In this document: positions 1 through 64,000 of the stretch, one piece after another
Position numbering within the stretch: the stretch's first letter is position 1
How the letters are laid out: every line of letters starts with the position of its first letter
Origin: an uncultured Alphaproteobacteria bacterium
GTDB lineage: Bacteria > Pseudomonadota > Alphaproteobacteria > Rs-D84
NCBI GenBank assembly: GCA_905233975.1
Contig: CAJOGD010000004.1
Span: 186,001-250,000 of the forward strand
Reading direction: 5' to 3'
DNA: 64,000 nucleotides
Notes under the pieces: generated by a model
What the model was told of the DNA's origin: nothing
Seen by the model: only the letters and a program-made list of their open reading frames with translations
Database searches by the model: none
Made by a program: the position numbers and the translations under genes

Positions 1-1
1 A

Positions 2-373
2 TGTAAATTCGATATCGACGGTGTGCGTGTGATTTTCGCAATGCCGCAAACATTTATGAATGCCAGTGGTCGCGCGGTGCGGGCGATAGTTGATTACTAT
101 AAAATTCCAATCGAAAATGTGACGGTGATACATGACGATATGGATTTGAAACTTGGCGACATGCGCACAAAAATCGGTGGGTCCAGTGCGGGTCATAATG
201 GAATAAAGTCAATCGATTCGGCAATTGGGCGTGAATATAGACGCATAAGGATTGGAATTGATCACCCGCGGGATTTGGGTTTGCCAATTGATGCGGCGGA
301 TTGGGTCTTGGGTCGCTTTACACGTGCGCAAATGAATGAGATTTATAAAGTAATTGAACAGATAAATTTATAA
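2..373 (+). CDS. pth: Peptidyl-tRNA hydrolase, 5' end outside window
   Basis: Pth cleaves the ester bond of peptidyl-tRNA released from stalled ribosomes, recycling tRNA in the cytoplasm. The frame is open from base 2, so the true start lies upstream and the N-terminal part with the catalytic His is missing. Visible family motifs are PQTFMN, the VIHDDMDL strand with its catalytic Asp, and the GGSSAGHNGIKSI loop with the conserved Asn. The protein stops soon after WVLGRF, about 30-40 residues earlier than E. coli Pth, so the C-terminal lid helix looks shortened. A GTG at 23 is in frame but lies inside the conserved fold and is not the start. The family call is safe; whether the short C-terminus is functional is unknown. 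Confidence 0.93.
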   Translation, partial: CKFDIDGVRVIFAMPQTFMNASGRAVRAIVDYYKIPIENVTVIHDDMDLKLGDMRTKIGGSSAGHNGIKSIDSAIGREYRRIRIGIDHPRDLGLPIDAADWVLGRFTRAQMNEIYKVIEQINL

Positions 374-392
374 TTTAAACCACGTGGTAATT

Positions 393-1700
393 TTAAAATT
401 CCCAGTTATTAAAGTCCGCCTGGTTGATTTGGAAACAACCCTTGGCATCACAGAATTTTGTTTGGTGTGAATAGTGGCAAGAGTCTGAACCAATCGGGCC
501 AAGAACATTAGTGGTTTTGCCGGCAGAACAATTTCGTAATTTACATGGGTTGCCGTTCAAAGGATATGTCCATGTTGCACCATTATTACTTTCATCGTTG
601 CAATAACCGGTATTCTTTGGTTCGCGCCAGGCCCCATAACCTGTGACCGGTTCGCAACCTGTAACGATTACTACATTATCATTGCCAGGGACATAGTATG
701 CACCTTCTTGACATTTGGTGCAGACAAAGTCGGAAGAATGTTCTGTATCAAAAATAATATGTTCGCCAACTGTATGAACAGTGTTTACATTTTCTGTAGA
801 TGTATTGTTGAATATGGCGTTGTATGTCCCATTGCCATAACAATGTGCATCTTGATTGAGTAGATTACCATTATATTGACATTGACAGCCTGATACGTCC
901 CAATGATCATAGCCAAGATTGTTTTCTGGATTGTCTTTTGAAAGCCAGTATGCGTTTCCCGTAACGATGCCATTTTCACAAGTTTGTATGTTGCTATTTG
1001 CTGCTATATCGTCATTTATGTTATTGACCAAGAAACTGCACTCTACGGTGTTTGGAAAACATTTTAGTTCAAAAGAATGGTTTAACCATGCGGGTTGTTC
1101 ATAACGTGGACAGTCGTTATAAAGTGGAACTGCCTCTAAATGGTTGGAAGCGTGATTGTCAATATCAATTATATTAACAAAAGCAAAAGGATCGGCGGGG
1201 GTCAGTGAGCTGATTGGTGCAAGTCCAAGGTATATGTCATGCCAATAATAAGCTTTCTTCGCATAGCTACAGTTATGGTCATTATTCAAGCTCTGTTGAA
1301 CTTCGTAAGTTTCAGCGGGTTCTATACATCTTGGGGATTCTGTATTGGTATGTTCCCACTGTTCGTTTTTGCAGGTTATGTATAACGGGGTGTCCAGTGT
1401 TGTTGTGCCACATTTTGATATTTTTATAAAACAACTTTTGGCTGATTTTGCACCTGTGTTATCAATTATGTTGCCGACATTATCAAAAATCAAAGTTTCC
1501 GTAAATGGTTCGGGACAGCAATATGCCATGCCGTTACCGGTGCAATAACGGCCAGATGGACATGTGTCGCATGCTGTACCGGTCCAATATGTGCCCTCTG
1601 CGCATTGATGGTTTGACCCCAGGTTTGTACAATCACAAAAGGCCGCAGTGCAGAAAATGCAGCACGATATTATGTTCAATAATGAAAATTTGTATAACAT
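393..1700 (-). CDS. Cysteine-rich exported protein, unknown function
   Basis: I do not recognise a named family. The 435-residue product starts MLYKFSLLN, followed by a hydrophobic stretch ending near FCTAAFC, which fits a signal peptide. An in-frame ATG at 1742 would put a 14-residue hydrophilic tail before this signal, so the start at 1700, preceded by GGCGTGAGA, is preferred. The mature protein is rich in Cys, with clusters such as CDTCPSGRYC and CQCQYNG, suggesting many disulphides in the periplasm or on the surface. It lies 57 bases downstream of the next gene upstream (1758-4538), on the same strand and with a similar Cys-rich C-terminal style, so the two are probably co-transcribed. 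Another possibility is an EGF-like surface protein. Confidence 0.7.
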   Translation of the reverse strand: MLYKFSLLNIISCCIFCTAAFCDCTNLGSNHQCAEGTYWTGTACDTCPSGRYCTGNGMAYCCPEPFTETLIFDNVGNIIDNTGAKSAKSCFIKISKCGTTTLDTPLYITCKNEQWEHTNTESPRCIEPAETYEVQQSLNNDHNCSYAKKAYYWHDIYLGLAPISSLTPADPFAFVNIIDIDNHASNHLEAVPLYNDCPRYEQPAWLNHSFELKCFPNTVECSFLVNNINDDIAANSNIQTCENGIVTGNAYWLSKDNPENNLGYDHWDVSGCQCQYNGNLLNQDAHCYGNGTYNAIFNNTSTENVNTVHTVGEHIIFDTEHSSDFVCTKCQEGAYYVPGNDNVVIVTGCEPVTGYGAWREPKNTGYCNDESNNGATWTYPLNGNPCKLRNCSAGKTTNVLGPIGSDSCHYSHQTKFCDAKGCFQINQADFNNWEF

Positions 1701-1757
1701 TCTCACGCCTATGAACCTACTAAAATAAACCGATGTATGCAAGCAAAAATAAACGGT

Positions 1758-4538
1758 TTACTGGGTTTCGTATCTGATGAACCAATTGCCCGGGTTGCCG
1801 GTTTCAATGAAGGTGTCATGCCCTGTATTATAATATCCCATTTTGGGTGCGTATTTCGTGCCGGTGCCGGGCGTTCCCGACGTGTTATATTCTTGGCTAT
1901 ACATATTATCCGATGTGACGCGTATAAATGTCCCGTTGCAAAGGATAGTGTTGCCGTTTGGAAAACCGTTGGTTGCCGATGTTGGGCTTGGCGCGCCGAT
2001 TGTGCCGATACAGATTATACGTTCGGAATTGTCCGTCCGCCGGGCCAATTGTGTGCCGTTTTCGCCCGCGGGCAGGCAAACGTTTTGGCCATCAAATGTC
2101 CTTGTATTTCCGGTTTCACAGCATGCATTATGTGATGTGCCACCGATAAATGTGTGGTGCCAATACATACTGTTATCAAAGCAACAGTTGGTTTGTTGTT
2201 CGCCGTTATCAATAACAGTTTCCATTTGGAAATTTGGTGGAACCGGACAATACATACCGTCGGTTGTAACGTTACCTGTGGCCGCACCTTCGGGCAGGCA
2301 TACAGTTTGGCCGTTGCTGTTGATATATGTGTTGTCGCCCGTACAGCGTGTGTTCACACAATTTTGTTCAGAATTCGCGGTTTGGGTATTCGATGCAAAC
2401 CATGACAGTAATGTTGATTGATTGTTTGCCGGTTTGTGAATTCTATTGTGGCCTTCGTCTTCGTTATTGCCCAAGGTGACGGACGGTAATGCCTCGCAAT
2501 TGCCCCAAATGCTTTCGGCGATGCGGCATGTTGCACAATCTGTATCTAAATTTGTTGCGGTACATTTGGTCGCGCAAATATCATCGATTGGTTGTATGTT
2601 CGCATCGCCGTATATTTCTTTGTAAAACGCATACTTATGATTACCGGTCCCCGATTTGCCAAGGCGTTGCATTATTAATGTAATTGCGTCGCCACCCGCC
2701 GAGGTCACACAATTTACAACATCGGGCCAGCATGCGGTGCGTTCAAGTATGGCGTGCCGATTCGCGGAAAATTCTATGTCGTCGCACAACCCAAAGTTTC
2801 CAGAAATTGATTTGCATGCCTGGATAATGCAATTTTGTCCAACCTGGGTGCAGCTTGATAAAATCGATTCGTATGTCATGTCGGTTGAAATTTCACCCAT
2901 TCCCGTTTCCCAAGATGTATCACCCGTTGCCCCAAGCAGGTTGGCGCATGATGTGCGAACATCGGCACACATGGTGTTTGCCGTTCGGTCCGCCATGATG
3001 CCAAATATGGATAGTGCGCGTGCATCAAAATTTTCAATTGTTTCGTTCGCGGTGTTAAGACATTCGGTGGTCAGTGTTGTACATGCCTGGCGTATTTCTT
3101 CAAGTTTTGCGGTTTGTGCAAGTTTGATTTGTGATAATGCGTCTTCAATAAATGCGTCCCAGACAGTGTCGGCTATGTTTTCGCAATTTCCCATTGCGGC
3201 CCCAAGGAATTTTTTACGGTCATTCAAAAACGTGATAAATTTTCCAGAACTGTTTACCGATGTCCATGTTTGGTTTGGTCCGGGGCGTGTAATCATTGTG
3301 TCAAGATCCGCCAAATTCACACTAAGCAGTGCCGCGCCGGTTGTTGGGTCAATATATCGGCCCGTCATATCAAGGCATTTTTCCATTTTTGCACCGCATA
3401 CGGTTGTGTCGGTTAACATTTCAAGCATTTTACGTTTGCACGTTAACATATCGTCGGAATTTCGGGTTTGATATGCGTCGAGTCGTGACATGTCAAGCAA
3501 GGCGCCGCTTTCAAAAACCTTGGTCCTTGCCTGGTCAACTTTGGATTGGTACGCCTTTTTTACGGTATTGCAATCCTGTTCGATTTGCATTTGATAGCCG
3601 CTTTGTGCAAGTGATATTTCTTCGTCGGTGCAAACCTCACGCGCGATGTCATGACAAACGGGATATGCCGCGTTATAAAGTGCGACGCCGGACTTTGATG
3701 TTGTATCAATTCCCATAAACGAATCGACCGTATCGAACGCCGCATCAACATTTAACGTCAGTGATATGGCGCCCAATCCGCCACCACCAGAATCAGTAGA
3801 TTCGCCGAATTTGGCATTAAGTTTTTTTGCGATGTCAGTGCTTCGCACATACCCTTGATCTTCTCTAATCATAAGTATAGCTTCCAAATAATCTTCTTTA
3901 GATTGTTCTACAATGTTCACCAACAATAACCGTTGGTTAAAGTCCAACATTTTATTTTCGACGTTTTCCAATTGTTTTTTTACATTGTCGAATTCGTTTG
4001 ACCGCGCAGAGCATGCACAACGGCGCAGGTTTGCATCCTTGACCGCGCAGAATTCGTCCATGCATTCATAAAAAATCGTACGGCATTTTGTATAGTTTGT
4101 GGAAACGGTCCCGGATTCGGCCACCGTCGCGCGTGCGGTCGATTTTCGTGAAGTTTTGCGTGGTGCGGTGGCGCTGCGTGCGGTCGTTGCGGTACGCGCC
4201 GCGGTTGTTGCGCGACGTGCCGCGGTCGTTGATGGGCGTTTTTGGACATTTTGTTGTGTGGTGGCGGTTGTGCGCGCGGATACGGTTCGCGGAACAACGG
4301 TATTTGTGGTTGCACGCGATTCGGTTGCGGCGGTGCGTACGGTGGTGGTTGTGGTGCGCGCGGTGGCGGTGACCTTTGGTGTTGTGGGGGCTGCGCGTCC
4401 GGGGGGCGTTTGATTTGTGGCACCGGGGACGGAACGACGTGTGGCGGCACGCGCAGTGTCGTCACCATCAACCGCCCACACATGCCCAAAAGCAAGCATG
4501 CCAAGGCATACGTAAAGAAGTAATCTTGGTCCTTTCAT
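1758..4538 (-). CDS. Large exported Cys-rich protein with Thr/Ala/Arg-rich region and embedded DtxR-like segment
   Basis: This 926-residue product has a signal peptide (MKGPRLLLYV to about HVWA). A low-complexity Thr/Ala/Arg/Pro-rich stretch covers residues 30-145. A Cys-patterned central domain runs from about residue 150 (KCRTIFYECMDEFC) to 640, and the C-terminal third is Cys-rich. No enzymatic motif is visible; it may be a structural envelope or surface protein. Residues 211-240 (3819-3908) read like the start of a DtxR/MntR-type metalloregulator (SKEDYLEAILMI, GYVRSTDIAKKL). They use codons that are rare in neighbouring genes (AGA, ATA, CTT, CGA), so this patch may be a foreign insertion or an assembly chimera. 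The ribosome site AAAGGA abuts the ATG, an unusually tight spacing. It is probably the first gene of a pair with 393-1700. Confidence 0.75.
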   Translation of the reverse strand: MKGPRLLLYVCLGMLAFGHVWAVDGDDTARAATRRSVPGATNQTPPGRAAPTTPKVTATARTTTTTVRTAATESRATTNTVVPRTVSARTTATTQQNVQKRPSTTAARRATTAARTATTARSATAPRKTSRKSTARATVAESGTVSTNYTKCRTIFYECMDEFCAVKDANLRRCACSARSNEFDNVKKQLENVENKMLDFNQRLLLVNIVEQSKEDYLEAILMIREDQGYVRSTDIAKKLNAKFGESTDSGGGGLGAISLTLNVDAAFDTVDSFMGIDTTSKSGVALYNAAYPVCHDIAREVCTDEEISLAQSGYQMQIEQDCNTVKKAYQSKVDQARTKVFESGALLDMSRLDAYQTRNSDDMLTCKRKMLEMLTDTTVCGAKMEKCLDMTGRYIDPTTGAALLSVNLADLDTMITRPGPNQTWTSVNSSGKFITFLNDRKKFLGAAMGNCENIADTVWDAFIEDALSQIKLAQTAKLEEIRQACTTLTTECLNTANETIENFDARALSIFGIMADRTANTMCADVRTSCANLLGATGDTSWETGMGEISTDMTYESILSSCTQVGQNCIIQACKSISGNFGLCDDIEFSANRHAILERTACWPDVVNCVTSAGGDAITLIMQRLGKSGTGNHKYAFYKEIYGDANIQPIDDICATKCTATNLDTDCATCRIAESIWGNCEALPSVTLGNNEDEGHNRIHKPANNQSTLLSWFASNTQTANSEQNCVNTRCTGDNTYINSNGQTVCLPEGAATGNVTTDGMYCPVPPNFQMETVIDNGEQQTNCCFDNSMYWHHTFIGGTSHNACCETGNTRTFDGQNVCLPAGENGTQLARRTDNSERIICIGTIGAPSPTSATNGFPNGNTILCNGTFIRVTSDNMYSQEYNTSGTPGTGTKYAPKMGYYNTGHDTFIETGNPGNWFIRYETQ

Positions 4539-4608
4539 TCCTTTGTATAAAGATTAGCAAAATTATGATTTTTCGGGCAAGTGGAAAATGTATGACAAAG
4601 ACATATTT

Positions 4609-4693
4609 TGGTGCGGATAGGGGGACTTGAACCCCCACAGATTTCTCTACAGCATCCTTAGTGCTGCGCGTCTACCAGTTCCGCCATATCCGC
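4609..4693 (-). tRNA. tRNA-Leu, anticodon read as AAG
   Basis: On the minus strand a 7-bp acceptor stem (GCGGATA with TATCCGC) encloses a D arm with GGTAGAC, an anticodon stem CAGCA/TGCTG, a long class II variable arm and a T arm with GGTTCAAGTCC. The 3' CCA is encoded (plus strand 4609-4611). The 7-base anticodon loop CTAAGGA places AAG at 4657-4659. That would read CUU-type Leu codons through A34 or inosine rather than the usual G34. The isoacceptor call rests on my manual fold. Confidence 0.93.
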
Positions 4694-4791
4694 ACGATGG
4701 TATGATGAAACAGGTGTTATTCTACATAATAATGTTTTTTTTTCAATCTTTTTGTGATAAAATATGTTCGATAAAGGAATAGGGAGTTTTT

Positions 4792-6333
4792 ATGCACACG
4801 ATATTAAGAAATGTTCTTTTGGGCAGTTCGTTGGTTGCCTTATGTATGGGGACGGCGAATGCGGCGGGGACTTACTATACGGGGAATTATCGTTCGCCCC
4901 AGCAAAATTATTCTAAGACTTCGTATGCATCGCGCCAGCAACAGCAGACAAGTTATGCCCAAGATACGACATATACGCGTTCGCGGACGGTCGCGCCGAA
5001 TAGTAATGCGTATATCAGTGCACCTTATCAAGACTATACGCGCGTGGTCGGTACTGATGATATGCGTGTGACGAACCAGACGCGTGTGATAAATAACAAT
5101 AACAAAGCGGACAAGGGATTTTACCTGAATTTGGGCCTTGGACATGAATTTGCCAATTGGAATTTCAGTATGAACCAGGCCGGCAGTAAGTTGCACTATG
5201 ACGACATTCGTTGGAATGTGATCGAAGGCGACATGATTTATCGGTTTGGTGGTGATTCGGCGTCGCTAATGATTCAGGCCGGTGCAAAGTATGGTATGCA
5301 ATACGGCGATTCAAATATGATCGATGACGATATTACCAACGGTGGCTATTTCATAACCGAATGGTGGAAAGATATTGATGGTAATGGGACCGCGGACGAA
5401 TTGTTGGGCCAGCAAATTGGTCATTCATTGTCTATCGGTAACAGCAGCAAGGGCAATATGCTTGGGCTTTATGCCGGTTTTGGATTAACCGATGTTTTCC
5501 GGATTGGTGTTGCGCGTGTGACGCCATCGGTTGGTTTTCGGTATTTGAAATATAAATTGGAAACCAAGGACGATTACGGTTTGACGGTGGATACGGGATA
5601 TTGCACATCTGTGAATGGGGGCGATGAAACACAGTGCGATCCGATTGTGATCTTGAAATATGGCAATACTCAGCAGGTTTTATGGAATCCAACCGTTGAT
5701 GAAAACGGATTTTGGGAAATTGCAAGTGGTGCAACGGGTGTGAATACGGCGGGGACATATATGTTTCATTTGCCAAGTATAAGCCATTCGTATGAAACAA
5801 CATGGATGGGGCCATACCTTGCACTTGATTTGGATTATGACGTTAATGTTTATAATAAATTCAATGCGCGTTTTGAACTTGGGCTGCCGCTTTATACGTC
5901 CAAAGGGGATCAGCCGTATCGTATCGATTGGCAACATCCGACAAGTGTGGAAGACAAGGGCGGCTTTGGCGACGCGTGGCATATCGGGCTTGGTGCAAAT
6001 TATATGACGGCACTGACCGAAAGTGTGTTTTTGTCGCTTGGGTTCACATTTGATTATTATACGCTTTCGGGCGGCGAAGCGAACACATACCTGAACAGTG
6101 GGTATTACACCGACATATATAATGAATTGTTTGATTACTATTCCGGTATCAGCGCGACCCAGGGCATGACAACGGCCCAGATACAGCAATATATGTTGGA
6201 ACATGACGCGACCGTTCAAAACATTGCCCAAATTCAATCGGAATGTCCGGGCTGGGTCTGCAAGGTTGACAACGAAATCGAATCGATTTATAAATCTATG
6301 GGAATTCACATTGGAATTCAGGCAAAGTTTTAA
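4792..6333 (+). CDS. Outer-membrane beta-barrel protein
   Basis: The 513-residue product has a clear signal peptide ending near GTANAAG. A Gln/Tyr/Ser/Arg-rich linker covers residues 26-100. The rest is a long series of alternating-polarity strands (GFYLNLGLGHEF, LMIQAGAKYGMQY, GLYAGFGL, HIGLGANYM), and the last residue is Phe (IGIQAKF). A terminal aromatic residue is the usual BAM recognition signal of outer-membrane barrels. There is no match I can name, although omptin-like and porin-like barrels are possible. A good site, AGGAATAGGGAG, sits just upstream of the ATG. It is followed after 23 bases by another exported protein, and a further barrel follows, suggesting an envelope gene cluster. 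Confidence 0.72.
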   Translation: MHTILRNVLLGSSLVALCMGTANAAGTYYTGNYRSPQQNYSKTSYASRQQQQTSYAQDTTYTRSRTVAPNSNAYISAPYQDYTRVVGTDDMRVTNQTRVINNNNKADKGFYLNLGLGHEFANWNFSMNQAGSKLHYDDIRWNVIEGDMIYRFGGDSASLMIQAGAKYGMQYGDSNMIDDDITNGGYFITEWWKDIDGNGTADELLGQQIGHSLSIGNSSKGNMLGLYAGFGLTDVFRIGVARVTPSVGFRYLKYKLETKDDYGLTVDTGYCTSVNGGDETQCDPIVILKYGNTQQVLWNPTVDENGFWEIASGATGVNTAGTYMFHLPSISHSYETTWMGPYLALDLDYDVNVYNKFNARFELGLPLYTSKGDQPYRIDWQHPTSVEDKGGFGDAWHIGLGANYMTALTESVFLSLGFTFDYYTLSGGEANTYLNSGYYTDIYNELFDYYSGISATQGMTTAQIQQYMLEHDATVQNIAQIQSECPGWVCKVDNEIESIYKSMGIHIGIQAKF

Positions 6334-6356
6334 TTGATGTAAAGGGTATGACAAAG

Positions 6357-6965
6357 ATGAAAAAAATTTTATCGATTGCGATTTTATGTTTGGTGCCAAC
6401 GTTATGTGTTGCGGCGGGGCTGACGGGAACCGCGCATGTGAATATAACAAGTGATACCGCCACGACCGCGAAAAAGATGGCCTTTGACGAGGCGCGGCGT
6501 CAAATAATTGTTGATGTGTTGTCGCCGTATTCGGACGCGTCGGCGTTGCGCAGTGCGGTTGCGAATGAAAAAAATTCGGTGTTAACCAACCTTATTGAAA
6601 GTTCGGGGATTTCGGGCGAACGGCTTTCGGACACAACGTATTCTGCGAATATAAAAATGACCGTCAATCGTATGGCCGCGCAGAATTGGATGGCGGGAAA
6701 TGACATTCAAAATTGGTTAAAAACCGAAGACGATGATGGCGATCGATTCACAATAGTTGCAACCTTGCGGGATAAATTTGCCGATTGGGGACAAATTCGT
6801 CGTGCCGCGACCGGCGCCGGCGTTGATCTGGAAACCGAATCTATTAACGGAAATCAAATCGTGTTTCGTGCGTCCACCGCGCGGCGTGCGGCGTTGACGT
6901 CGGCACTGCGTGAAAACGGTTGGCGGTACAGGAATCGGGACGGGCTTTTGCATATCTTTAAATGA
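6357..6965 (+). CDS. Exported protein of about 200 residues, unknown
   Basis: The product has a signal peptide (MKKILSIAILCLVPTLCVA). A domain with AFDEARRQIIVDVLSPY follows. It loosely recalls the N-terminal fold of FlgT-like periplasmic proteins, in which a signal and a short strand precede an AxxxARRQ-type helix; this is only a resemblance. The C-terminal half may be a second alpha/beta domain. An ATG at 6348 is in frame, but AAAGGG at 6341-6346 would touch it, whereas it sits 10 bases before the ATG at 6357, so I chose 6357. It is closely spaced after the barrel gene ending at 6333 and probably in one transcript with it. Confidence 0.6.
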   Translation: MKKILSIAILCLVPTLCVAAGLTGTAHVNITSDTATTAKKMAFDEARRQIIVDVLSPYSDASALRSAVANEKNSVLTNLIESSGISGERLSDTTYSANIKMTVNRMAAQNWMAGNDIQNWLKTEDDDGDRFTIVATLRDKFADWGQIRRAATGAGVDLETESINGNQIVFRASTARRAALTSALRENGWRYRNRDGLLHIFK

Positions 6966-7037
6966 TAACCCGATTCGCAATCGTCATGCCGCGGAAACGC
7001 GGTATCTCGTCGTTGGAATAAACTTAAAGGATTTTAA

Positions 7038-7901
7038 ATGAAAAAAATTTCTGTGGTATTATGTGCGTTGTTTGCGCCGACCGCGTTGTTCGCGTCGGAC
7101 GTTGATTTGTCAGGCAAAGAATTAATTTTAAACATTCGACGTATCGGGCTTGATTTGTCCAAAACCCAACTGCGTCACGCGGACCAGTATTCTGATTCTC
7201 CGATTTCCGCGTTGAATACCGATGGCCAAGAATATATCAAGGGCGTGTTTGATACCGCGTTGGAATATACGCACAACCGTTTTAATTGGGATAACAGTTT
7301 GTTTATGGAATACGGCAAGACGACGCTGTATCCGTATGATGGCCCGAAAACCACAAACGAAAATGCTGATAAAATTTTGGCGACCAGTAATTTGTCCTAT
7401 GCATGTTGGGATTTTGATTCTTTTAAGATTGGGCCAACGGTGCGCGGCGCGTATGAAACGGAATTCGAACCGGCGAACGATACAGATAATCGGCTAAAGG
7501 TCCTGCGTGGAATGGGTGGGTTGTCGCTTTTCGATTCGGAAATAATCAAATCGCTTTATATTGCCGGCGTGTATGAATATGATTTTACATATGGCCATGA
7601 TCAGGTTAGCAAACTTGCCGCCGAAGTTGGTTGGCGTCTGGAATACACTGTGCGCGAAGGTGTGCGGCTTTCGACCGATGGATATTATCGTGAATATTTG
7701 GATTATTCGCAATATGTTGGAACGGATTTGGAACGCGATTTAAGTGTTGTTGCGCGTATGGATACGAACCTTTGGGGCGATTTCACATTGGGACCATATG
7801 TTCAATATCGTCGTGCCAAGGCGCGCGATGCCGAAAATTACGGCAGTAATTTAATAATCGGCCTGTCATTTAATTATATCACAAAGTTTGGATTGGATTA
7901 G
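7038..7901 (+). CDS. Outer-membrane beta-barrel protein, 287 residues
   Basis: A signal peptide (MKKISVVLCALFAPTALFA) is followed by repeated amphipathic strands such as YIKGVFDTALEYTH, NWDNSLFMEYGKT, YIAGVYEYDFTYG and NLIIGLSFNY. The pattern fits a 10-14-stranded barrel, with loops rich in Asp, Asn and Tyr. It resembles DUF3078-type barrels in general outline only, and no function can be assigned. It ends in TKFGLD rather than a terminal aromatic residue, which is slightly unusual for a BAM substrate. AAAGGA precedes the start. A strong GC hairpin followed by T-rich sequence at 7951-7976 closes the unit. Confidence 0.65.
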   Translation: MKKISVVLCALFAPTALFASDVDLSGKELILNIRRIGLDLSKTQLRHADQYSDSPISALNTDGQEYIKGVFDTALEYTHNRFNWDNSLFMEYGKTTLYPYDGPKTTNENADKILATSNLSYACWDFDSFKIGPTVRGAYETEFEPANDTDNRLKVLRGMGGLSLFDSEIIKSLYIAGVYEYDFTYGHDQVSKLAAEVGWRLEYTVREGVRLSTDGYYREYLDYSQYVGTDLERDLSVVARMDTNLWGDFTLGPYVQYRRAKARDAENYGSNLIIGLSFNYITKFGLD

Positions 7902-7949
7902 TGGTAAGTTCCGCCTTCGCCCATTGGGCTTCGGTGGACAAGGGTTAGT

Positions 7950-7976
7950 GCGGGCGCATCGCGCCCGTTTTCTTTT
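7950..7976 (+). terminator. Intrinsic terminator after the barrel gene
   Basis: CGGGCGC (7951-7957) pairs with GCGCCCG (7961-7967) around a 3-base loop, followed by TTTTCTTTT. Confidence 0.7.
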
Positions 7977-8008
7977 CTCACCAATCACTAACACTATCAA
8001 CTTTTCAC

Positions 8009-8038
8009 TTGTTTTTTATTTGCGGTTTCTGATAGAAT
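8009..8038 (+). promoter_or_regulatory. Promoter of family-1 RNA, copy a
   Basis: A TTGTTT -35 box (8009-8014), an 18-base spacer and a TAGAAT -10 box (8033-8038). The other three family-1 copies have the same layout: TTGTTT at 18371 with TATACT at 18395, TTGTGT at 48933 with TATACT at 48957, and TTGTTT at 62722 with TAAAAT at 62746, all with 18-base spacers. The sequence TTTCTGATA around the -10 box is conserved among them. Confidence 0.7.
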
Positions 8039-8044
8039 AGTTTT

Positions 8045-8236
8045 GTCGGTGGGTGTTCCACCGGTGGGGTGTCAGAACCCGTCTATATACCGCCCGAATG
8101 GGGTGAAAAGTACTCCAACCAAAAATTGGTTGGAGGGATGTGAATAATGTTGGGGTTCGCCCTTTACAGAATAAGCACACAATTTGTATATAGATTGTTC
8201 TGAACCTCCAACCACTACGTTTTCGGTGGTATTTTT
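8045..8236 (+). ncRNA. Structured RNA family 1, copy a (leader of surface protein gene)
   Basis: It starts about 7 bases after the -10 box and ends at a terminator-like hairpin. Helices seen: hairpin CGGTGG/CCACCG (8047-8063); long-range TCAGAAC (8072-8078) with GTTCTGA (8197-8203), continued by TCTATATAC (8082-8090) with GTATATAGA (8186-8194); hairpin ACTCCAACC (8112-8120) with GGTTGGAG (8128-8135); a TGTG/CACA closing helix with a variable hairpin. The 3' hairpin ACCAC (8211-8215) with GTGGT (8226-8230) precedes T5. GGTTGGAGG (8128-8136) can instead pair perfectly with CCTCCAACC (8205-8213), which overlaps the terminator arm. Three other copies keep these pairings with different bases. I do not recognise it as a known riboswitch class. 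Confidence 0.75.
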
Positions 8237-8310
8237 AATCCCCTTCGCTGGCGAAGAGGAGGGCCACGAGGAGTGGCGGGGTAGTGGAAAAAACAAAAAA
8301 GGAGAGTCAG

Positions 8311-9819
8311 ATGTGCTTGAAAAAGTTTTTATTGTTCGGGTTGATTGCGGCGGTGTTGCCGGCGGTGGCGGAAGAAGCCGCGGATCGGAAAACCGCAACG
8401 TCGCTTAAATACGTCACACACGAATTGGATACACGACAAAACAAATTCAGTGCGGACGCGAACAAGGCCATGGAATACACCGATTCGGCCGGAACGGTGC
8501 AAAAACGCGCGGTCACATCGGAACTGGGGACCAGCACGTCCGACACATCATTACCAATGGTTGGCGGGGTTAATACTAAACTCGCCACGAAACAAGACGA
8601 TATCGCACCAATCAATGACCACACCGCCGTCACATACACCGGGCAAAGTGGCAGTATCGGCCAAAAGGGCATTTATCAAACAAACGAATCGTATGCGGCA
8701 CAATCGAATAATTTAATCGATGCCAAAACATTTAACGCCGCATTAAAGACCGGCCTTGATAGTGAATTTTTATGTTCAGAATACAAACCCGGCACAGACC
8801 TCTGTTGGGTTTGGTCGATACATAATAACGAAACAACAAACCTTATAGATTGGTCACAAACCGCCACACATGAAATGATTTTATCAGGCGTATGGACTAG
8901 GTATCAGGTGGAAACTTCTATCCAACAAGGACAATGGACATGTAAACATACCTCTGTGCCGGCCGGGACTTATACTGTTACTGTAAACTCTGATAACTCG
9001 CAAAACTGGTACCGCATAGTCACATATGTTAACGGCCAGGCGGCAGTTTCACCAACAACGGGTGGTAAAGCGACCGTCACACTTAATGAGGCCGGGGAAA
9101 TTTGGGTGTTTTGTGCCAGCGATTCGCAAATGGCCACCATAACGCAGGCGCAGATTGTTCCGGGCACAAGTGGTGAAATGCTGCCCTATACAACCCTTGT
9201 CCCGGCGGGATATACCCCGGTGGAATGGATTGAATCCAACGGAACACAGTACATTGATACGGACATCAAGGGGCACATGAATTATACATATGAACTGGAT
9301 TTCCAACAAACCGATACAGGCCAATATCGTAATTGGGGGGTGTTTAATCAATCCACTGGGCAAGGACAAAACATGAGTTTTACATGGTCAAGAGGTTGGG
9401 CGGTCCGTTGGGCATCGGCCATAAATGGTACAGATATTGTTGATTTGGGGTCAATTGATACCAAACGTCATATATTGCGCATAGTTGATGGCGAAATATA
9501 TTTTGACGGTGTTGATAGGGGGCGTTCAACCGGACATGATTCATCATTCGTGTTTAACTATAACCTGTTCTTAGGAACCATTAATCCAGGTGGTACAACG
9601 CCGACCACTAATGCTAAATCAAAATATTATTCATACAAAGTTTGGGACGCCAACGGCGATTTGATTCAAAACTTTGTTCCTGCGCGTCAAAACAGTGATA
9701 ATAAAGTCGGCATGTATGATACGGTATCCGGCCGATTCTTCCCCAGTGTTCCGGCCAACACAAACTTTGCCGCCGGCCCGGATATTTCAAACATTGTCTA
9801 TGTCCCACAGAATCAGTAA
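8311..9819 (+). CDS. Head-conserved surface protein, member 1, with lectin-like tail modules
   Basis: This 502-residue exported protein has three parts. First is a signal peptide (MCLKKFLLFGLIAAVLPAVA) plus a head shared with the other family members through about residue 175 (ATSLKYVTHELDTRQ, SLPMVGGVNTKL, DHTAVTYTG, NLIDAKTFNAALK, LCWVWSIHN). Next is a beta-rich module at about 180-300, resembling a carbohydrate-binding jelly roll. Last is a concanavalin/LamG-like module (GYTPVEWIESNGTQYIDTD to GMYDTVSGRFFPS), ending VYVPQNQ. A GTG at 8284 is in frame, but GGAGAG before the ATG at 8311 decides the start. No promoter is visible between the upstream RNA terminator (ending 8236) and the gene, so expression may depend on readthrough. 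It probably binds glycans or another surface ligand; this is inferred from fold resemblance. Confidence 0.8.
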   Translation: MCLKKFLLFGLIAAVLPAVAEEAADRKTATSLKYVTHELDTRQNKFSADANKAMEYTDSAGTVQKRAVTSELGTSTSDTSLPMVGGVNTKLATKQDDIAPINDHTAVTYTGQSGSIGQKGIYQTNESYAAQSNNLIDAKTFNAALKTGLDSEFLCSEYKPGTDLCWVWSIHNNETTNLIDWSQTATHEMILSGVWTRYQVETSIQQGQWTCKHTSVPAGTYTVTVNSDNSQNWYRIVTYVNGQAAVSPTTGGKATVTLNEAGEIWVFCASDSQMATITQAQIVPGTSGEMLPYTTLVPAGYTPVEWIESNGTQYIDTDIKGHMNYTYELDFQQTDTGQYRNWGVFNQSTGQGQNMSFTWSRGWAVRWASAINGTDIVDLGSIDTKRHILRIVDGEIYFDGVDRGRSTGHDSSFVFNYNLFLGTINPGGTTPTTNAKSKYYSYKVWDANGDLIQNFVPARQNSDNKVGMYDTVSGRFFPSVPANTNFAAGPDISNIVYVPQNQ

Positions 9820-9821
9820 CG

Positions 9822-9990
9822 TCATACCGGCGAAAGCCGGTATCTCCTTATCGCCGTCGCGGACTAAAACTCCCCTTTCCTCGGGAAAGGGGTGTTTGCT
9901 CTCGGTATGTCAGGGGAGACTCCGCGTGAAATCACCCACAAAATTTTTCAAATTTTGCGGGGCCCGATACCGCGGGGGAACGGGATAACG
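9822..9990 (+). repeat. Dispersed palindromic repeat block
   Basis: It contains the palindrome GTCATACCGGCG...GCCGGTATC and a second arm, CCGCGTGAAATCACCCACAA, facing GCGGGGCCCGATACCGCGG. The same mosaic recurs near 18203, 18612, 19928, 26815, 27420, 29085, 35770, 37107 and 49165, almost always beside surface protein genes. Confidence 0.7.
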
Positions 9991-10025
9991 TCCTGCGCAC
10001 TAACCACTAACAATTGCACTTCCCA

Positions 10026-12371
10026 CTACTTCACCACATTCAATTTCATTTCTGTGGTGGCGCCGGCGGTGTCGGTGACGCGCAGGACATGTTCGCCCAT
10101 TGGAACATTATATTGCAATGTTTCGCCGCCCCGGGTTGTGCCCAATGTTTTATCGTCCAAGAACCAGAATAATTTTGAATTTGCGTCTGTGGCAAACGCC
10201 ATAAATCCGATCGGTTCGAAATCGCGGTCGGCCGTTATCACGACACGTGTGTCGGGAACGGGCGATACGATTACCGGTGCGTCCCAATCTTCATTCATTT
10301 CCACATTTTCGCATCCGCGCATAAAGGTCGGTGGCGTTTTCCGTTTTATGCCCGCGCGCCGAAACATGTCGATGTATTCCGCACCCCAAAATTCAAAAAT
10401 TTCGGCGTGTGTCGTCTTTGGGTCGGCATCGCATGCGCGCAGGCCCGTTTTATTATCGATTGCAATCGAACGGTGAACGGTATTGCGTGTCAATGGTGAT
10501 TTGCCGGGAATAAAATAAGATGCGACCCGTTGCGGGCAATATGGGCCGGCGATGTTGCCGCCGATTTCGCACATGTCAACGGTTATAACATTTAATTCCG
10601 GCGTCATAAAAATGTTGTCTTTGATTGGTGCGCCGATTGACGCGTAATAATTCGCGACCGTATCGGAAAGCGCAAAATATATTGGCGCGGCGGATTTGGT
10701 GCCACTGAACGCGTTATTTGGGGTGCCGTCAAAGTTTCCAATCCACACGATTAAAACAAAATCGCCAAAAATTCCCGCCGTCCATGCATCACGATATGAC
10801 GACGATGTTCCGGTTTTCCAATAGTGTGTGATTGGCTTTGCGGAAGTTTTTGTAAATGGAATTTTTTTTGTTGGTGTCGTTTGGTGCGATAACATATCAA
10901 GTGTTAGAAAAAATGCCTCGGGCGATAAAATTTGTGTGATGGTTTCGTCGGGTGTGTGGGTGGTTGTGCGTATCGCGCGACGCGCCCCAAGGTTCGCCAT
11001 GGTTGCGTATATGCCGGCAAGTTCAAACATTGAAACTTCGGCCCCGCCCAGGGCGACGGAAATTCCATAATGTTCCGCGGGTTTCAGGTTTGCGACGCCG
11101 GATTCAGATAAAATTTTATGAAACTTTTTTGTTCCGATTTCGCGGACAAGGTTTATTGCCGGGATATTTCGCGAATGCACCAGGGCGTCGCGCGCAAGTA
11201 TCGGGCCGTAAAAATCGTTGTCTGAATTTTCCGGCGCGTAAACGCCAAAGTTAACGCGTGCGTCGCGCAACAGTGTCATGCCATGGATTAATCCCATGTC
11301 GGTGGCGGTGGCGTAAATAAGGGGTTTTAGTGTCGAACCGGGACTGCGTCGTGCGCGGACGCCGTCGTTTTCGCCGTATATTTCGCGATTGAAATAATCC
11401 GCGGAACCGATATACGCAACAGTTTCCATCGTTTTATAATTCACCAAAATTGCCGCCGCATTTGTGACGCCACGTGATTTGCGCGCGGCGATTTCCCGCG
11501 CAAGTGTGCGTTCCATCTTTGTTTGCAGGTTCAAATCCAATGTTGTATGAATTTCTGAATTTTTTATTTTTTGTGTGTTTAAAAAGTCGGTAAAGTGCGG
11601 CGCCAAAAAGGGCAGGTCGGCCATCTTTTTCGTTTCAATCGGCATGTCGGCAAAGGTCAAAAGGTTTGTGTCGTTTGGATATTCCGCAATCCATCGATTA
11701 ATCAGATTTTTTCGCATTGATTCAATATTCTTGATTCCGGTCATTGTGTTTAATCCGCGCTTTACCGGGTTTTGTGGAACGGTTGCCAATGTAATAGATT
11801 CTATTTTTGTCAAATCGCGCGCGGTTTTACCAAAATATATCGTTGATGCCGCGCCGATGCCTTCGATATTTCCGCCGTATGGCGCAAGGTTCAAATACGC
11901 CTCTATGATTTCATCTTTGGTATGAAACAGGTCGATGTAAAGCGCCAATGCGATTTGTTGCAATTTGCCGAAAAAACTTTTGCTGTTTATGTCGTATTTC
12001 AGACGTGCAACCTGCATAGTGATTGTTGATGCGCCGACCGGGTGTGGTGTGTTTGATACGTATTGCCTAAATGCGCGAATCATAGATATTGGGTTTACGC
12101 CGATATGATTATAAAAATGTCGATCTTCATATAAAATGACCGCATCGACAATACTTGGGGCGATTTCTGAAAGCGGGGTGTAAATGCGGTACCGGTCATC
12201 GGCGGCAAGTGTTAGGCGCAATAATTTTCCGTTCCTGTCGTAATATGCGCGCGAAAAAGAAATATCGTTTAATATTGGTGGTGTGAAAAAGAACCTGATA
12301 ATCGCCCACGTGACAACCAATGCGCCAACAATAATACCCGAACGTATCAAGATTTTTTTAATTCGCTTCAT
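10026..12371 (-). CDS. pbpC: Penicillin-binding protein 1C
   Basis: PBP1C is a bifunctional peptidoglycan synthase anchored in the inner membrane. After a short cytoplasmic tail and one TM segment (about residues 8-30) comes the GT51 glycosyltransferase domain, with its catalytic Glu in EDRHFYNH (about residue 82) and GASTITMQVARL. The transpeptidase domain follows: SxxK in SPGSTLKP (Ser about 346), SxN in HSRNIPA, and KTG in WKTGTSS. The C-terminal region from about 690 matches the PBP1C-specific domain. I start at the ATG at 12371 (MKRIKKIL); upstream in-frame starts at 12395 and 12398 lack a clear ribosome site. It overlaps the end of the yfhM gene by 14 bases, the classic yfhM-pbpC arrangement, implying translational coupling. 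Confidence 0.95.
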   Translation of the reverse strand: MKRIKKILIRSGIIVGALVVTWAIIRFFFTPPILNDISFSRAYYDRNGKLLRLTLAADDRYRIYTPLSEIAPSIVDAVILYEDRHFYNHIGVNPISMIRAFRQYVSNTPHPVGASTITMQVARLKYDINSKSFFGKLQQIALALYIDLFHTKDEIIEAYLNLAPYGGNIEGIGAASTIYFGKTARDLTKIESITLATVPQNPVKRGLNTMTGIKNIESMRKNLINRWIAEYPNDTNLLTFADMPIETKKMADLPFLAPHFTDFLNTQKIKNSEIHTTLDLNLQTKMERTLAREIAARKSRGVTNAAAILVNYKTMETVAYIGSADYFNREIYGENDGVRARRSPGSTLKPLIYATATDMGLIHGMTLLRDARVNFGVYAPENSDNDFYGPILARDALVHSRNIPAINLVREIGTKKFHKILSESGVANLKPAEHYGISVALGGAEVSMFELAGIYATMANLGARRAIRTTTHTPDETITQILSPEAFFLTLDMLSHQTTPTKKIPFTKTSAKPITHYWKTGTSSSYRDAWTAGIFGDFVLIVWIGNFDGTPNNAFSGTKSAAPIYFALSDTVANYYASIGAPIKDNIFMTPELNVITVDMCEIGGNIAGPYCPQRVASYFIPGKSPLTRNTVHRSIAIDNKTGLRACDADPKTTHAEIFEFWGAEYIDMFRRAGIKRKTPPTFMRGCENVEMNEDWDAPVIVSPVPDTRVVITADRDFEPIGFMAFATDANSKLFWFLDDKTLGTTRGGETLQYNVPMGEHVLRVTDTAGATTEMKLNVVK

Positions 12372-15300
12372 TTGATATGGTAAATTTGCCACCATCACTA
12401 ATCGCGCGGATTTCGGAATTATACATGGCCGTCGCGGTTATTTGTGGGACCGTAAATTCGCCCGCGGTTGATAACTGGGCCCGATATGAAAACACAAGTG
12501 GTGTGCGGCCGACGTCGGCGTATATTAATATGCGATCTTCGCGTATTTCGGCAAAGTCCATGTTGCCGGCAAGTGAATCAGATATTGGTGAAAAGCCGCC
12601 CGGCAATAAATCCAAGATAACCGCGTTATCGACAAAGTCTGTATTGCTACGTGTGTGAACAGAGATTTTTACATCGACAATATCGCCGATTTTGCCGGAA
12701 TGGATTTCACGCCCGTCGGCATCGTAATATGTGCGTGTCACAACCATGCCGTTTGATACGGAAGATACGGATTTTGGGAAACCTTGGTGGACCAATGTAT
12801 AGAACATCGGGGTTGCACACTGTTCACAACCAATATTTATTTTAGATGTCTTGTTTGGTATGTTTGCGTAAATTGTGCCGGATTCAAATTGTGACTTTAT
12901 CTTTTTCCCGTCGGCAAGTATCGTGATGTTGTCAATATCGCCAAGTTGTGTGTCTTCCATCGTGCCGGCCGCGGCCATAACAATTGCCGCCGCGGCAAAA
13001 GAATCGTAATTTCCGGAATTTATGTAGTCTTGAACATTTTGTCCCAAATCCATAGATGACCCGTCAAAATACCGACGCATTACAAACGCATATGTGGCGT
13101 CGTTTGCGACAATGTTATCAAATATGTTATCAACGGATTTGTTCGTCGGCTTTTTATTCGGTTGATATTTTGAAATTAAATTAAACGCCTTGTCTGTTTG
13201 TTTCAGCATTTTATATGATGCCGCAATATATGTGCCAATCGGGCCGGATTCCCAATTTTTGATTGTTGCGTTGGCATATTCTTCAAGTGAATCAATATAA
13301 CTTGTGGTCACATAGTCATTCAATGTCAGGACGTATATCGCAAAGGCCTTGGCAAATGCGTCCGATTGTGAGGTTGTATTTTGTGCGGCGTATTCGCGCA
13401 AGAAATCAATACCGCGTGCGAACATTGATTGCGGAACATTGAATCCGCCGCGCCGCGCCAAACTTAGGAAATTCATTGCGTATGCTGTTACATATGGGGT
13501 TGTGTCGTCTGTTAAATTTTCAATGTATTCTGAACCGTTTGCCCAAAGTGTAAAAGAGCCATCGTTGTTTTGGCGATTCACAAGTGTTTGAATCGTTTTT
13601 TCAATTTTTTCTGCGGAATTTTTGTATTCTGTGCCAAGCAATTTGTTTTCGGGAATTAATACATACGGTAATGTCTTGGATACCAATTGTTCGGTACATG
13701 AATATTCGTAATTTTCAAGATACATCAATATCGGCCGAACCAACACAAACGGCGTTTTTGAAATATATATTGTTTGAGCTCTTGCGGCATCATACATATC
13801 TTTCTTGATGTTGCGTATCGTTGTGTTTGTGTCCTTTAGAATTCCGGCCTTGATTTCAGTGGTGAATGGTGTTGCGGGCCGTACCGATAAACTGTTGGAC
13901 GTGCGCCGCGATGCGATGGATTGATTTTTTTCATCAAACAGTGTTGTTGAAACATTTATGTCGGTCGCGCCGGGTTCGGTTCCCGTCAGGACATTAAATG
14001 ACCATAATTTTTCGGCGTTTTCAGGAACCGTCATGGTGCCGGTACCATTTTCGATAGACAACAATTTATTCGCAGATGTTGCATCGGTGCGTGCGGTTGC
14101 ATTTTCACCGGATTCGGGGGCAAGGTTTGATACTATCGCATTCACAGTGAATTTATCATTCGGTGCAACAAACAGCGGTGATGATACAGATATGATCACC
14201 GGGGATTGAACGGTTGCACTTGTGTGCGTGGAACCAACGGCACCATTCGATGCGGCAACCGCGTAAACGCTTAATGAACCGTTAAAGTATTCTGGAATTT
14301 CAAAAGTTATATCTTCCGGTTTGTTCGCGGTTGTTTTCAATATCCCGGAATAAAAGGCGATTGACGGTAAATTTTTCCTTGCAAAAGGATTGATTAATGC
14401 GCCTGCTTCGCGCGCAAAGTCCGCGGTGAAATCATCACTGCCCCCGGTTTTGGCAACTTCACGTAATATGTTATATTCCGGTAATAAAAGCGAAAGTATT
14501 TGTGTGGTTTTTACCTGGAGTGCGGCCTTTTGGAAAAAGTGTTTAATCGGGTTTGGCAATTCATAACCGGCAACCTGTAAAATTCCGGTATTGACGGCGA
14601 AAATCATAAGGTCGGAATTTTTATCCGTTGTATATTTTATGGTCAACTTGTTGTCACGTATGGTCGATGGCACTTCCAGTTTTATATCGATTTTGTGTTT
14701 ATCAATGTTCGTAGAAAATGGCGCGACCGCATAGGTATATGGACTTGTAAAGACATCGCGACTGTTGATGCCACGCACAAAAGAAACATTGATATACCCG
14801 GTGCCTTCAAAATTTTCGGGCAATACGATTTCCTGGGTTGATGCGGTTGTCGTGGCATTAAACCATTTGTGTGCGTATACTTTATCGCGCTCTATTGTAA
14901 TAAGGCCGGTTCCGGTATATGGTGCGACGATGCCAACCTTTATCGTTTCGCCCGCCTTGTATTCGGATTTATTAAGTTTTATTTGTAATTCTGCGGTTGT
15001 GTCGCCGCCCAGTTCGGCATCTTCGTCGGATGCGACAAAATATTCGATATTTGCCAAAATATTGTCTTTGGAATCAGTTATTTGAATATAATATGTGCCG
15101 CCATTTTTCGTGTTCAATTCTATTTCGCCGCCACTTTGTTCAATCGATAATTCGGATTGGGAAATGATGGTGTCGCGTGAAATCGTTTTGTATTTATAGT
15201 TATTGGCATAGTCTTTGATAAGGCTTGTCAAATTTTCACGTTTAATCAGTTTGAGGCTAAGGTTATTTGCATTCGTGGCAACGGCATTGCTGTCCAATGC

Positions 15301-18093
15301 GACAAGTTTTATTTTATGTGTCGAATTACGTGCGACATATGACAAATCAGAATCCGCGCGAAATCCGATTATATAGTCCAAATTTGATACGCGTGACGCA
15401 ATCGCCGTTTGGACACTTTTGCCGTCGCCGGCTTCGAATCCATTGATTTCAAGGTTTAACATATATGTTCCAACCGGAATTTCACGATTAAAGTTGACAT
15501 CTATTTTTGCGGTTCCGTTTTCGTCTGTGCGTGTATCGGGCAAATCTATTTTGAACGTTTGGCCGTTGCGCGCAAATCCACGCGACATCGCACCATCAGA
15601 TGTAAAATTGCCGGTAAATTTATAGCCACGATAATCATCAAATGTGAAATCAACCGGGCGCAGCGTGGCGTGTGCCGAAATACGACGATCCGTTGCGGGT
15701 GTCCCATAAAGGTTGTTTAAAAACACCGTTGCTTGGATTTTTTCCGGTGAAATCCATCCAGATGTTTTTTTGTCGTCAATTTGTGCACTAATTTTCATCG
15801 TGTCGGGGACAAATTCTTGGACATTAAATGTTCCGGTGCCGATTGAATCTTGGATTCGGCCACGATTATTCAGTGAATAAATCGCAACGTCATATCGACC
15901 AATTGCGGCGTCCGCCGGCAATTTGTGCGTAATGTCGAACATTCCGTTGGTGGCCAGTGAAACCTTTTTTTCAATAATGGTTCGACCGCGCGAATCTGTA
16001 ATATCAATTTTCACAGGTATTTCGGCGACCGATGAAAAGTTTCTGTTTTCAACAATCGTGCCAATCGTCACCGTTTCGCCCGGGCGATAAATTCCGCGAT
16101 CCGAAAACACGAATGCGCGCAGTGGTGTTGTACTTGATGCATAAGATCCACCAATGTCGAATTTGGAAAATTCTGTGGTTTGTTCGCCTTCGGCATTGTA
16201 CGGGATAAATGATACATCATCGTCATGTCGGGCCACAATAGCAATTGGTTCCCTTTCGTTTCTATATTCATCTATGGAAAAATAAGGAATGTTGACAACG
16301 CCATCTTGGTTGGTTGCGCCCGACCAAATCGGTTGTCCATTGCGCCCAAGGACGATTATGTTCACATCTTTTGCGGCCCGGCCGTTGGACAGTTGCGAAA
16401 CAAAAACAACCGATGATTTATCCAAATTTATTTTACGAATTATCCCAAGGTTGGTTAACAGTATCAATCGCGCATCGCCATATTCCGCGTCATTTTGCGT
16501 TGCGCCGGCTTTGATAACAAATATTCCGGTTTGGTCGTTATATGTGCGGTCCAAATATTCGCCAAGGTTTATAGATGTGTAATTTACATGGTCGCGCGCG
16601 GTGTTTGCAAAAGGTATCTTTTTTTGGAAAACCACAGACATATCGTACGCATCAAAAACCCATGGCGCCCGAAATTCCAGATTAGAAAACAAATTATATG
16701 TCTGGGTAATAAGGTGGTTTATTTCACGCGATTCTACTTTATATATATCAACGTGTGCCGTATCAACACCGCCCCGCGCAACAAGTCCCAATTTCCTATC
16801 GCCGGCAAGCGAGAGCAGGGCGCCACGACCAACAATCTTTACACTGCGTTCGGGATATGCGGCGGCCATTACACTGGTCAGTCCGTTTTTGGTTGAAAAC
16901 CCGTTTTCTGATAAAATATCTGGTGCAATATCGACATATATGTATCGTGCAACATCATCGGATACGGCGTATGAAAATGCATATTGATATGTTCCCGCGG
17001 GATTTACAAAGTCCACGTGTTTCAATTCAAGTTTTTTAGATTTTTTGATAATTTCCGGTGTGACTTCGTCGCGGCCCCATGCATGAAAATCTTCATCGGG
17101 TTCCGACGGTATATTTTTTGGCAACAAATACGCATTAATATATTTGGCCCAATCTGTATCGCCGCGCGCCGCCGCCGTCATATTCAGCAACAACAGTTGT
17201 TGCGGATTTCCGAATTTATCGTCCGCGGTAATTGTGGTCAGGTCGGCAATTTTAAAGAATTCATCAGCGGAATTTATAATTGTTTTTGCGGTTATTTTTT
17301 CCGTTCGCGAATTGCCATCGGCGTCCATAATACGATTCAGTTTCATACGCAGCGTTTGCGTTTCATCGGTTATCTTGATTGGTGCGGTCTGTATAATTGC
17401 CGTCCGCATATAACGATCGAATTTCACCGTAAAGTCAATATGTCGCCCATCAAGTTTCATTGAAACCTTGTCCGAAAAATCGCGCGTTTGAATTGGATAG
17501 TTAAAAGATACAACCGCAACGCCGGTGACGGAATTCTTTTCGCCGGGTGTTGCATAAGTATTAAATATGTCCATAGTCGCGACGATTGGGGCCGTTTTAA
17601 AAGACATTGTCGTTCGGTCGGGTCGCACATCGCGCGCAAAAAGTTTTTCATTAATCCGTACATTAAACTTTGTGCCGGCGGGCCAATCTTGGTCGGGGGT
17701 AAATGTAATGTCGTACGGTGTTGGCATTTTCCATGTTCCGCGTATTGCCGGCGTTATCTTTACGTTTTCTTGGACCGCCGCATTTGACGAATCGTATTTG
17801 AATGCGGGACTGTGCGGTCCGGAAGAAACATCATACGATATGCGCAGTGTCGCGGGCCGCGATAATTCGCGGTTGTTATTCAGCACCGGCAGGTTATCAG
17901 ATATTGTTGTTGAAACATCATCTTGGAAATTTGATGCATTCGGCGTCGAAACATAGACCGACATTTTTGTCGTGTGCGCACCATTCCGGTCAAGCCAATA
18001 AAGCCCCGAAGCCGCCACAATGCCACAAGAAATCGCCACAACAAATATGGAACGTAAACGTCCGCGTATGGATTTTTTTATCTTTTTCTTCAT
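12358..18093 (-). CDS. yfhM: Bacterial alpha-2-macroglobulin (YfhM-like)
   Basis: This giant protein (1911 residues) is thought to trap attacking proteases in the periplasm and protect the cell when peptidoglycan is breached. Partnership with PBP1C is known for the family. The N-terminus has a membrane anchor (about residues 15-35). No convincing lipobox is seen, although a Cys lies in VAISCG. Macroglobulin repeats fill the N-terminal 1000 residues, with the MG motif SDRGIYRPGETV near 650. The thioester motif CTEQ is present (Cys about residue 1466, codon at 13696-13698), followed by the alpha-alpha barrel thioester domain and a receptor-like C-terminal domain. The start at 18093 has GGGGAA nine bases upstream; an in-frame TTG at 18108 is unlikely. 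It is longer than E. coli YfhM (about 1650). Confidence 0.95.
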   Translation of the reverse strand: MKKKIKKSIRGRLRSIFVVAISCGIVAASGLYWLDRNGAHTTKMSVYVSTPNASNFQDDVSTTISDNLPVLNNNRELSRPATLRISYDVSSGPHSPAFKYDSSNAAVQENVKITPAIRGTWKMPTPYDITFTPDQDWPAGTKFNVRINEKLFARDVRPDRTTMSFKTAPIVATMDIFNTYATPGEKNSVTGVAVVSFNYPIQTRDFSDKVSMKLDGRHIDFTVKFDRYMRTAIIQTAPIKITDETQTLRMKLNRIMDADGNSRTEKITAKTIINSADEFFKIADLTTITADDKFGNPQQLLLLNMTAAARGDTDWAKYINAYLLPKNIPSEPDEDFHAWGRDEVTPEIIKKSKKLELKHVDFVNPAGTYQYAFSYAVSDDVARYIYVDIAPDILSENGFSTKNGLTSVMAAAYPERSVKIVGRGALLSLAGDRKLGLVARGGVDTAHVDIYKVESREINHLITQTYNLFSNLEFRAPWVFDAYDMSVVFQKKIPFANTARDHVNYTSINLGEYLDRTYNDQTGIFVIKAGATQNDAEYGDARLILLTNLGIIRKINLDKSSVVFVSQLSNGRAAKDVNIIVLGRNGQPIWSGATNQDGVVNIPYFSIDEYRNEREPIAIVARHDDDVSFIPYNAEGEQTTEFSKFDIGGSYASSTTPLRAFVFSDRGIYRPGETVTIGTIVENRNFSSVAEIPVKIDITDSRGRTIIEKKVSLATNGMFDITHKLPADAAIGRYDVAIYSLNNRGRIQDSIGTGTFNVQEFVPDTMKISAQIDDKKTSGWISPEKIQATVFLNNLYGTPATDRRISAHATLRPVDFTFDDYRGYKFTGNFTSDGAMSRGFARNGQTFKIDLPDTRTDENGTAKIDVNFNREIPVGTYMLNLEINGFEAGDGKSVQTAIASRVSNLDYIIGFRADSDLSYVARNSTHKIKLVALDSNAVATNANNLSLKLIKRENLTSLIKDYANNYKYKTISRDTIISQSELSIEQSGGEIELNTKNGGTYYIQITDSKDNILANIEYFVASDEDAELGGDTTAELQIKLNKSEYKAGETIKVGIVAPYTGTGLITIERDKVYAHKWFNATTTASTQEIVLPENFEGTGYINVSFVRGINSRDVFTSPYTYAVAPFSTNIDKHKIDIKLEVPSTIRDNKLTIKYTTDKNSDLMIFAVNTGILQVAGYELPNPIKHFFQKAALQVKTTQILSLLLPEYNILREVAKTGGSDDFTADFAREAGALINPFARKNLPSIAFYSGILKTTANKPEDITFEIPEYFNGSLSVYAVAASNGAVGSTHTSATVQSPVIISVSSPLFVAPNDKFTVNAIVSNLAPESGENATARTDATSANKLLSIENGTGTMTVPENAEKLWSFNVLTGTEPGATDINVSTTLFDEKNQSIASRRTSNSLSVRPATPFTTEIKAGILKDTNTTIRNIKKDMYDAARAQTIYISKTPFVLVRPILMYLENYEYSCTEQLVSKTLPYVLIPENKLLGTEYKNSAEKIEKTIQTLVNRQNNDGSFTLWANGSEYIENLTDDTTPYVTAYAMNFLSLARRGGFNVPQSMFARGIDFLREYAAQNTTSQSDAFAKAFAIYVLTLNDYVTTSYIDSLEEYANATIKNWESGPIGTYIAASYKMLKQTDKAFNLISKYQPNKKPTNKSVDNIFDNIVANDATYAFVMRRYFDGSSMDLGQNVQDYINSGNYDSFAAAAIVMAAAGTMEDTQLGDIDNITILADGKKIKSQFESGTIYANIPNKTSKINIGCEQCATPMFYTLVHQGFPKSVSSVSNGMVVTRTYYDADGREIHSGKIGDIVDVKISVHTRSNTDFVDNAVILDLLPGGFSPISDSLAGNMDFAEIREDRILIYADVGRTPLVFSYRAQLSTAGEFTVPQITATAMYNSEIRAISDGGKFTISNEAN

Positions 18094-18202
18094 CGATATT
18101 TTCCCCAATCCTATGTTCGAAATTATATGTTAGAATATAAATATCAAAACACAAGAAAAAAGTTGTTAGTATAAGTGATTAGTGTAAGTGCTGGTTTCAA
18201 CC

Positions 18203-18340
18203 GCGTCATACCGCCGAATGGCGGTATCTTCTTAGTCTTACCGAGAATTGGTCTGTCATAGAAACGACGAGACCCCGCGTGAAATCACCCAACGCTGTGC
18301 GTTTTTTGCGGGGCCCGATACCGCGGGGTGACGTTGCTAA
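18203..18340 (+). repeat. Dispersed palindromic repeat block
   Basis: GTCATACCGCCGAATGGCGG forms a near-perfect hairpin. It is followed by the CCGCGTGAAATCACCC arm and GCGGGGCCCGATACCGCGG as in the 9822 copy. It fills the gap between the yfhM promoter side and RNA copy b. Confidence 0.7.
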
Positions 18341-18406
18341 CACTAACCACTATCACTAATCACTTTTCACTTGTTTTTTATTTTCGTTTTCTGATATACT
18401 GGTTTT

Positions 18407-18600
18407 GCCGGTGGGTGTTCCGTCGGCGGGGTGTAACGACCCTTTTGACGATGTCGAATCGCATGTTCGACAGAAAAACTCCAACCAAACAGGTTGGAGG
18501 GATGTGAATAATGCTGGCCGCAAGGAATCAGCAAAATAAGCACACAATTTCGTCAAATTGTCGTTAACCTCCAACCACTAGAATTTTCGGTGGTGTTTTT
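18407..18600 (+). ncRNA. Structured RNA family 1, copy b
   Basis: The promoter is TTGTTT (18371) and TATACT (18395). Long-range helices use different bases from copy a but still pair: TAACGAC (18434-18440) with GTCGTTA (18560-18566), and TTTGACGA (18444-18451) with TCGTCAAA (18550-18557). Other hairpins are TGTCGAA/TTCGACA (18453-18472), ACTCCAACC/GGTTGGAGG (18478-18500) and TGCTG/CAGCA (18512-18533). The alternative pairing GGTTGGAGG with CCTCCAACC (18568-18576) overlaps the terminator arm ACCAC; GTGGT (18590-18594) and T5 follow. It precedes surface protein member 2. Confidence 0.75.
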
Positions 18601-18611
18601 GTTGGTGTAAG

Positions 18612-18755
18612 TGCCGTCATTCCGCGGTATCGGGTCCCGCGAAAAACGCACAGCGTTGGGTGATTCCAAGCGGAATCTCGTCGGACCGGCAGAGAGTTAA
18701 TTCTCAGTAAAGCCCGGGGAGATACCGCCTTTCGGCGGTATGACGAGAAGAAAGG
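18612..18755 (+). repeat. Dispersed palindromic repeat block
   Basis: The order of arms is inverted compared with 9822: GTCATTCCGCGGTATCGGG first, then GATACCGCCTTTCGGCGG and GTATGACG. It lies between the RNA terminator and the ribosome site of member 2. Confidence 0.65.
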
Positions 18756-18772
18756 AAAAAAAGGAGAGCGAT

Positions 18773-19927
18773 ATGCATTTGAAAAAGTTTTTGTTGTTCG
18801 GGTTGATTGCGGCGGTGTTGCCGGCGTTTGCGGAGGAAGCGGCGGATCGGAAAACGGCGACGTCGTTGAAATACGTCACACACGAATTGGATACGCGACA
18901 AAATAAATTTAATGCGGAACAAAACAAAGCCATGGAATACACTAATTCGGCCGGCGATGTGCAGAAACGCGCCGTCACATCGGACCTGGATAATGGTGGA
19001 ACCGAATCGCTGCCCATGGTTGGGGGCGTGAATACGAAACTTGCCACAAAACAAGACGACATCGCCGCGGTTAACGACCACACCGCCGTCACATATACGG
19101 GCCAACCGGGTGGAATAGGGCGGAAAGGAATTTATCAAACAAGCGAATCGTATGCGAATCAATCCGACAACCTGATTGATGCAAAAACTTTCAATGCCGC
19201 ATTAAAGAACGGGCTTGATAGTGAATTCAAATGTAGGGACGATAACCTCGATCCGGTGTCCAATCTTTGTTGGCTCTATACGATACATAATGTAACGACG
19301 GACAATACACTTTTGCCCGCGGGATATACGCTGTTAGAATATATCGCAAGTACGGCAACAGGGCATCAAAGAATAGATACCACAATACTGCCACGTGATG
19401 GGCGTTCAATTGAAATTACATTACAGGGAACCGGCGATCGTGGCGTGCCGTTTAGTTTTGACCAAGATTGGTGCGGTGCCGGTATTATTGATTATGCTGG
19501 GCATAATGGCTTTAATTATGGTGTATGTGCTTCCGCAACAACGGCGGTCAGTGCGGTTGAAAATCAAAAGAATACTTTTTTATATTCGTTGGCCGGGACG
19601 CCGGGCAATTGGATCGGCACATTACAATTTAATGATGAAATAAAAACATCTCACTCTTCGCGCCAGATGAGTAATTTAACAATATTTGCCGGGCGTGCTT
19701 GGTTCGATTCAAATTCATATTGGGTTGGGAAAATTTATTCAGTTATTGTTCGCGATGGATCAACGATTACGAATAACTTTATCCCCGCATTGAATAGCGA
19801 TGGTGTCGCCGGTTTGTATGATATTGTTGGACGACGTTTTTATCCGAACTCTGATACAAATGGCGAACCATTTGTTGCCGGACCGGAAAATTCATCGGCG
19901 AACCTTTATATCCCACAGAATCAATAA
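18773..19927 (+). CDS. Head-conserved surface protein, member 2, with lectin-like tail
   Basis: This 384-residue exported protein begins MHLKKFLLFGLIAAVLPAFA and carries the family head through about residue 180 (RKTATSLKYVTHELDTRQ, ESLPMVGGVNTKL, SDNLIDAKTFNAALK, LCWLYTIHN). A single C-terminal concanavalin/LamG-like module follows (LPAGYTLLEYIASTATGHQ, IFAGRAW, NNFIPALNSDGVAGLYD), ending LYIPQNQ. The ATG at 18773 follows GGAGAGCG; the in-frame upstream ATG at 18740 lies in the repeat block and is rejected. The tail differs from member 1 although the heads are nearly identical, suggesting domain shuffling. Role unknown; surface attachment or ligand binding is inferred. Confidence 0.8.
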   Translation: MHLKKFLLFGLIAAVLPAFAEEAADRKTATSLKYVTHELDTRQNKFNAEQNKAMEYTNSAGDVQKRAVTSDLDNGGTESLPMVGGVNTKLATKQDDIAAVNDHTAVTYTGQPGGIGRKGIYQTSESYANQSDNLIDAKTFNAALKNGLDSEFKCRDDNLDPVSNLCWLYTIHNVTTDNTLLPAGYTLLEYIASTATGHQRIDTTILPRDGRSIEITLQGTGDRGVPFSFDQDWCGAGIIDYAGHNGFNYGVCASATTAVSAVENQKNTFLYSLAGTPGNWIGTLQFNDEIKTSHSSRQMSNLTIFAGRAWFDSNSYWVGKIYSVIVRDGSTITNNFIPALNSDGVAGLYDIVGRRFYPNSDTNGEPFVAGPENSSANLYIPQNQ

Positions 19928-20036
19928 CGCCATACCGCGCTTTTGCTCTCTGCAACACAGAGGAGATACCGGCTGAAATCACCCACAAAAAACGTTGCGC
20001 GTTTTTTGCGGGGCCTGATAGCGCGGTATGACGGCG
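19928..20036 (+). repeat. Dispersed palindromic repeat block
   Basis: GCCATACCGCGC, GGCTGAAATCACCCACAAAA and GCGGGGCCTGATAGCGCGG are the same building blocks as at 9822, starting right after the member 2 stop codon. Confidence 0.65.
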
Positions 20037-20075
20037 CTAACACTGGCCACTAACCACCAACACTGTAAAAAACAC

Positions 20076-20218
20076 TTGCTTTTTTTGAATTTTTGTCATA
20101 TTATGCGGGCACGTGCCAAATGGTACGAAGAACGCAGCCATGTGTGGGGTTTCTGTCCGGGTCGCCGGTTTGTATTTCCCACGATGGCGAGGAATTAACA
20201 GAAACAAAAGGATAAATC
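20076..20218 (+). promoter_or_regulatory. rpsB promoter and structured leader
   Basis: The promoter is TTGCTT (20076-20081) and TATTAT (20099-20104) with a 17-base spacer. The leader of about 108 bases folds into a stem CCAT..GTGGG (20138-20148) with CCCAC.ATGG (20178-20187), enclosing CCGG/CCGG. Ribosomal protein S2 operons are often autoregulated through such leaders; autoregulation here is inferred. Confidence 0.55.
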
Positions 20219-21070
20219 ATGGCATTGCCAACATTTTCTATGCAACAATTGATGGAGGCCGGTGTTCACTTTGGACATCACACCCGTCGTTGGAATCCGC
20301 TTATGACACCGTATGTTTATGGGGTCAAAGATAAAATTCATATTATCAATTTGAATAAAACCGCACCGCTGTTGCACCGCGCTTTGGTGGCGCTAGAGGC
20401 GATTTCCGCCGCCGGGGGTAAGGTTTTGTTCGTCGCGACAAAGCACCAGGCCAAGGACATCGTCAAAGATGCCGCGGAACGCACCGGTCAATTTTATGTG
20501 AATAACCGCTGGTTGGGTGGTATGCTTACCAATTGGACGACGGTTTCACAATCGATTCGTCGCCTTAAAAAGATGGAGGCCGATATTCAAAACGCCGATA
20601 AATTGGGCCTTACCAAAAAGGAAGTTGGCGTTATGACCAAAGAAGTTGCCAAATTGCGTGATATCTTTGGTGGTATTTTGGATATGCATGGTATCCCACA
20701 GGTTATGATTGTTATTGACGTTCCGCGCGAAATGAACGCGGTGCGCGAAGCGAAAAATTTGGACATTCCGACGATTGCAATCTGTGATACGAATGCGAAT
20801 CCGGAAATGGTTGACTATCCGGTGCCGGGTAATGACGATGCGTCGCGCGCGATTCAACTTTATTGCGATTTGTGCGTTGATGCGATTTTGTCCGGTATTG
20901 AAAAGCGCCTTGGTGGTGCGGCCGGCAAGAAAGTCGAAGCGTCTATGGCCGATGATGCAAACGATGCGTTGGAAGATGAAATGAAAGACAAAGAAATGAA
21001 ACAACGGTCCAAGGTATCGGGTGCGCGTGAAGTTCGTCGCAGCAAATTGGCGGACAAAGCCGACAAATAA
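20219..21070 (+). CDS. rpsB: 30S ribosomal protein S2
   Basis: S2 sits on the small subunit near the platform and is needed for binding S1 and translation initiation. The 283-residue product starts MALPTFSMQQLMEAGVHFGH and shows the family signatures HHTRRWNPLMTPYVYG, VNNRWLGGMLTNW and IAICDTNANPEMVDYPVPGN. A charged C-terminal extension of about 50 residues (from about 235) is typical of alphaproteobacterial S2. AAGGA precedes the ATG by 7 bases. tsf follows after 71 bases, the standard rpsB-tsf operon. Confidence 0.98.
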   Translation: MALPTFSMQQLMEAGVHFGHHTRRWNPLMTPYVYGVKDKIHIINLNKTAPLLHRALVALEAISAAGGKVLFVATKHQAKDIVKDAAERTGQFYVNNRWLGGMLTNWTTVSQSIRRLKKMEADIQNADKLGLTKKEVGVMTKEVAKLRDIFGGILDMHGIPQVMIVIDVPREMNAVREAKNLDIPTIAICDTNANPEMVDYPVPGNDDASRAIQLYCDLCVDAILSGIEKRLGGAAGKKVEASMADDANDALEDEMKDKEMKQRSKVSGAREVRRSKLADKADK

Positions 21071-21141
21071 TTAAATAAATGCGTTCCCCGGGGCGAACCC
21101 GGGGAACAAAATCAATCTTTATACAAAACAAGGGGGAAAAA

Positions 21142-22011
21142 ATGGCGGAAGTGACAGCAAAACTTATTCAGCAATTACGTGAAAAAACGTCTGCGGGTAT
21201 GATGGATTGCAAAAAGGCGTTGATTGAAAACAATGGCGATATCGAAGCGGCGGCCGATTGGTTGCGCCAAAAAGGTATTGTCAAGGCGGCGTCCAAGGCC
21301 GGTCGTGTGGCGGCTTCGGGTTTGGTGACCGTTGTAAAGTGCGACAATATGGGCTGTGTCGTGGAATTGAATGCGGAAACTGATTTCGTGGCGAAAAACG
21401 AAAAGTTCCAAAAATTGGTTGCGGACGTTGCGAACAAGGCGTTGGAATTGTCTGGCGATTTTGATGCGACATTGGCCGCGGTGCATGATGATATTGCATC
21501 GACGATCGCGACGATTGGCGAAAATATGAACCTGCGCCGTATTTCTAAAGTTTCGGGCGACCATGTGTTTAGCTATATTCACAATGCGTTGGTCCCGGGC
21601 ATGGGGCAAATTGGTGTTGTGGTTGCGATAAATGGCGACGGCGAAAAAATTGCCGAAGTTGGTCCAAAAATCGCAATGCATATTGCCGCGAACAAGCCGG
21701 AATTTATGACGATTGCCGATGTTGATCCGGTGGCGGTCGAACGCGAAAAGAAAGTGTTTATTGAATCCGGCGCAACGGCAGGCAAACCGGAAAACATCGT
21801 CGAAAAGATGGTTGAAGGCCGTATGAAGAAATACTATGCCGAATCCGTTTTGGAAGAACAGCCGTTCGTTATGGACGCGTCAAAGACAGTGAAACAGGTC
21901 TTGGACGAAGCGGGCGGTAAATTGGCGGGCTTTGCGTATTTCGTGTTGGGCGAAGGTATCGAAAAACGCGAAGACAATTTGGCCGATGAAGTCGCAAAGA
22001 TGTTGAAGTAA
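21142..22011 (+). CDS. tsf: Elongation factor Ts
   Basis: EF-Ts exchanges GDP for GTP on EF-Tu during translation. The 289-residue product starts MAEVTAKLIQQLREKTSAG and carries the N-terminal UBA-like domain with MMDCKKAL. The core includes VELNAETDFVAKN, and the C-terminal part includes the dimerisation module with QPFVMD. The start at 21142 is fixed by AGGGGGAAAAA just upstream; an in-frame ATG at 21079 lies in the intergenic spacer. Downstream of rpsB and closed by the hairpin at 22038. Confidence 0.98.
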   Translation: MAEVTAKLIQQLREKTSAGMMDCKKALIENNGDIEAAADWLRQKGIVKAASKAGRVAASGLVTVVKCDNMGCVVELNAETDFVAKNEKFQKLVADVANKALELSGDFDATLAAVHDDIASTIATIGENMNLRRISKVSGDHVFSYIHNALVPGMGQIGVVVAINGDGEKIAEVGPKIAMHIAANKPEFMTIADVDPVAVEREKKVFIESGATAGKPENIVEKMVEGRMKKYYAESVLEEQPFVMDASKTVKQVLDEAGGKLAGFAYFVLGEGIEKREDNLADEVAKMLK

Positions 22012-22037
22012 GTGTTAGTGTAAGTGTAAGTGATTAG

Positions 22038-22068
22038 TGAAACGGGTGCAATTGCACCCGTTTCTTTT
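22038..22068 (+). terminator. Terminator of rpsB-tsf
   Basis: AAACGGGTGCAATTGCACCC is a near-perfect palindrome completed by GTTT and CTTTTTTG. Confidence 0.85.
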
Positions 22069-22084
22069 TTGAATTGTATTGTCT

Positions 22085-22852
22085 TTATTTTTTGATGCGT
22101 TCGGTCATGCGGCTTGCGATTTGTTGCGCAAGTTTTATTCCGTTTTCCCCAACCGCTGCGGCGATTTCGTCGGCGGTTGTGAAACGGCCGTAGTGTAATT
22201 TTGTTAAGGCATCTCGCAAAATGTCCTCGTTGTGTATGACACCATTTTTATACATTTGGTGGTCTCTGTAAACAGGTTCATTAAACACTTGTTCGATTTG
22301 TTCTTTGATTAAATGTACAATATCAACGTCAATTAAAGAATGAAACAGAAATACGTTCGGATATTCTGGACAATTCATTGTATACATACGATCTGGGGCA
22401 GGCAGGCTTACGGGAAGTACGCATTTCCCCAAGAAATCGGTTTTGAATCTTTTTGTGTCCAATATATTAAACTTTTTGTCTATGATTTTTTCTTTTTTTG
22501 CCGTTCGAAACAGTTTTACCATATTCCATTGATAATCTGATACAATGTTTCTTGCGTTATAGGACTTGGGATCTTGTACCTGGTGTAACGTGGGTTCTAA
22601 AAAGTATTCGGAAGAAATCACTTGTGATACCAGTTCATCGCAGTATTCTTGATATTCGGGGATTTTATAATGTGTTTTACGAAATACATTTATGGGTCCA
22701 ATTTTAGGTGCATTGTATTTAGACATGTCATCAATATGCCGGACCGTATGTGTTGCTTCCTGAATTACGGCATAGTTGGCTAATTTTAACGCATATAATC
22801 TTACCGCCATATAAAATGCGTTATGCTTTGTTTGTTTGCCATTATTTTCCAT
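22085..22852 (-). CDS. Hypothetical protein, 255 residues
   Basis: No family is recognised. There is no signal peptide or TM segment, so the protein is likely cytoplasmic. It is rich in Tyr, His, Asn and Lys, with an alpha-helical C-terminus (EIAAAVGENGIKLAQQIASR). The gene uses more A/T-rich codons than its neighbours (ATA, TTT, AAT), hinting at later acquisition. It lies alone between tsf and tyrS on the opposite strand to both. The style resembles the orphan at 31645-32334 (similar length, Tyr/Asn/His-rich, AT-rich, alone on the minus strand), but I see no clear sequence relation. Confidence 0.6.
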   Translation of the reverse strand: MENNGKQTKHNAFYMAVRLYALKLANYAVIQEATHTVRHIDDMSKYNAPKIGPINVFRKTHYKIPEYQEYCDELVSQVISSEYFLEPTLHQVQDPKSYNARNIVSDYQWNMVKLFRTAKKEKIIDKKFNILDTKRFKTDFLGKCVLPVSLPAPDRMYTMNCPEYPNVFLFHSLIDVDIVHLIKEQIEQVFNEPVYRDHQMYKNGVIHNEDILRDALTKLHYGRFTTADEIAAAVGENGIKLAQQIASRMTERIKK

Positions 22853-22987
22853 ATTTTACCTCTTTTGAACACATTGTTGCATGCAGAAACGTTTTGTCAA
22901 ATTGTTTTGCGAAATGTTTGGTTGAATTTTGTCGGCCGTTCGGTTAGAATTGGTGTAATTAATGACTGAATTTAGTTGAGGTATATT

Positions 22988-24202
22988 ATGCAAAACGATT
23001 TATTACATGAATTGGAAGTGCGCGGGTTTATCAATCAATGTTCGGATATGGCGGCGTTGAACGACGCGTTGAATGACGGCAAAATTACCGCTTATTTGGG
23101 TTCTGATCCGACGGCGGATTCGTTGCATGTTGGGCACCTTGTTCCGGTTATGATGATGCGATGGCTGCAAAAATATGGGCATCGGCCATTGATGTTGGTT
23201 GGTGGTGCGACCGGGCGCATTGGTGACCCATCGGGGCGTGATACCGGCCGGCCGATGATGACCGAAGAAACATTGGCCAAGAATATCGCGGGACTTAAAA
23301 AATCTTATTCAAAGTTTTTGACTTTTGGCAATGGTGCGTCGGACGCGATTATTGTTGATAACTATGATTGGATGAAGAATTATGGGCATATCGATTTCCT
23401 TGCGCAATTTGGAACGGATTTTACTGTGCCGCGTATGCTGTCTATGGAAAGTGTAAAGCGCCGGTTGGAAAATGGTATGACGTTTTTGGAATTTAACTAT
23501 ATGACGTTCCAAGCGGTGGACTTTTTGACGCTTTATCAAAAATACGGCTGTGTGTTGCAACTGTGTGGCGCGGACCAGTGGGGAAATGCCGTTATGGGAA
23601 TTGAATTGATACGCAAAAAATTGGGCAAGGAAGCGTATGTTCTTTCCACCGCGCTAATTACTGATGCCGCGGGGAACAAGATTGGAAAATCCGCCGGCAA
23701 TGCGGTTTGGGTGAACGAAGATAAATTGTCGCCATATGATTATTGGCAATATTTTCGGAATACCCCTGATGAGTTGGTGGAAAAGTTCCTTAAAATCTTT
23801 ACAGAAATCCCGATGGACGAAATCGAAAAATTGTCGCGGCTGCGTGGTGCGGAATTAAACGACGCGAAAAAGATTCTGGCGCGGGCGGCGACGACCATTG
23901 CGCATGGCGCGGCGGCCGCGGACGATGCGGAACGTGCGGCGGCGGCGTTGTTTGGTGGCGGCGGCGATATGCAAAATGTGCCGAGCGTCGAAATCGAAAT
24001 GCCGGATCAAATGGGCGCACTCGATTTTCTGTGCGCGGCGGGTCTGTTTGATACGAAATCTGATGCGCGCCGTATGATAGAGCAGGGCGGCGTTCAGATT
24101 GACGGCCAAAAACTTACCGATTGGCGTGCGGTCGTTGCGAAGAAGTCGGAATTTATGGTGCAACGTGGCAAGAAAACACACATGAAGGTGATTGTGAAAT
24201 AA
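22988..24202 (+). CDS. tyrS: Tyrosyl-tRNA synthetase
   Basis: TyrRS charges tRNA-Tyr with tyrosine. The 404-residue protein has the class I HIGH-type motif (DSLHVGHLVP, about residue 46), tyrosine-pocket residues in YMTFQAVDF and LCGADQWGN, and the KMSKS-type loop KIGKSAGNAVW. The C-terminal S4 RNA-binding domain (from about residue 345) has GLFDTKSDARRMIEQGGVQI. The ATG at 22988 is chosen because GAGG lies seven bases upstream; an in-frame TTG at 22976 overlaps this site. The next gene starts at the base after the stop codon, suggesting translational coupling. Confidence 0.97.
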   Translation: MQNDLLHELEVRGFINQCSDMAALNDALNDGKITAYLGSDPTADSLHVGHLVPVMMMRWLQKYGHRPLMLVGGATGRIGDPSGRDTGRPMMTEETLAKNIAGLKKSYSKFLTFGNGASDAIIVDNYDWMKNYGHIDFLAQFGTDFTVPRMLSMESVKRRLENGMTFLEFNYMTFQAVDFLTLYQKYGCVLQLCGADQWGNAVMGIELIRKKLGKEAYVLSTALITDAAGNKIGKSAGNAVWVNEDKLSPYDYWQYFRNTPDELVEKFLKIFTEIPMDEIEKLSRLRGAELNDAKKILARAATTIAHGAAAADDAERAAAALFGGGGDMQNVPSVEIEMPDQMGALDFLCAAGLFDTKSDARRMIEQGGVQIDGQKLTDWRAVVAKKSEFMVQRGKKTHMKVIVK

Positions 24203-25279
24203 ATGTTGCGCGCGGTTGTTGCTTTGGCGATTCTGGTGGGGGGGGCGAGTTTCGTGTGTGCCGCCCCGTCGGAACTCGACAAAATTCAACAGCAAATTCG
24301 TCAGACCGAGCAGAAAAATAAGCAAATTGAACAACAGGTTAAAACGTCCGACCGCGATGTGGAAAAGACGAAAAAGCAACTTGTGACCGCGGCGGGCAAG
24401 GTTTCATCACTCGAAGAACTGCGCGCGGATCTTTCCAAAAAGATTGCGGAACTGGATGCGCGGCGTGCGGCGATTTCGGCGGAGTTGGAAAAAAATCGTG
24501 AACGGGTGGCGGACGCGGCGGCGACGGTTTTGTTCTTTGCCGCGAACCCAAGTTTTGATACTGAAAATATGCATAATTTTATTTTGACGTCGGCGGTGAT
24601 GACCGGCATGGCGGACAATTTGGAAGACCAGATTCGCGAAGCCGCAAAAAAAATGGCGGAATTGGATAAAATACGCGAGGCGCGGGCTGTCGAAAAAGAA
24701 AAACTTGACCGCACCGCGAAAAAATATGCCGACGAAAAAAGTTTGCTTGATAAATTGTTGCGGCGTCGGTCGGCGCAGAATGAAAAGTTGCGGGGTGAAC
24801 ACATGGCATTACAAAAGAAATTGCGCGAATTGTCGGCGCGCGCGAAAAGTATTTCTGAATTGTCCGCCGGCGTGGGGAGTTCCGAAATGTCCGAAGACGC
24901 GCGTTTTTCGGTTCGAAAGTTGAACCAGCCTGTGCGTGGGCGCATTGTGGTGCGCTTTGGCGAAAAGACGGCGTTGGGTTTAAAGTCTGATGGGTGGCGC
25001 ATTCATACGCGGTCTGATGCGTTGGTTGCCGCGCCCGCCGACGGTGTTGTGAAATTCGCGGACAGTTTCAAGGGGTTCGGTCGTGTCATAATTATTTCGC
25101 ATAAAAATGGATATAATACGGTTATGACGAACCTTGGGACGATTGATGTTATTGTGGGGCAAGAGGTCTTGGGTGGTGAACCCGTTGGTCGCATGAATCC
25201 GGACAAGCCCGAAATGTATTTGGAGGTGCGGCGCGGCAACAAAGTAGTTGACCCCGCGCGCATATTCAAAGAAGAATAA
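24203..25279 (+). CDS. EnvC-like murein hydrolase activator with LytM domain
   Basis: EnvC-type proteins activate periplasmic amidases at the division septum. After a signal peptide (to about VCAAP), a long coiled coil spans about residues 25-230 with Lys/Glu/Gln heptads. A C-terminal M23/LytM domain follows at about 240-355 (VRGRIVVRFGEKT, VVAAPADGVVKF-like turn, EMYLEVRRGNKVVDP). The zinc-binding His residues of active M23 peptidases are missing or altered (SHKNGYNTVMTNLG instead of HGxxYxTxYAHL), as in EnvC and NlpD activators, so it probably regulates rather than cuts. It directly follows tyrS and precedes ctpA, a common alphaproteobacterial envC-ctpA neighbourhood. A divIVA-like structural role is less likely. 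Confidence 0.85.
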   Translation: MLRAVVALAILVGGASFVCAAPSELDKIQQQIRQTEQKNKQIEQQVKTSDRDVEKTKKQLVTAAGKVSSLEELRADLSKKIAELDARRAAISAELEKNRERVADAAATVLFFAANPSFDTENMHNFILTSAVMTGMADNLEDQIREAAKKMAELDKIREARAVEKEKLDRTAKKYADEKSLLDKLLRRRSAQNEKLRGEHMALQKKLRELSARAKSISELSAGVGSSEMSEDARFSVRKLNQPVRGRIVVRFGEKTALGLKSDGWRIHTRSDALVAAPADGVVKFADSFKGFGRVIIISHKNGYNTVMTNLGTIDVIVGQEVLGGEPVGRMNPDKPEMYLEVRRGNKVVDPARIFKEE

Positions 25280-25329
25280 AGTTGCGGACGGGATTTTTTT
25301 GTTATAAAATCTGCGCAAAAGGATTTGTC

Positions 25330-26736
25330 ATGCTGAAAAAAATTTTTGTGTTGGTTGCTTTGTGTATGCCGGTCGCCCTGTATGCCGCGCCGGAAAAAAA
25401 GAAAGAACCGATTGTTCATATGACGGACGAAGAAATTTATGCCGAACTTAAAAAACTTGCCATGGTGTTTGAGGTTTCGCGTGAAAATTTTGTCGAAGAA
25501 GCCGACGAACGCAAAATGTTAGAGGGCGCGATGAACGGCATGCTTTCCGCGCTTGATCCGCATTCTTCGTATCTGTCCAAGGACGATTTCAAAGATTTTA
25601 ATGATAAATCCAGTGGTTCTTTTGGGGGCCTGGGGATACAAATTACGTCCGATCGTGGTGCGGTGCGCGTGATTTCGCCGATTGACGATACGCCGGCACA
25701 AAAGGCGGGAATCAAGGCGGGCGATTACATCACGCATATTGATGACGAACCTGTGTTCGATTTGACATTGAATCAGGCGGTAAAAAGAATGAAAGGCAAA
25801 CCGGGGACCAAGGTTAAACTTACCGTCGTGTCCGGAACGAATGAGCCGAAAACAATGACACTGAAACGTGCGATTATAAAGGTTCAGTCGGTAAAGTTCA
25901 GTGAAAAAACACTTGCCGACGCGGACGAAGATACGCCAAAGATTGGCTATATTCGTATTTCGGATTTCGGCGCGACAACGGCCAAGGATTTGCGCGACGC
26001 GATAACGAAACTTGAAAAGAAAAATGTTGCGGGGTACGTGTTGGACGTTCGCAATAATCCGGGCGGGTATTTAACCGCGGCAATCGATGTGTCCGATGCG
26101 TTTTTGGACGGTGGCGAAATTGTTTCCACGCGCGGAAAAAACAAAACGGATATAGAACGCAGTTTCGCAAAGCCCGGGGATTTAACAAATGGCAAACCTT
26201 TGGTTGTTTTGATTAATCATGGGTCGGCATCTGCGTCTGAAATTGTTGCCGGTGCAATCCAAGATAATGGTCGTGGCGTTATCATGGGGTCGCAGAGTTT
26301 CGGCAAGGGCAGTGTGCAACAGCAAAAACCCTTTGGCGACGGAACGGCGATTCACGTGACGATTGCGCGGTACTATACCCCAAGTGGCCGTTCGATTCAA
26401 AACACCGGCATCACACCGGACGTAGAGGTGTTGCACAGCAAGGTTGAAAAAATCGAAAAGCGCGAAAGTTTTTATTCCGAAGCGTCTTTCCGTAATGCGC
26501 TGAAAAATGAAGAGGCCGAAAAGAAAGCCAAGAAAAAATCCGAAGACGCAAAAAAGAAGACCGAAGACGATGACGAAGATAGAGAGTTGACAGACGAAGA
26601 AAAAGATGCTAAAGATTATCAACTGCAGCGGGGAATGGAAATGGTAATCGCGCTGGCCAAGATGGCGGAACATGCACGAACCGCGGCGGAACCGAAAACC
26701 GATTCGGACGAAGATGATAAAAATGAAAAAAAGTAA
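25330..26736 (+). CDS. ctpA: Carboxyl-terminal processing protease, S41 family
   Basis: This periplasmic serine protease trims C-termini of envelope proteins and often regulates murein hydrolases. The 468-residue protein has a signal peptide (MLKKIFVLVALCMPVALYA) and a PDZ domain (SFGGLGIQITSD to YITHIDDEPVF). The S41 core carries GYIRISDFG, the catalytic Ser in NHGSASASEIVAGA and the Lys in SFGKGSVQ. The C-terminal tail (about residues 385-468) is a highly charged Lys/Glu/Asp stretch. Start at 25330 follows AAAAGGA; an in-frame ATG at 25282 overlaps the spacer. It lies 50 bases after the EnvC-like gene, which fits joint control of septal peptidoglycan hydrolysis. Confidence 0.95.
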   Translation: MLKKIFVLVALCMPVALYAAPEKKKEPIVHMTDEEIYAELKKLAMVFEVSRENFVEEADERKMLEGAMNGMLSALDPHSSYLSKDDFKDFNDKSSGSFGGLGIQITSDRGAVRVISPIDDTPAQKAGIKAGDYITHIDDEPVFDLTLNQAVKRMKGKPGTKVKLTVVSGTNEPKTMTLKRAIIKVQSVKFSEKTLADADEDTPKIGYIRISDFGATTAKDLRDAITKLEKKNVAGYVLDVRNNPGGYLTAAIDVSDAFLDGGEIVSTRGKNKTDIERSFAKPGDLTNGKPLVVLINHGSASASEIVAGAIQDNGRGVIMGSQSFGKGSVQQQKPFGDGTAIHVTIARYYTPSGRSIQNTGITPDVEVLHSKVEKIEKRESFYSEASFRNALKNEEAEKKAKKKSEDAKKKTEDDDEDRELTDEEKDAKDYQLQRGMEMVIALAKMAEHARTAAEPKTDSDEDDKNEKK

Positions 26737-26785
26737 AAGTTTCTGATGTGCAGTGATACCGGTTTCGGCCGGTATCACGGCACAA

Positions 26786-26817
26786 AAGGAGCGGGCGCGC
26801 AAGCGCCCGTTTTTTGT
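26786..26817 (+). terminator. Terminator after ctpA
   Basis: GCGGGCGC and GCGCCCG pair around a 3-base loop, followed by TTTTTTGTCG. Confidence 0.8.
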
Positions 26818-27065
26818 CGTCATTCCGCGCTTGACGCGGAATCTTGTCGTTACCGTCGCGGCCGAAAGTCCCCTTCCCCTGGGAAAGGGGAGGGCCACCA
26901 GCGGTGGCGGGGTATGGGTAAATTGGCGCAACGCGCCACCACTACCCCGTCGGGTTCCACCCGACACCCCTTCGCCAGGAATCCACCCCAAAAATGCTAC
27001 GCATTTTTTGGGACCCGGGCGAAGGGGACTTACCTGGACGCGGTTCGGGCGGAACGGGAATGACG
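26817..27065 (+). repeat. Compound dispersed repeat block
   Basis: Several repeat pieces are fused: the GTCATTCCGCGC/GCGGAATC palindrome, CCCCTTCCCC facing GGGAAAGGGG, GAGGGCCACCAGCGGTGGCG (compare 8260-8284), and a long GC-rich tail facing CGGGCGAAGGGG. No gene is supported here. Confidence 0.6.
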
Positions 27066-27123
27066 CGGTTCTTGGAATTTTGTGCATTCTGTCTTAATTT
27101 TTTGTTTAATGTAAAAACAGTTC

Positions 27124-27376
27124 TTGACTATTGTTTGGCAAATTTGATAAAATCTGAATTGAGCTGAATTGGAATTCGGTTCAGGGTTGTAAGAGGCCCA
27201 TAAGTAACCGGCACATTATGTCGTTATCCGCAAAAATTCCCGATATTTTGTGCCGTCATTTTATCATGCCCCGGATTTCGGGGTGCCTGTGGAGTATATC
27301 TGAAGTCCGCGGGAATCATTGTTGCTTATGATTTCTTACCACCCCGATACCGTAAATTCGCATGCGGTAGTTTTTT
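27124..27376 (+). ncRNA. Structured RNA family 2, copy a, with own promoter
   Basis: The promoter is TTGACT (27124-27129) and TAAAAT (27148-27153), 18-base spacer; RNA from about 27160. Helices: GAGCTGAATT with AATTCGGTTC; GGGTT with GGCCC; CGGCACA with TGTGCCG around an A/T-rich loop; long-range CATAAGTAAC (27199-27208) with GTTGCTTATG (27321-27330); CCCCGGATTTCGGGG and the GGGGTG...CACCCC-type closing helix. The conserved core GTGCCTGTGGAGTATAT is identical in copy b. A terminator hairpin TACCG/CGGTA followed by T6 ends at 27376. It precedes the broken surface protein gene at 27592. I do not recognise the class; it is not 6S, tmRNA, RNase P or SRP RNA by core motifs. Confidence 0.72.
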
Positions 27377-27419
27377 AGTGGCTAGTGCAAGTGGTTAGTG
27401 TGTAGTGAGACTTACAGAG

Positions 27420-27560
27420 AGCCGTCATTCCGCTGAAAAGCGGAATCTGCGCGGGGTTGCAGAGTGCGAGTTCCCCTCCGTGAAATCAGCCACAAAAAAC
27501 GCCATGCGTTTTTCGCGGGGCCCGATACCGCGGTATGACGGGAACAAAAGCGCGGTATGA
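27420..27560 (+). repeat. Dispersed palindromic repeat block
   Basis: GTCATTCCGCTGAAAAGCGG, the CCGTGAAATCAGCCACAAAA arm and GCGGGGCCCGATACCGCGG, followed by a second GCGGTATGACG. Confidence 0.65.
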
Positions 27561-27591
27561 CGAGAAGAAAGGAAATAAAAAGGAGAGCGAT

Positions 27592-29072
27592 ATGCAATTG
27601 AAAAAGTTTTTGTTGTTTGGGTTGTTTGCGGCAATATTGCCGGCGGTGGCGGAGGAAGCCGCGGACCGGAAAACCGCAACATCGTTAAAGTATGTCACAC
27701 ACGAACTTGACACGCGCCAAAACAAATTTACTGCGGAATCGAACAAGGCCATGGAATACACTAATACGGCCGGAACGGTGCAAAAACGCACAGTTAAATC
27801 TGATTTGGGTAGCGACACGTCCGATACATCACTGCCCATGGTTGGTGGTGTTAACACGAAACTTGGCGGCAATCAACGATCACACTGCGGTCACATATAC
27901 CGGAACGGCCGGAACAATCGGACAAAAGGGTATTTACCAAGACACTGGAACATATATTGAACAAAGCAACAACCTGATTGACGCAAAAACATTTAACGCG
28001 GCACTAAAGAAAGGACTCGATAGCGAATTTTTATGTTCAGAATACAAACCGAGTACAGATCTTTGCTGGGTTTGGTCGATACATAATACCGAGCCCGTAA
28101 GTATAAATTTATTCGATATGTCACAGATTCCTACAACCCAATATATTGTTCATAATCCCGATGGTTCTGTAACGGTAACCACGTCATCGACCGATAGTGC
28201 AGTAAATACTGGTAAAAAACTTTCACAACTTGCCACCGGGCTGCAGGTTGGTAAAACGTATAAGTTTTGGAACAGATAAAGAAATTGTCTTGCCGGGACC
28301 GCCTCGTGTAGGCTGGTTTAATGGTAGAACGCAAACCATAACGCAAGATATGTTAAATTCGACTGTATATCTTTATGCAAGTGGCGTGAATACCACCGCA
28401 ACCATATACGATATTCAGATAACCGAAGTAAACCCCGAAATGCCGTTTGAAACCCTTGTTCCATCTGACTACACGCCGGTGGAATGGATTGCAACATCGG
28501 GGACACCGTATATTGATACGGGGATTGTGGGCCGCAGTGGTATTTCGGTCAAGGCGAAGTTCATGCTTAATACATCGGCCAATGGTGCGTTGTTTGGAAA
28601 CAGAATGAGTACTGAAACCCGATTTTTCCCAATGTTATGGTTCGCCACGAGTGGCGGGCCGGTACGCTGGGATACCGCGGTGAATTCCGATAATTATGGG
28701 GATCCAATATTAGCAAATACCATGTACATTGCAGATTTTACATCTTCGGCTTCGAGTTTTGCACTTGATGTTAACGGTTATCGAATGTTAAGTGGATCAT
28801 CGGTTGGGACAAATACGAATAACCTGTGGATGTTTGGGGTCAATAATAATGGGAATCTGCAATATCCGTTCAATGGTAAAATGTTTTTTGCCAATATATG
28901 GCAGGGCGATACATTGGTTCGTGAATATATCCCCGCAAGGCGCAATAATGATAATGTTGTTGGGGTATATGATCGGGTGTCGAACAGGTTCTTTACCTAT
29001 TCTGGCGCAGACGGCACATTTATCGCCGGACCGGATATTCCCAATAATGTCTATGTGCCACAGGAACAGTAA
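27592..29072 (+). pseudogene. Head-conserved surface protein, member 3, broken by two frameshifts
   Basis: The gene starts MQLKKFLLFGLFAAILPAVA after GGAGAGCG and follows the family head to SLPMVGGVNTKL. About 20 bases encoding the ATKQDDI segment are missing near 27863, moving the frame. The head then resumes in another frame (INDHTAVTYTGTAGTIG to LCWVWSIHN). A second shift lies near 28264: one extra T in a run of four turns YKFGTDKEI into a stop at 28279. The third frame encodes a binding module and a concanavalin-like module (DYTPVEWIATSGTPYIDTG to GVYDRVSNRFFTYSG), ending VYVPQEQ. Otherwise it is full length (about 490 residues). It may be decayed, phase-variable or a sequencing error; the preceding RNA belongs to family 2. 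Confidence 0.75.
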
Positions 29073-29084
29073 TGGCATGTCGCA

Positions 29085-29310
29085 TTTCACTCTCGTTACC
29101 CCGCGGTAACGGGCCCCGCGCGAAACAAAGTTTTGCGTGGGCGATTCCACGCGGGGTCTCCTAAGTGTTGCAAAGAGCCGTCATACCGCGCCTGACGCGG
29201 TATCTCCTTAGGCTTTTCTGAGAATTACCCCGCGACGGTTCCGACGTATGACGACATTTTTTGCGGGGCCTGATAGCGCGGTATGACGGCGTTTTTCGTG
29301 AGGCCCGCCA
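29085..29310 (+). repeat. Dispersed palindromic repeat blocks, tandem
   Basis: Two repeat units in a row: CCCGCGGTAACGGGCCCCGCG with its GGCGATTCCACGCGGGG arm, then GTCATACCGCGCCTGACGCG and GCGGGGCCTGATAGCGCGG. No gene is seen in 29073-29362. Confidence 0.6.
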
Positions 29311-29311
29311 T

Positions 29312-29341
29312 GACAAAAAACGCGGGGCGAAAGCCCCGCGC
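29312..29341 (-). terminator. Terminator for the minus-strand barrel gene
   Basis: Read on the minus strand: CGCGGGGCTTTCGCCCCGCG followed by TTTTTTGTC. Confidence 0.8.
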
Positions 29342-29362
29342 ACTAATCACTAGCACTTACAC

Positions 29363-30421
29363 TTAAAACACATACCTGAATTCGGCGCCGCCGTTCCAAC
29401 CACTGCGATCGCCGTCATGACGGCCAAAGTTTATGTCCAAACTAAATCCGTCAAATGTTTGGGAAATGTTAATTCCATATTCAAAGTAATCGTCGGTCGA
29501 TAGTTTGGGTATGGCCGCATAGTTCACGTATGTCCGCCCCCCTGTGGCAAGGTTTATGACATATCCGGCGTGTGCGCCGATGCTGAATCCGCCACCAAGG
29601 TTGCCGATTATGTCCACCATTGGTGTTAATTCAAAGAAACCAAAGTTCTTGTTCGTGATATTATCGCCGGCCGTCGAAATATAGTTCGCGGAATTGACCA
29701 ATGTATAGCCCGCGCGAAATCCCGGCCGCAGGAAAGCGTTATCGTAAAACATATAGTCATATGCGACATTCGCCATGAACCCAAAATAGAAATTATTTAA
29801 ATCGCCGCCATAGGTTGTCGTCGTAACGTCGTTCAATGCAAAACCAAAGTCCGCCATCGCGGCGATTTCCACGTCTTGGATTCGTTTGCCAAACGATGCG
29901 CCGATGAATGCGCCGTCCGTATCCAGGTCCAGTGCGTCGTTCTTGGTATGATCGCCGGTGTATCCGCCAAAGAATTCAAGGCGCGACGCATTAAATTCTT
30001 GGCCATATCCGATGTATACAAGGTCCGATGTGCTTTTCGCGCTTTGGTGCGATTTGTGTTTTACGGTGTCGGAAAAATGTTGCCAATCAACGCGCAGGAA
30101 ATCATTCGCGGCCGCGTCGCCACCACTGCGCCCGGTGACAAGTGGTAAAACGCCGGTGTCGTCGCCGAATTCGCCGTAATAAATCATTTCGCCATATCCG
30201 TCGGGCGCGGCGGGTTCGTTTGTCGCTGGTTGTGTCGCGGCCGGGGCGGGCGCCGGTTGGACGCGGGACGTTTTTCCCATCGGGCTGAATACCTTGTTCG
30301 AAATCGCGTGTTGCGCCGCGGCGATGTTATGCGCGGCAACCGCGTTCGCGTACAGGCCAAAATCCGCGGAATGTGCCACAGACGTCACGAAAAGACCGAT
30401 TAATGCGTATTGTGCTTTCAT
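29363..30421 (-). CDS. Autotransporter-type outer-membrane barrel protein, 352 residues
   Basis: The signal peptide is MKAQYALIGLFVTSVAHSA. A short helical and Pro/Ala-rich linker (about residues 20-80, QPAPAPAATQPATNEP) leads into a barrel of about 12 strands (LVYIGYGQEF, RLEFFGGYTGDH, GAFIGASFGKR, FYFGFMANVAYDYMF, FSIGAHAGYVI, FSLDINFGRH), ending GAEFRYVF with the terminal Phe expected for BAM recognition. The strand order and Gly/aromatic pattern match the autotransporter translocator domain, but there is no passenger of normal size, so it could be a stand-alone barrel or a remnant. It is monocistronic, with its own terminator just downstream. Confidence 0.78.
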   Translation of the reverse strand: MKAQYALIGLFVTSVAHSADFGLYANAVAAHNIAAAQHAISNKVFSPMGKTSRVQPAPAPAATQPATNEPAAPDGYGEMIYYGEFGDDTGVLPLVTGRSGGDAAANDFLRVDWQHFSDTVKHKSHQSAKSTSDLVYIGYGQEFNASRLEFFGGYTGDHTKNDALDLDTDGAFIGASFGKRIQDVEIAAMADFGFALNDVTTTTYGGDLNNFYFGFMANVAYDYMFYDNAFLRPGFRAGYTLVNSANYISTAGDNITNKNFGFFELTPMVDIIGNLGGGFSIGAHAGYVINLATGGRTYVNYAAIPKLSTDDYFEYGINISQTFDGFSLDINFGRHDGDRSGWNGGAEFRYVF

Positions 30422-30520
30422 ATTTTCTCTCCGGTTTTATTACCCTGTATTATACCACTTAAAATCGTTATTAAAAAGTTTTTATTGTTAGGTGGAAAAA
30501 AATTATTTAATATAGCGTTC

Positions 30521-31081
30521 ATGAAAAACGAACTGAAATTGAATAAGCCGATCGTTATGGTCGGACTGATGGGCGCGGGCAAGACAAGTGTCGGACGCGC
30601 GTTGGCGCACCATTTGGGCGTTCCCTTTGTCGATTCGGATAAAGAAATCGAACGCGCCGCCGGGTGCAGTGTTGTTGATATTTTTGCGATGTATGGTGAA
30701 ACTGAATTTCGCCGGGTCGAAGAACGCGTGGTGCGGCGGTTGCTCGATTCTGAACCGCGGGTAAAGGTTTTATCGACCGGTGAGGGCGCATTTATTACGC
30801 CGGAAATTCGCAAGAAAGTTTTAAGCGATGCGATTAGTATTTGGCTAAAGGCTGATTTGGATTTGTTGGTTAAACGGACACAGTTTCGTAACACGCGGCC
30901 GCAACTTTTGCACACCGATAGTAAAAAAATCCTTGCCCAATTGATTGCAGAGCGGTATAACACTTATGCGATGGCCGACATAACCGTTGAAACGTTTGAT
31001 GAAAATTTGCGCAAGACGTTGGCGACGGTTCTGGACGCGTTGCATGAACACATAAATAAAAAGGAAGAAAACAATGAGTAA
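30521..31081 (+). CDS. aroK: Shikimate kinase
   Basis: Shikimate kinase phosphorylates shikimate in the chorismate pathway leading to aromatic amino acids. The 186-residue protein shows the P-loop GLMGAGKTSVG (about residue 17), the shikimate-binding DSDKEIE and the lid-region Arg in FRNTRPQLL. The expected G-G motif near LSTGEGAFI reads Gly-Glu-Gly. The usual sequence there is GGG, a small deviation. The ATG at 30521 is the only sensible start, though no strong ribosome site is seen; the frame extends upstream to 30410. The stop overlaps the start of mscL by 8 bases. An aroK-aroB pair is more common, so the mscL partner is unusual. Confidence 0.93.
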   Translation: MKNELKLNKPIVMVGLMGAGKTSVGRALAHHLGVPFVDSDKEIERAAGCSVVDIFAMYGETEFRRVEERVVRRLLDSEPRVKVLSTGEGAFITPEIRKKVLSDAISIWLKADLDLLVKRTQFRNTRPQLLHTDSKKILAQLIAERYNTYAMADITVETFDENLRKTLATVLDALHEHINKKEENNE

Positions 31082-31616
31082 ATTTTTAAAAGAATTTCGG
31101 GACTTTGCGGAACGCGGTAATGCAATCGACATGGCCATCGGTATCATCGTTGGCTCTGTGATGACAAGTGTTGTCAATTCGTTGGTTGCCGATGTGATTA
31201 TGCCGCCGATTGGACTTCTGATTGGTGGTGTTGATTTTTCACAGTGGTTTATCGTGTTGTCTGGTGGCGCGGCGGCGGACTTTAATACGGTGGCCGAGGC
31301 CCAGGCCGCAGGTGCGACGACATTGAACATCGGTCTGTTTTTGAATACGGTAATCAGTTTTATTATCACGATGTTTGCGGCGTTCCTTATTGTGCGGACC
31401 GTTAATAAGATGAAGAGCAAAAAGGCCGTCACGACGCGTGCGTGTCCGTATTGCAAGCAAACGGTTGATATGACTGCGACGAAATGCCCGCATTGCTGTT
31501 CGGAATTGGAACCGGGTGAGGTCAAGCCCGCCGAAGAAAGCGATTTGAACAAGGGTATTAAAAAGTTGAATAAAAACCTTAAGAAATTGAAAAAGATTGT
31601 AAAGAGAGTGAAATAA
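31074..31616 (+). CDS. mscL: Large-conductance mechanosensitive channel with C-terminal zinc ribbon
   Basis: MscL opens under membrane tension and releases solutes during hypo-osmotic shock. The 180-residue protein has the N-terminal helix SKFLKEFRDFAERGNAIDMA, TM1 (about 17-45, IGIIVGSVMTSVVNSLV), a periplasmic loop and TM2 (about 78-102, FLNTVISFIITMFAAFLIV). Canonical MscL is about 136 residues. Here a CPYC...CPHC zinc ribbon (about 121-144) and a Lys-rich coiled coil (KKLNKNLKKLKKIVKRVK) follow. Such ribbons occur in some MscL proteins, but the function is unknown. The start overlaps the end of aroK, and AAGGAAGAAAAC lies just upstream. Confidence 0.95.
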   Translation: MSKFLKEFRDFAERGNAIDMAIGIIVGSVMTSVVNSLVADVIMPPIGLLIGGVDFSQWFIVLSGGAAADFNTVAEAQAAGATTLNIGLFLNTVISFIITMFAAFLIVRTVNKMKSKKAVTTRACPYCKQTVDMTATKCPHCCSELEPGEVKPAEESDLNKGIKKLNKNLKKLKKIVKRVK

Positions 31617-31618
31617 GA

Positions 31619-31648
31619 AAACGCCCCGAATACGGGGCGTTTTTTTAT
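31619..31648 (+). terminator. Bidirectional terminator after mscL
   Basis: ACGCCCCGAATACGGGGCGT followed by TTTTTTA. It lies between convergent genes and has an A-run on the other side, so it may serve both. Confidence 0.85.
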
Positions 31649-32334
31649 GAATGTTGGGGTGTAAAGATTGCCTTTACGCGCGCCGGTGTCGCAACAATTG
31701 TCATTTGCTTGGCGGTTATAAAATCTTCAAGTGATTTGGTAAATACAGGTGTGTTTTCGTTTTGTATTATTGCATATATCTGGCCGTTGCAGTGATGGAC
31801 AACCGCGTTCTGGGGCAGTGGTCTTACATCGCGCTTGCGATAGCGTGGACCGTTTTTGACACAAAATGCCGGGGTGTCTGCGTTAACATAGTTCGGGTCA
31901 TTTGCGGGGAGTCTTTCGGCTGTTTCGTGGTTAACATTAAACCTTTTGTCCAAATAGTCTTGGAGTGTTCCGTTATAATTGCGTAGCATGGCGCCGTTAA
32001 TCAGATCCCGCATTGTTGGAATTTTATCGCCAAAGAACACGCGTATTTTTATATCTGTTATACCATATTCACGAAAAGTTTCCGGCACATTAAAACAAGA
32101 TACGGAACTATGTTTTGTATAGTAGGTTGCCCGGGTAAAGTGTCGATGGAGAGTATATAAAGGTATTAGATTATTCATTCCTTGTTGCATGGTTATAAAT
32201 TCGGGCAAATCACCTATATAGAATATGCTTTTTTTAGAAATTGCGCCCGCCCGTTTGTTGTATTTGTTGTTATATGCGCACCAAGTATCTGTTGGTTCGC
32301 TAAGTACTATAGTGTCCATAGTTTTCTGTGTCAT
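31645..32334 (-). CDS. Hypothetical protein, 229 residues
   Basis: I do not recognise the family. There is no signal peptide or TM segment. The sequence is rich in Thr, Tyr, Asn and Arg, with mixed alpha/beta patterning, for example TDIKIRVFFGDKIPTM and AVVHHCNGQIYAIIQNENTP. Codons are more A/T-rich than in the neighbouring aroK-mscL pair. It begins a stretch of small orphan genes (31.6-34.7 kb) flanked by tRNA-His and a toxin-antitoxin pair, which looks like an accessory region. The upstream AAAAGGACAC supports the start at 32334. Confidence 0.6.
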   Translation of the reverse strand: MTQKTMDTIVLSEPTDTWCAYNNKYNKRAGAISKKSIFYIGDLPEFITMQQGMNNLIPLYTLHRHFTRATYYTKHSSVSCFNVPETFREYGITDIKIRVFFGDKIPTMRDLINGAMLRNYNGTLQDYLDKRFNVNHETAERLPANDPNYVNADTPAFCVKNGPRYRKRDVRPLPQNAVVHHCNGQIYAIIQNENTPVFTKSLEDFITAKQMTIVATPARVKAIFTPQHS

Positions 32335-32442
32335 AATTTGTGTCCTTTTCGTTTAATTTGTTGGGATTATAGATGTTTTTTTGGCGATTTAAAGAAAAAT
32401 CTTGAAAACCGGATTTTTTAATGGTAAACTGCCCTCGCACAT

Positions 32443-32520
32443 GGCGGATGTAGCTCAGCTGGTTAGAGCGTCGGTTTGTGGTACCGAATGTCGCCGGTTC
32501 GAATCCGGTCATCCGCCCCA
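32443..32520 (+). tRNA. tRNA-His (GTG)
   Basis: The extra 5' G (G-1) typical of tRNA-His faces C73. The acceptor stem GCGGATG pairs with CATCCGC; the D arm has AGCTCAGCTGGTTAGAGC. The anticodon loop TTGTGGT carries GTG, the T arm is CCGGTTCGAATCCGG, and CCA is encoded at 32518-32520. Confidence 0.97.
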
Positions 32521-33130
32521 GAATTCAAAAATGCCCCGAACGGGGCATTTTTAAATTCTCTGGACGGATCGGATGAGAACCGGAGGTTCGACACGATAGC
32601 CGGTTTTACACGCAGTGAAACCGTTGCGAGTGGAAAGGGGCCCGTTGCAAAGCAACGGGAATATACAATCCGGTCATCCGTCTTTGCTTTGCTACGCCGA
32701 GACAGGTCCGCCCCAGAAATTTACAAAACGCCCCATTGTGGGCGTTTTGTGAATTTTTAGTGTGTATGTCTGGGTTCGAACCGGCGAAGCAGCCGGTTCG
32801 AACCGTAGCAAAAAGGCGGAATAACGCCGGTTCGCCCAAAGGGCGAATTTTGCAAGGTGGCGCAGCAATCCGGTCATCCGTCTTCGCTTTGCTACGCCGA
32901 GACAGGTCCGCCCCAGAATTCAAAAATGCCCCGAACGGGGCATTTTTAAATTCTCTGGACGGATCGGATGAGAACCGGAGGTTCGACACGATAGCCGGTT
33001 TTACACCGTTGCGAGTGGAAAGGGGCCCGTTGCAAAGCAACGGGAATATACAATCCGGTCGCCGATTTTCACCGAAGCGATAGCGAGGACTGAAAATCGA
33101 GCGTCGCGCCGTAGCCCGTTGGGCGTAGGC
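32502..33130 (+). repeat. Tandem array of tRNA-His 3'-end copies with hairpins
   Basis: The sequence AATCCGGTCATCCG, the 3' end of tRNA-His, recurs at about 32670 and 32870 and partially at 33051. Each copy is followed by divergent spacer and a hairpin: GCCCCGAACGGGGC at about 32532 and 32931, and ACGCCCCATTGTGGGCGT near 32730. The spacer of about 150 bases after the tRNA (32518-32668) is repeated almost exactly at 32911-33050, lacking 16 bases. GGTTCGAACC-type T-loop fragments also recur near 32772-32806. No gene is supported; the long minus-strand frame here arises from the repeats. Confidence 0.75.
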
Positions 33131-33261
33131 GGACCAAACATATTTTTGCAACCACAAATTTGACAATATTGTTTTTTTGGCGTTTTTTCTGTCTGGGCGA
33201 CTTGACATTTTTTTTTTTTTGCTATTTTTCGTCCGACAGAAATCATAATAAAGGACATAAT

Positions 33262-33735
33262 ATGACACAAACTTTGCCACAGGAAAACAACTATGTCGGT
33301 CAAAATTTAAGTGATGCCCAATGGGCCAGAATACTTGATTGTGATGCTAAAGACGTTCCGTTCTTTCGTGATTACTTGCAGAGCAGTACAAAAATCTGTG
33401 TAGCCGAGGGCTATGACGCCAAAAACCAGAAGAAATATAGAATAGAACAATATGTGGCAAGTCATAACAAGGATGTAGAGTTTGTTTGGTGGATAGATGC
33501 CGTAAGCAATATTTTGTTTGATGACTATAAATCCGCCAAGAAATTTGCAAATGAAAAATGGATTCCGAATATTGTATGCCCAGAAAAGACGCATGACGGT
33601 AAACCGATTCCGGCAAAGGCATATTTGCTGTTGCGGGTGTCGGCCGCGCCCACCGCAAAACAGTACTATTGTAAAAATGTATATACCATGACACCGGCTG
33701 AACTTGCGTTGTGTAAAAAATATCATGGTCGGTAA
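33262..33735 (+). CDS. Hypothetical protein, 157 residues
   Basis: No known family is recognised. It begins MTQTLPQENNYVGQNL and has no signal peptide. It contains aromatic-rich stretches (VEFVWWIDAVSNILFDDY) and two Cys in the C-terminal half. The start at 33262 follows AAGGACATAAT; the frame extends upstream into the repeat array but without a ribosome site. It has its own terminator at 33743 and is one of three small, separately transcribed orphan genes between tRNA-His and the toxin-antitoxin pair. Confidence 0.6.
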   Translation: MTQTLPQENNYVGQNLSDAQWARILDCDAKDVPFFRDYLQSSTKICVAEGYDAKNQKKYRIEQYVASHNKDVEFVWWIDAVSNILFDDYKSAKKFANEKWIPNIVCPEKTHDGKPIPAKAYLLLRVSAAPTAKQYYCKNVYTMTPAELALCKKYHGR

Positions 33736-33742
33736 AAAATAA

Positions 33743-33800
33743 AAACGCCCCGTTGTGGGCGTTTTAAATTGGTTGACATTTGATGATTTTTGTGTTATTT
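33743..33800 (+). promoter_or_regulatory. Terminator-promoter module, copy 1
   Basis: ACGCCCCGTTGTGGGCGT with T4 is immediately followed by AAATTGGTTGACATTTGATG. TTGACA (33773-33778) is a consensus -35 box, and the -10 box is probably TTATTT about 16 bases on. The junction from the hairpin to the -35 box is duplicated at 34082. Confidence 0.65.
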
Positions 33801-33832
33801 GTACACAGACGTAAGTATAAGGAGTATATTCA

Positions 33833-34039
33833 ATGCCAGGGGATGGTAATATGTATGATATGAAAGCAGATTATTGGAAAGATCGGGTTCCAAAGCTTGT
33901 TTCGGTAGAGGACTATAAAGGTATGTCTAATCCAGAGTTATTAAGAGAGATTGCGGCCAATCTTGAGAACCTTAAGAGGCTCGCAGCCTTTAGAAATGAA
34001 CTTTTGTTAGAGCAGGTTAACAATCGTCAAGGTTGGTAA
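33833..34039 (+). CDS. Small hypothetical protein, 68 residues
   Basis: This short acidic-basic protein begins MPGDGNMYDMKADYW. The middle and end are helical (NPELLREIAANLENLKRLAAF), suggesting a small helical hairpin or coiled coil. It has no signal peptide and no known family. A strong site, AAGGAG, is 8 bases before the ATG, and there is a dedicated promoter (TTGACA at 33773), so I regard it as real. A hairpin follows at 34086. Confidence 0.6.
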   Translation: MPGDGNMYDMKADYWKDRVPKLVSVEDYKGMSNPELLREIAANLENLKRLAAFRNELLLEQVNNRQGW

Positions 34040-34081
34040 TTCACAGCATTTTGTATTCAACCGAACTTTGTGTAGCAATAT

Positions 34082-34141
34082 AAAAATGCCCCAAACGGGG
34101 CATTTTAAATTGGTTGACATTTGATGGTTTTTGTTTATACC
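34082..34141 (+). promoter_or_regulatory. Terminator-promoter module, copy 2
   Basis: ATGCCCCAAACGGGGCAT with T-rich tail, then AAATTGGTTGACATTTGATG as in copy 1. TTGACA (about 34115) and TATACC after 16 bases form the promoter of the gene at 34172. Confidence 0.7.
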
Positions 34142-34171
34142 CTGTGGTGAACCCAAACAAAAGGATTTACT

Positions 34172-34699
34172 ATGCCTGATACAGAAACGATTCAACCCAA
34201 TGATATTGTTAGATTAAATTTGACGTCGCCGGCACCGGCCATTTATGTCGGCCCTAATCGCACCCAAACATATCGTCAGTATGGTTGGGTGACTTTTGAA
34301 GAAGTACCTTTGATGGAGGGGCATGCCAAAATAAGACAAAAATATCCATTTATTTCGGCTTTGCATGGTATGACGTCTGTGACGCCGCCAATCAAAGATG
34401 CAAATGGGAAACTGACGGGAATAATTCCCATGCAGCCATCACCAAAGCCAGGGCTGTTTATGTATGGGCAATTTGATATGATGTCCCATTTAACACCGTT
34501 TATATTTTTGAATAGTGCCCAGCGACCAAATTGGGCCGCAAGCAAATGTCTTGATAAATTTATGTGGTTAATTCTGAATGATCCGGCCTTTACCAGAATG
34601 CTTACTGAATTTGGTAGAGAGATACAGGGCAAGTCAGAAGCTGAAATGCCTACAATATTGCAAAAGAAGATAGAATCATATTTCGCAAGACAACAGTAA
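34172..34699 (+). CDS. Hypothetical protein, 175 residues
   Basis: No family is recognised. The sequence starts MPDTETIQPNDIVRLNL and has Pro-rich turns (TSVTPPIKDANG, MQPSPKPGLFMYG) and a helical C-terminus (TILQKKIESYFARQQ). There is no signal peptide. AAGGA lies 9 bases before the ATG, and a promoter module is directly upstream. It is the third small gene in the accessory stretch after tRNA-His and is closed by the terminator at 34705. Confidence 0.6.
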   Translation: MPDTETIQPNDIVRLNLTSPAPAIYVGPNRTQTYRQYGWVTFEEVPLMEGHAKIRQKYPFISALHGMTSVTPPIKDANGKLTGIIPMQPSPKPGLFMYGQFDMMSHLTPFIFLNSAQRPNWAASKCLDKFMWLILNDPAFTRMLTEFGREIQGKSEAEMPTILQKKIESYFARQQ

Positions 34700-34704
34700 G
34701 ATAA

Positions 34705-34733
34705 AAAAACGCCCCGAACGGGGCATTTTTTGT
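34705..34733 (+). terminator. Intrinsic terminator
   Basis: GCCCCGAACGGGGC (34711-34724) followed by ATTTTTTG. The same hairpin core occurs twice in the tRNA-His repeat array. Confidence 0.8.
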
Positions 34734-34771
34734 GATGAAATTATTTCTGTATAGGGTGCGTATAACTTTGC

Positions 34772-35080
34772 TTATGCCGCAACCGCCGCCATTTTAGGAC
34801 GAAAAGATATTTCAAGTCCCAATTTATCAATTGCATTATAAATTGTTTCAAACTGTGGTTTGGATTTACCGTTCAAACTTTTATATAAACTTTCGCGATT
34901 GACCCCCATTTCTTGGGCCATTTTATTTATGCCGCGCGCGCGGGCGACATCGCCGATAGCCAATATCAGTGATTGCGGGTCGTTTTCGGCGACCGCCGCC
35001 TGGAGATAGGCCGCAATTGCCGCCTCGCTATCCAGGTAATCTAAAACATTCCAATCAGATACTTTCACTTTTTTTACCAT
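34772..35080 (-). CDS. Antitoxin of RelE/HigB-type pair (HTH, COG3636-like)
   Basis: The product of about 102 residues neutralises the toxin encoded just upstream and probably represses the operon. The start MVKKVKVSDWNVLDYLDSE at 35080 is preferred over the longer frame at 35110, since it sits one base after the toxin stop. The HTH of the Xre type spans about residues 50-90 (INKMAQEMGVNRESLYKSL). DYLDSEAAIAAYLQAA is the typical N-terminus of this antidote family. The toxin-first gene order is typical of HigBA-like modules. Confidence 0.9.
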   Translation of the reverse strand: MVKKVKVSDWNVLDYLDSEAAIAAYLQAAVAENDPQSLILAIGDVARARGINKMAQEMGVNRESLYKSLNGKSKPQFETIYNAIDKLGLEISFRPKMAAVAA

Positions 35081-35081
35081 T

Positions 35082-35384
35082 TTACACCCCCATAGCCAAT
35101 TCTTTGGCAAGTTTTATATCTTTTTGCTGTGCTTTGTTTTGTCCTGTCTTTATTCCGCCACACAACAAGATAACAATTTCATCGCCACGCTTTGTGAAAT
35201 ATAGGCGATAGCCAGTGCCAACAAATATTCTTATTTCAGATACCCCATCGCCAACAGATTTGATGTCGCCGAAAAAGTTTTCTTGTTCAATTCGGCGGAT
35301 ACGACGTGCAATTGTCATTTGCGCGGTCACATCTTTGATTTTACGGAACCATTTATCAAAAACGTCTGTCGTCCTAACAATCAT
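35082..35384 (-). CDS. RelE/ParE-superfamily toxin (HigB-like, COG3657-like)
   Basis: The 100-residue product starts MIVRTTDVFDKWFRKIKD and contains the family core RIRRIEQENFFGDIKSVG, EIRIFVGTGYRLYFTKRG and ILLCGGIKTGQ. RelE-type toxins in this group usually cleave mRNA in the ribosome; activity here is inferred from the family. The stop codon is separated from the antitoxin start by one base. The pair closes the accessory stretch that begins at tRNA-His and may stabilise it. Confidence 0.9.
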   Translation of the reverse strand: MIVRTTDVFDKWFRKIKDVTAQMTIARRIRRIEQENFFGDIKSVGDGVSEIRIFVGTGYRLYFTKRGDEIVILLCGGIKTGQNKAQQKDIKLAKELAMGV

Positions 35385-35511
35385 TTGTTGAACCCTGAAT
35401 TTTGTGTTTGCATTGTAGCCCAGCGGCTACAAAAAGTCAAGTGAAATTTTGTGCATTTGTGTTGATGGGGCATTTTTTGTGATGAATTTTTTGTGTTTGT
35501 GAAAACTATTC

Positions 35512-35761
35512 TTGACTTGATTTGTATGGTTTTGATAAAATGATTGACGAATCAGATGGGAATCTGGTTCGGGGCTGTGAGAAGCCCGCATCTGTTCGGT
35601 GCAATGCATCGTAATCCGGAAAATTTCCGTATGTTTTGCACCGTAATGTTTTCCCCGCATGTCGGGGTGCCTGTGGAGTATATATAAAGTCCATGGGAAT
35701 CATTAACAGATGTGATTTCTCAACACCCCGACCGCGTGGTTTCCACTGCGGCACTTATTTT
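35512..35761 (+). ncRNA. Structured RNA family 2, copy b, with own promoter
   Basis: The promoter is TTGACT (35512-35517) and TAAAAT (35536-35541), 18-base spacer. Helices: GAATCAGAT with ATCTGGTTC; GGGCT with AGCCC; GGTGCAA with TTGCACC; long-range CATCTGTT (35589-35596) with AACAGATG (35705-35712); TCGGGGTG (35672-35679) with CACCCCGA (35724-35731). The core GTGCCTGTGGAGTATAT is shared with copy a. The terminator CCGC (35732-35735) with GCGG (35748-35751) is followed by a T-rich tail. It lies 182 bases upstream of surface protein member 4. Confidence 0.75.
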
Positions 35762-35769
35762 AGTGTGAG

Positions 35770-35927
35770 TGCCGTCATTCCGGCGAAAATTTGTATGCGA
35801 GAACGAGCGTAAGCGAAGTTCAAACAACTACAAATTTGCGCGCAGGCAATAAGCCGAGCGAAACCGGAAGAGTTAATTCTCAGGAAAGCCTGAGGAGATC
35901 CCGCGTCAAGCGCGGGATGACGAAGGA
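35770..35927 (+). repeat. Palindromic repeat carrying a nested 80-base insert
   Basis: GTCATTCCGGCG opens the repeat palindrome, but its loop holds an insert of about 80 bases (35786-35866). The insert has inverted ends AAATTTGTA/TACAAATTT and ends GAGCGAAA before CCGG resumes. A second normal unit, GATCCCGCGTCAAGCGCGGG, follows. Confidence 0.7.
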
Positions 35928-35942
35928 AAAAAGGGGAGAAAA

Positions 35943-37106
35943 ATGTTTTTGAAAAAGTTTTTATTGTTCGGATTGTTGGTGGCAATGTTGCCGGCGGTGG
36001 CGGAAGAAGCGGCGGACCGCAAGACCGCAACGTCATTGAAATATGTCACGCACGAACTTGACACGCGACAAAACAAATTCGGCGCGGACACTAACAAGGC
36101 CATGGAATACACCGATTCGGCCGGAACGGTGCAGAAACGCGCGGTCAAATCTGATTTGGGCACCAGCACGTCCGACACATCACTGCCCATGGTTGGGGGT
36201 GTTAATACGAAGTTAAATCAGAAACAGGACGACATAGACCCGTTTAACGATCACACCGCGGTCACATATACTGGAACGGCCGGCGGTATCGGGAAGAAAG
36301 GAATTTATCAAACAACCGGCACATACGCGGAACAATCCGACAATTTAATCGACGCAAAAACATTCAACGCGGCATTAAAGAATGGTCTTGATAGCGAATT
36401 CGTATGTAGGGAAGATAACCGCGATCCGGTGTCTGGACTTTGTTGGCTCTATACGATACATAATGGTACGGCGGGAAATTCTTTGCCGGACGGATATACA
36501 GAATTGGAATATTTAATATTTGATGGGCAGTCATATTTTGATACCGGTATTGTTTTGAGGGATATACATAACATCGAAAATGTTATAGAAATGCAAAACG
36601 CTAACCCTGATAGTAACGCATTTCAAACATGGACGGGCTTTATGTACCAGAGCACAACACCAAGATATGGTATAAACACGTATAGTGGCAGATGGATGAT
36701 TGGGGTTAATATTACCATTAATTCTGGTTTGCCACAGGATGGAAATAAACATACTTTACGATTTGTGACAACCGACGGCACGCAAACATTGTATGATACC
36801 AACGGGTCTGTATTATCTAACGGTTCGTTGACAGGCAGTTTTGCGAGTAATGCATTGTCTTTATATATTGGTGCAAGAAATCAAGGAAGCAGTGTGACAA
36901 ACTATGTGATTGGTAACATAGGGCGGACATGGTTGTCACAGAATGGCACAAAGCTTTATGATTATATACCGGTGCGCAATGGTGCCGGGGACCTTGGTAT
37001 GTATGATATGGTAAGCCGTACGTTTAAACCAAATGCTGGACAAGGGACACTTACCGCCGGGCCAGAGGTAGGTACTAGCAATATCTATATTCCCCAGAAT
37101 CAATAA
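35943..37106 (+). CDS. Head-conserved surface protein, member 4, with lectin-like tail
   Basis: This 387-residue exported protein starts MFLKKFLLFGLLVAMLPAVA after AAAAGGGGAG. The family head runs to about residue 180 (YVTHELDTRQNKF, SLPMVGGVNTKLNQKQDDI, NLIDAKTFNAALKNG, LCWLYTIHNG). The concanavalin/LamG-like module is SLPDGYTELEYLIFDGQSYF, LSLYIGARNQGSS and YIPVRNGAGDLGMYDMVSR, ending IYIPQNQ. The head is nearly identical to that of member 5 at 49329 while the tails are unrelated. It is preceded by a family-2 RNA and flanked on both sides by repeats carrying the same 80-base insert, so the gene sits inside an apparent repeat-bounded cassette. Confidence 0.8.
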   Translation: MFLKKFLLFGLLVAMLPAVAEEAADRKTATSLKYVTHELDTRQNKFGADTNKAMEYTDSAGTVQKRAVKSDLGTSTSDTSLPMVGGVNTKLNQKQDDIDPFNDHTAVTYTGTAGGIGKKGIYQTTGTYAEQSDNLIDAKTFNAALKNGLDSEFVCREDNRDPVSGLCWLYTIHNGTAGNSLPDGYTELEYLIFDGQSYFDTGIVLRDIHNIENVIEMQNANPDSNAFQTWTGFMYQSTTPRYGINTYSGRWMIGVNITINSGLPQDGNKHTLRFVTTDGTQTLYDTNGSVLSNGSLTGSFASNALSLYIGARNQGSSVTNYVIGNIGRTWLSQNGTKLYDYIPVRNGAGDLGMYDMVSRTFKPNAGQGTLTAGPEVGTSNIYIPQNQ

Positions 37107-37275
37107 CGTCATACCGCCGAAAATTTGTATGTGAGAACGAGCGTAAGCGAAGTTCAAACAACTACAAATTTGCACGCAGGCTGTAAGTCGAGCGAAATGC
37201 GGTATCTCCTTATCATCGTCGCAGGCCAATCCGCGATGTTCCCGACGGGATCCCGCGTCAAGCGCGGGATGACGC
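37107..37275 (+). repeat. Palindromic repeat carrying the same nested 80-base insert
   Basis: GTCATACCGCCG, then the insert (37118-37198; same inverted ends as at 35786), then TGCGGTATCTCC. The insert again lies in the palindrome loop. GATCCCGCGTCAAGCGCGGG follows. Confidence 0.7.
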
Positions 37276-37350
37276 GACTCTGGCTGATGCCGCGGGGCGT
37301 TTTCTTTTCCCCTTGCGTTGCGGGTGGGATTTTTTGTATTTTTATAGTGT

Positions 37351-39402
37351 ATGAAGAAAGAACTGTTCGATTTTCTGACGACGGACCTGCAATTCATTCG
37401 CGGGGTGGGACCGGTGTTGGCCGCGCGGTTCTTTGATTTATTGGGCAATCGGCGGATTTTGGATTTTTTGCTGCACATACCCGTTTATGTCAAGGAACGC
37501 GGTGTCATCGACAGTGTTGCGACCGCGATGCCGGGCGAAATTGTCACGACCATGGTTCGGGTAAAATCGCATAAAATTGGGCGCGCCTTTGGGCGCCGGC
37601 GCAGTCCAACGCGTATAACCTGTGTCGATAAAGTCGGTCAAACTGTGATTATTCAATTCTTTAATGCGAACTTTTTGGATTATTGGTTGAAAAAATTGCC
37701 GATTGGCGAATGGCGCATGATAAGTGGAAAGTTAGAGCAATCCGCAACGCCCACAATCAATCACCCTGAATTTATCGAAGAAGTTCAAAACGCTGATAAA
37801 ATCCCAAAGATTCAGGCGATTTATCGCGCGGGCGAAGGCATAACGCAAAAAACATTTACAAATATTCGGGACCAGGTTTTTGCCGCCCTGGCCGATAAAA
37901 TCGTTGGCGCAGATGAACATTTGGTGGAATTTTTCGATGCGTTGCGCGTCGCGCATTATGCGCAAAGCAATGACGAGTTAAAATCCACGTCTGATACGAT
38001 TGTAAAGTTGGCGTATTTCGAACTGTTATCGCACCAGGTTGCGATTGCCGCGAATCGCCGCACACGCAAAGACGAACGGCATCGGCGAACGCCGCGCGCA
38101 AAAAAATATGATTTGTTGCCGCGGTTCTATGAATCTTTGCCGTTTGATTTGACGGGCGCACAAAAACGCGCGGTTGATGAAATTGCGCATGATATGGCGG
38201 GCGATTTTCCGATGATGCGCCTGGTCCAAGGTGATGTTGGTTGCGGCAAGACAATGGTTGCGATGGCGGCAACGGTGATGATGGCCGAATTCGGCGCACA
38301 GACGGCGTTGCTTGCCCCGACGGATACTTTGGCCCAGCAACATTATGCGAAACTGAAACCGTTGTGTGAAAAATTGGGTTTGGTGTGTGATATTTTAACC
38401 GGTCGCGATAAAGGTGCCGCGCGGCGCGAAAAATTGATTTCGCTGCGTTCCGGGCGCACGCGGTTGGTTGTTGGCACGCACGCGCTTTTTTCCGACGATG
38501 TGGAATATAAAGATTTGGGCCTTGTTATAATTGATGAACAGCATCGATTCGGTGTGGCCCAGCGTGAGGCATTGCGGTCAAAAGGAAAAAATCCCGATGT
38601 TTTGGCACTTTCCGCGACGCCGATACCGCGCACGCTTTCCATGACGATTTACGGCGATATGGACGTTTCGATTATAAATGAAAAGCCCGCGGGCCGCATG
38701 CCGATAAAGACGACCAAGTTGCCAATTTCGCGTCTTGACGCACTGATTGATCGTTTGCGGGTTCAGGTGGTTAGTGGCGCCAAGGTGTTTTGGGTCTGTC
38801 CATTGGTTATGGATTCTGATGAATCCGACGCGACCGCGGCAATGCGTCGATATGATGAATTGCAAAAGGTTTTTACTTGCGTCGGTTTGGTGCATGGTCA
38901 AATGCCAAAGGACGAACGCGACAAAATTATGGCGGAATTTGCGCAGGCCAAGTCCGACATAAAAATTCTTGTTGCCACAACGGTCATAGAGGTTGGAATC
39001 GATGTTCCCGACGCGACGATAATCGTAATCGAAAATGCGGAACGGTTCGGGCTGGCCGCGTTGCACCAATTGCGTGGGCGTGTTGGACGTGGCGATGCGC
39101 AGTCTTTTTGTGTTTTGCTGTATGGTGATAATGTGTCGCCCGATGGGATTAAACGTCTTGATGTCCTGACCGAAACGGACGACGGATTCGCAATCGCGGA
39201 ACAAGATTTGATGATGCGCGGGGTTGGCGAACTTTTGGGGACGCGGCAAAGTGGGTGGATAAATTATCACTTTGTTGACTATCGCGACCATAGAGATTTG
39301 TTCAAATTGGCGGCGCGGGCGGCGTCAGAGATGGCGGCGGTCGAACCATGGGTGAATGATTTGATGTTCATATTCGACCGCACTTTAAAGATAGGTGTGT
39401 GA
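37351..39402 (+). CDS. recG: ATP-dependent DNA helicase RecG
   Basis: RecG remodels stalled replication forks and branch-migrates Holliday junctions. The 683-residue protein has the N-terminal wedge/OB domain (RGVGPVLAARFFDLLG, VTTMVRVKSHKIGRAFG). The helicase core carries Walker A GDVGCGKT (about residue 293), the DEQH box (about 393, VIIDEQHRFG) and motif III SATPIPRTL. Motifs IV-VI include VATTVIEVGIDVPDA and LHQLRGRVGRG, and the C-terminal TRG-like region ends the protein. The length is normal for the family. Its stop overlaps the next gene (TGATG), implying coupling. Confidence 0.97.
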   Translation: MKKELFDFLTTDLQFIRGVGPVLAARFFDLLGNRRILDFLLHIPVYVKERGVIDSVATAMPGEIVTTMVRVKSHKIGRAFGRRRSPTRITCVDKVGQTVIIQFFNANFLDYWLKKLPIGEWRMISGKLEQSATPTINHPEFIEEVQNADKIPKIQAIYRAGEGITQKTFTNIRDQVFAALADKIVGADEHLVEFFDALRVAHYAQSNDELKSTSDTIVKLAYFELLSHQVAIAANRRTRKDERHRRTPRAKKYDLLPRFYESLPFDLTGAQKRAVDEIAHDMAGDFPMMRLVQGDVGCGKTMVAMAATVMMAEFGAQTALLAPTDTLAQQHYAKLKPLCEKLGLVCDILTGRDKGAARREKLISLRSGRTRLVVGTHALFSDDVEYKDLGLVIIDEQHRFGVAQREALRSKGKNPDVLALSATPIPRTLSMTIYGDMDVSIINEKPAGRMPIKTTKLPISRLDALIDRLRVQVVSGAKVFWVCPLVMDSDESDATAAMRRYDELQKVFTCVGLVHGQMPKDERDKIMAEFAQAKSDIKILVATTVIEVGIDVPDATIIVIENAERFGLAALHQLRGRVGRGDAQSFCVLLYGDNVSPDGIKRLDVLTETDDGFAIAEQDLMMRGVGELLGTRQSGWINYHFVDYRDHRDLFKLAARAASEMAAVEPWVNDLMFIFDRTLKIGV

Positions 39403-40703
39403 TGAAAAAAATTTTGATTTTTATCTTTGCGATTTTGTGTGCCTCGGCCCTGCGCGCGGAATCACTTATTAATGATACCGAAGTCGAATCGCTTTTGACC
39501 GAAATTGTCACGCCACTTGCGACCGCGGCCAAGATTTCACCGAATCGCATGCATATCTATCTTGTTGATGACGATGGTTTTAATGCGTTTGTGATGGGCG
39601 GCGAAGATATTTATGTTTATACGGGGCTGCTAAAGCGTGTGACGACGCCGAATGCGTTGCGTGCGGTTGTTGCGCATGAATTGGGACATACACTTGGTGG
39701 GCATATGGCGCAATTGTCGGCGCAAATGGAAACGGAAATGCGGCGCGCAATGATTATTCAGGCATTGGGTGTGGGGCTTATGGTGCTTGGTGGAAATCCG
39801 TCGTTGGGGGCTGGGGTTATGGCGGGCGCAACGGGTGTTGCGCAACAATCGTTGTTGTCTTTTTCGCGCGACGAAGAACGTGTTGCGGACGATTTAGGAT
39901 TTAAACTTATGGTCGAAGCGGGGTATAATCCAAATGGATTTATTGAAATATTTACGCAAATGAATGAAATGACTTCGCCAATAGAATCGCGCGTGAATAA
40001 AAATTCTATTAATCACCCCGTCACCGCAGAACGGTTAAAAAACGTGCGTGAAAAATTGACGGATATAAAAAACGAAAATTTCAAAGACGATGACGCGGAA
40101 ATGATAAAAAAATATGATTTGGTGCGCGCAAAGTTGGTTGGCTATTTGGACGATTCGTCGCGTATTAAAACGCTTTATCCATATTCTGATAAATCAGACG
40201 CGGCGATTTATGCGCGCGCGATTGCGAATATGCGGGGCGGAAATTTGGCCGCGGCGGCGGTCGGTACGCGGACGCTAATTGCGCGACAACCAAATAATCC
40301 ATATTTTTATGAATTGCTTGGCGATATTGAATATCAATTTGGGCACTATGATGATAGTATTGCGGCGTATGAATATGCGGTTGGCCTGCGCAAAGATTCG
40401 CCCCAGATTGAAACCGCACTTGCACTTGTTTTATCGGAACGCGGAACGGATGCCGACCGCGCGCGTGCGATTGAACTTTGCCGGCATACGATTTTGCTTG
40501 AACCGCGGCCATTGGCATATTGGGTGTTGGCGCGTGCGTTTGGTGATGATGGCCGGGCCGATTGGGCGATGGCGGAATTTTATACTATGCAGCGGCAACC
40601 GCAAAAGGCGCGGGAATACGCGCGGCGTGCCAAAACAAAACTTGCGCACGATTCGCCGGAATATATAAAGTCCGATGATATATTGAATAAAAAGGTGGAT
40701 TAA
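39402..40703 (+). CDS. Periplasmic M48 metalloprotease with TPR domain (BepA-like)
   Basis: This 433-residue protein has a signal peptide (MKKILIFIFAILCASALRA) and an M48 peptidase domain with the zinc motif HELGH (about residue 90), the glycine-rich helix GVMAGATGVAQQS and the third ligand in SRDEERVADDLG. From about residue 260 TPR-like helices follow (LAAAAVGTRTLIARQPNNPYF and later repeats). BepA-type proteases degrade or help assemble stalled outer-membrane proteins such as LptD; this role is inferred from the architecture. The ATG overlaps the recG stop by one base. The stop codon overlaps the stop codon of the convergent rph by 4 bases. Confidence 0.92.
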   Translation: MKKILIFIFAILCASALRAESLINDTEVESLLTEIVTPLATAAKISPNRMHIYLVDDDGFNAFVMGGEDIYVYTGLLKRVTTPNALRAVVAHELGHTLGGHMAQLSAQMETEMRRAMIIQALGVGLMVLGGNPSLGAGVMAGATGVAQQSLLSFSRDEERVADDLGFKLMVEAGYNPNGFIEIFTQMNEMTSPIESRVNKNSINHPVTAERLKNVREKLTDIKNENFKDDDAEMIKKYDLVRAKLVGYLDDSSRIKTLYPYSDKSDAAIYARAIANMRGGNLAAAAVGTRTLIARQPNNPYFYELLGDIEYQFGHYDDSIAAYEYAVGLRKDSPQIETALALVLSERGTDADRARAIELCRHTILLEPRPLAYWVLARAFGDDGRADWAMAEFYTMQRQPQKAREYARRAKTKLAHDSPEYIKSDDILNKKVD

Positions 40704-41416
40704 TCCAAAACCTGTTTTTGCAAATCGATTAATTTTTTTGCGCCGGCCGCCGCCATGTCCATAATTTCACCAAGTTGCGATTTATCAAATGGGTGCTGTT
40801 CGCCGGTGGATTGAACCTCTATAAATCGGCCGTCTTCGGCAATAACAAAGTTCGCGTCCATTTCGGCATCGCGATCTTCCGTATAATCAAGGTCCAAAAT
40901 CAATTCGCCATTCCAAATGCCCGCACTTACCGCCGCGATATGTTCGCGAATCGGGTTTTCGGTAATATGTTCGTTTTGAATCATCCAACGCACCGCTAAA
41001 CTTAACGCGACAAATGCGCCGGTTATCGCGGCACAGCGCGTTCCACCGTCCGCCTGAATTACATCGCAATCAATGTATATTGTATGTTTGCCAAGTAATT
41101 CCATATCAACAACACTGCGCAGGGCGCGCCCAATCAGACGTGAAATTTCCGTACTGCGTTTATCATTCATTAGCGATTCGCGTGATTTGCGTGCATCGGT
41201 TGCGCGGGGCAGCATAGAATAGTCCGCCGTTACCCAACCGCCGGTTTTATGTTGCATGCGTTTCCATACCGGTTGATTAAAATCGACAGATGCGGTGCAT
41301 AAAATTTGTGTCCCACCAATTTTTATTAGGCATGAACCTTCGGCCCATTTATTGACGGCCGTTTCCATTGATACAGGCCGCATTTGGCCGGATTTACGCA
41401 ATGATGGACGCAACAT
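40700..41416 (-). CDS. rph: Ribonuclease PH
   Basis: RNase PH trims the 3' ends of tRNA precursors by phosphorolysis. The 238-residue product starts MLRPSLRKSGQMRPVS. It contains GSCLIKIGGTQILCTASV, GWVTADYSMLPRAT, the RNase PH signature QADGGTRCAAITGAFVAL and TEDRDAEMDANFV. The length is standard. The ATG at 41416 has AAAGG upstream; the longer frame to 41536 is rejected. It is convergent with the M48 gene, and the two genes overlap by 4 bases at their stop codons. Confidence 0.97.
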   Translation of the reverse strand: MLRPSLRKSGQMRPVSMETAVNKWAEGSCLIKIGGTQILCTASVDFNQPVWKRMQHKTGGWVTADYSMLPRATDARKSRESLMNDKRSTEISRLIGRALRSVVDMELLGKHTIYIDCDVIQADGGTRCAAITGAFVALSLAVRWMIQNEHITENPIREHIAAVSAGIWNGELILDLDYTEDRDAEMDANFVIAEDGRFIEVQSTGEQHPFDKSQLGEIMDMAAAGAKKLIDLQKQVLD

Positions 41417-41484
41417 TTTATAACCTTTGTAATCATTCGTGTGGGGATAAGTATATAAAAATGATTTTAGATTGCAATTTTTTC

Positions 41485-41514
41485 TTGTTTTAAAAACCCG
41501 ATTCGTGATAGAAT
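41485..41514 (+). promoter_or_regulatory. Promoter of the short head-family relative
   Basis: TTGTTT (41485-41490), 18-base spacer, TAGAAT (41509-41514), the same layout as the family-1 RNA promoters. The leader here is only about 85 bases and shows no family-1 fold. Confidence 0.6.
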
Positions 41515-41604
41515 GCGTTCGAACCAAAAGACACAATTAGTTTTCGGCACTGTGTACGCGCGGTGTGGCGGAAACGACAGCAACAAATAAAAGGGAGGAA
41601 AAAA

Positions 41605-42228
41605 ATGCGTATTGGCAATTTGTTTTTGTGTGGGGTGTATGCGGTGGCGATTAGTGGCGCAACATTTGCGGCCATGGCGGCGGGCGATGATGCGGCCGAT
41701 CGTAAAAAGGTGACATCGCAATACTATGTTGATGAAAAGTTGAAATTAAAACAGCCGGAAATGAGTGGTACCAATGGCCGGGTTGTTATGTATCCAACTT
41801 CGTATGATATTGATGAAACGGCGCAGATTGGAACCCCTGGGGAAAAGCCGGTAGCCGAAGCGCTTAGCGGGTCGGGTGTTACCGATAATGATTTGCCGAA
41901 TGTTGGTGCGGTCAGAGCGGGGTTAGAAGATAAACAAGATAAACTTAGTGGAACAAACGGTTATGTGGTCACGTATCGTAATGTCGGTGATAGTGGCGAA
42001 CAATTAAAAGGTAACCCAATATATAACCCAAGTGCGAACTATAACGCGGATGGTAGTTATAGTAAAAAGAATAAAGATGGTGTGATTCAGGCAAACCATG
42101 CCAATCCCGCCATTGCAAGGGGTTTGAACGCACATTTAACCCCGGATACCAACCAACAGGGGCCTGGGGGTGTAAATTGGCTTTATACTATTAGAACCGA
42201 GGTGGACGGTACAGATTATACAAGGTAA
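41605..42228 (+). CDS. Short exported relative of the head-conserved family
   Basis: The 207-residue product starts MRIGNLFLCGVYAVAISGA after GGGAGG, with a signal peptide ending near AAMAAG. Like the family heads it carries D-x-ADRK-x-TSQYYV near the mature N-terminus (compare EEAADRKTATSLKYV), a DxDLPNVGAV motif (compare SLPMVGGV), EDKQDKLSG and a terminal LYTIR. It then stops without a lectin-like module or PQNQ tail. It could represent the ancestral head-only form or a different branch. It is preceded by a plain promoter and followed by the terminator at 42262. Confidence 0.7.
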   Translation: MRIGNLFLCGVYAVAISGATFAAMAAGDDAADRKKVTSQYYVDEKLKLKQPEMSGTNGRVVMYPTSYDIDETAQIGTPGEKPVAEALSGSGVTDNDLPNVGAVRAGLEDKQDKLSGTNGYVVTYRNVGDSGEQLKGNPIYNPSANYNADGSYSKKNKDGVIQANHANPAIARGLNAHLTPDTNQQGPGGVNWLYTIRTEVDGTDYTR

Positions 42229-42261
42229 TCCGTAAAGTTATCGCTCTTTTTCTTTAGACAG

Positions 42262-42287
42262 TACCGGCGCATGCCGGTATTTTTTTA
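42262..42287 (+). terminator. Intrinsic terminator
   Basis: TACCGGC (42262-42268) with GCCGGTA (42273-42279) and T7. Confidence 0.85.
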
Positions 42288-42318
42288 CGTTATGTTGGTG
42301 GGCTTGACGGATTGATAC

Positions 42319-42347
42319 TTGCTTTTATTTTGTGTTTGCACTATGAT
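42319..42347 (+). promoter_or_regulatory. nifJ promoter
   Basis: TTGCTT (42319-42324), 17-base spacer, TATGAT (42342-42347), ending 37 bases before the ATG. Confidence 0.6.
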
Positions 42348-42384
42348 TCGGCGACATAAAACTTTATACCAAGGGGATTAAGAT

Positions 42385-45300
42385 ATGGCAAATTTAATTG
42401 TTGATGGTAATTGGGCGGCGGCGGATGTCGCGTATCGGTGTGTGGATTTTGCGGCGATTTATCCAATCACCCCCAGCAGTACTATGGGCGAACTTGCGGA
42501 CGAATGGTCGTTCCAGCACAAGAAAAATATATGGGGTGCAATTCCACAGATAATCGAAATGGAATCCGAAGGTGGCGCGGCGGGCGCGATGCATGGTGCA
42601 CTGCAGATGGGGGCGCTTTCCACCACATTTACCGCGTCCCAGGGATTATTGTTGATGATTCCAAATATGTATAAAATTGCGGGTGAACAAACGCCATTTG
42701 TTATGCATGTTGCGGCGCGGGCATTGGCGACACACGCGCTGTCGATTTTTGGCGACCACAGTGATGTTATGGCGGTGCGGTCAACTGGGTTCGCGTTGCT
42801 GTCGTCGCATAATGTGCAACAGGCGCACGATATGGCTGCGATTGCGCATGCGGCAACAATTCGCGCGCGCGTGCCGTTTTTGCATTTCTTTGACGGGTTC
42901 CGCACAAGTCACGAAGAATCGCGCTTAAACCGTATTGACGATGATGTTTTGCGCAAAATGATTCCCGAAGATGTGGTTGCGCGGTATCATGCATCGGGTA
43001 TGAATCCCGACAACCCAACGGTTCGTGGAACGGCGCAAAATCCCGATGTTTATTTTCAGGGGCGCGAGGCGGCAAATGAACTGTATGCGGCGACACCGAA
43101 AATAGTGGCCGAATGCATGGAAGAATTTGCGAACCTTACGGGGCGTAAATATGGACTTGTCGAATATGTCGGCGATAAAAATGCGGAAAATGTAATTGTT
43201 GCGCTTGGGTCGGCATGTGAAACGATTGAAGAAACAATTGCGCATTTGCCGGGTGGATTTGGACTCGTTAAAATTCATCTTTATCGGCCATTTCCGGTCG
43301 ATGCGTTCTTGGCCGCGTTGCCAAAGACGGTGCGGCAAATTGCGGTGCTGGACCGTACAAAAGAACCCGGTGCGGTTGGTGAGCCACTTTATGTAGATGT
43401 CAAATCCGTTGTGGGCGATAGGGCGGCGGTGTTTGGTGGACGCTATGGTTTGGGATCCAAAGAATTTAAGCCGCGTGATGTGGCCGCCGTATTTGAAAAT
43501 ATGAAGCGTAAAACACTGCACCATAATTTTACCGTTGGAATTGATGACGATTTAACGGGGCTGTCGTTAAAAACCGATCCGGCATTTTCGATTGAAGATC
43601 CGAATTTCAAGACCGCGATTTTATACGGCATCGGCAGTGATGGAACCGTTGGTGCGGTGAAAAATATTGTAAAAATTGTTGGGGAAAATTCTGATTTGTA
43701 TCCGCAATCTTATGCGGTGTATGATTCGAAAAAGTCCGGTGGACTTACCGCGTCGCATATTCGGTTTTCCGACAAACCAATTCAAAGTCAATATTTGGTA
43801 GAGGTTGCGGATTTCATAAGTGTTTCAAACTTTATGATTGCCCAGCGTTTTGATGTGTTTCGTGGCCTGCGTGCCGGAGGGGTGGTTATGATAAATACGT
43901 CGATGGCCCCGGATGTGGCGTTCGCGAATTTACCCCGCGCGGTCCAGGAACATTTGATGCGGATTCGTGCGAATGTGTATTTCTTGGACGCGAATGGCGC
44001 GGCGGCGGAATTGGGATTGGGCAATAGAATCAATACATTTATCATGCTGAATTTCTTTAATTTAACAAAAGTTATTGATCCGGCCGTTGCCGCGGAATCC
44101 GCCAAGACCGCGATTGAAAAAACGTACAAGAAAAAAGGCATGGACGTCGTTCAGGCAAATTGGGCGGCGGTGGATAGTGCGGCGAAATATTTGCGGCATT
44201 TTGATATGCCGTCGTCGGTGTCGAATTTTGCACCGGACTTTGTGCCGGCGATGACGGCGGACGCGCCAAATATAATTGCGGGAACACTTGGCGAAATGGC
44301 GGCTGGGCGTGGCGACGCGATTCCGGTGTCGCGATTCCGGGTTGGCTCTGAGTTTGGCGCGGGCCAGTATCCGGTTGGAACGTCAAAATATGAAAAGCGT
44401 GCGGTTGCAACGCGCGTCGCAAAGTGCGATTTGGAAAAATGTATTCAGTGTGGACGGTGTTCTATGCTCTGTCCGCATGCGGCGATTCGTATCAAGGCAC
44501 TGACCCCTGATCAGGTGGACGCCGCAAGGGCGCGCGGTGTGACGGTTGTTCCGATGAAAACGCCGGAACTGGGGCCGGATATGTATTTCACAATCGCGAT
44601 TTCGCCGGCGGATTGTACGGGGTGCGGACTGTGCGTGAAAAATTGTCCGGTGGGTGCACTGGCCATGGTTGATGCAAATTCTGATGACCAGCGGGCATTT
44701 GACGAAACGGTAAAGTTGCCGGACACGCCGCGCGAAAAATTGAACCTGAATTTGCCAAAGCACATCGAACTGTTGCCACATTATTTTGAATTCCCGGGCG
44801 CGTGCGCGGGCTGTGGCGAAACGCCATATATCAAAATGATGGCGCATTTGTTCGGTGACCACATGGTGGTTGCGAATGCGACGGGGTGTTCTTCGATTTA
44901 TGGCGCGAATTTGCCGACGACACCATGGACATGCGATGCAAACGGGCGCGGGCCGGCGTGGTCAAATTCGCTGTTCGAAGATAATGCCGAATATGGGCTT
45001 GGCATGCGGGTTGCATTGAATCAACGTCGTGATATGCTGCGTGGGTTGCTGTTTGAATTGGGTGTGGAAAATGTTGAAGAAATCTTTGCGGAAACAGATA
45101 TCGAAAAACAACGCGCAATCAAAAATGATTTGGCAAAGAAATTGGAAAAAATTGATTCGCCGGATGCGCGACTCGCGATAAGTATGCTTGGCGACGTTGT
45201 GCAGAAATCTGTTTGGATTGTTGGTGGCGACGGTTGGGCGTATGATATTGGATATGGCGGATTGGATCATGTTTTGCACAGTGGCGAAAATGTGAATATT

Positions 45301-45885
45301 TTGGTGCTTGATACCGAAGGGTATTCGAACACCGGTGGCCAGCAATCCAAGGCGACGCCGTTCGGTGCAAGTATGAAATTCGCAATCGGTGGAAAAAATC
45401 ACGCAAAGAAAGATTTGGGTATGATTGCGATGATGTCGGGTGCGTATGTCGCGCAAATTGCGATTGGTGCGAACCCGGTTCAGGCAGCACGCGCCTTTCG
45501 CGAGGCGGAATCTTTCAACGGCCCGTCAATAATACTTGCGTATGCGCCATGTATTGCACATGGGTTTGCGCTACAGAACGGCCCCGAACACCAAATGCAA
45601 ATGGTGAATACGGGTGCGTGGCCGCTGTATCGGTTTGATCCGCGTCTGATTGTCGAAGGGCACAATCCGTTGGTGATGGATTCAAATGTGGATAATTTGG
45701 CGCCATTGGAAGACTTCCTTAAGACCGAAACGCGGTTTGGTGCGGCGCGGGCGGCAAATCCGAACTTTGATAAATTGGTCGAATATGCCAAGGAAAATAA
45801 CGAGTATCGCACGCAACTGAAAAAATACATCGCGCACTTTGCAATGATGCAGGCGAATACGGTCAAAGAAAACGGCGAGGGATAG
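42385..45885 (+). CDS. nifJ: Pyruvate:ferredoxin (flavodoxin) oxidoreductase
   Basis: PFOR oxidises pyruvate to acetyl-CoA and CO2, passing electrons to ferredoxin or flavodoxin. It is oxygen-sensitive and typical of anaerobic metabolism. The 1166-residue single-chain form has the pyrimidine-side domain near the N-terminus (YPITPSSTMGELADEW). A two-cluster ferredoxin domain follows (CIQCGRCSMLCPH at about 685, CTGCGLCVKNCP at about 744). The proximal cluster Cys lie in CAGCGETPY and NATGCSSIYG, and the TPP/Mg site is GGDGWAYDIGYGG (about 947). All four cluster-binding segments are intact and the length is normal. It is monocistronic with its own promoter and AAGGGGA before the start. Confidence 0.98.
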   Translation: MANLIVDGNWAAADVAYRCVDFAAIYPITPSSTMGELADEWSFQHKKNIWGAIPQIIEMESEGGAAGAMHGALQMGALSTTFTASQGLLLMIPNMYKIAGEQTPFVMHVAARALATHALSIFGDHSDVMAVRSTGFALLSSHNVQQAHDMAAIAHAATIRARVPFLHFFDGFRTSHEESRLNRIDDDVLRKMIPEDVVARYHASGMNPDNPTVRGTAQNPDVYFQGREAANELYAATPKIVAECMEEFANLTGRKYGLVEYVGDKNAENVIVALGSACETIEETIAHLPGGFGLVKIHLYRPFPVDAFLAALPKTVRQIAVLDRTKEPGAVGEPLYVDVKSVVGDRAAVFGGRYGLGSKEFKPRDVAAVFENMKRKTLHHNFTVGIDDDLTGLSLKTDPAFSIEDPNFKTAILYGIGSDGTVGAVKNIVKIVGENSDLYPQSYAVYDSKKSGGLTASHIRFSDKPIQSQYLVEVADFISVSNFMIAQRFDVFRGLRAGGVVMINTSMAPDVAFANLPRAVQEHLMRIRANVYFLDANGAAAELGLGNRINTFIMLNFFNLTKVIDPAVAAESAKTAIEKTYKKKGMDVVQANWAAVDSAAKYLRHFDMPSSVSNFAPDFVPAMTADAPNIIAGTLGEMAAGRGDAIPVSRFRVGSEFGAGQYPVGTSKYEKRAVATRVAKCDLEKCIQCGRCSMLCPHAAIRIKALTPDQVDAARARGVTVVPMKTPELGPDMYFTIAISPADCTGCGLCVKNCPVGALAMVDANSDDQRAFDETVKLPDTPREKLNLNLPKHIELLPHYFEFPGACAGCGETPYIKMMAHLFGDHMVVANATGCSSIYGANLPTTPWTCDANGRGPAWSNSLFEDNAEYGLGMRVALNQRRDMLRGLLFELGVENVEEIFAETDIEKQRAIKNDLAKKLEKIDSPDARLAISMLGDVVQKSVWIVGGDGWAYDIGYGGLDHVLHSGENVNILVLDTEGYSNTGGQQSKATPFGASMKFAIGGKNHAKKDLGMIAMMSGAYVAQIAIGANPVQAARAFREAESFNGPSIILAYAPCIAHGFALQNGPEHQMQMVNTGAWPLYRFDPRLIVEGHNPLVMDSNVDNLAPLEDFLKTETRFGAARAANPNFDKLVEYAKENNEYRTQLKKYIAHFAMMQANTVKENGEG

Positions 45886-45974
45886 TTATTTATGGCGTTT
45901 GAAGCGTTTGAAAAAAGCATTGCAAAAAATGAAAAAACAGTTAGAATGAACATGTTACCAAGAGGAGTCATAAG

Positions 45975-47024
45975 ATGAAAAAAATAATTTTGCTTTTATT
46001 GTGTGTTGTGATGTCTGCGTGCGGGCCTAAGGGCCGTCAACACGCGTATGTTTTGCCGGATAATGTAGAAAGCAAGGTAGAATCTTTGCAGTTAGATTTG
46101 GCCAGGGCGCCAAAAGCGAAAAAGGTTCTTGCTGATGAGGACAGGCCATTACAGGAGTTGTTTGAAAAATCAGAATTACGAATTGTGAATGACAACTTTC
46201 GTGTCCGTGTGCCACCAGAATTGGTAGAAAAATACAATGCAGGGGGCTATAAGGCAAAGTTGGGATTATTACACGCCGGTATCATAGATGAATTGTTATC
46301 TGTTTTTGACGGTTTCTTCGATAACAAGCCTATTTTTTATACGTACATTATTCCAGAGGATATGAGTAAAAAGTATGCCGGCCATCCAATTCCAGGGTTT
46401 GATGACGATGGGTTTAGTATGGCATATGGTACGTGGCCAGGTGGCGAAGCTTGGCTTGATTATATTCCGGTTCGTATCAATATTATGCATGAGTATGCAC
46501 ATTTGATTCAGGAAAACTTTAATGCATCAAAACATGAATTGTTCACCGAAGGGTTCGCAGATGTTGTGCCGTTGTATATTTTGGGTTATGAATCAAAATA
46601 TCCAGAATATGTACAACGTGTTGCCGATACAGAAATTTATTCTGTAAATGATTTGCTTGCAAAAGTAGATATGTATGAAAACGATGCGCCCGATGAAATA
46701 TGCAGTTTTCGAAAAACATATATTTCGTCATATGCCTTGGTTCGGACAATTTTGGAAAAGATAGAAGAAAAATTTGATATGACGAAAGAAGAGGCGGTTA
46801 AGTTATACCTGAATATATATGCGATGAGCCCAGAGACAAATCAGGAAAAACTTGGACCAAATCCAGATAAAAATAGTAAGGAATGGGAAGAAGCCCGGGT
46901 CCAAGATAGCCGCGTGTTGATTGAAAATTTTGCGAGATTGTTAGATATGGATGCGGACAAATTGCTTAATACAACCGAATATCAACAGGAAGTATTGCAA
47001 GAAATAAGAAAACTGTCGGAATAA
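45975..47024 (+). CDS. Lipoprotein with HExxH zinc-peptidase motif and BamE-like N-terminus
   Basis: This 349-residue lipoprotein has the lipobox VMSAC. Its mature N-terminus (QHAYVLPDNVESKVESLQ) resembles the start of the BamE-like protein encoded next (HRGYVFPDDLETQVASIK). A gluzincin-type site follows: HEYAHLIQE (about residue 174) with a downstream EGFADV that could supply the third zinc ligand, as in the M1/M4/M61-like fold. Substrate unknown; a periplasmic metallopeptidase of outer-membrane proteins is plausible but inferred. The promoter is TTGCAA (45920) and TAGAAT (45942). The site GAGGAG precedes the ATG. Probably co-transcribed with the BamE-like gene 25 bases downstream. Confidence 0.8.
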   Translation: MKKIILLLLCVVMSACGPKGRQHAYVLPDNVESKVESLQLDLARAPKAKKVLADEDRPLQELFEKSELRIVNDNFRVRVPPELVEKYNAGGYKAKLGLLHAGIIDELLSVFDGFFDNKPIFYTYIIPEDMSKKYAGHPIPGFDDDGFSMAYGTWPGGEAWLDYIPVRINIMHEYAHLIQENFNASKHELFTEGFADVVPLYILGYESKYPEYVQRVADTEIYSVNDLLAKVDMYENDAPDEICSFRKTYISSYALVRTILEKIEEKFDMTKEEAVKLYLNIYAMSPETNQEKLGPNPDKNSKEWEEARVQDSRVLIENFARLLDMDADKLLNTTEYQQEVLQEIRKLSE

Positions 47025-47049
47025 ATATGCCACCAGGGGGAGACAAAAG

Positions 47050-47478
47050 ATGAGAAAAATAATTTTGATTCTGGCGTTGACGCTTTGCGCATGTACTTTT
47101 CAGACGAAACATCGCGGCTATGTTTTCCCGGACGATTTGGAAACCCAGGTTGCAAGCATAAAAACCACAAAGCAATTGGAAGATATAATTGGTTCGCCCC
47201 AGGTTAAAACCGTCTATGGCGATGAGGTTTGGATTTATTTTGGCGAAGATGAAAACTATCATGGGCCGTTCCCGCTATCGTATGATAAAAAGACCGTTTT
47301 GCTTGCGTGGGTGCGTGGTGGCCGCGTGACCAAGACGCAAATTTTGCACGATGCCGATTTGCCCGATGTCAAAATTGATTCGGACGAAACCGAAATCCCG
47401 GCGGCGATTGAACTGAACGCGTTGCAAGAATTGTTTAACAATATCGGTCGGTTTAGCCCGGGGGCACTGGGGCAATAA
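47050..47478 (+). CDS. bamE: BamE/SmpA-like outer-membrane lipoprotein
   Basis: BamE is a small lipoprotein of the BAM complex that inserts outer-membrane proteins. The 142-residue product has a lipobox in LTLCAC and the usual mature start with GYVFPDDLETQVASI. The fold continues with LEDIIGSPQVKTVYGDEVWIYF, matching the strand after the short helix, and a charged C-terminal extension. The length is slightly above E. coli BamE (113). It follows the metallopeptidase lipoprotein closely, and GGGGGAGA precedes the start. The assignment rests on the lipobox, position and the G-(S/T)-P and Y-(V/I) patterns; other SmpA/OmlA paralogs cannot be excluded. Confidence 0.8.
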   Translation: MRKIILILALTLCACTFQTKHRGYVFPDDLETQVASIKTTKQLEDIIGSPQVKTVYGDEVWIYFGEDENYHGPFPLSYDKKTVLLAWVRGGRVTKTQILHDADLPDVKIDSDETEIPAAIELNALQELFNNIGRFSPGALGQ

Positions 47479-47538
47479 AAACATTGTTTGCAAAAAAGTT
47501 GAAAAACGTGTAAAATGGATTCCAAAGGGAATGCAGAG

Positions 47539-48075
47539 ATGAGGAAAGTTTTATTTTTGTGTTTGGTTTGTGTATCTGGATCGGCATTGGCGGGCGATTG
47601 TGGGCCGGGCTATGTCTTGGTCGATAGGGCCAAGATTGACGGTGTCACCGCGCGGGAATGCCAAAAACTTTGGTGTGTGGATTTGGAAACCGGGCGTTCG
47701 ATGGGAACGGGCGATCGGGCGGCGAATGGGTATGTCGCGACGGCGGCCCCGGTTGAACTGTGTGATGCGAACGGTGGGTGCGTTGAATGCTTTGGCGACC
47801 GTAAATGGTGTGCGGGTGCGCCAAAGGGTGTTTGGAATCCGGAATATGGCGCATATACGCGTGGCGGTGCGGATTCGGCCACATATACATCGGTGCAAAA
47901 GGGTGGGTGCTTTAATTGGAACCTTGAAAAGCCGGTATGTCCCGAAGGCGAGGATGCAATTTTACAAGATGGCGAGTGGGTTTGCGCAATAAGGGTGTCG
48001 GGTTCCGGCGGTACCGGTCGGGCGCCGGCGGTGCGACGGACCGGGACGCGGTTGCGCGGGACACTGAAAAGGTAA
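47539..48075 (+). CDS. Small cysteine-rich exported protein
   Basis: The 178-residue product starts MRKVLFLCLVCVSGSALA and is cut near AGD. The mature part has ten or more Cys (CGPGYVL, CQKLWCVD, GGCVECFGDRKWC, PVCPEGED), suggesting several disulphides. The C-terminus is Arg/Gly/Thr-rich. No family is recognised. The CGPGYVL and CPEG pattern recalls the Cys-rich exported proteins at 393-4538 and 55273, so it may be part of a lineage-specific group. The promoter is TTGCAA (47488) and TAAAAT (47511). The ATG at 47539 follows AGAG. Confidence 0.65.
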   Translation: MRKVLFLCLVCVSGSALAGDCGPGYVLVDRAKIDGVTARECQKLWCVDLETGRSMGTGDRAANGYVATAAPVELCDANGGCVECFGDRKWCAGAPKGVWNPEYGAYTRGGADSATYTSVQKGGCFNWNLEKPVCPEGEDAILQDGEWVCAIRVSGSGGTGRAPAVRRTGTRLRGTLKR

Positions 48076-48199
48076 ACTGTCGTCATTTTGACTAAGATTC
48101 TTTTCGGGCGATTTTTTTGCCAGTTTGATTTGTTTTTCTAATATTTTTGTGTTATAATGGACGCCGAACAGGGAGAATGGCAATAAAAAGAGTGCGATA

Positions 48200-48772
48200 A
48201 TGCCAAGTAAGAAGTTAGACTTTAAAACGGGCCAGTATGTTGTTTATCCAACCCAGGGGGTGGGGCGGTTAGTGCGTACCGAAGAGCAGGTTATTGCCGG
48301 TCAAAAGATTAAAATGTTGGTCATCGATTTTGAAAAAAGTCGCATGACTTTGCGCGTTCCGTTGGAACGGGCGGAAATTTCGGGGCTGCGGCCGTTGTCG
48401 TCCGCGCGCAAGATGGACGAAGCGATTGCGTCGGCCAAAGGCAAGGCGGGGGCCAAACGTATGATTTGGGCACGTCGCGCCGCGCAATATGAAGAAAATA
48501 TAAATTCGGGCGATCCCATGAAATTGGCAGAGGTTGTCCGCGATCTGCAACGGCGCAATCCTACCGATACGATTCCTTTTTCGGCGCGGCGGTTGTATAT
48601 GCGCGCGTTGGAACGTATGGCCCAGGAATTCGCCGTTCTGCATAAAATGGATGTCGAAGCCGCGTCCGAAAAGATAGAAGATATTATCGGTGTTCCAAAA
48701 GAAATCGACCTGAATGCCGTCGAAGAAGATGAAGAGGAGACCGAAGAATTTCCCGATAATGACGAGAATTAG
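48200..48772 (+). CDS. CarD-family transcription regulator
   Basis: CarD/CdnL proteins bind RNA polymerase and stabilise open promoter complexes. The 190-residue protein has the N-terminal RNAP-interaction domain (FKTGQYVVYPTQGVGRLV, IDFEKSRMTLRVPL) and a helical DNA-binding C-terminal domain (WARRAAQYEENINSGDPMKLAEVVRDL, RRLYMRALERMAQEFAVL), ending in a very acidic tail (EEDEEETEEFPDNDEN). Alphaproteobacteria commonly have CdnL. The promoter is TTGTTT (48130) and TATAAT (48153). It is monocistronic with a strong terminator. Confidence 0.95.
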   Translation: MPSKKLDFKTGQYVVYPTQGVGRLVRTEEQVIAGQKIKMLVIDFEKSRMTLRVPLERAEISGLRPLSSARKMDEAIASAKGKAGAKRMIWARRAAQYEENINSGDPMKLAEVVRDLQRRNPTDTIPFSARRLYMRALERMAQEFAVLHKMDVEAASEKIEDIIGVPKEIDLNAVEEDEEETEEFPDNDEN

Positions 48773-48801
48773 AAAACGCCCCAAAGGGGCGTTTTTTTTT
48801 A
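48773..48801 (+). terminator. Terminator after carD
   Basis: AAACGCCCCAAAGGGGCGTT followed by T7. Confidence 0.88.
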
Positions 48802-48932
48802 GTGGTTAGTGCGGGCGCGTTGCGCCCGTTTCCTTTTTACACCAAGCCGGTGCGACGCACTGGCGCAGTCGCGACGTAGCGTTTATCACACGAAGTTTTA
48901 ACGAAGTGTGATAGCGGAGGCGGATTTTTCGC

Positions 48933-49151
48933 TTGTGTTTTATTTTCGTTTTCTGATATACTGGTCTTGCCGGTGGGTGTTTCGCCGGTGGGGTGTCAAG
49001 ACCCGTTTTAGCGATGCCGGTTTTCGGCGAAAACTCCAGCCAATGTGTTGGAGGGTTGTGAATAATGTGGGGCCTGGCCCCGTCAAAATAAGCACACAAT
49101 TTCGCTAAAATTGTCTTGAACCTCCAACCACACGTTTTCGGTGGTGTTTTT
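48933..49151 (+). ncRNA. Structured RNA family 1, copy c, with promoter
   Basis: Promoter TTGTGT (48933) and TATACT (48957). Helices: CCGGTG with CGCCGG; long-range TCAAGAC (48996-49002) with GTCTTGA (49113-49119), and TTTTAGCG (49006-49013) with CGCTAAAA (49103-49110); GCCG/CGGC hairpin; CTCCAG with TTGGAG; GGGGC/GCCCC apical hairpin. TTGGAGG (49048-49054) can also pair with CCTCCAA (49121-49127), which abuts the terminator arm ACCAC (49127-49131); GTGGT (49141-49145) and T5 follow. It precedes surface protein member 5. Confidence 0.75.
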
Positions 49152-49164
49152 CATTAGTGGTCAA

Positions 49165-49305
49165 CGCCGTTATTCCGGCGAAAGCCGGAATCCTATCGGA
49201 AGTGTCGCGGACCAAAGCCGCGGAAAGCCCAGGGAGATACCGCGTGAAATCACCCACAAAAAACGCCATGCGTTTTTCGCGGGACCCGATACGGCGGTAT
49301 GACGA
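49165..49305 (+). repeat. Dispersed palindromic repeat block
   Basis: GTTATTCCGGCG...GCCGGAATCC and the CCGCGTGAAATCACCC arm with GCGGGACCCGATACGGCGG, immediately before the member 5 ribosome site. Confidence 0.65.
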
Positions 49306-49328
49306 AAAAAAAAGAAAAGGAGAGCGAT

Positions 49329-50453
49329 ATGCAATTGAAAAAGTTTTTGTTGTTTGGGTTAATTGCGGCGGTGTTGCCGGCGGTGGCCGAAGAAGCCGCG
49401 GACCGCAAAACCGCAACGTCGTTGAAATATGTCACACACGAATTGGACACGCTTCAAAACAAATTCGACGCGGAACAAAACAAAGCCATGGAATACACCA
49501 ATGCGGCCGGAACGGTGCAAAAGCGCGCCGTCACATCGGAACTGGGGACCAGCACGTCCGACACATCACTTCCCATGGTTGGTGGGGTGAATACAAAATT
49601 AAATCAGAAACAGGACGACATCGCCGCGGTTAACGACCACACCGCCGTCACATACACTGGGCAACCCGGCGGTATCGGCCAAAAGGGAATTTATCAAACA
49701 ACCGGCACATACGCGGAACAAAGAAATGACCTGATTGACGCAAAAACATTCAATGCGGCATTAAAGAATGGTCTTGATAGTGAATTTGTATGTAGGGAAG
49801 ACAACCGCGATCCGGTGTCCGGACTTTGTTGGCTTTATACGATACATAATACATACGAAGAATCCGCACAGCCTTATGTTTCGGCGACCGGCACCGTTGT
49901 CCAAGATGGCACCCCGACACCAACGAATCCAATTTATCCCGTTTTCTATCGCCAGGGCGATATGGTATTGCGCAAAGTCGGTGACTATGCCGATTCATTC
50001 GACGCCACAACACATAAAATCACAAGACGCGTTGGTGTAAAAGTACTTGATGGGACGGAAAATTGGAGCCTACAAACATACCCTAACTATGTAATGGATG
50101 GTGCCACAACTTTTTGGAATGTCGGTGCAATACAGGACAACTTGTCGGTGAGGGCAGAAAGACCAGCTATTGGAATAAGTAACTATTTAATTAATGCGCC
50201 TGTGTCCTCAGCAGGCTCGACTCCTAAAATAGCTAACAGTTTTTCTATTGGTTCAACTGCACACACTGTTCATACTTTATGGATGCGTATAGAAGGGGAA
50301 AAAACTGTTGCCGAATGGAAACAATGGCTTGCCGACCAATACAACGCCGGCACGCCTGTGACAGTGTATTATCCACTCGCCACACCGGTGGAAGAGGATT
50401 GGACCGAAACAACGTATAATGAAAACGTCTATATCCCCCAGAATCAGAATTAG
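49329..50453 (+). CDS. Head-conserved surface protein, member 5, with phage-fibre-like tail
   Basis: This 374-residue exported protein starts MQLKKFLLFGLIAAVLPAVA after GGAGAGCG. It has the family head to about residue 178 (one change, DTLQ for DTRQ). The tail is not the concanavalin-like module of other members. It starts YEESAQPYVSATGTVVQDG and includes GDMVLRKVGDYADSFD, ITRRVGVKVLDGTENW and EWKQWLADQYNAGTPVTVYY, patterns I associate with Firmicutes prophage tail-fibre and surface proteins. It ends VYIPQNQN, with one residue after the shared tail. The same head with an unrelated tail strongly suggests modular exchange. The gene is preceded by a family-1 RNA. Confidence 0.8.
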   Translation: MQLKKFLLFGLIAAVLPAVAEEAADRKTATSLKYVTHELDTLQNKFDAEQNKAMEYTNAAGTVQKRAVTSELGTSTSDTSLPMVGGVNTKLNQKQDDIAAVNDHTAVTYTGQPGGIGQKGIYQTTGTYAEQRNDLIDAKTFNAALKNGLDSEFVCREDNRDPVSGLCWLYTIHNTYEESAQPYVSATGTVVQDGTPTPTNPIYPVFYRQGDMVLRKVGDYADSFDATTHKITRRVGVKVLDGTENWSLQTYPNYVMDGATTFWNVGAIQDNLSVRAERPAIGISNYLINAPVSSAGSTPKIANSFSIGSTAHTVHTLWMRIEGEKTVAEWKQWLADQYNAGTPVTVYYPLATPVEEDWTETTYNENVYIPQNQN

Positions 50454-50539
50454 TGTAAGTGTTAGTGACTAGTTAGTGGGTCGGGAACACAAACGGGCGC
50501 AACGCGCCCGCACTAATCGCTTACACTAACACTTATCAC

Positions 50540-51268
50540 TTACATTGTGAAATCTTCGCCCAGATATACTTTTTTCACCATTTTGTCACGAATGATTTCG
50601 GCACTGGTTCCATGTTTTAAAATCATGCCGTCGTGCAAGACATAACTGCGGTCCGTAATGCCCAATGTTTCGCGGACATTATGGTCGGTAATAATCACGC
50701 CCAGACCACGATTCTTTAATTGCGAAACCAAACTTCGAATTTCGTTCACCGCGATTGGGTCGATTCCGGCAAATGGTTCGTCCAATAATATGAATTTTGG
50801 ATCGTTGGCCAATGCGCGTGCGATTTCTACGCGGCGGCGTTCGCCCCCGGACAACGATGTTGCCGGGCTGTGCCGCAGGTGTGATATAGAAAATTCTTCA
50901 AGCAAAGCGTCCAATTTTTGTTTGCGAATTTTTTTGTCGGGTTCTACAACCTCTAGGATAGCCATGATGTTTTGTTCGACACTAAGGCCACGAAACACAC
51001 TGTTTTCCTGGGGCAGATAGCCGATGTGCAAACGGGCGCGTTGATAAAATGGCAGGTTGGTTATATCTTGGGAATTCAAGAATATTCGGCCGCGGGTTGC
51101 GTCAAGTTGGCCCGTTATGCAATAAAAGGCCGTCGTTTTTCCCGCGCCGTTCGGCCCCAGCAGGCCGACAGATTCCCCCTGGCGCGCAATCATCGATATA
51201 TCGCGCAGAACAACGCGACGCCCGTATGATTTTGACAAATGTTCAATTTTTAATACAGATTGCTTCAT
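50540..51268 (-). CDS. lptB: LPS export ATPase LptB
   Basis: LptB is the cytoplasmic ATPase that powers transport of lipopolysaccharide from the inner membrane by LptBFGC. The 242-residue protein has Walker A GPNGAGKTT, the Q-loop in YLPQENSVFRG, signature LSGGERRRVEIARAL, Walker B FILLDEPFAGID and the switch His in ITDHNVRETLG, plus the LptB-type C-terminus. I start at the ATG at 51268 (GGTGAG upstream); the frame reaches a GTG at 51283 that overlaps lptC. It lies 4 bases after lptC. The usual intervening lptA is absent. Confidence 0.96.
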   Translation of the reverse strand: MKQSVLKIEHLSKSYGRRVVLRDISMIARQGESVGLLGPNGAGKTTAFYCITGQLDATRGRIFLNSQDITNLPFYQRARLHIGYLPQENSVFRGLSVEQNIMAILEVVEPDKKIRKQKLDALLEEFSISHLRHSPATSLSGGERRRVEIARALANDPKFILLDEPFAGIDPIAVNEIRSLVSQLKNRGLGVIITDHNVRETLGITDRSYVLHDGMILKHGTSAEIIRDKMVKKVYLGEDFTM

Positions 51269-51272
51269 TTTA

Positions 51273-51761
51273 TTACTCACCAATTCGTAGTATTAATTCA
51301 GGTGTTTGTATGTTGTGACCGTCTTTCTTTGAAATTATATTCACATTTCCAACAAGTTGCAAAGTTTTTGTTTTAATGTTGTATTCACCCGCGTCCGCGG
51401 AAAAAGTTATTTGATCCCGGGTGCCGTTTTGTATTTGTGTTGTATAGCCCGATATTTTTTCAAATATAATGATGTCGGGCTTGTCGAATGTGCGCCGTCC
51501 AATGGCCGCGGTCACTTTAAAAGGTTCGCCGTTGGTGTCGGTGCCAACAATAGATGCGCCGGACATTTTAAACTGGTTCTGTATTACATCGGTCATATTG
51601 ATAAACGCGATTGGTGTCCACAATAATTGACGCGTAAAAAGTGCGCCGGCCACCAACGCCGCAATCATTGTTATTCCCCAGCCTGTAAAGAAAAACTGCC
51701 ACAATCGTTGCCAGCGTCGATGGCGGTTGATGATTATCAAATTGCGTTTGTTTTCTTTCAT
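51273..51761 (-). CDS. lptC: LptC-like LPS transport protein
   Basis: LptC is a bitopic inner-membrane protein that passes LPS from LptBFG to LptA. The 162-residue product has a basic cytoplasmic tail (MKENKRNLIIINRHRRWQR), one TM helix (about 26-46) and a periplasmic domain of short beta strands (NQFKMSGASIVGTDTNGEPF, ITFSADAGEYNIKTKTLQLV), matching the LptC fold. It precedes lptB on the same strand. Similarity is at fold and context level, so some caution applies. It starts 98 bases from the divergent exported gene at 51860. Confidence 0.85.
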   Translation of the reverse strand: MKENKRNLIIINRHRRWQRLWQFFFTGWGITMIAALVAGALFTRQLLWTPIAFINMTDVIQNQFKMSGASIVGTDTNGEPFKVTAAIGRRTFDKPDIIIFEKISGYTTQIQNGTRDQITFSADAGEYNIKTKTLQLVGNVNIISKKDGHNIQTPELILRIGE

Positions 51762-51859
51762 ACGCGATATATTACATACTTATGAATCAAAAAGCAATTT
51801 TTTATATTTCTTCGTTTGTTTTTTTATGATATAATGTACGAAAGAGAGAGTTTAAATAT

Positions 51860-52693
51860 ATGGGAAAAATTAGGACATTTTTTTGTGCGTCGCTTGCGGT
51901 GTTTATGTGCGCGGGCGCGTTTGGCGCGTCGACTGGTTTGGTGCCGAAAAAGGCGGATTCTGTGGCAAAGCGTGATGCGTCCACATCGACAACATCCATG
52001 GGGGCAAGTTTGCTGCCTACGGCGCTTGGGCTTGTTAGTAATGTTATGCAATTAAGTCAACAGCAAAAGGCGCTTACGGCGGAATGTGAACCGACGGCAC
52101 GTGAATTGAACTTTGTGAACAGTATGATAAAAGAGTGGGCAAATGCCGGTGGGGCAAATCCATTTCTTTCTTCAAGCGGGATTCGTGCATGTGTGCCACC
52201 GGAAAATTATGCGGATTCTGTGCGTTATTCTGGAACGGGTGTGGCGATTGATAATTCTGCGATATGTTGGGATTCGTTCAAGGAGTCCGAGGCGCACAAT
52301 GCCGTTTGGGCCGGGTACCCAAAGGCGGCGGTGGCCGAATATTGCACAGATGGAACGGATAGCATTAGTGGGTGCAGTAGTAATAACCGCAAGAAAGTGA
52401 CGAATATGTGGACGCTTTTCGAAATGATTGATTTCGAAAACAAAGATTACACCCGGGGCGAGGCAACACAGGCCGCGGCGTTATTGCAAAAGGCGGCTAA
52501 TTGTTCGGGGACAAAACTTTCGGCGAAAAGGTTAGAAACTTTTGGCGGATTTATAACGGGAACAATAAGCAATCTTGGGCAACCGACAAATACGGGTTCT
52601 ATTATGAATGCGGTGTCCAGTATTGTCGGACAAAAGGGAATCGGGAACATCGGCGGCATTGCGACTGTGGCGGCCCAGTTCTTGGATAAATAG
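51860..52693 (+). CDS. Exported protein, 277 residues, unknown
   Basis: The signal peptide is MGKIRTFFCASLAVFMCAGAFGA. The mature part has a Gly/Ser-poor helical start (MGASLLPTALGLVSNVMQL), a Cys-containing middle (CEPTAREL, IRACVPPENYADSVRYSG, AICWDSF, SGCSSNNRK) and a Gly/Ile/Thr-rich C-terminus (FGGFITGTISNLGQ, GIGNIGGIATVAAQFL). The N-terminal helix and the Gly-rich C-terminus might insert into membranes. No family is recognised. It is divergent from lptC and lies upstream of the OmpA-like lipoprotein gene. Confidence 0.62.
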   Translation: MGKIRTFFCASLAVFMCAGAFGASTGLVPKKADSVAKRDASTSTTSMGASLLPTALGLVSNVMQLSQQQKALTAECEPTARELNFVNSMIKEWANAGGANPFLSSSGIRACVPPENYADSVRYSGTGVAIDNSAICWDSFKESEAHNAVWAGYPKAAVAEYCTDGTDSISGCSSNNRKKVTNMWTLFEMIDFENKDYTRGEATQAAALLQKAANCSGTKLSAKRLETFGGFITGTISNLGQPTNTGSIMNAVSSIVGQKGIGNIGGIATVAAQFLDK

Positions 52694-52718
52694 TAAAAAC
52701 ACATCGTGTTTTTTGCTT
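52693..52718 (+). terminator. Intrinsic terminator
   Basis: AAAACACATCGTGTTTTTT hairpin with T-rich tail directly after the stop codon at 52691-52693. Confidence 0.75.
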
Positions 52719-52775
52719 TACTAAAAATGTCAAAATATGTATAATATGCGACAAGGTAAGAGAAAGGATTTTTTT

Positions 52776-54455
52776 ATGATGTTAAAAACAAATATTTCGT
52801 TGTGTGCGCTTTCGCGTGTATTGGCGGTTGTTGGCGCTTTGTCTTTGGGTGCGTGTGCACGTTCAACGGTGGACGCGGAATATCAGGGCGGTTATATGGC
52901 AACGCCGACGGTCGATTATGTCGAAGGGTTGGACGTTTATTCGGCGCCGCATCAGGATTCTTTCCTTAATCAATTGGCGATGAATTATCGTTCTTATGCG
53001 ATATATAATGCGCGGACCAGTGGGTATCCCGATATTGGTGAATTGTTTGCGCAAAAGGCTGTGGCGGCGTTTTCTGGCGAAGTGCCGTTCCCGGAATCGA
53101 TTGATAATTGGCCGGTCCAAGATGATTCTGCCGCGTATAGTTTGATGATGGCATACAATGATATGATTGAATTGCTTCAGAATGATGCCGGGGTGACGAA
53201 CCCAGAGTTGGCCGCGGAACTTCAGGCAAAGTATGATTGTTGGCTGTCCGCCACCGCAAGTGGCCAGGGTGCAACCGCACGTGAATGTCAGACCCGATTC
53301 GAAAATACTTTGGCCGCGTTGCGCGATTGTACTGGGGGCCGGGTTATAAATCCGATTGTGGAACGCGAAGTCACAGAAGAAGTTGTTGAAGCCAGGACTG
53401 TGAACAATGGCCGCGCCGCAAGGGTTGGGACCTTTTATCCGGAAACGTCCGGCATGGCCGCGATGCGCGGAACGAATCGGGCGCGTGATGGTGTTATTAT
53501 TGTGAATAATGTTAATGTGCCGGAACACCTGATTAATCCGGAACCGGTTCAACCGATGGTTTTTAATCAGAATATTTACGGTGGCGATAAAACCCTGAAT
53601 GATAACAGCACGCGAAACAGCAATAATGTTAAAAACGCCGGCAATACCAGTGTTGTTGAAAAATCCAGTTGCCCATGCGCACGTCAAAATGGTAATGATG
53701 GCGCGTCGCAACAAAGTGTTCAGGAAAATTATCAACCGATATCATTGACGGTTAATTCGAGTCCGGTGTCGGTGCAAAATCCGACGGCAAACTGTCCATG
53801 CGCGAATAAACCGAGTGAGGTAAATATTGTCGCAGATGGCATGGTTTCGCGTGAAGAATTTATAGAATTAATGATGATGATGCGTGCGGAATTGGCGGCG
53901 ATAAACGCGCGTCTTGATGAAATTCAGGCGCAAAAGAATGAACCTGTGGTGCGTCATAGGGACGAAACGACCGTTATCAAGGTTCAACAAATTCCCGTCG
54001 AACCGAAACAGCATGTTATGGAAGAGGTTTTTGAAATCCGCTTTGACTTTGACAAGGCGACAATAAAACCTGAATACGAAGATATAATTCGCCAGTTGGT
54101 TGGTGTCACGCGCGCCAACAAGAATGTAAAGGTTTCTGTGGTCGGCCATACCGATACATCGGGCAGCAAATCTTATAACTATGCCCTGGGTGGTCGTCGG
54201 GCCGAGGCGGTGCAGAAAATGCTGATAGATTACGGTATCCCGTCAAGTCAGATTGTTGCCGTTAGTGCGGGCGAAGAAGATTTGAAAGTTCCGACACCGG
54301 ACGGTGTGCGTAATGCCGAAAATCGTCGTGTTCGCGTTGTCAAAGAAGTGACATATACTGAACCGGCGGACGAAAGTTATGCACCGGTTGCGGATGTTGA
54401 TGTTGAACAATTCTATACGGATTGTGAAAACGGGGACTGTGAAACGGAATATTAA
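52776..54455 (+). CDS. OmpA-like peptidoglycan-binding lipoprotein
   Basis: This 559-residue lipoprotein has the lipobox SLGACARS. A long middle contains a Cys-pair motif repeated twice (SCPCARQN and NCPCANKP) and a short coiled coil (EEFIELMMMMRAELAAINARL). The C-terminal OmpA/Pal domain (about residues 425-535) has FEIRFDFDKATIKPEY, VVGHTDTSGSKSYN and GGRRAEAVQKML, ending NAENRRVRVV. Such proteins tether the outer membrane to peptidoglycan. It is much larger than Pal (about 170), and the tolB neighbour of pal is absent, so it is probably a separate envelope anchor. The ATG at 52776 follows AAAGGA; a TATAAT box lies at 52740. Confidence 0.9.
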   Translation: MMLKTNISLCALSRVLAVVGALSLGACARSTVDAEYQGGYMATPTVDYVEGLDVYSAPHQDSFLNQLAMNYRSYAIYNARTSGYPDIGELFAQKAVAAFSGEVPFPESIDNWPVQDDSAAYSLMMAYNDMIELLQNDAGVTNPELAAELQAKYDCWLSATASGQGATARECQTRFENTLAALRDCTGGRVINPIVEREVTEEVVEARTVNNGRAARVGTFYPETSGMAAMRGTNRARDGVIIVNNVNVPEHLINPEPVQPMVFNQNIYGGDKTLNDNSTRNSNNVKNAGNTSVVEKSSCPCARQNGNDGASQQSVQENYQPISLTVNSSPVSVQNPTANCPCANKPSEVNIVADGMVSREEFIELMMMMRAELAAINARLDEIQAQKNEPVVRHRDETTVIKVQQIPVEPKQHVMEEVFEIRFDFDKATIKPEYEDIIRQLVGVTRANKNVKVSVVGHTDTSGSKSYNYALGGRRAEAVQKMLIDYGIPSSQIVAVSAGEEDLKVPTPDGVRNAENRRVRVVKEVTYTEPADESYAPVADVDVEQFYTDCENGDCETEY

Positions 54456-54477
54456 AAAACGGTGATTGCGAAAACGC

Positions 54478-54505
54478 TTGACAAAAGTTTTTGTTAGTAT
54501 ATAAT
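54478..54505 (+). promoter_or_regulatory. Near-consensus sigma-70-type promoter
   Basis: TTGACA (54478-54483), 16-base spacer, TATAAT (54500-54505), the closest match to consensus in the window, 39 bases upstream of the small gene at 54545. Confidence 0.75.
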
Positions 54506-54544
54506 CGTGGTCGCCAGAGAGATGCTTTGTAAAAGGTATGTAAA

Positions 54545-54706
54545 ATGGTAGATGATATAAATGTTCTTAATACAGCACGTCGGAAGATGGCATTTCGTGG
54601 TGCGGCTGGTAATGTGTTTCCTTTGAAGCAAGCTTTGGTGAACGCTGGTATTCCAGAGAGTGACATTACCGCTGGACGTCGGCCAAATGACGGGTTTGTA
54701 AAATAA
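54545..54706 (+). CDS. Small protein, 53 residues
   Basis: The start MVDDINVLNTARRKMAFR follows AAAGG, and a consensus promoter lies 39 bases upstream. The protein is basic, short, has no signal peptide, and ends FVK after a Pro/Gly-rich turn (NAGIPESDITAGRRPNDG). No family is recognised. Strong transcription and translation signals argue that it is real; its small size and basic nature would suit a nucleic-acid or ribosome-associated factor, which is a guess. Confidence 0.55.
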   Translation: MVDDINVLNTARRKMAFRGAAGNVFPLKQALVNAGIPESDITAGRRPNDGFVK

Positions 54707-54838
54707 CCGAATTTTGGTTATATGCAATTTTGCGTGGCAGGGCGTATGCTTTGCCATGCTTTTTTTTGTAAAAATAATTTGGAGAAAGGTGTCTTTCGTG
54801 GTATAATGGTTCCCGAGGATATTAGAAGGGAGTTTCAT

Positions 54839-55255
54839 ATGTTTAAAAAGTTATTCATAATTTTAACGGTTTTTATGCCGGGTCTTTGTTTCGGGGCTTT
54901 GTCGGGGTTGCAAAACTCTGGTGAATTCGATGGTGGGTATTATTCCGATTATAACTATGACGAGCTGGATACTGTGCCGGGGGCCGAAGGAATGGATGAT
55001 ATGCAGGTTAACTCAGAGCTGCGTCATGATATTCAGGTTTTGGACGAACAAATTGCAGCGTGTGAACGCAAGCGCAAGGGTTGGGTCGCGGCCACGATTG
55101 TTGGTGGTGTCGGTGTTGTTGGAACCGGGATTGCGGCACTGGTACAAAATAGCAAGATTCAAGAGAAAAAGTCAGAGTTAGGTCAGGTTAAAGCGAATGT
55201 TGATAACACAGATCGTCAAATCCAAGAAGCAAATAGAACATTGAATAATATGTAA
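54839..55255 (+). CDS. Exported coiled-coil protein, 138 residues
   Basis: The product has a signal peptide (MFKKLFIILTVFMPGLCFGA), an acidic linker (GGYYSDYNYDELDTVPGAEG), a short helix with CERKRKGWVAA, a TM-like Gly-rich helix (TIVGGVGVVGTGIAALV) and a C-terminal coiled coil (QEKKSELGQVKANVDNTDR). The same layout occurs in the N-terminal 110 residues of the next gene (CEGKKKGFMIAG, TM-like helix, coiled coil), so the two are related modules. The ATG at 54839 follows GAAGGGAG; a TATAAT box lies near 54801. Function unknown; possibly an envelope-spanning helical scaffold. Confidence 0.68.
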   Translation: MFKKLFIILTVFMPGLCFGALSGLQNSGEFDGGYYSDYNYDELDTVPGAEGMDDMQVNSELRHDIQVLDEQIAACERKRKGWVAATIVGGVGVVGTGIAALVQNSKIQEKKSELGQVKANVDNTDRQIQEANRTLNNM

Positions 55256-55272
55256 TCATAGGGGTTCAAGAG

Positions 55273-57510
55273 ATGAGAATGAAAAATTTTATATCTTTGA
55301 TTGGTTTGTTTGCGGTTGTTGGTGCGACGGTTAATGATTATGCACATGGTGTGGCGATGACGCCGCAAAATCAAAGTCTGTTAAAGCAAAAGCAGGCTAA
55401 AATCGCGGAACTTGAAAAATGTGAAGGCAAAAAGAAAGGCTTTATGATTGCGGGTATATCAACGCTTGGGCTTACCGCCGGTGGGATTGCTTTGAATGTT
55501 GTCCAGGCAAACAAGAGTAATCGGTTGTCCAGTGAAATAGATGCGGCGCGTCAGGATTTAAGTGCAAAGCAAGGTGAACTTGCGAATGTTCAGGGATTAA
55601 TAGCACAAAGAGATCGCGAACGTCGGCGCGCGGAATGTGAAGCCCAAGACGGCAAACGTTGGACCGACGATGGTCGTTGCGTGGACAATGTTGTGCAGGC
55701 ACAGGTGGAAACCGGGGGCAATGACGGTGTTGCGCAAAGTCTGTATGCAGGTTATGAATTGGACTGTGATCATGTGGAATTTAGGTTTTTTGAACATACG
55801 GATTATGAAGCGACCAAGGCGCGTTTAGATGCCGAATGCCGTAAATGGACGGGGCGTGATATGGTATCACCTTTGGGCATTTCGGTGAATGGTCAAATGG
55901 TTTATAGATGTGCGGATTATAAAGAAAAAGCGCGTTGCGATTATGATGATGGTATTGTTATGTTGGGGGGACTTATTGGTCAACCTTGTGCGGAACATAT
56001 CAAAGATATAGCGAATTCTAATTTTACCGGAATATGGACGCGTGATGAAAAGGGTAAGTATTCTTGTAAAGAATCTGAAAACAGCACATTGCCGGTGCCA
56101 TGTGTTTGCAAACCCAAAGAAGAATCGAATGTGGTACCGCCTGTGACACCGTTGCCCGCACCAAAACCGACAAGTGATCGCGTTTTGGGCAAGGATTGTT
56201 TAAAAGGCGATTTGCCGCATAATGCAACCAAGGGTATATATTGGGAAAAACCGGGGAATTATCAATGCCTGAGTGAAGATAAGTTGGTGCCATGTTCGTG
56301 TAAAGTGACGGATTGTGCCAGTGGGTTCGAAGTGCAAAATTTCGAAAAATGTGTTGCGGGTTCTATCGATCCATTAAAGCCGATTCAACCAACGCCGGTT
56401 GAACCCGGAAAGCCGGAATACAACGATATTGATGCAAAAACATGTAAATTGTCCGGTGGCGATTGGCAATATAAATCCGGTTCCAAAAGGTACGAATGTT
56501 TCTGTGGAATAAACCAATCGGCAAGTGACAAGAACATGGTGCAAACCGCCGGATTCAAAACATGCGCATGCAAGAAAAATTATATTTGGGTTGATGACAA
56601 TGATCATTCCAAAGGGTGCAAGCGAGGAGTATCCGCCGCGGAAAGTGCAGAATTGAATAAAATAACCAATCTTTACGGCAAATTTGAAAAGAAGGTCGAT
56701 TCAATGGATACCAAGGCCGGTCAGGTTGAAAATGCCGCAAAGGCCGCGGGTAATGCAAGCAATGCGACCAGTGCCAGAAACTATGCCGACCAGGCCAAAA
56801 AGTATTTTGGTGAAATTGAAAATCTGCATATAGACGCGGGGGCTTTGTATGACGATATAAATGGTTTGATTGCCGGTTTAAGTGGCGAACTAAAGTCCAA
56901 GGCTCAGCCATATAAACAAGATGCGGACACGTTGAATTCCCGTATGGAATCCATTGTTAGCAAGGCGCGCAATGCCGCATCCAGGGCAGAGCAATCCGCG
57001 GTCGCGCTTGAAAAGTCGGCTGCTACGAATAAAACCTGTAAGACACAACAGTGCCAAAAGTGTGTTGATACGGGCGGAAAATGGGAAGAACAATTGGGTG
57101 GGACCGCGTTTTGTAGATGCGATAGAAAACAAGACTTGGTTTCCGATAGCAGCAAGATGTTGTATTGCAAACCTGCAAATGGAAATAGTTCGTCGGGTTC
57201 TAAAGGCACTTCGGGAAGCACCCCTGTGACCAGCAGTAATCCAGAAGTTCAGAATTGTTTTAACAAAGTTAGAACGTATTTGGTTAGGGAATGTCCAAAG
57301 TGTGTCGGGAGTTTGAATTCTGGCCATGGAATTGATGCGGCGGAATGGGATTTGAACGGAATGGGGTATTGTGAAGATATTGCTGCGGGTGGTGGATATT
57401 CAACCACGATATGGGAACGGACCGATTCAAGTAATACGGTTTTCAAGATTATGGCTAAGAACGGTTCGTTTAGATGGTTATTTTGTCCGGCAAAATGTGG
57501 AAAAATTTAG
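55273..57510 (+). CDS. Large exported Cys-rich coiled-coil protein, 745 residues
   Basis: It starts MRMKNFISLIGLFAVVGATV (signal). Then come KCEGKKKGFMIAG, a TM-like helix, and a first coiled coil (about 75-125). A series of Cys-rich modules follows (CDYDDGIVMLGG, KPKEESNVVPPVTPLPAP linker, CSCKVTDCASGF, CFCGINQSAS). A second coiled coil spans about 455-585 (AESAELNKITNLYGKFEKK, VENAAKAAGNASNATSAR). The C-terminal Cys modules (CKTQQCQKCVDTGGKWEE, CFNKVRTYLVRECPKCVG) end in FCPAKCGKI. No family is recognised. It shares its N-terminal module with 54839-55255, is spaced 17 bases after it, and is closed by the terminator at 57514. Confidence 0.72.
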   Translation: MRMKNFISLIGLFAVVGATVNDYAHGVAMTPQNQSLLKQKQAKIAELEKCEGKKKGFMIAGISTLGLTAGGIALNVVQANKSNRLSSEIDAARQDLSAKQGELANVQGLIAQRDRERRRAECEAQDGKRWTDDGRCVDNVVQAQVETGGNDGVAQSLYAGYELDCDHVEFRFFEHTDYEATKARLDAECRKWTGRDMVSPLGISVNGQMVYRCADYKEKARCDYDDGIVMLGGLIGQPCAEHIKDIANSNFTGIWTRDEKGKYSCKESENSTLPVPCVCKPKEESNVVPPVTPLPAPKPTSDRVLGKDCLKGDLPHNATKGIYWEKPGNYQCLSEDKLVPCSCKVTDCASGFEVQNFEKCVAGSIDPLKPIQPTPVEPGKPEYNDIDAKTCKLSGGDWQYKSGSKRYECFCGINQSASDKNMVQTAGFKTCACKKNYIWVDDNDHSKGCKRGVSAAESAELNKITNLYGKFEKKVDSMDTKAGQVENAAKAAGNASNATSARNYADQAKKYFGEIENLHIDAGALYDDINGLIAGLSGELKSKAQPYKQDADTLNSRMESIVSKARNAASRAEQSAVALEKSAATNKTCKTQQCQKCVDTGGKWEEQLGGTAFCRCDRKQDLVSDSSKMLYCKPANGNSSSGSKGTSGSTPVTSSNPEVQNCFNKVRTYLVRECPKCVGSLNSGHGIDAAEWDLNGMGYCEDIAAGGGYSTTIWERTDSSNTVFKIMAKNGSFRWLFCPAKCGKI

Positions 57511-57513
57511 GTT

Positions 57514-57548
57514 AAAAATCCCCCGCGTGTGCGGGGATTTTTATTGTT
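57514..57548 (+). terminator. Bidirectional terminator
   Basis: AATCCCCCGCGTGTGCGGGG with T5 on one side and A-rich sequence on the other, between convergent genes. Confidence 0.85.
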
Positions 57549-57570
57549 GGTATTACATCGCTAATACTAA

Positions 57571-57777
57571 TCACTTTTTCACAGCCCAGAAGAGGGCAAG
57601 CAGCCAACCAATGCCGGTCCAGCCAAAGACCCATGACGCAACACGAATACGCATTGCAACCGCTTTGGCCTTGTCATTTTTGGCGGCAAGGTATGCCGGC
57701 GCAAGTATAATCGCAACCAGCGCACCCGCCGCCACAATGTATTTTATTATTAAAATATGTTCCGGTTTTAACGGCAT
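57571..57777 (-). CDS. Small membrane protein, superinfection-immunity-like
   Basis: The 68-residue protein has two TM helices (about 8-30 and 45-66) and ends FGWTGIGWLLALFWAVKK. The motif GWTGIGW followed by a hydrophobic helix is the hallmark of the superinfection immunity protein family, first known from phage T4 Imm, which blocks DNA entry. Many bacterial chromosomes carry such small proteins with no proven phage role. It starts 2 bases downstream of the enolase stop, on the same strand, so it is probably co-transcribed with eno. Confidence 0.72.
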   Translation of the reverse strand: MPLKPEHILIIKYIVAAGALVAIILAPAYLAAKNDKAKAVAMRIRVASWVFGWTGIGWLLALFWAVKK

Positions 57778-57779
57778 CT

Positions 57780-59060
<1,281 letters not shown>

Positions 59061-59135
59061 TTACTTGTTACTTTTTTTTCTTTCGGATTTGTGGTATAAT
59101 ATAGCAACATAATAGAGGAAAGAGAACAAAAAAAT

Positions 59136-62100
59136 ATGATAAAAAAATGGGCTCCGTTTTTATGCTGTTTGACCCCAATTTGTGCGTTCGCAGAAGACAC
59201 CATAATTCCGGGGACGCCGGGCCAAATGTCCCAGATTGACGGGGCTTTGAGCCTGGGTGAGGGTTCTTATATTTTCCAATCTGGGGCGGGCATAAATGTC
59301 GGTGGTGGGATAACGACCGCGGGGGGTGTGTATGTCGGGTATGATGCGGTGGCGCCACTTGTCGGGGGCAGTATTTATGCCGAATCGGGTATCGATACAA
59401 ATTATTCCATTATAACCAACGGAAGTGTTTCAATAGGCGGCGTTTTAGATGTTGCCGCAACCAAGAATTTAACCATTGGTGGTTCGGGCGGCGCGTTGTA
59501 TAACTTTGTCGCCAATGCCATAGAGGTTGGCGGCGGGTTGAACCTTTACGGAAATATCGTGTCGGCCGGGCAATTTGTTGCGTCGGGCAGTGGGACCGCG
59601 ACCATAGAGGCAAATTCTTTATCGATTACGAACAACGGCACTTTCCAAGCGTTGGATTCCAAAAATGTGACGGTAAATGTTGGAACGGGAATGTTCAATG
59701 TTTCGGGCGGTGGTATTGAAAACAAGGCAAGTGGGACAATGTCTTTGACCGCCGGTCAGATTATTGCGAAAAATATAACAAACGAATCGAATTATGGAAC
59801 GTTGAATATCAATGCAACTTCTTTGCAATTAAGCGGCGGCGATTCGACAACAAACGCATCGTTTATTAACAAGGGGAATTTTACCGGTGTTGTTTCGGGT
59901 GCAACGACACTTGCGCATGGGTTTGATTTATCAAGCATGGGCGCGGCAAATACGTTCAGTTTGACAACCGGAACATTGGTGCTGAATGACAGGATAGACG
60001 CGTTTTATGACAATAATTTGGCTTCGTTTACGGTTAATGTCACCGGCGGCATAATAAGTGCGAATACGATTCGCAATGGCTATGATAATTTGTCGGCAAT
60101 AATGAATTTGTCTGCGTCGGGTGGTATTAATGCAATCGGGGTCGTTGCAAATGGCGGAACGATGAGTTTATCTGCGCCGAATATATCGGTTGGCGCGGGT
60201 GGAATTTCGGTTGCGGATACGGGGATTTTAAATATATCGAACGCGACAACAATTACATCGGCCGGCGCGGTGTCTGTGGCCGGGAACCTGACCGCCGGTG
60301 CGACCGGTGCGGCCCAAGGGGAATTTGGTGTCGGAACGGGTTGGACCGATATTAATACGGGGACTAATGGCTTTAATGTTGGTGGTGTTTCTGCGAATGG
60401 TTCGGGGAACGGCGTCGGGATTTATGCGCAAACGGTAAATGTTGCAAATAATGTTTTGTCGAATAATGCCGGCGGCGTTGCATTTAATACGAATACTTTG
60501 AACGTTGGTGGAAACATTGGTGGCGATGACGTTGCGATAAATAATATGAATTCGGCCACAGGAACGAATATCACCGTTGGTGGCAATATACTTGGCGGAA
60601 CGGATATTATCGGACTTGGGCATATGACGGTTGGCGGCGATTATCTTTTTGATGATAATAGTCGTCTGGTTGCATTTGCTAATTCGGGAACCGGTTTTTC
60701 GTATTGGGGAACGGCAACATTTGATAGTGCGAACAATGTTAGTGTTATAACTAATAATGTTGTGGGCGCAGAACCGTTGATTTCTGTATCTGGGCAATTA
60801 ATAACGAATATTAGTGGTGGTGTGGCATCGCCCGATAATTCGCCGCTGTTGGATTCGCAGATTGGCATTAACCTGCGCAGTGTTGTTAATGGCAATAGTG
60901 CGATATGGCTGGTGCATGCGGATAGCGGTATCCAAGAACTTGCCACGCGTATTTCGGGACTTAGCATAAATTTCTGTAATGCGACCGGCACGATTTGTAT
61001 GGATTATTTGGCCGCGACCGGTGGCGGATATAATGGTGCGGGAACGGATTTGCCGATACATCTTGTATCTTATGATACGGACGGTGATGGCGAAAACGAT
61101 AGTTTATATGTTGTGTTCGATGATGTTTTGGTGCCGAATGGCGGTTTGTTGAAATTGCAACCGATTGTTGCAAGTGCGCCGTATTACACAACCGGCGAAT
61201 ATCAATCGGCCGGGGCGTTGGATAATTTGATTGAATATGAATTATTGACCAAGGGATTTTCATACGAATCGCCGATGGGTGTTGCGCGGATACTGTTTGA
61301 TGATACGGTGTTGCATCGGGTTAGCGAAGAATTGTATCAACGCATGAATTACTATTGGCTGCACGATGATCCGAACGTTATTCGTGCGTTTAGTCGCGTC
61401 TTTCAATTGCGCGAAGCGAACCAGATTGCGGACATGTTAGAATTAAATACGCATACGGTATTCAAAGATTTGTCTGATCGGTTTATCGATGAATCTATTT
61501 GGAATCGTAATCGTCGCGTGAACAAGGCGTGGTTTGTTGCGGACTATGGTTATTTTGTTGATGATATGGTTGATAATCATGCACATGGTTCGCGAATCGG
61601 TTTTAATTTTGGATATGATTGGCAGTTAAACAAGACATTAATCTTGGGCTGGACGGGGCATGTCGCGCATACACGCGGATTGGACGGTGATGTTATCGAC
61701 CTTGGGTATGGAACGGTTGAGGCGACCGGGCATGTTAATACCGATGTTCGTAATTTGAATGTAGGCGGCGGTATGTATTTCATTCAGACTTTGAATAACA
61801 AGTTGCGTTGGTATGGCGATGCGATGTTGGATTTGAATTTTATCGACATCACGCGCGACCAGACATGGGTTGACACGATTAATGGTGATGCGGTGTCGTA
61901 TGGTTTGGTTGGTGAAACCGGTTTGATACACGATTGGTTGAATCAGTATATCGTTGGCAATCTGTATCTGCGTATGGGGTATAACTTTGGTTTTGACATG
62001 ACCGAAAAGGTCGGCGGTGTGAATTACATGAATTTGGACTTTGACGGACACTTTATCTTGACCCCCGGGTATTCATTGACCGCCCAGAAACGTATTTATC

Positions 62101-62369
62101 CATCGGCGTGGTTCCAATTCAGGCCCTATGCGACGCTTGGTGTCGAATATGATTTGATTTCTGCGCCTGATACGATGAAGTACAAATTCGCGGCGGTGAA
62201 TCCATGGACGGAATATGATGTCGGTGTGGATCCGCTGTGGGTGCATGCGGGCGTGGGCGTGGAATTCCTTTCGGTTAATGGTTTGCACTTTGGTGTGGGC
62301 TATCGGTACCAGTATAATGCAAATGTCCAAATGCATAAAATCCACCTTTCGGGAATGTATAGGTTTTAA
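59136..62369 (+). CDS. Autotransporter, 1077 residues
   Basis: This type V secreted protein has a signal peptide (to about CAFAED). Its passenger (about 25-740) is rich in Gly, Ser, Asn and Thr, with the beta-helix pattern of short turns (NNGTFQALDSKNVTVN, GNITVGGNI-like rungs). It has a linker and a C-terminal barrel (about 780-1077: WFVADYGYFV, RIGFNFGYDWQLN, VNTDVRNLNVGGGMYF, GLHFGVGYRYQYN, ending HLSGMYRF). The terminal Phe is typical for BAM. The passenger may be displayed as an adhesin; no catalytic site is seen. A TATAAT box lies at 59095. GAGGAAAG is about 15 bases before the ATG, a long spacing. Confidence 0.9.
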   Translation: MIKKWAPFLCCLTPICAFAEDTIIPGTPGQMSQIDGALSLGEGSYIFQSGAGINVGGGITTAGGVYVGYDAVAPLVGGSIYAESGIDTNYSIITNGSVSIGGVLDVAATKNLTIGGSGGALYNFVANAIEVGGGLNLYGNIVSAGQFVASGSGTATIEANSLSITNNGTFQALDSKNVTVNVGTGMFNVSGGGIENKASGTMSLTAGQIIAKNITNESNYGTLNINATSLQLSGGDSTTNASFINKGNFTGVVSGATTLAHGFDLSSMGAANTFSLTTGTLVLNDRIDAFYDNNLASFTVNVTGGIISANTIRNGYDNLSAIMNLSASGGINAIGVVANGGTMSLSAPNISVGAGGISVADTGILNISNATTITSAGAVSVAGNLTAGATGAAQGEFGVGTGWTDINTGTNGFNVGGVSANGSGNGVGIYAQTVNVANNVLSNNAGGVAFNTNTLNVGGNIGGDDVAINNMNSATGTNITVGGNILGGTDIIGLGHMTVGGDYLFDDNSRLVAFANSGTGFSYWGTATFDSANNVSVITNNVVGAEPLISVSGQLITNISGGVASPDNSPLLDSQIGINLRSVVNGNSAIWLVHADSGIQELATRISGLSINFCNATGTICMDYLAATGGGYNGAGTDLPIHLVSYDTDGDGENDSLYVVFDDVLVPNGGLLKLQPIVASAPYYTTGEYQSAGALDNLIEYELLTKGFSYESPMGVARILFDDTVLHRVSEELYQRMNYYWLHDDPNVIRAFSRVFQLREANQIADMLELNTHTVFKDLSDRFIDESIWNRNRRVNKAWFVADYGYFVDDMVDNHAHGSRIGFNFGYDWQLNKTLILGWTGHVAHTRGLDGDVIDLGYGTVEATGHVNTDVRNLNVGGGMYFIQTLNNKLRWYGDAMLDLNFIDITRDQTWVDTINGDAVSYGLVGETGLIHDWLNQYIVGNLYLRMGYNFGFDMTEKVGGVNYMNLDFDGHFILTPGYSLTAQKRIYPSAWFQFRPYATLGVEYDLISAPDTMKYKFAAVNPWTEYDVGVDPLWVHAGVGVEFLSVNGLHFGVGYRYQYNANVQMHKIHLSGMYRF

Positions 62370-62436
62370 TCCGCCTTCGCGCAAAACGCTACGGCGCGAC
62401 TTCGCCGCCCCCCCCCCTTTCCGGTGGAAAGGGGAC

Positions 62437-62655
62437 TTAAAAAACACCGCATTGGAAACCAAGCGGTCGGGGTGTTGAGAAATCACAAGCAATCATGACC
62501 CCCATGGACTTCATATATACTCCATAGGCACCCCAACCAACGGGGCGGTACCAGAATAACGGCACAAAATATCGGAAATTTTGCGGATTACGACATAATG
62601 TGCCGATTGCTTGCGGGCTTCTCAGGGCCCCAAACCAGATTCCCATCTGTGTTCG
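62437..62655 (-). ncRNA. Structured RNA family 2, copy c, orphan, minus strand
   Basis: On the minus strand: promoter TTGCGT (plus 62685-62690) and TAAAAC (62661-62666), 18-base spacer. Helices: CAGAT with ATCTG; GGGC with GCCC; CGGCACA with TGTGCCG; long-range CAAGCAAT (plus 62606-62613) with ATTGCTTG (plus 62486-62493); GGGGTG with CACCCC. The core with TGGAGTATATATGAAGTCCA is conserved. A terminator CCGC/GCGG with T6 ends near 62437. No gene follows on this strand, so this copy acts alone or is a displaced leader. Confidence 0.72.
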
Positions 62656-62756
62656 TCACTGTTTTATCAAAATTGGTAAATTTAACGCAAGTGTTTTTTG
62701 TGGCGGCCCTGTAAAATTTACTTGTTTTTTATTTATGATTTCTGATAAAATAAAAA

Positions 62757-62961
62757 TGTCGGCGGGTGTTCCGTTGATGTGGTTTGAAAGCCACCTCACA
62801 AAGCGTCAATTTACGGCGCGGTTGTTGCGTCGTTTTTTGATGAAAAATTCCTGGCACTTTGGGGGCCAGGAAGGCGGTAAAATATCTTTTAATATACCGC
62901 ACAATTCTTTGTGATTGCTTTCAACCTCCTGGCCACTTGAAGTTATTTCGGTGGTGTTTTT
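62757..62961 (+). ncRNA. Structured RNA family 1, copy d
   Basis: Promoter TTGTTT (62722) and TAAAAT (62746). Almost all paired bases differ from copies a-c yet still pair: TCGGCGG with CCGTTGA; TTGAAAGC (62784-62791) with GCTTTCAA (62917-62924); TCACAAAG (62796-62803) with CTTTGTGA (62907-62914); TTCCTGGC (62848-62855) with GCCAGGAA (62865-62872); GCGGT with ACCGC. GGCCAGGA (62864-62871) can alternatively pair with TCCTGGCC (62927-62934), overlapping the terminator arm CCAC; GTGG (62951-62954) and T5 follow. Confidence 0.75.
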
Positions 62962-62996
62962 ATTCGTTGTTAGTGAAAGGAAAAAAGGGGAGGAAA

Positions 62997-64000
62997 ATGG
63001 GTTTGAAAAAGTTTTTGTTGTTCGGGTTGATTGCGGCGGTGTTGCCGGCGTTGGCGGAGGAAGCGTCGGACCGCAAAACCGCAACGTCATTGAAATACGT
63101 CACGCATGAATTGGATACGCGTCAAAACAAATTTGGCGCGGAACAAAACAAGGCCATGGAATACACCGATTCGGCAGGAACGGTGCAAAAACGCACAGTC
63201 ACATCGGATTTGGGCAGCAGCACGACGGACACATCACTGCCCATGGTTGGGGGTGTGAACTCAAAGTTAAATCAAAAACAGGACGACATAGACCCGTTTA
63301 ACGACCACACCGCGGTCACATACACCGGAACGGTCGGAACAATCGGCCAGAAAGGAATTTATCAAACGACCGAATCGTATGCCGAACAATCGGATAATCT
63401 TATTGACGCAAAAACCTTTAACGCCGCATTAAAGAACGGACTTGATAACGAATTCAAATGCAGGGACTATAAACCGGATACGAATCTTTGCTGGGTTTAT
63501 TCGATACATAATAATATTGGTGATGGGTCATTGCCGCCCGAATATACACAGTTGGAATATATTGAAAGTACAGGGACGCAATGGATTGATACGGAAATTT
63601 ATCCGTCTGATAGCACAACGACGCAAGTCGATTTTCAATACACAGAACTTCGGGCGAATGACACGATTTTTGGTGCTAATACTCAGAATGCAGTTGAATA
63701 TTACGGTCTTGGGTTGGCCCATGGCACCCAATGGCGTTTGTGGTATGGCAGTGGTGGTTCTCCATGGGTTGTATTTGGTGATGCGGACACGAATAAACAC
63801 AGGGTTGTATTAACGGATAGAAAGATATATTTTGATGGTGCCACCGTTCCCAGTGCAACATCGCGTTTAACACTAACATCGCCATCATCACGACCGATTA
63901 CATTATTCGCATATAATTATCGTGATACAGCACCAGTGTCATATTTCGCAAAAGCAAAGATATTCGGTGTTGTAATCAAACAGGGCCAAGAAACCGTCCG
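62997..64000 (+). CDS. Head-conserved surface protein, member 6, 3' end outside window
   Basis: The frame is open from the ATG at 62997 to the window end (334 complete codons). It starts MGLKKFLLFGLIAAVLPALA after GGGGAGGAAA. The head follows the family (EEASDRKTATSLKYVTHEL, SLPMVGGVNSKLNQKQDDI, NLIDAKTFNAALKNGLDNE, LCWVYSIHNN). It continues into a concanavalin/LamG-like module (EYTQLEYIESTGTQWIDTE, LTDRKIYFDGATVP). The PQNQ tail would lie beyond the window. Only 35 bases separate the T-run of RNA copy d from the start codon, with no promoter between, so transcription must come through the RNA. Confidence 0.85.
   Translation, partial: MGLKKFLLFGLIAAVLPALAEEASDRKTATSLKYVTHELDTRQNKFGAEQNKAMEYTDSAGTVQKRTVTSDLGSSTTDTSLPMVGGVNSKLNQKQDDIDPFNDHTAVTYTGTVGTIGQKGIYQTTESYAEQSDNLIDAKTFNAALKNGLDNEFKCRDYKPDTNLCWVYSIHNNIGDGSLPPEYTQLEYIESTGTQWIDTEIYPSDSTTTQVDFQYTELRANDTIFGANTQNAVEYYGLGLAHGTQWRLWYGSGGSPWVVFGDADTNKHRVVLTDRKIYFDGATVPSATSRLTLTSPSSRPITLFAYNYRDTAPVSYFAKAKIFGVVIKQGQETV

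Follow-up and report, generated by a model that had tools for sequence, protein, structure and literature searches.

A multiplied relative of sRNA-Xcc1, probably a transcription attenuator, upstream of exported-protein genes

The 64,000-nt stretch of DNA analyzed here (the window) carries four copies of a structured RNA that forms the 5' leader of genes and is not itself a stand-alone gene. It is probably a member of the sRNA-Xcc1 (RF02221) superfamily that has been multiplied in this genome and is used as a transcription attenuator. Its structure and kinship are strongly supported by sequence comparison; it is predicted to act as an on/off switch at the start of messages for exported proteins. 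The sRNA-Xcc1 of Rfam is a small RNA of unknown target. The present data indicate that it makes up the 3' portion of a longer leader with two competing folds, which gives it a directly testable mechanism.

Anatomy of the leader RNA

The original prediction of a four-copy structured RNA was borne out, each copy lying where it had been placed. A covariance model built from 20 copies in this genome, with the four window copies among its training sequences (R1), gives them full-length scores of 113.8 to 197 bits, and the two copies compared with dinucleotide shuffles, 1 and 4, both fold 5.3 standard deviations better. E-values of R1, and of a wider model (R2) used below, come from a short calibration only. 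The features of copy 1 and the positions of the other three are as follows.

8009..8038, + strand: copy 1, promoter-like site (-35 TTGTTT at 8009-8014, 18 nt, -10 TAGAAT at 8033-8038), from sequence
8045..8238, + strand: copy 1, whole leader RNA from P1 to the T tract (179.2 bits with R1; fold z -5.3)
8045..8065, + strand: copy 1, hairpin P1, expected transcript start (7 covarying pairs, E<0.05)
8066..8078, + strand: copy 1, 5' strand of P2, GGGGUGUCAGAAC, partner 8197-8209 (4 covarying pairs, E<0.05)
8082..8090, + strand: copy 1, 5' strand of P3, its partner the P8 loop at 8186-8194, a pseudoknot (cis/trans test; pair TCTATATAC/GTATATAGA)
8113..8120, + strand: copy 1, strand A, CUCCAACC, 5' arm of P5 (alignment and covariation analysis of 112 homologues)
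8128..8136, + strand: copy 1, strand M, GGUUGGAGG, partner either A (P5) or Z (pairing counts; RF02221 outer helix)
8139..8177, + strand: copy 1, P6 with the conserved GAAUA / AAUAAG internal loop (loop conservation)
8181..8196, + strand: copy 1, hairpin P8 (8181-8183 with 8194-8196), its loop the 3' strand of P3 (column pair 239:257, A-U/U-A, 112/112, E<0.05)
8205..8213, + strand: copy 1, strand Z, CCUCCAACC, common to the base of P2, the 5' arm of the terminator and the M:Z helix (pairing and covariation)
8211..8236, + strand: copy 1, terminator hairpin P7 and T tract (sequence; T-tract count in homologues)
18407..18602, + strand: copy 2, barcodes TAACGAC / TTTGACGA (197 bits with R1)
48969..49153, + strand: copy 3, barcodes TCAAGAC / TTTTAGCGA (168.6 bits with R1)
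62758..62963, + strand: copy 4, diverged, M GGCCAGGA, Z UCCUGGCC (113.8 bits with R1; fold z -5.3)

Covariation was assessed in 112 diverse homologues, aligned with MAFFT on sequence alone, by a G-test with average-product correction against a null that reshuffles the inferred substitutions along the tree; this procedure imitates R-scape but is not R-scape itself. Seventeen column pairs were significant at E<0.05: seven in P1, four in P2 and one each in P6, P8 (239:257), M:Z and P7, with the remaining two reflecting a joint A-M-Z change in one clade. The compensatory change originally read as selection on RNA structure is thus upheld with more homologues and a tree-keeping null. The long-range helices quoted for the four copies (TCAGAAC/GTTCTGA, TAACGAC/GTCGTTA, TCAAGAC/GTCTTGA, and TTGAAAGC/GCTTTCAA) were all found and correspond to P2, while the “second covarying helix” said to continue them is P3, whose partner is the loop of the small hairpin P8. 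The P3/P8 pseudoknot as such, the competing M:Z helix and the exported-protein genes downstream are features absent from the original prediction.

The promoter layout and 3' terminator hairpin proposed at the outset are also supported. A -10-like hexamer ends 6-7 nt 5' of P1 in 74 of 117 homologues, so the transcript is expected to begin at P1, a hairpin with a GUGUU-type loop. Helix P2 (GGGGUGU....ACC with GGU....AACCUCC) encloses the rest of the RNA. Directly 3' of its 5' arm is the strand that pairs with the P8 loop to form P3; the longest Watson-Crick run there has a mean of 6.8 nt in cis but of 3.1 nt for strands drawn from different copies, and there are 103 distinct P8 loops among the 112 homologues. 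The junction is filled by P4, P5, and P6, the last with a near-invariant internal loop (GAAUA opposite AAUAA), and the unconstrained minimum free energy structure consists of exactly five hairpins in 138 of 160 homologues. At the 3' end, P7 is followed by at least five T residues within the next 8 nt in 104 of 112. In some copies (L015, L017, L007, and L008) the T tract gives way to an inverted repeat of the type TTTCGTTTATTTG...CAAATAAACGAAA, which may be an inserted element.

A conserved leader ORF was not found among the 112 homologues; 56 of these lack a start codon 4-13 nt downstream of GGAGG. Where a short ORF exists, its frame and peptide vary, and leader-peptide attenuation was rejected on this ground.

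Competing strands and the proposed switch

Strand M, the 3' arm of P5, is complementary to both A and Z. Z is the base of P2 and also overlaps P7, and the M:Z helix is mutually exclusive with P5, the base of P2, and P7. Two exclusive arrangements, M:Z on the one hand and the P5/P7 fold on the other, have the layout of an attenuator. At each of the nine M:Z positions 103-112 of 112 sequences are paired, and at the P5 positions 95-111 of 108-112, both counted after the alignment of M had been shifted once by hand in 18 sequences whose two strands carry a matching one-base insertion; such an insertion characterizes one clade, where M/Z is GGUCAGGAGG/CCUCCUGACC.

M:Z is also kept where its sequence changes, as in the diverged copy 4 of the window. 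L088 and L079 have compensatory M/Z changes (GGCUGGAGG/CCUCCAGCC and GGUUGGGGG/CCCCCAACC, respectively) that strand A does not follow; a further altered pair, GGUUGGAGA/UCUCCAACC, is still complementary; and distant genomes keep the helix with other sequences (GGCAGGAAG/CUUCCUGCC and GACUGGAAG/CUUCCAGUC). In several altered copies A:M is weakened with M:Z intact, a pattern that speaks for transcription attenuation. By single-column significance M:Z has one pair only (184:273), largely driven by one clade, and the rest of the case for it consists of conserved complementarity.

The proposed switch would work as follows. Transcription would start at P1, and the RNA would fold with P2 as closing helix, the P3/P8 loop pseudoknot, P4, P5 (A:M), P6, and P7. 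The last, a terminator, would halt RNA polymerase some 12 to 180 nt 5' of the start codon for the exported protein. In the alternative state, M would leave A and pair with Z. As a putative antiterminator, M:Z would occupy the P2 base together with the terminator's 5' arm, so that P7 could not form and the gene would be read. Candidate triggers are another RNA, an RNase P cut at the start of M, or a ligand or protein bound to the P6 loop.

A nested M:Z helix costs 5-24 kcal/mol relative to the terminated fold, which is ahead by 13.6 kcal/mol on average, and a thermodynamic preference for M:Z was rejected because the terminated fold is energetically better. Readthrough would therefore need a strong trigger, kinetic trapping, or a pseudoknotted form. 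With folding calculations favoring it by ~14 kcal/mol on average, the terminated state would be the default.

Kinship with sRNA-Xcc1 and likeness to C4 RNAs

The RNA had been proposed as an undescribed family, and Rfam is indeed silent on the window directly: at gathering scores the window copies have no match, copy 1 has none even at E<=10, and RF02221 (curated threshold 53 bits) is found neither in the window nor in its own genome. Relatives, however, bridge these copies to sRNA-Xcc1. L168, from the same class, matches R1 at E 3.8e-8 and RF02221 at E 1e-6 (51.7 bits); G049 C4:23049, from the same genus, matches them at E 5.2e-13 and E 6.3e-6 (39.7 bits), respectively; and a further relative, L240, scores 56.2 bits with RF02221. 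Outside the class, R2 finds copies that Rfam assigns to sRNA-Xcc1 (L242, 76.6 bits; L245, 71.8; L243, 56.5). Since relatives found by R1, a model made from this genome, also match RF02221, the family cannot be called wholly undescribed.

The RF02221 model spans M to Z only, and its curated outer helix is M:Z. In alignment it shares with the window family this outer helix, P6 with a GAAUA/AAUA loop, P8, and the 3' strand of P2; its members also have the upstream 5' strand of P2, outside the Rfam model. The window family is set apart by a terminator with a T tract after Z, by its many copies per genome, and by its position before exported-protein genes. It is a new branch of the superfamily, hugely expanded and with a different wiring.

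Leaders of the sRNA-Xcc1 type precede phage antirepressor and toxin genes in several classes, the genes following RF02221 members including ant (Rac-SA53), kilA-N (Vibrio phage Cla), Bro-N, P22_AR_N, Rha, AlpA, and SymE. A 2025 survey reports sRNA-Xcc1 upstream of symE in Xanthomonas integrons (PMC12444791), and the title of the 2011 paper by Chen, as cited there, calls it a trans-acting, integron-encoded sRNA. In Xanthomonas the mature form is reported as a stable RNA of 88 nt (PMC2996969), which fits processing as well as it fits attenuation. In the literature searched, the 2011 sRNA-Xcc1 paper excepted, sRNA-Xcc1 was not linked with attenuation or with control of the C4 or antirepressor kind.

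Processing to a C4-like antisense RNA is the main rival of the attenuator, although an unlikely one. RNase P would cut out the M-to-Z piece, before the GG of M and at R-C after Z, and the excised piece would act through the P8 loop and the 3' strand of P2 on target sites in its own or other messages. RF02221 covers just this piece, and the 88-nt Xanthomonas RNA (PMC2996969) would suit it. Maturation of C4 RNA is carried out by RNase P at a GGW motif, and a large C4-like group occurs in A. baumannii (PMC5320573), likewise with multiple copies in one genome. M begins with GGU in 95 of 112 homologues, and in 96 of 112 the three bases after Z are ACT, ACC, or GCC. Both features are compatible with RNase P, but only about half have C in the third place after Z.

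Near the start codon, RF02221 members often carry a second copy of the P2/P3 5' sequence (6.94 against 5.35 in shuffled sequence; e.g., L267, L271, L253, and L261). Such antirepressor-type leaders, with a paired strand both upstream and downstream, mirror the logic of the C4 RNA of phages P1/P7 (RF01695; c4-2 RF02944; c4-a1b1). The window family, in contrast, has no such downstream target (mean 4.80 against 4.85 shuffled in 112 copies) and a T-tract terminator there instead. For lack of this repeat, the window family offers no support for an antisense effect on the ribosome-binding site. No copy scanned matches the Rfam C4 clan (RF01695, c4-2 RF02944), and one weak c4-2 match, in L257, lies >1 kb from the RNA. 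The relationship to C4 is best taken as an analogy only.

Downstream genes, copy number, and a sister family

In the window, each copy of the leader is followed by a gene for a putative exported protein.

8311..9819, + strand: exported-protein gene after copy 1 (paralogue at 91% identity)
18773..19927, + strand: exported-protein gene after copy 2 (ORF context; paralogue search)
49329..50453, + strand: exported-protein gene after copy 3 (ORF context; paralogue search)
62997..64000, + strand: exported-protein gene after copy 4, running off the window (paralogue search)

Start codons are found a median of 26 nt after the RNA match. By a simple hydrophobicity rule, used for all calls of export or signal peptides here, 128 of 152 downstream ORFs are signal-peptide-like, a moderate enrichment since the window background is also high (26 of 44 genes). 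A translated search with the downstream exported protein (N-terminus LKKFLLFGLIAAVLPAVAEEAADRKTATSLKYV) found 56 close paralogues in this genome, with a constant N-terminus and a variable remainder; the members in the window are at 8311-9819, 18773-19927, 27592, 35943-37106, 49329-50453, and 62997-64000. Four of the family tested against Pfam had no match. Counting RNA matches down to E 0.05, four of them weak, 46 of the 56 paralogues are downstream of this leader or of a sister RNA described below (22 after this RNA only, 22 after the sister only, 2 near both), and 10 are near neither. REP-like palindromic repeats (such as CCGGCGAAAGCCGG and CCGCCTTTCGGCGG) are present between terminator and gene at 18610-18760, 49160-49310, and 27420-27560.

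The genes that follow the RNA in other genomes encode many exported proteins unrelated to one another and, in some cases, are small helix-turn-helix or phage-like genes. A minority of copies are before genes with no signal peptide (e.g., L128, L162, and L278-L280). L278, L279, and L280, in this genome, precede small helix-turn-helix proteins (with a Pfam HTH match for one), in line with a phage ancestry. Elsewhere, L128, L102, L109, L133, and L137 precede a conserved protein of ~385 residues (MSTARIVQ.PII.DKSGKTV...) with no signal peptide; the one tested had no match in Pfam.

This range of genes bears on the other explanations. Terminator-type riboswitches and T-box leaders resemble the window family in their 5' leader position, competing helices with a terminator, and tandem copies, the difference being that no Rfam riboswitch or T-box match was obtained. 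A small-molecule riboswitch, in which the P6 internal loop and the P2/P3/P8 pseudoknot would bind a metabolite and control the terminator, would account for the near-invariant A-rich loop, the pseudoknot, the 5' leader position, the terminator, and the tandem copies. It is nonetheless very improbable, as the downstream genes are of many unrelated kinds whose common denominator is export or phage control and not a pathway. Conservation of the P6 loop in all copies, while the helices vary freely, would also suit an RNA-binding protein that recognizes this loop and sets termination; a leader of that kind is given slightly less credence still. A functionless structure in a duplicated 5' UTR, hitchhiking with a paralogous gene family, would explain why most copies in this genome precede one such family, but is already contradicted by the covariation, the unrelated downstream genes elsewhere, and distant homologues that keep the fold with different sequence.

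All four copies first proposed are real, but the genome total is far higher, with 27 matches at E<1e-10 in 1.04 Mb; tandem copies exist (e.g., L098). R1 matches 137 of 142 genomes of the same family plus several other families of the order, and R2 finds matches in 34 of 385 genomes of the class. Three IMG/VR viral contigs (L224, L225, and L226) have full copies of the RNA, at E 1e-28 to 1e-36; a search of plasmids with copy 1 gave no match. One lineage with a small genome has thus multiplied an sRNA-Xcc1-type RNA before exported-protein genes, with the 27 strong copies and ~25 of the sister RNA, which would be a remarkable instance of a regulatory RNA of phage type put to genome-wide use.

A further idea, doubtful at present, is that these domesticated phage-type RNAs form an addressed control network, each leader having its own P2/P3 “address.” Terminated or processed leaders would then act in trans on those leaders alone whose address matches and, if so, would pick which members of a large exported-protein repertoire get made. 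The P2/P3 pair differs in all 20 of the copies from this genome that were compared, with single addresses shared; orthogonality of the pairs was not significant (0 shared against 1.5 expected, permutation P=0.16).

The sister family has its own M/Z pair (about CGGGGUG/CACCCCG) and a different conserved core. Of its ~25 copies in this genome, nearly all are before the same paralogous genes. Three are in the window, all with the same P1-P7 layout.

27164-27377, + strand: sister RNA
35548-35760, + strand: sister RNA
62438-62650, - strand: sister RNA

The paralogue following the first of these (27592-28279) matches query residues 1-95 only, in a short frame, and may be broken. The third faces away from copy 4, toward the 3' end of a gene on the opposite strand, with no gene of its own.

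Follow-up and report, generated by a model that had tools for sequence, protein, structure and literature searches.

The mosaic adhesive trimer (MAT) proteins of Bdellovibrio bacteriovorus, a family of 21 members, combine an invariable N-terminal part with swapped phage-like tips, which are related to phage fibres and lectins and recognise bacterial surfaces (PMC10769870). In rhs and polymorphic toxin systems, a conserved N-terminal part gains new C-terminal ends by recombination (PMC2935791, PMC3482391). Here we describe a family that has the arrangement of the MAT proteins, being multi-copy and joining an invariable N-terminal part (the head) to swapped phage-like C-terminal tips (the tails). 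Six of its loci lie in the 64,000-nucleotide stretch of DNA that was analysed (the window; C4:186001-250000), which belongs to a rumen alphaproteobacterial genome of 1,038,472 bases in 11 contigs (G000; ~1.04 Mb, 94.8% complete). The host genus is, we suspect, Candidatus Enterousia (order Rs-D84), a genome-reduced group for which partner-dependence is probable (PMC12306168).

We believe the repertoire may work like the Bdellovibrio MAT proteins, a likeness of arrangement that we put forward as an analogy and not as a claim of superfamily membership. Where B. bacteriovorus has 21 members, this genome of ~1 Mb has at least 55 loci; neither an S74 domain (Pfam) nor a beta-prism shaft was detected here, the head model being of low confidence; and here the heads are homogenised within species and each gene is preceded by a structured RNA leader. 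All three of the family's tail modules recur in the phage receptor-binding and baseplate proteins that carry CBM-like and LamG-like modules, but here they are mounted on a predicted Sec-exported bacterial head, singly or in pairs within a gene, at dozens of loci. The rhs and polymorphic toxin systems differ in that the tails described here are binding modules with no adjoining immunity gene, and in that many complete genes are present here, as against displaced tips at a few loci there. Overall, the explanation that we favour, and regard as probable, is a large family of exported adhesin-like proteins with a constant head and phage-type tails that are reshuffled by recombination, each gene being gated by its leader.

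Genes, tails and leaders of the family

Each unit runs from a promoter-like site through a leader RNA, usually a repeat-rich spacer, a ribosome-binding site, a signal peptide and the head to the variable tail and a constant end. The head is about 174 aa long and ends in CW-Y-IHN, and the C-terminal end common to intact members is mostly (I/V)Y(I/V)PQNQ. Across the family in this genome, head proteins are 71-94% identical and tails about 36% on average, while head DNA identity is 73-91%. A sequence-only reading of the window had described the heads as almost identical; their relatedness stands, chance being excluded for full heads (E below 1e-80), but near-identity does not, as window head proteins are only about 77-88% identical. 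Its description of the C-terminal modules as unrelated or strongly diverged held, the window tails proving strongly diverged on comparison. AlphaFold modelling, which gave a low-confidence model for the head, resolved the fold of neither the head nor the class B tail, and Foldseek returned no significant match for either model. A PDB search with the heads gave no match, nor did whole proteins match anything above cut-off in Pfam, NCBIfam or PHROG. The signal peptide at the head N-terminus is an export signal and the only such indication of location in the sequence; the family is best explained as one of Sec-exported, adhesin-like proteins. What we say of surface exposure, ligands, switching and evasion is what we infer.

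Three types of tail module, ConA/LamG-like, CBM-like 'NLFD' and 'QDGTPTP', make up the tails of the 48 intact genes, which fall into class A (LamG/ConA-like, 20 genes), class B (a QDGTPTP frame with a hypervariable core, 12), class C (NLFD type, 7) and class D (mostly C plus A, with one tandem A, 9). Judged by sequence comparison, phage tail or receptor-binding proteins contain each of the three module types. Among PHROG families, class C members match those of tail proteins (best E 9.4e-13), tail fibres and host range, and a class C profile matches the phage minor structural protein 5e7t_B in the PDB (E 2.4e-5), with weaker matches to endoglucanase and xylanase CBMs. Alignment searches place relatives of classes A and B in IMG/VR contigs, and A, C and B modules stand consecutively in one 862-aa phage protein (L199). 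For class A, the top VIA-align rows are ConA-like domains at Z 6-7.5, under the level excluding a common arrangement, and are suggestive only of a LamG/ConA-like beta-sandwich. These matches agree with the earlier naming of the tails as carbohydrate-binding-like, LamG/concanavalin-like and phage-fibre-like. Single tails found no match by tblastn in a named phage collection; the IMG/VR alignments did match. A contig classed as viral (L198, IMGVR_UViG_2802429671_000001) encodes at 91-1047 a distant head-like region fused to a LamG-like tail, and is either a mis-binned bacterial contig or the bearer of a transferred copy.

All six loci proposed from the sequence (8311, 18773, 27592, 35943, 49329 and 62997) are present with those starts, on the forward strand, and align in register through DNA repeat families D1-D3. 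Copy 1 (8311-9819) has its head to about 8826, a class D tail of NLID/CBM-like and LamG-like modules, and the end YVPQNQ. Copy 2 (18773-19927) joins a head to a class A (LamG-like) tail directly upstream of rpsB (20219-21070), and copy 4 (35943-37106) joins a head to another class A (LamG-like) tail, with the junction at about 36390-36464. Copy 3 (27592-29072), with a tail of class D type, is broken: its reading frame shifts in both the head and the tail, and 20 nt are deleted from the head. Copy 5 (49329-50453) has a class B tail with conserved frame and hypervariable core, and copy 6 (62997-64000), with a class A tail, extends beyond the window to end at C4:250136 (window position about 64136). 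A distant head-only paralog with about 31% identity to family heads lies at 41563-42228, also on the forward strand.

Searched with copy 4 as the query, the genome has 80 matching places, and the family comes to at least 55 distinct loci, a count of ~55 having been reached separately from heads and from strong leader matches. The genes, extracted from stretches around the matching places, comprise 48 intact and 3 frameshifted members, the remainder being truncated at contig ends. At ~1.5 kb per unit, we estimate that the family takes up roughly 8% of the genome. Relatives from the public genome set bear the label Alphaproteobacteria or proteobacterium and are MAGs from the rumen; in one genome, G036, no family member was found. 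Frame-breaking head deletions of 20-29 nt, real or possibly assembly errors, occur in three copies that share a tail type (window 27592-29072, C4:35919 and C7:89316), at the same site in two of them. Palindromic REP-like dispersed repeats lie in the gaps from leader to gene and downstream of stop codons (window 7943-7984, 18291-18352, 35773-35863, 37107-37197 and 49243-49314), and near-perfect direct repeats of 53-100 nt lie 3' of tRNA-His (window 32512-33060).

That each copy stands under its own structured leader, as had been proposed, is confirmed by leader matches at all six copies, backed by covariation. Both types of leader, about 190-230 nt long with a terminator-like hairpin as the 3' end, fold as structured RNAs with strong support from covariation. 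Type-2 leaders, all on the forward strand, precede copy 1 (8045-8236; R1 match of 178.5 bits, covariation in alignment A2, and a terminator-like hairpin at 8211-8230 in a terminator scan), copy 2 (18407-18600; 193.1 bits), copy 5 (48969-49151; 179 bits) and, in divergent form, copy 6 (62758-62961; 85 bits). Type-1 leaders precede copy 3 (27161-27378; R2 match of 160 bits) and copy 4 (35549-35762; 206 bits, with covariation that includes the loop-to-downstream helix), again on the forward strand. In this helix the type-1 hairpin loop pairs with a far-downstream segment; all cells pair, both partners vary in 5 of the 6 pairs, and the structure signal is lost when the partners are shifted by 1-3 columns. 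An orphan type-1 leader on the reverse strand beside copy 6 (62436-62654; R2 match of 190.5 bits), with no family gene downstream, is perhaps the trace of a lost copy. A consensus scan found a sigma-70-like promoter match for copy 4 (TTGACT, 18 nt, TAAAAT; 35512-35541, forward strand) and no site for copies 1 and 5.

The leader is a candidate new RNA class; a search of Rfam (4227 models) gave no match at the gathering score and none that was convincing at a relaxed threshold. The type-2 model matches 131 of the 141 genomes searched in the genus. Elsewhere in its own genome this leader type precedes small helix-turn-helix-like genes, a gene for a glycine-rich exported protein and an 81-aa gene that is followed by a PPDK-like gene; in G036 the genes behind it, named by eye, encode exported cysteine-rich proteins or are small and HTH-like. 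It would thus appear to be a genus-wide attenuator of exported proteins and regulators. We hypothesise an alternative (antiterminator) pairing, which is indicated by invariant complementarity and one covarying variant (C4:259223, by eye).

A further route to variable ends exists in the same genome. A DGR comprises a reverse transcriptase with the LPIGNLTSQW motif and a template repeat at C4:242-370 (locus C4:242-2020, L233), and its variable repeat lies at the end of a distant head paralog (C8:52841-53992, L082), in which 13 of 13 differences in the first 129 nt fall at template adenines. Target proteins of DGRs are typically ligand-binding, which supports the head as a display scaffold. With a DGR-diversified tail on a distant paralog, variable binding ends are thus displayed on this kind of head. 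The window copies appear to vary by whole modules and not by adenine-specific substitutions in a variable repeat, and we provisionally set aside DGR mutagenesis as the source of their tails, adenine-specific variation having been found only in the distant paralog. Reverse transcriptases were also found in G091, G126 and G143.

Separate histories of heads and tails

Heads are alike within species and unlike between species, and related tails persist across species on other heads and at other loci. Identity among heads is 81.7% within and 57.3% between species, and among tails 35.7% within and 37.7% between. At six loci, orthologous places could be recognised by their flanking genes, mostly by one flank in the other species, the genomes being drafts. 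Upstream of rpsB, different class A tails are found here and in G152; at C3:58104, G152 has a class D tail; at C1:31510, a B tail here corresponds to a C tail in G141 and to another C tail in G168; at C4:259223, a D tail here corresponds to an A tail in G168; and at C6:79452, a C tail here corresponds to a B tail in G141. Only C5:36750 has a LamG in common with G152 (58%), which has an extra module. Tails are thus non-orthologous at 5 of the 6 loci across sister species, which argues against purely vertical inheritance. The sequence-only reading had set its proposal against fixed head-tail pairs that evolve only vertically, and such pairs are contradicted at these five loci, in a comparison of species and not of strains.

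Could an ancient expansion of paralogs, in which purifying selection preserved the likeness of the heads while neofunctionalisation drove the tails apart, explain the family without any exchange of modules? Heads are indeed under strong purifying selection (dN/dS 0.135) at a high dS (median 0.90), any identical 60-nt window is common to at most a fraction of a percent of head pairs, and C5:36750 does keep a related LamG in G152. We nonetheless consider such an expansion unlikely. Each of the 48 heads is matched best by another head of its own genome, which does not hold for most tails from other genomes, 18 of 23 being matched best in a different genome; heads also diverge more between species than related tails, the G152 tail upstream of rpsB being 71% identical to the C3:58104 tail of our own genome while their heads are 45% identical. 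Head and tail histories are incongruent, orthologous loci bear different tails, and the same module is found on different heads: the two least similar heads (72.7%) bear the same C module at 81% DNA identity, and one LamG variant is found in three contexts.

The preferred reading, reshuffling by recombination, is also supported within the heads. Although four-fold sites in the heads are far from saturation (0.63 vs 0.29 expected), linkage in head DNA is down to background at distances above about 30 nt, with p=0.004 in the PHI test, and 421 of 435 balanced head codon pairs occur in all four combinations, with several close pairs linked; the PHI and linkage signals could stem in part from repeated mutation. 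Tail class is moderately linked to head codons about 89-120 and strongly to codons 150-174, with no linkage at 1-80 and 121-140, and from the strong linkage at 150-174 it follows that the junction box travels with the tail. Tail-class linkage by codon, site pairs in four combinations, the contrast of head and tail identity and the orthologous loci together uphold the original proposal that the repertoire recombines and that exchange takes place close to where head and tail meet.

About equally improbable is a model wherein leader, head and tail move jointly as non-autonomous mobile cassettes, and apparent swaps are independent insertions at the same places. The presence of a copy upstream of rpsB varies between species (none was found within 1.5 kb in G141, G160, G168, G043, G020 or G036), an orphan leader exists, and single copies are dispersed, with contig breaks in heads. 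At the same time, sequences after the stop codons are unrelated save for common dispersed repeats, and head alleles, leader types and tails assort independently within the unit (p=0.98 for leader type against tail class), which transposition of whole units would not yield. Simple mobile elements are thus not favoured, there being no 3' flank in common, although rpsB presence/absence and the orphan leader do show turnover.

Fast antigenic or phase variation, in which a population would switch or rewrite individual members and thereby escape phages, protists or host immunity, seems to us less probable still. Each copy does have one attenuator-like leader, and at contig ends, which break within heads, identical 99-nt head stretches fork to different tails, so that more recent exchange may be hidden by assembly. 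Tail-only cassettes, however, are absent for class B, in which each of the 14 tails is attached to a head or to a head cut short by a contig end, and none was seen for class A; 48 of the 51 assembled full-length copies are intact; and the shared modules are old, with dS of 0.35-0.69 and dN/dS of about 0.09-0.26, indicating purifying selection. With dS at or above 0.35, the exchanges that we resolve are evolutionary and not fast antigenic switching, and swapping among assembled copies is slow, unlike classical antigenic variation. Silent-cassette variation, with one expression site and promoterless incomplete cassettes, was likewise rejected, the copies examined having both leader and start. 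Finally, a polymorphic toxin system with displaced C-terminal toxins is very improbable, for while a constant N-terminus with displaced C-termini recalls rhs evolution (PMC2935791, PMC3482391), the tails match carbohydrate-binding and phage tail modules and not toxin domains, the tails searched for toxin families gave no match, and no conserved gene follows the stop codons.

A possible role in partner recognition

On the explanation that we favour, homologous recombination would reshuffle the tails, acting in the leader and head sequence common to the copies, 5' of about codon 150, and in the common tail ends, and the same recombination would homogenise heads within species. The head would anchor or present the tail at the cell surface, the tail would bind glycans or proteins on the surface of partner cells or particles, and transcription of each gene would be gated through attenuation by its leader, such that subsets of the repertoire could be expressed.

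More speculatively, and as a possibility that we hold only tentatively, this genome-reduced and, on this view, partner-dependent alphaproteobacterium may recognise its partners via a phage-type receptor-binding repertoire borne on the species-homogenised head. The repertoire would owe its diversity to module exchange and, on sister heads, to a retroelement, and each member would be gated by a copy of a previously undescribed, genus-wide attenuator RNA. Genome reduction is expected to purge redundant genes, yet a sizeable share of this genome goes to one binding repertoire. How uncultured gut symbionts recognise their partners becomes directly testable with such a system, in which modules known from phages are joined to a head kept uniform within species and every gene has a structured RNA of its own.
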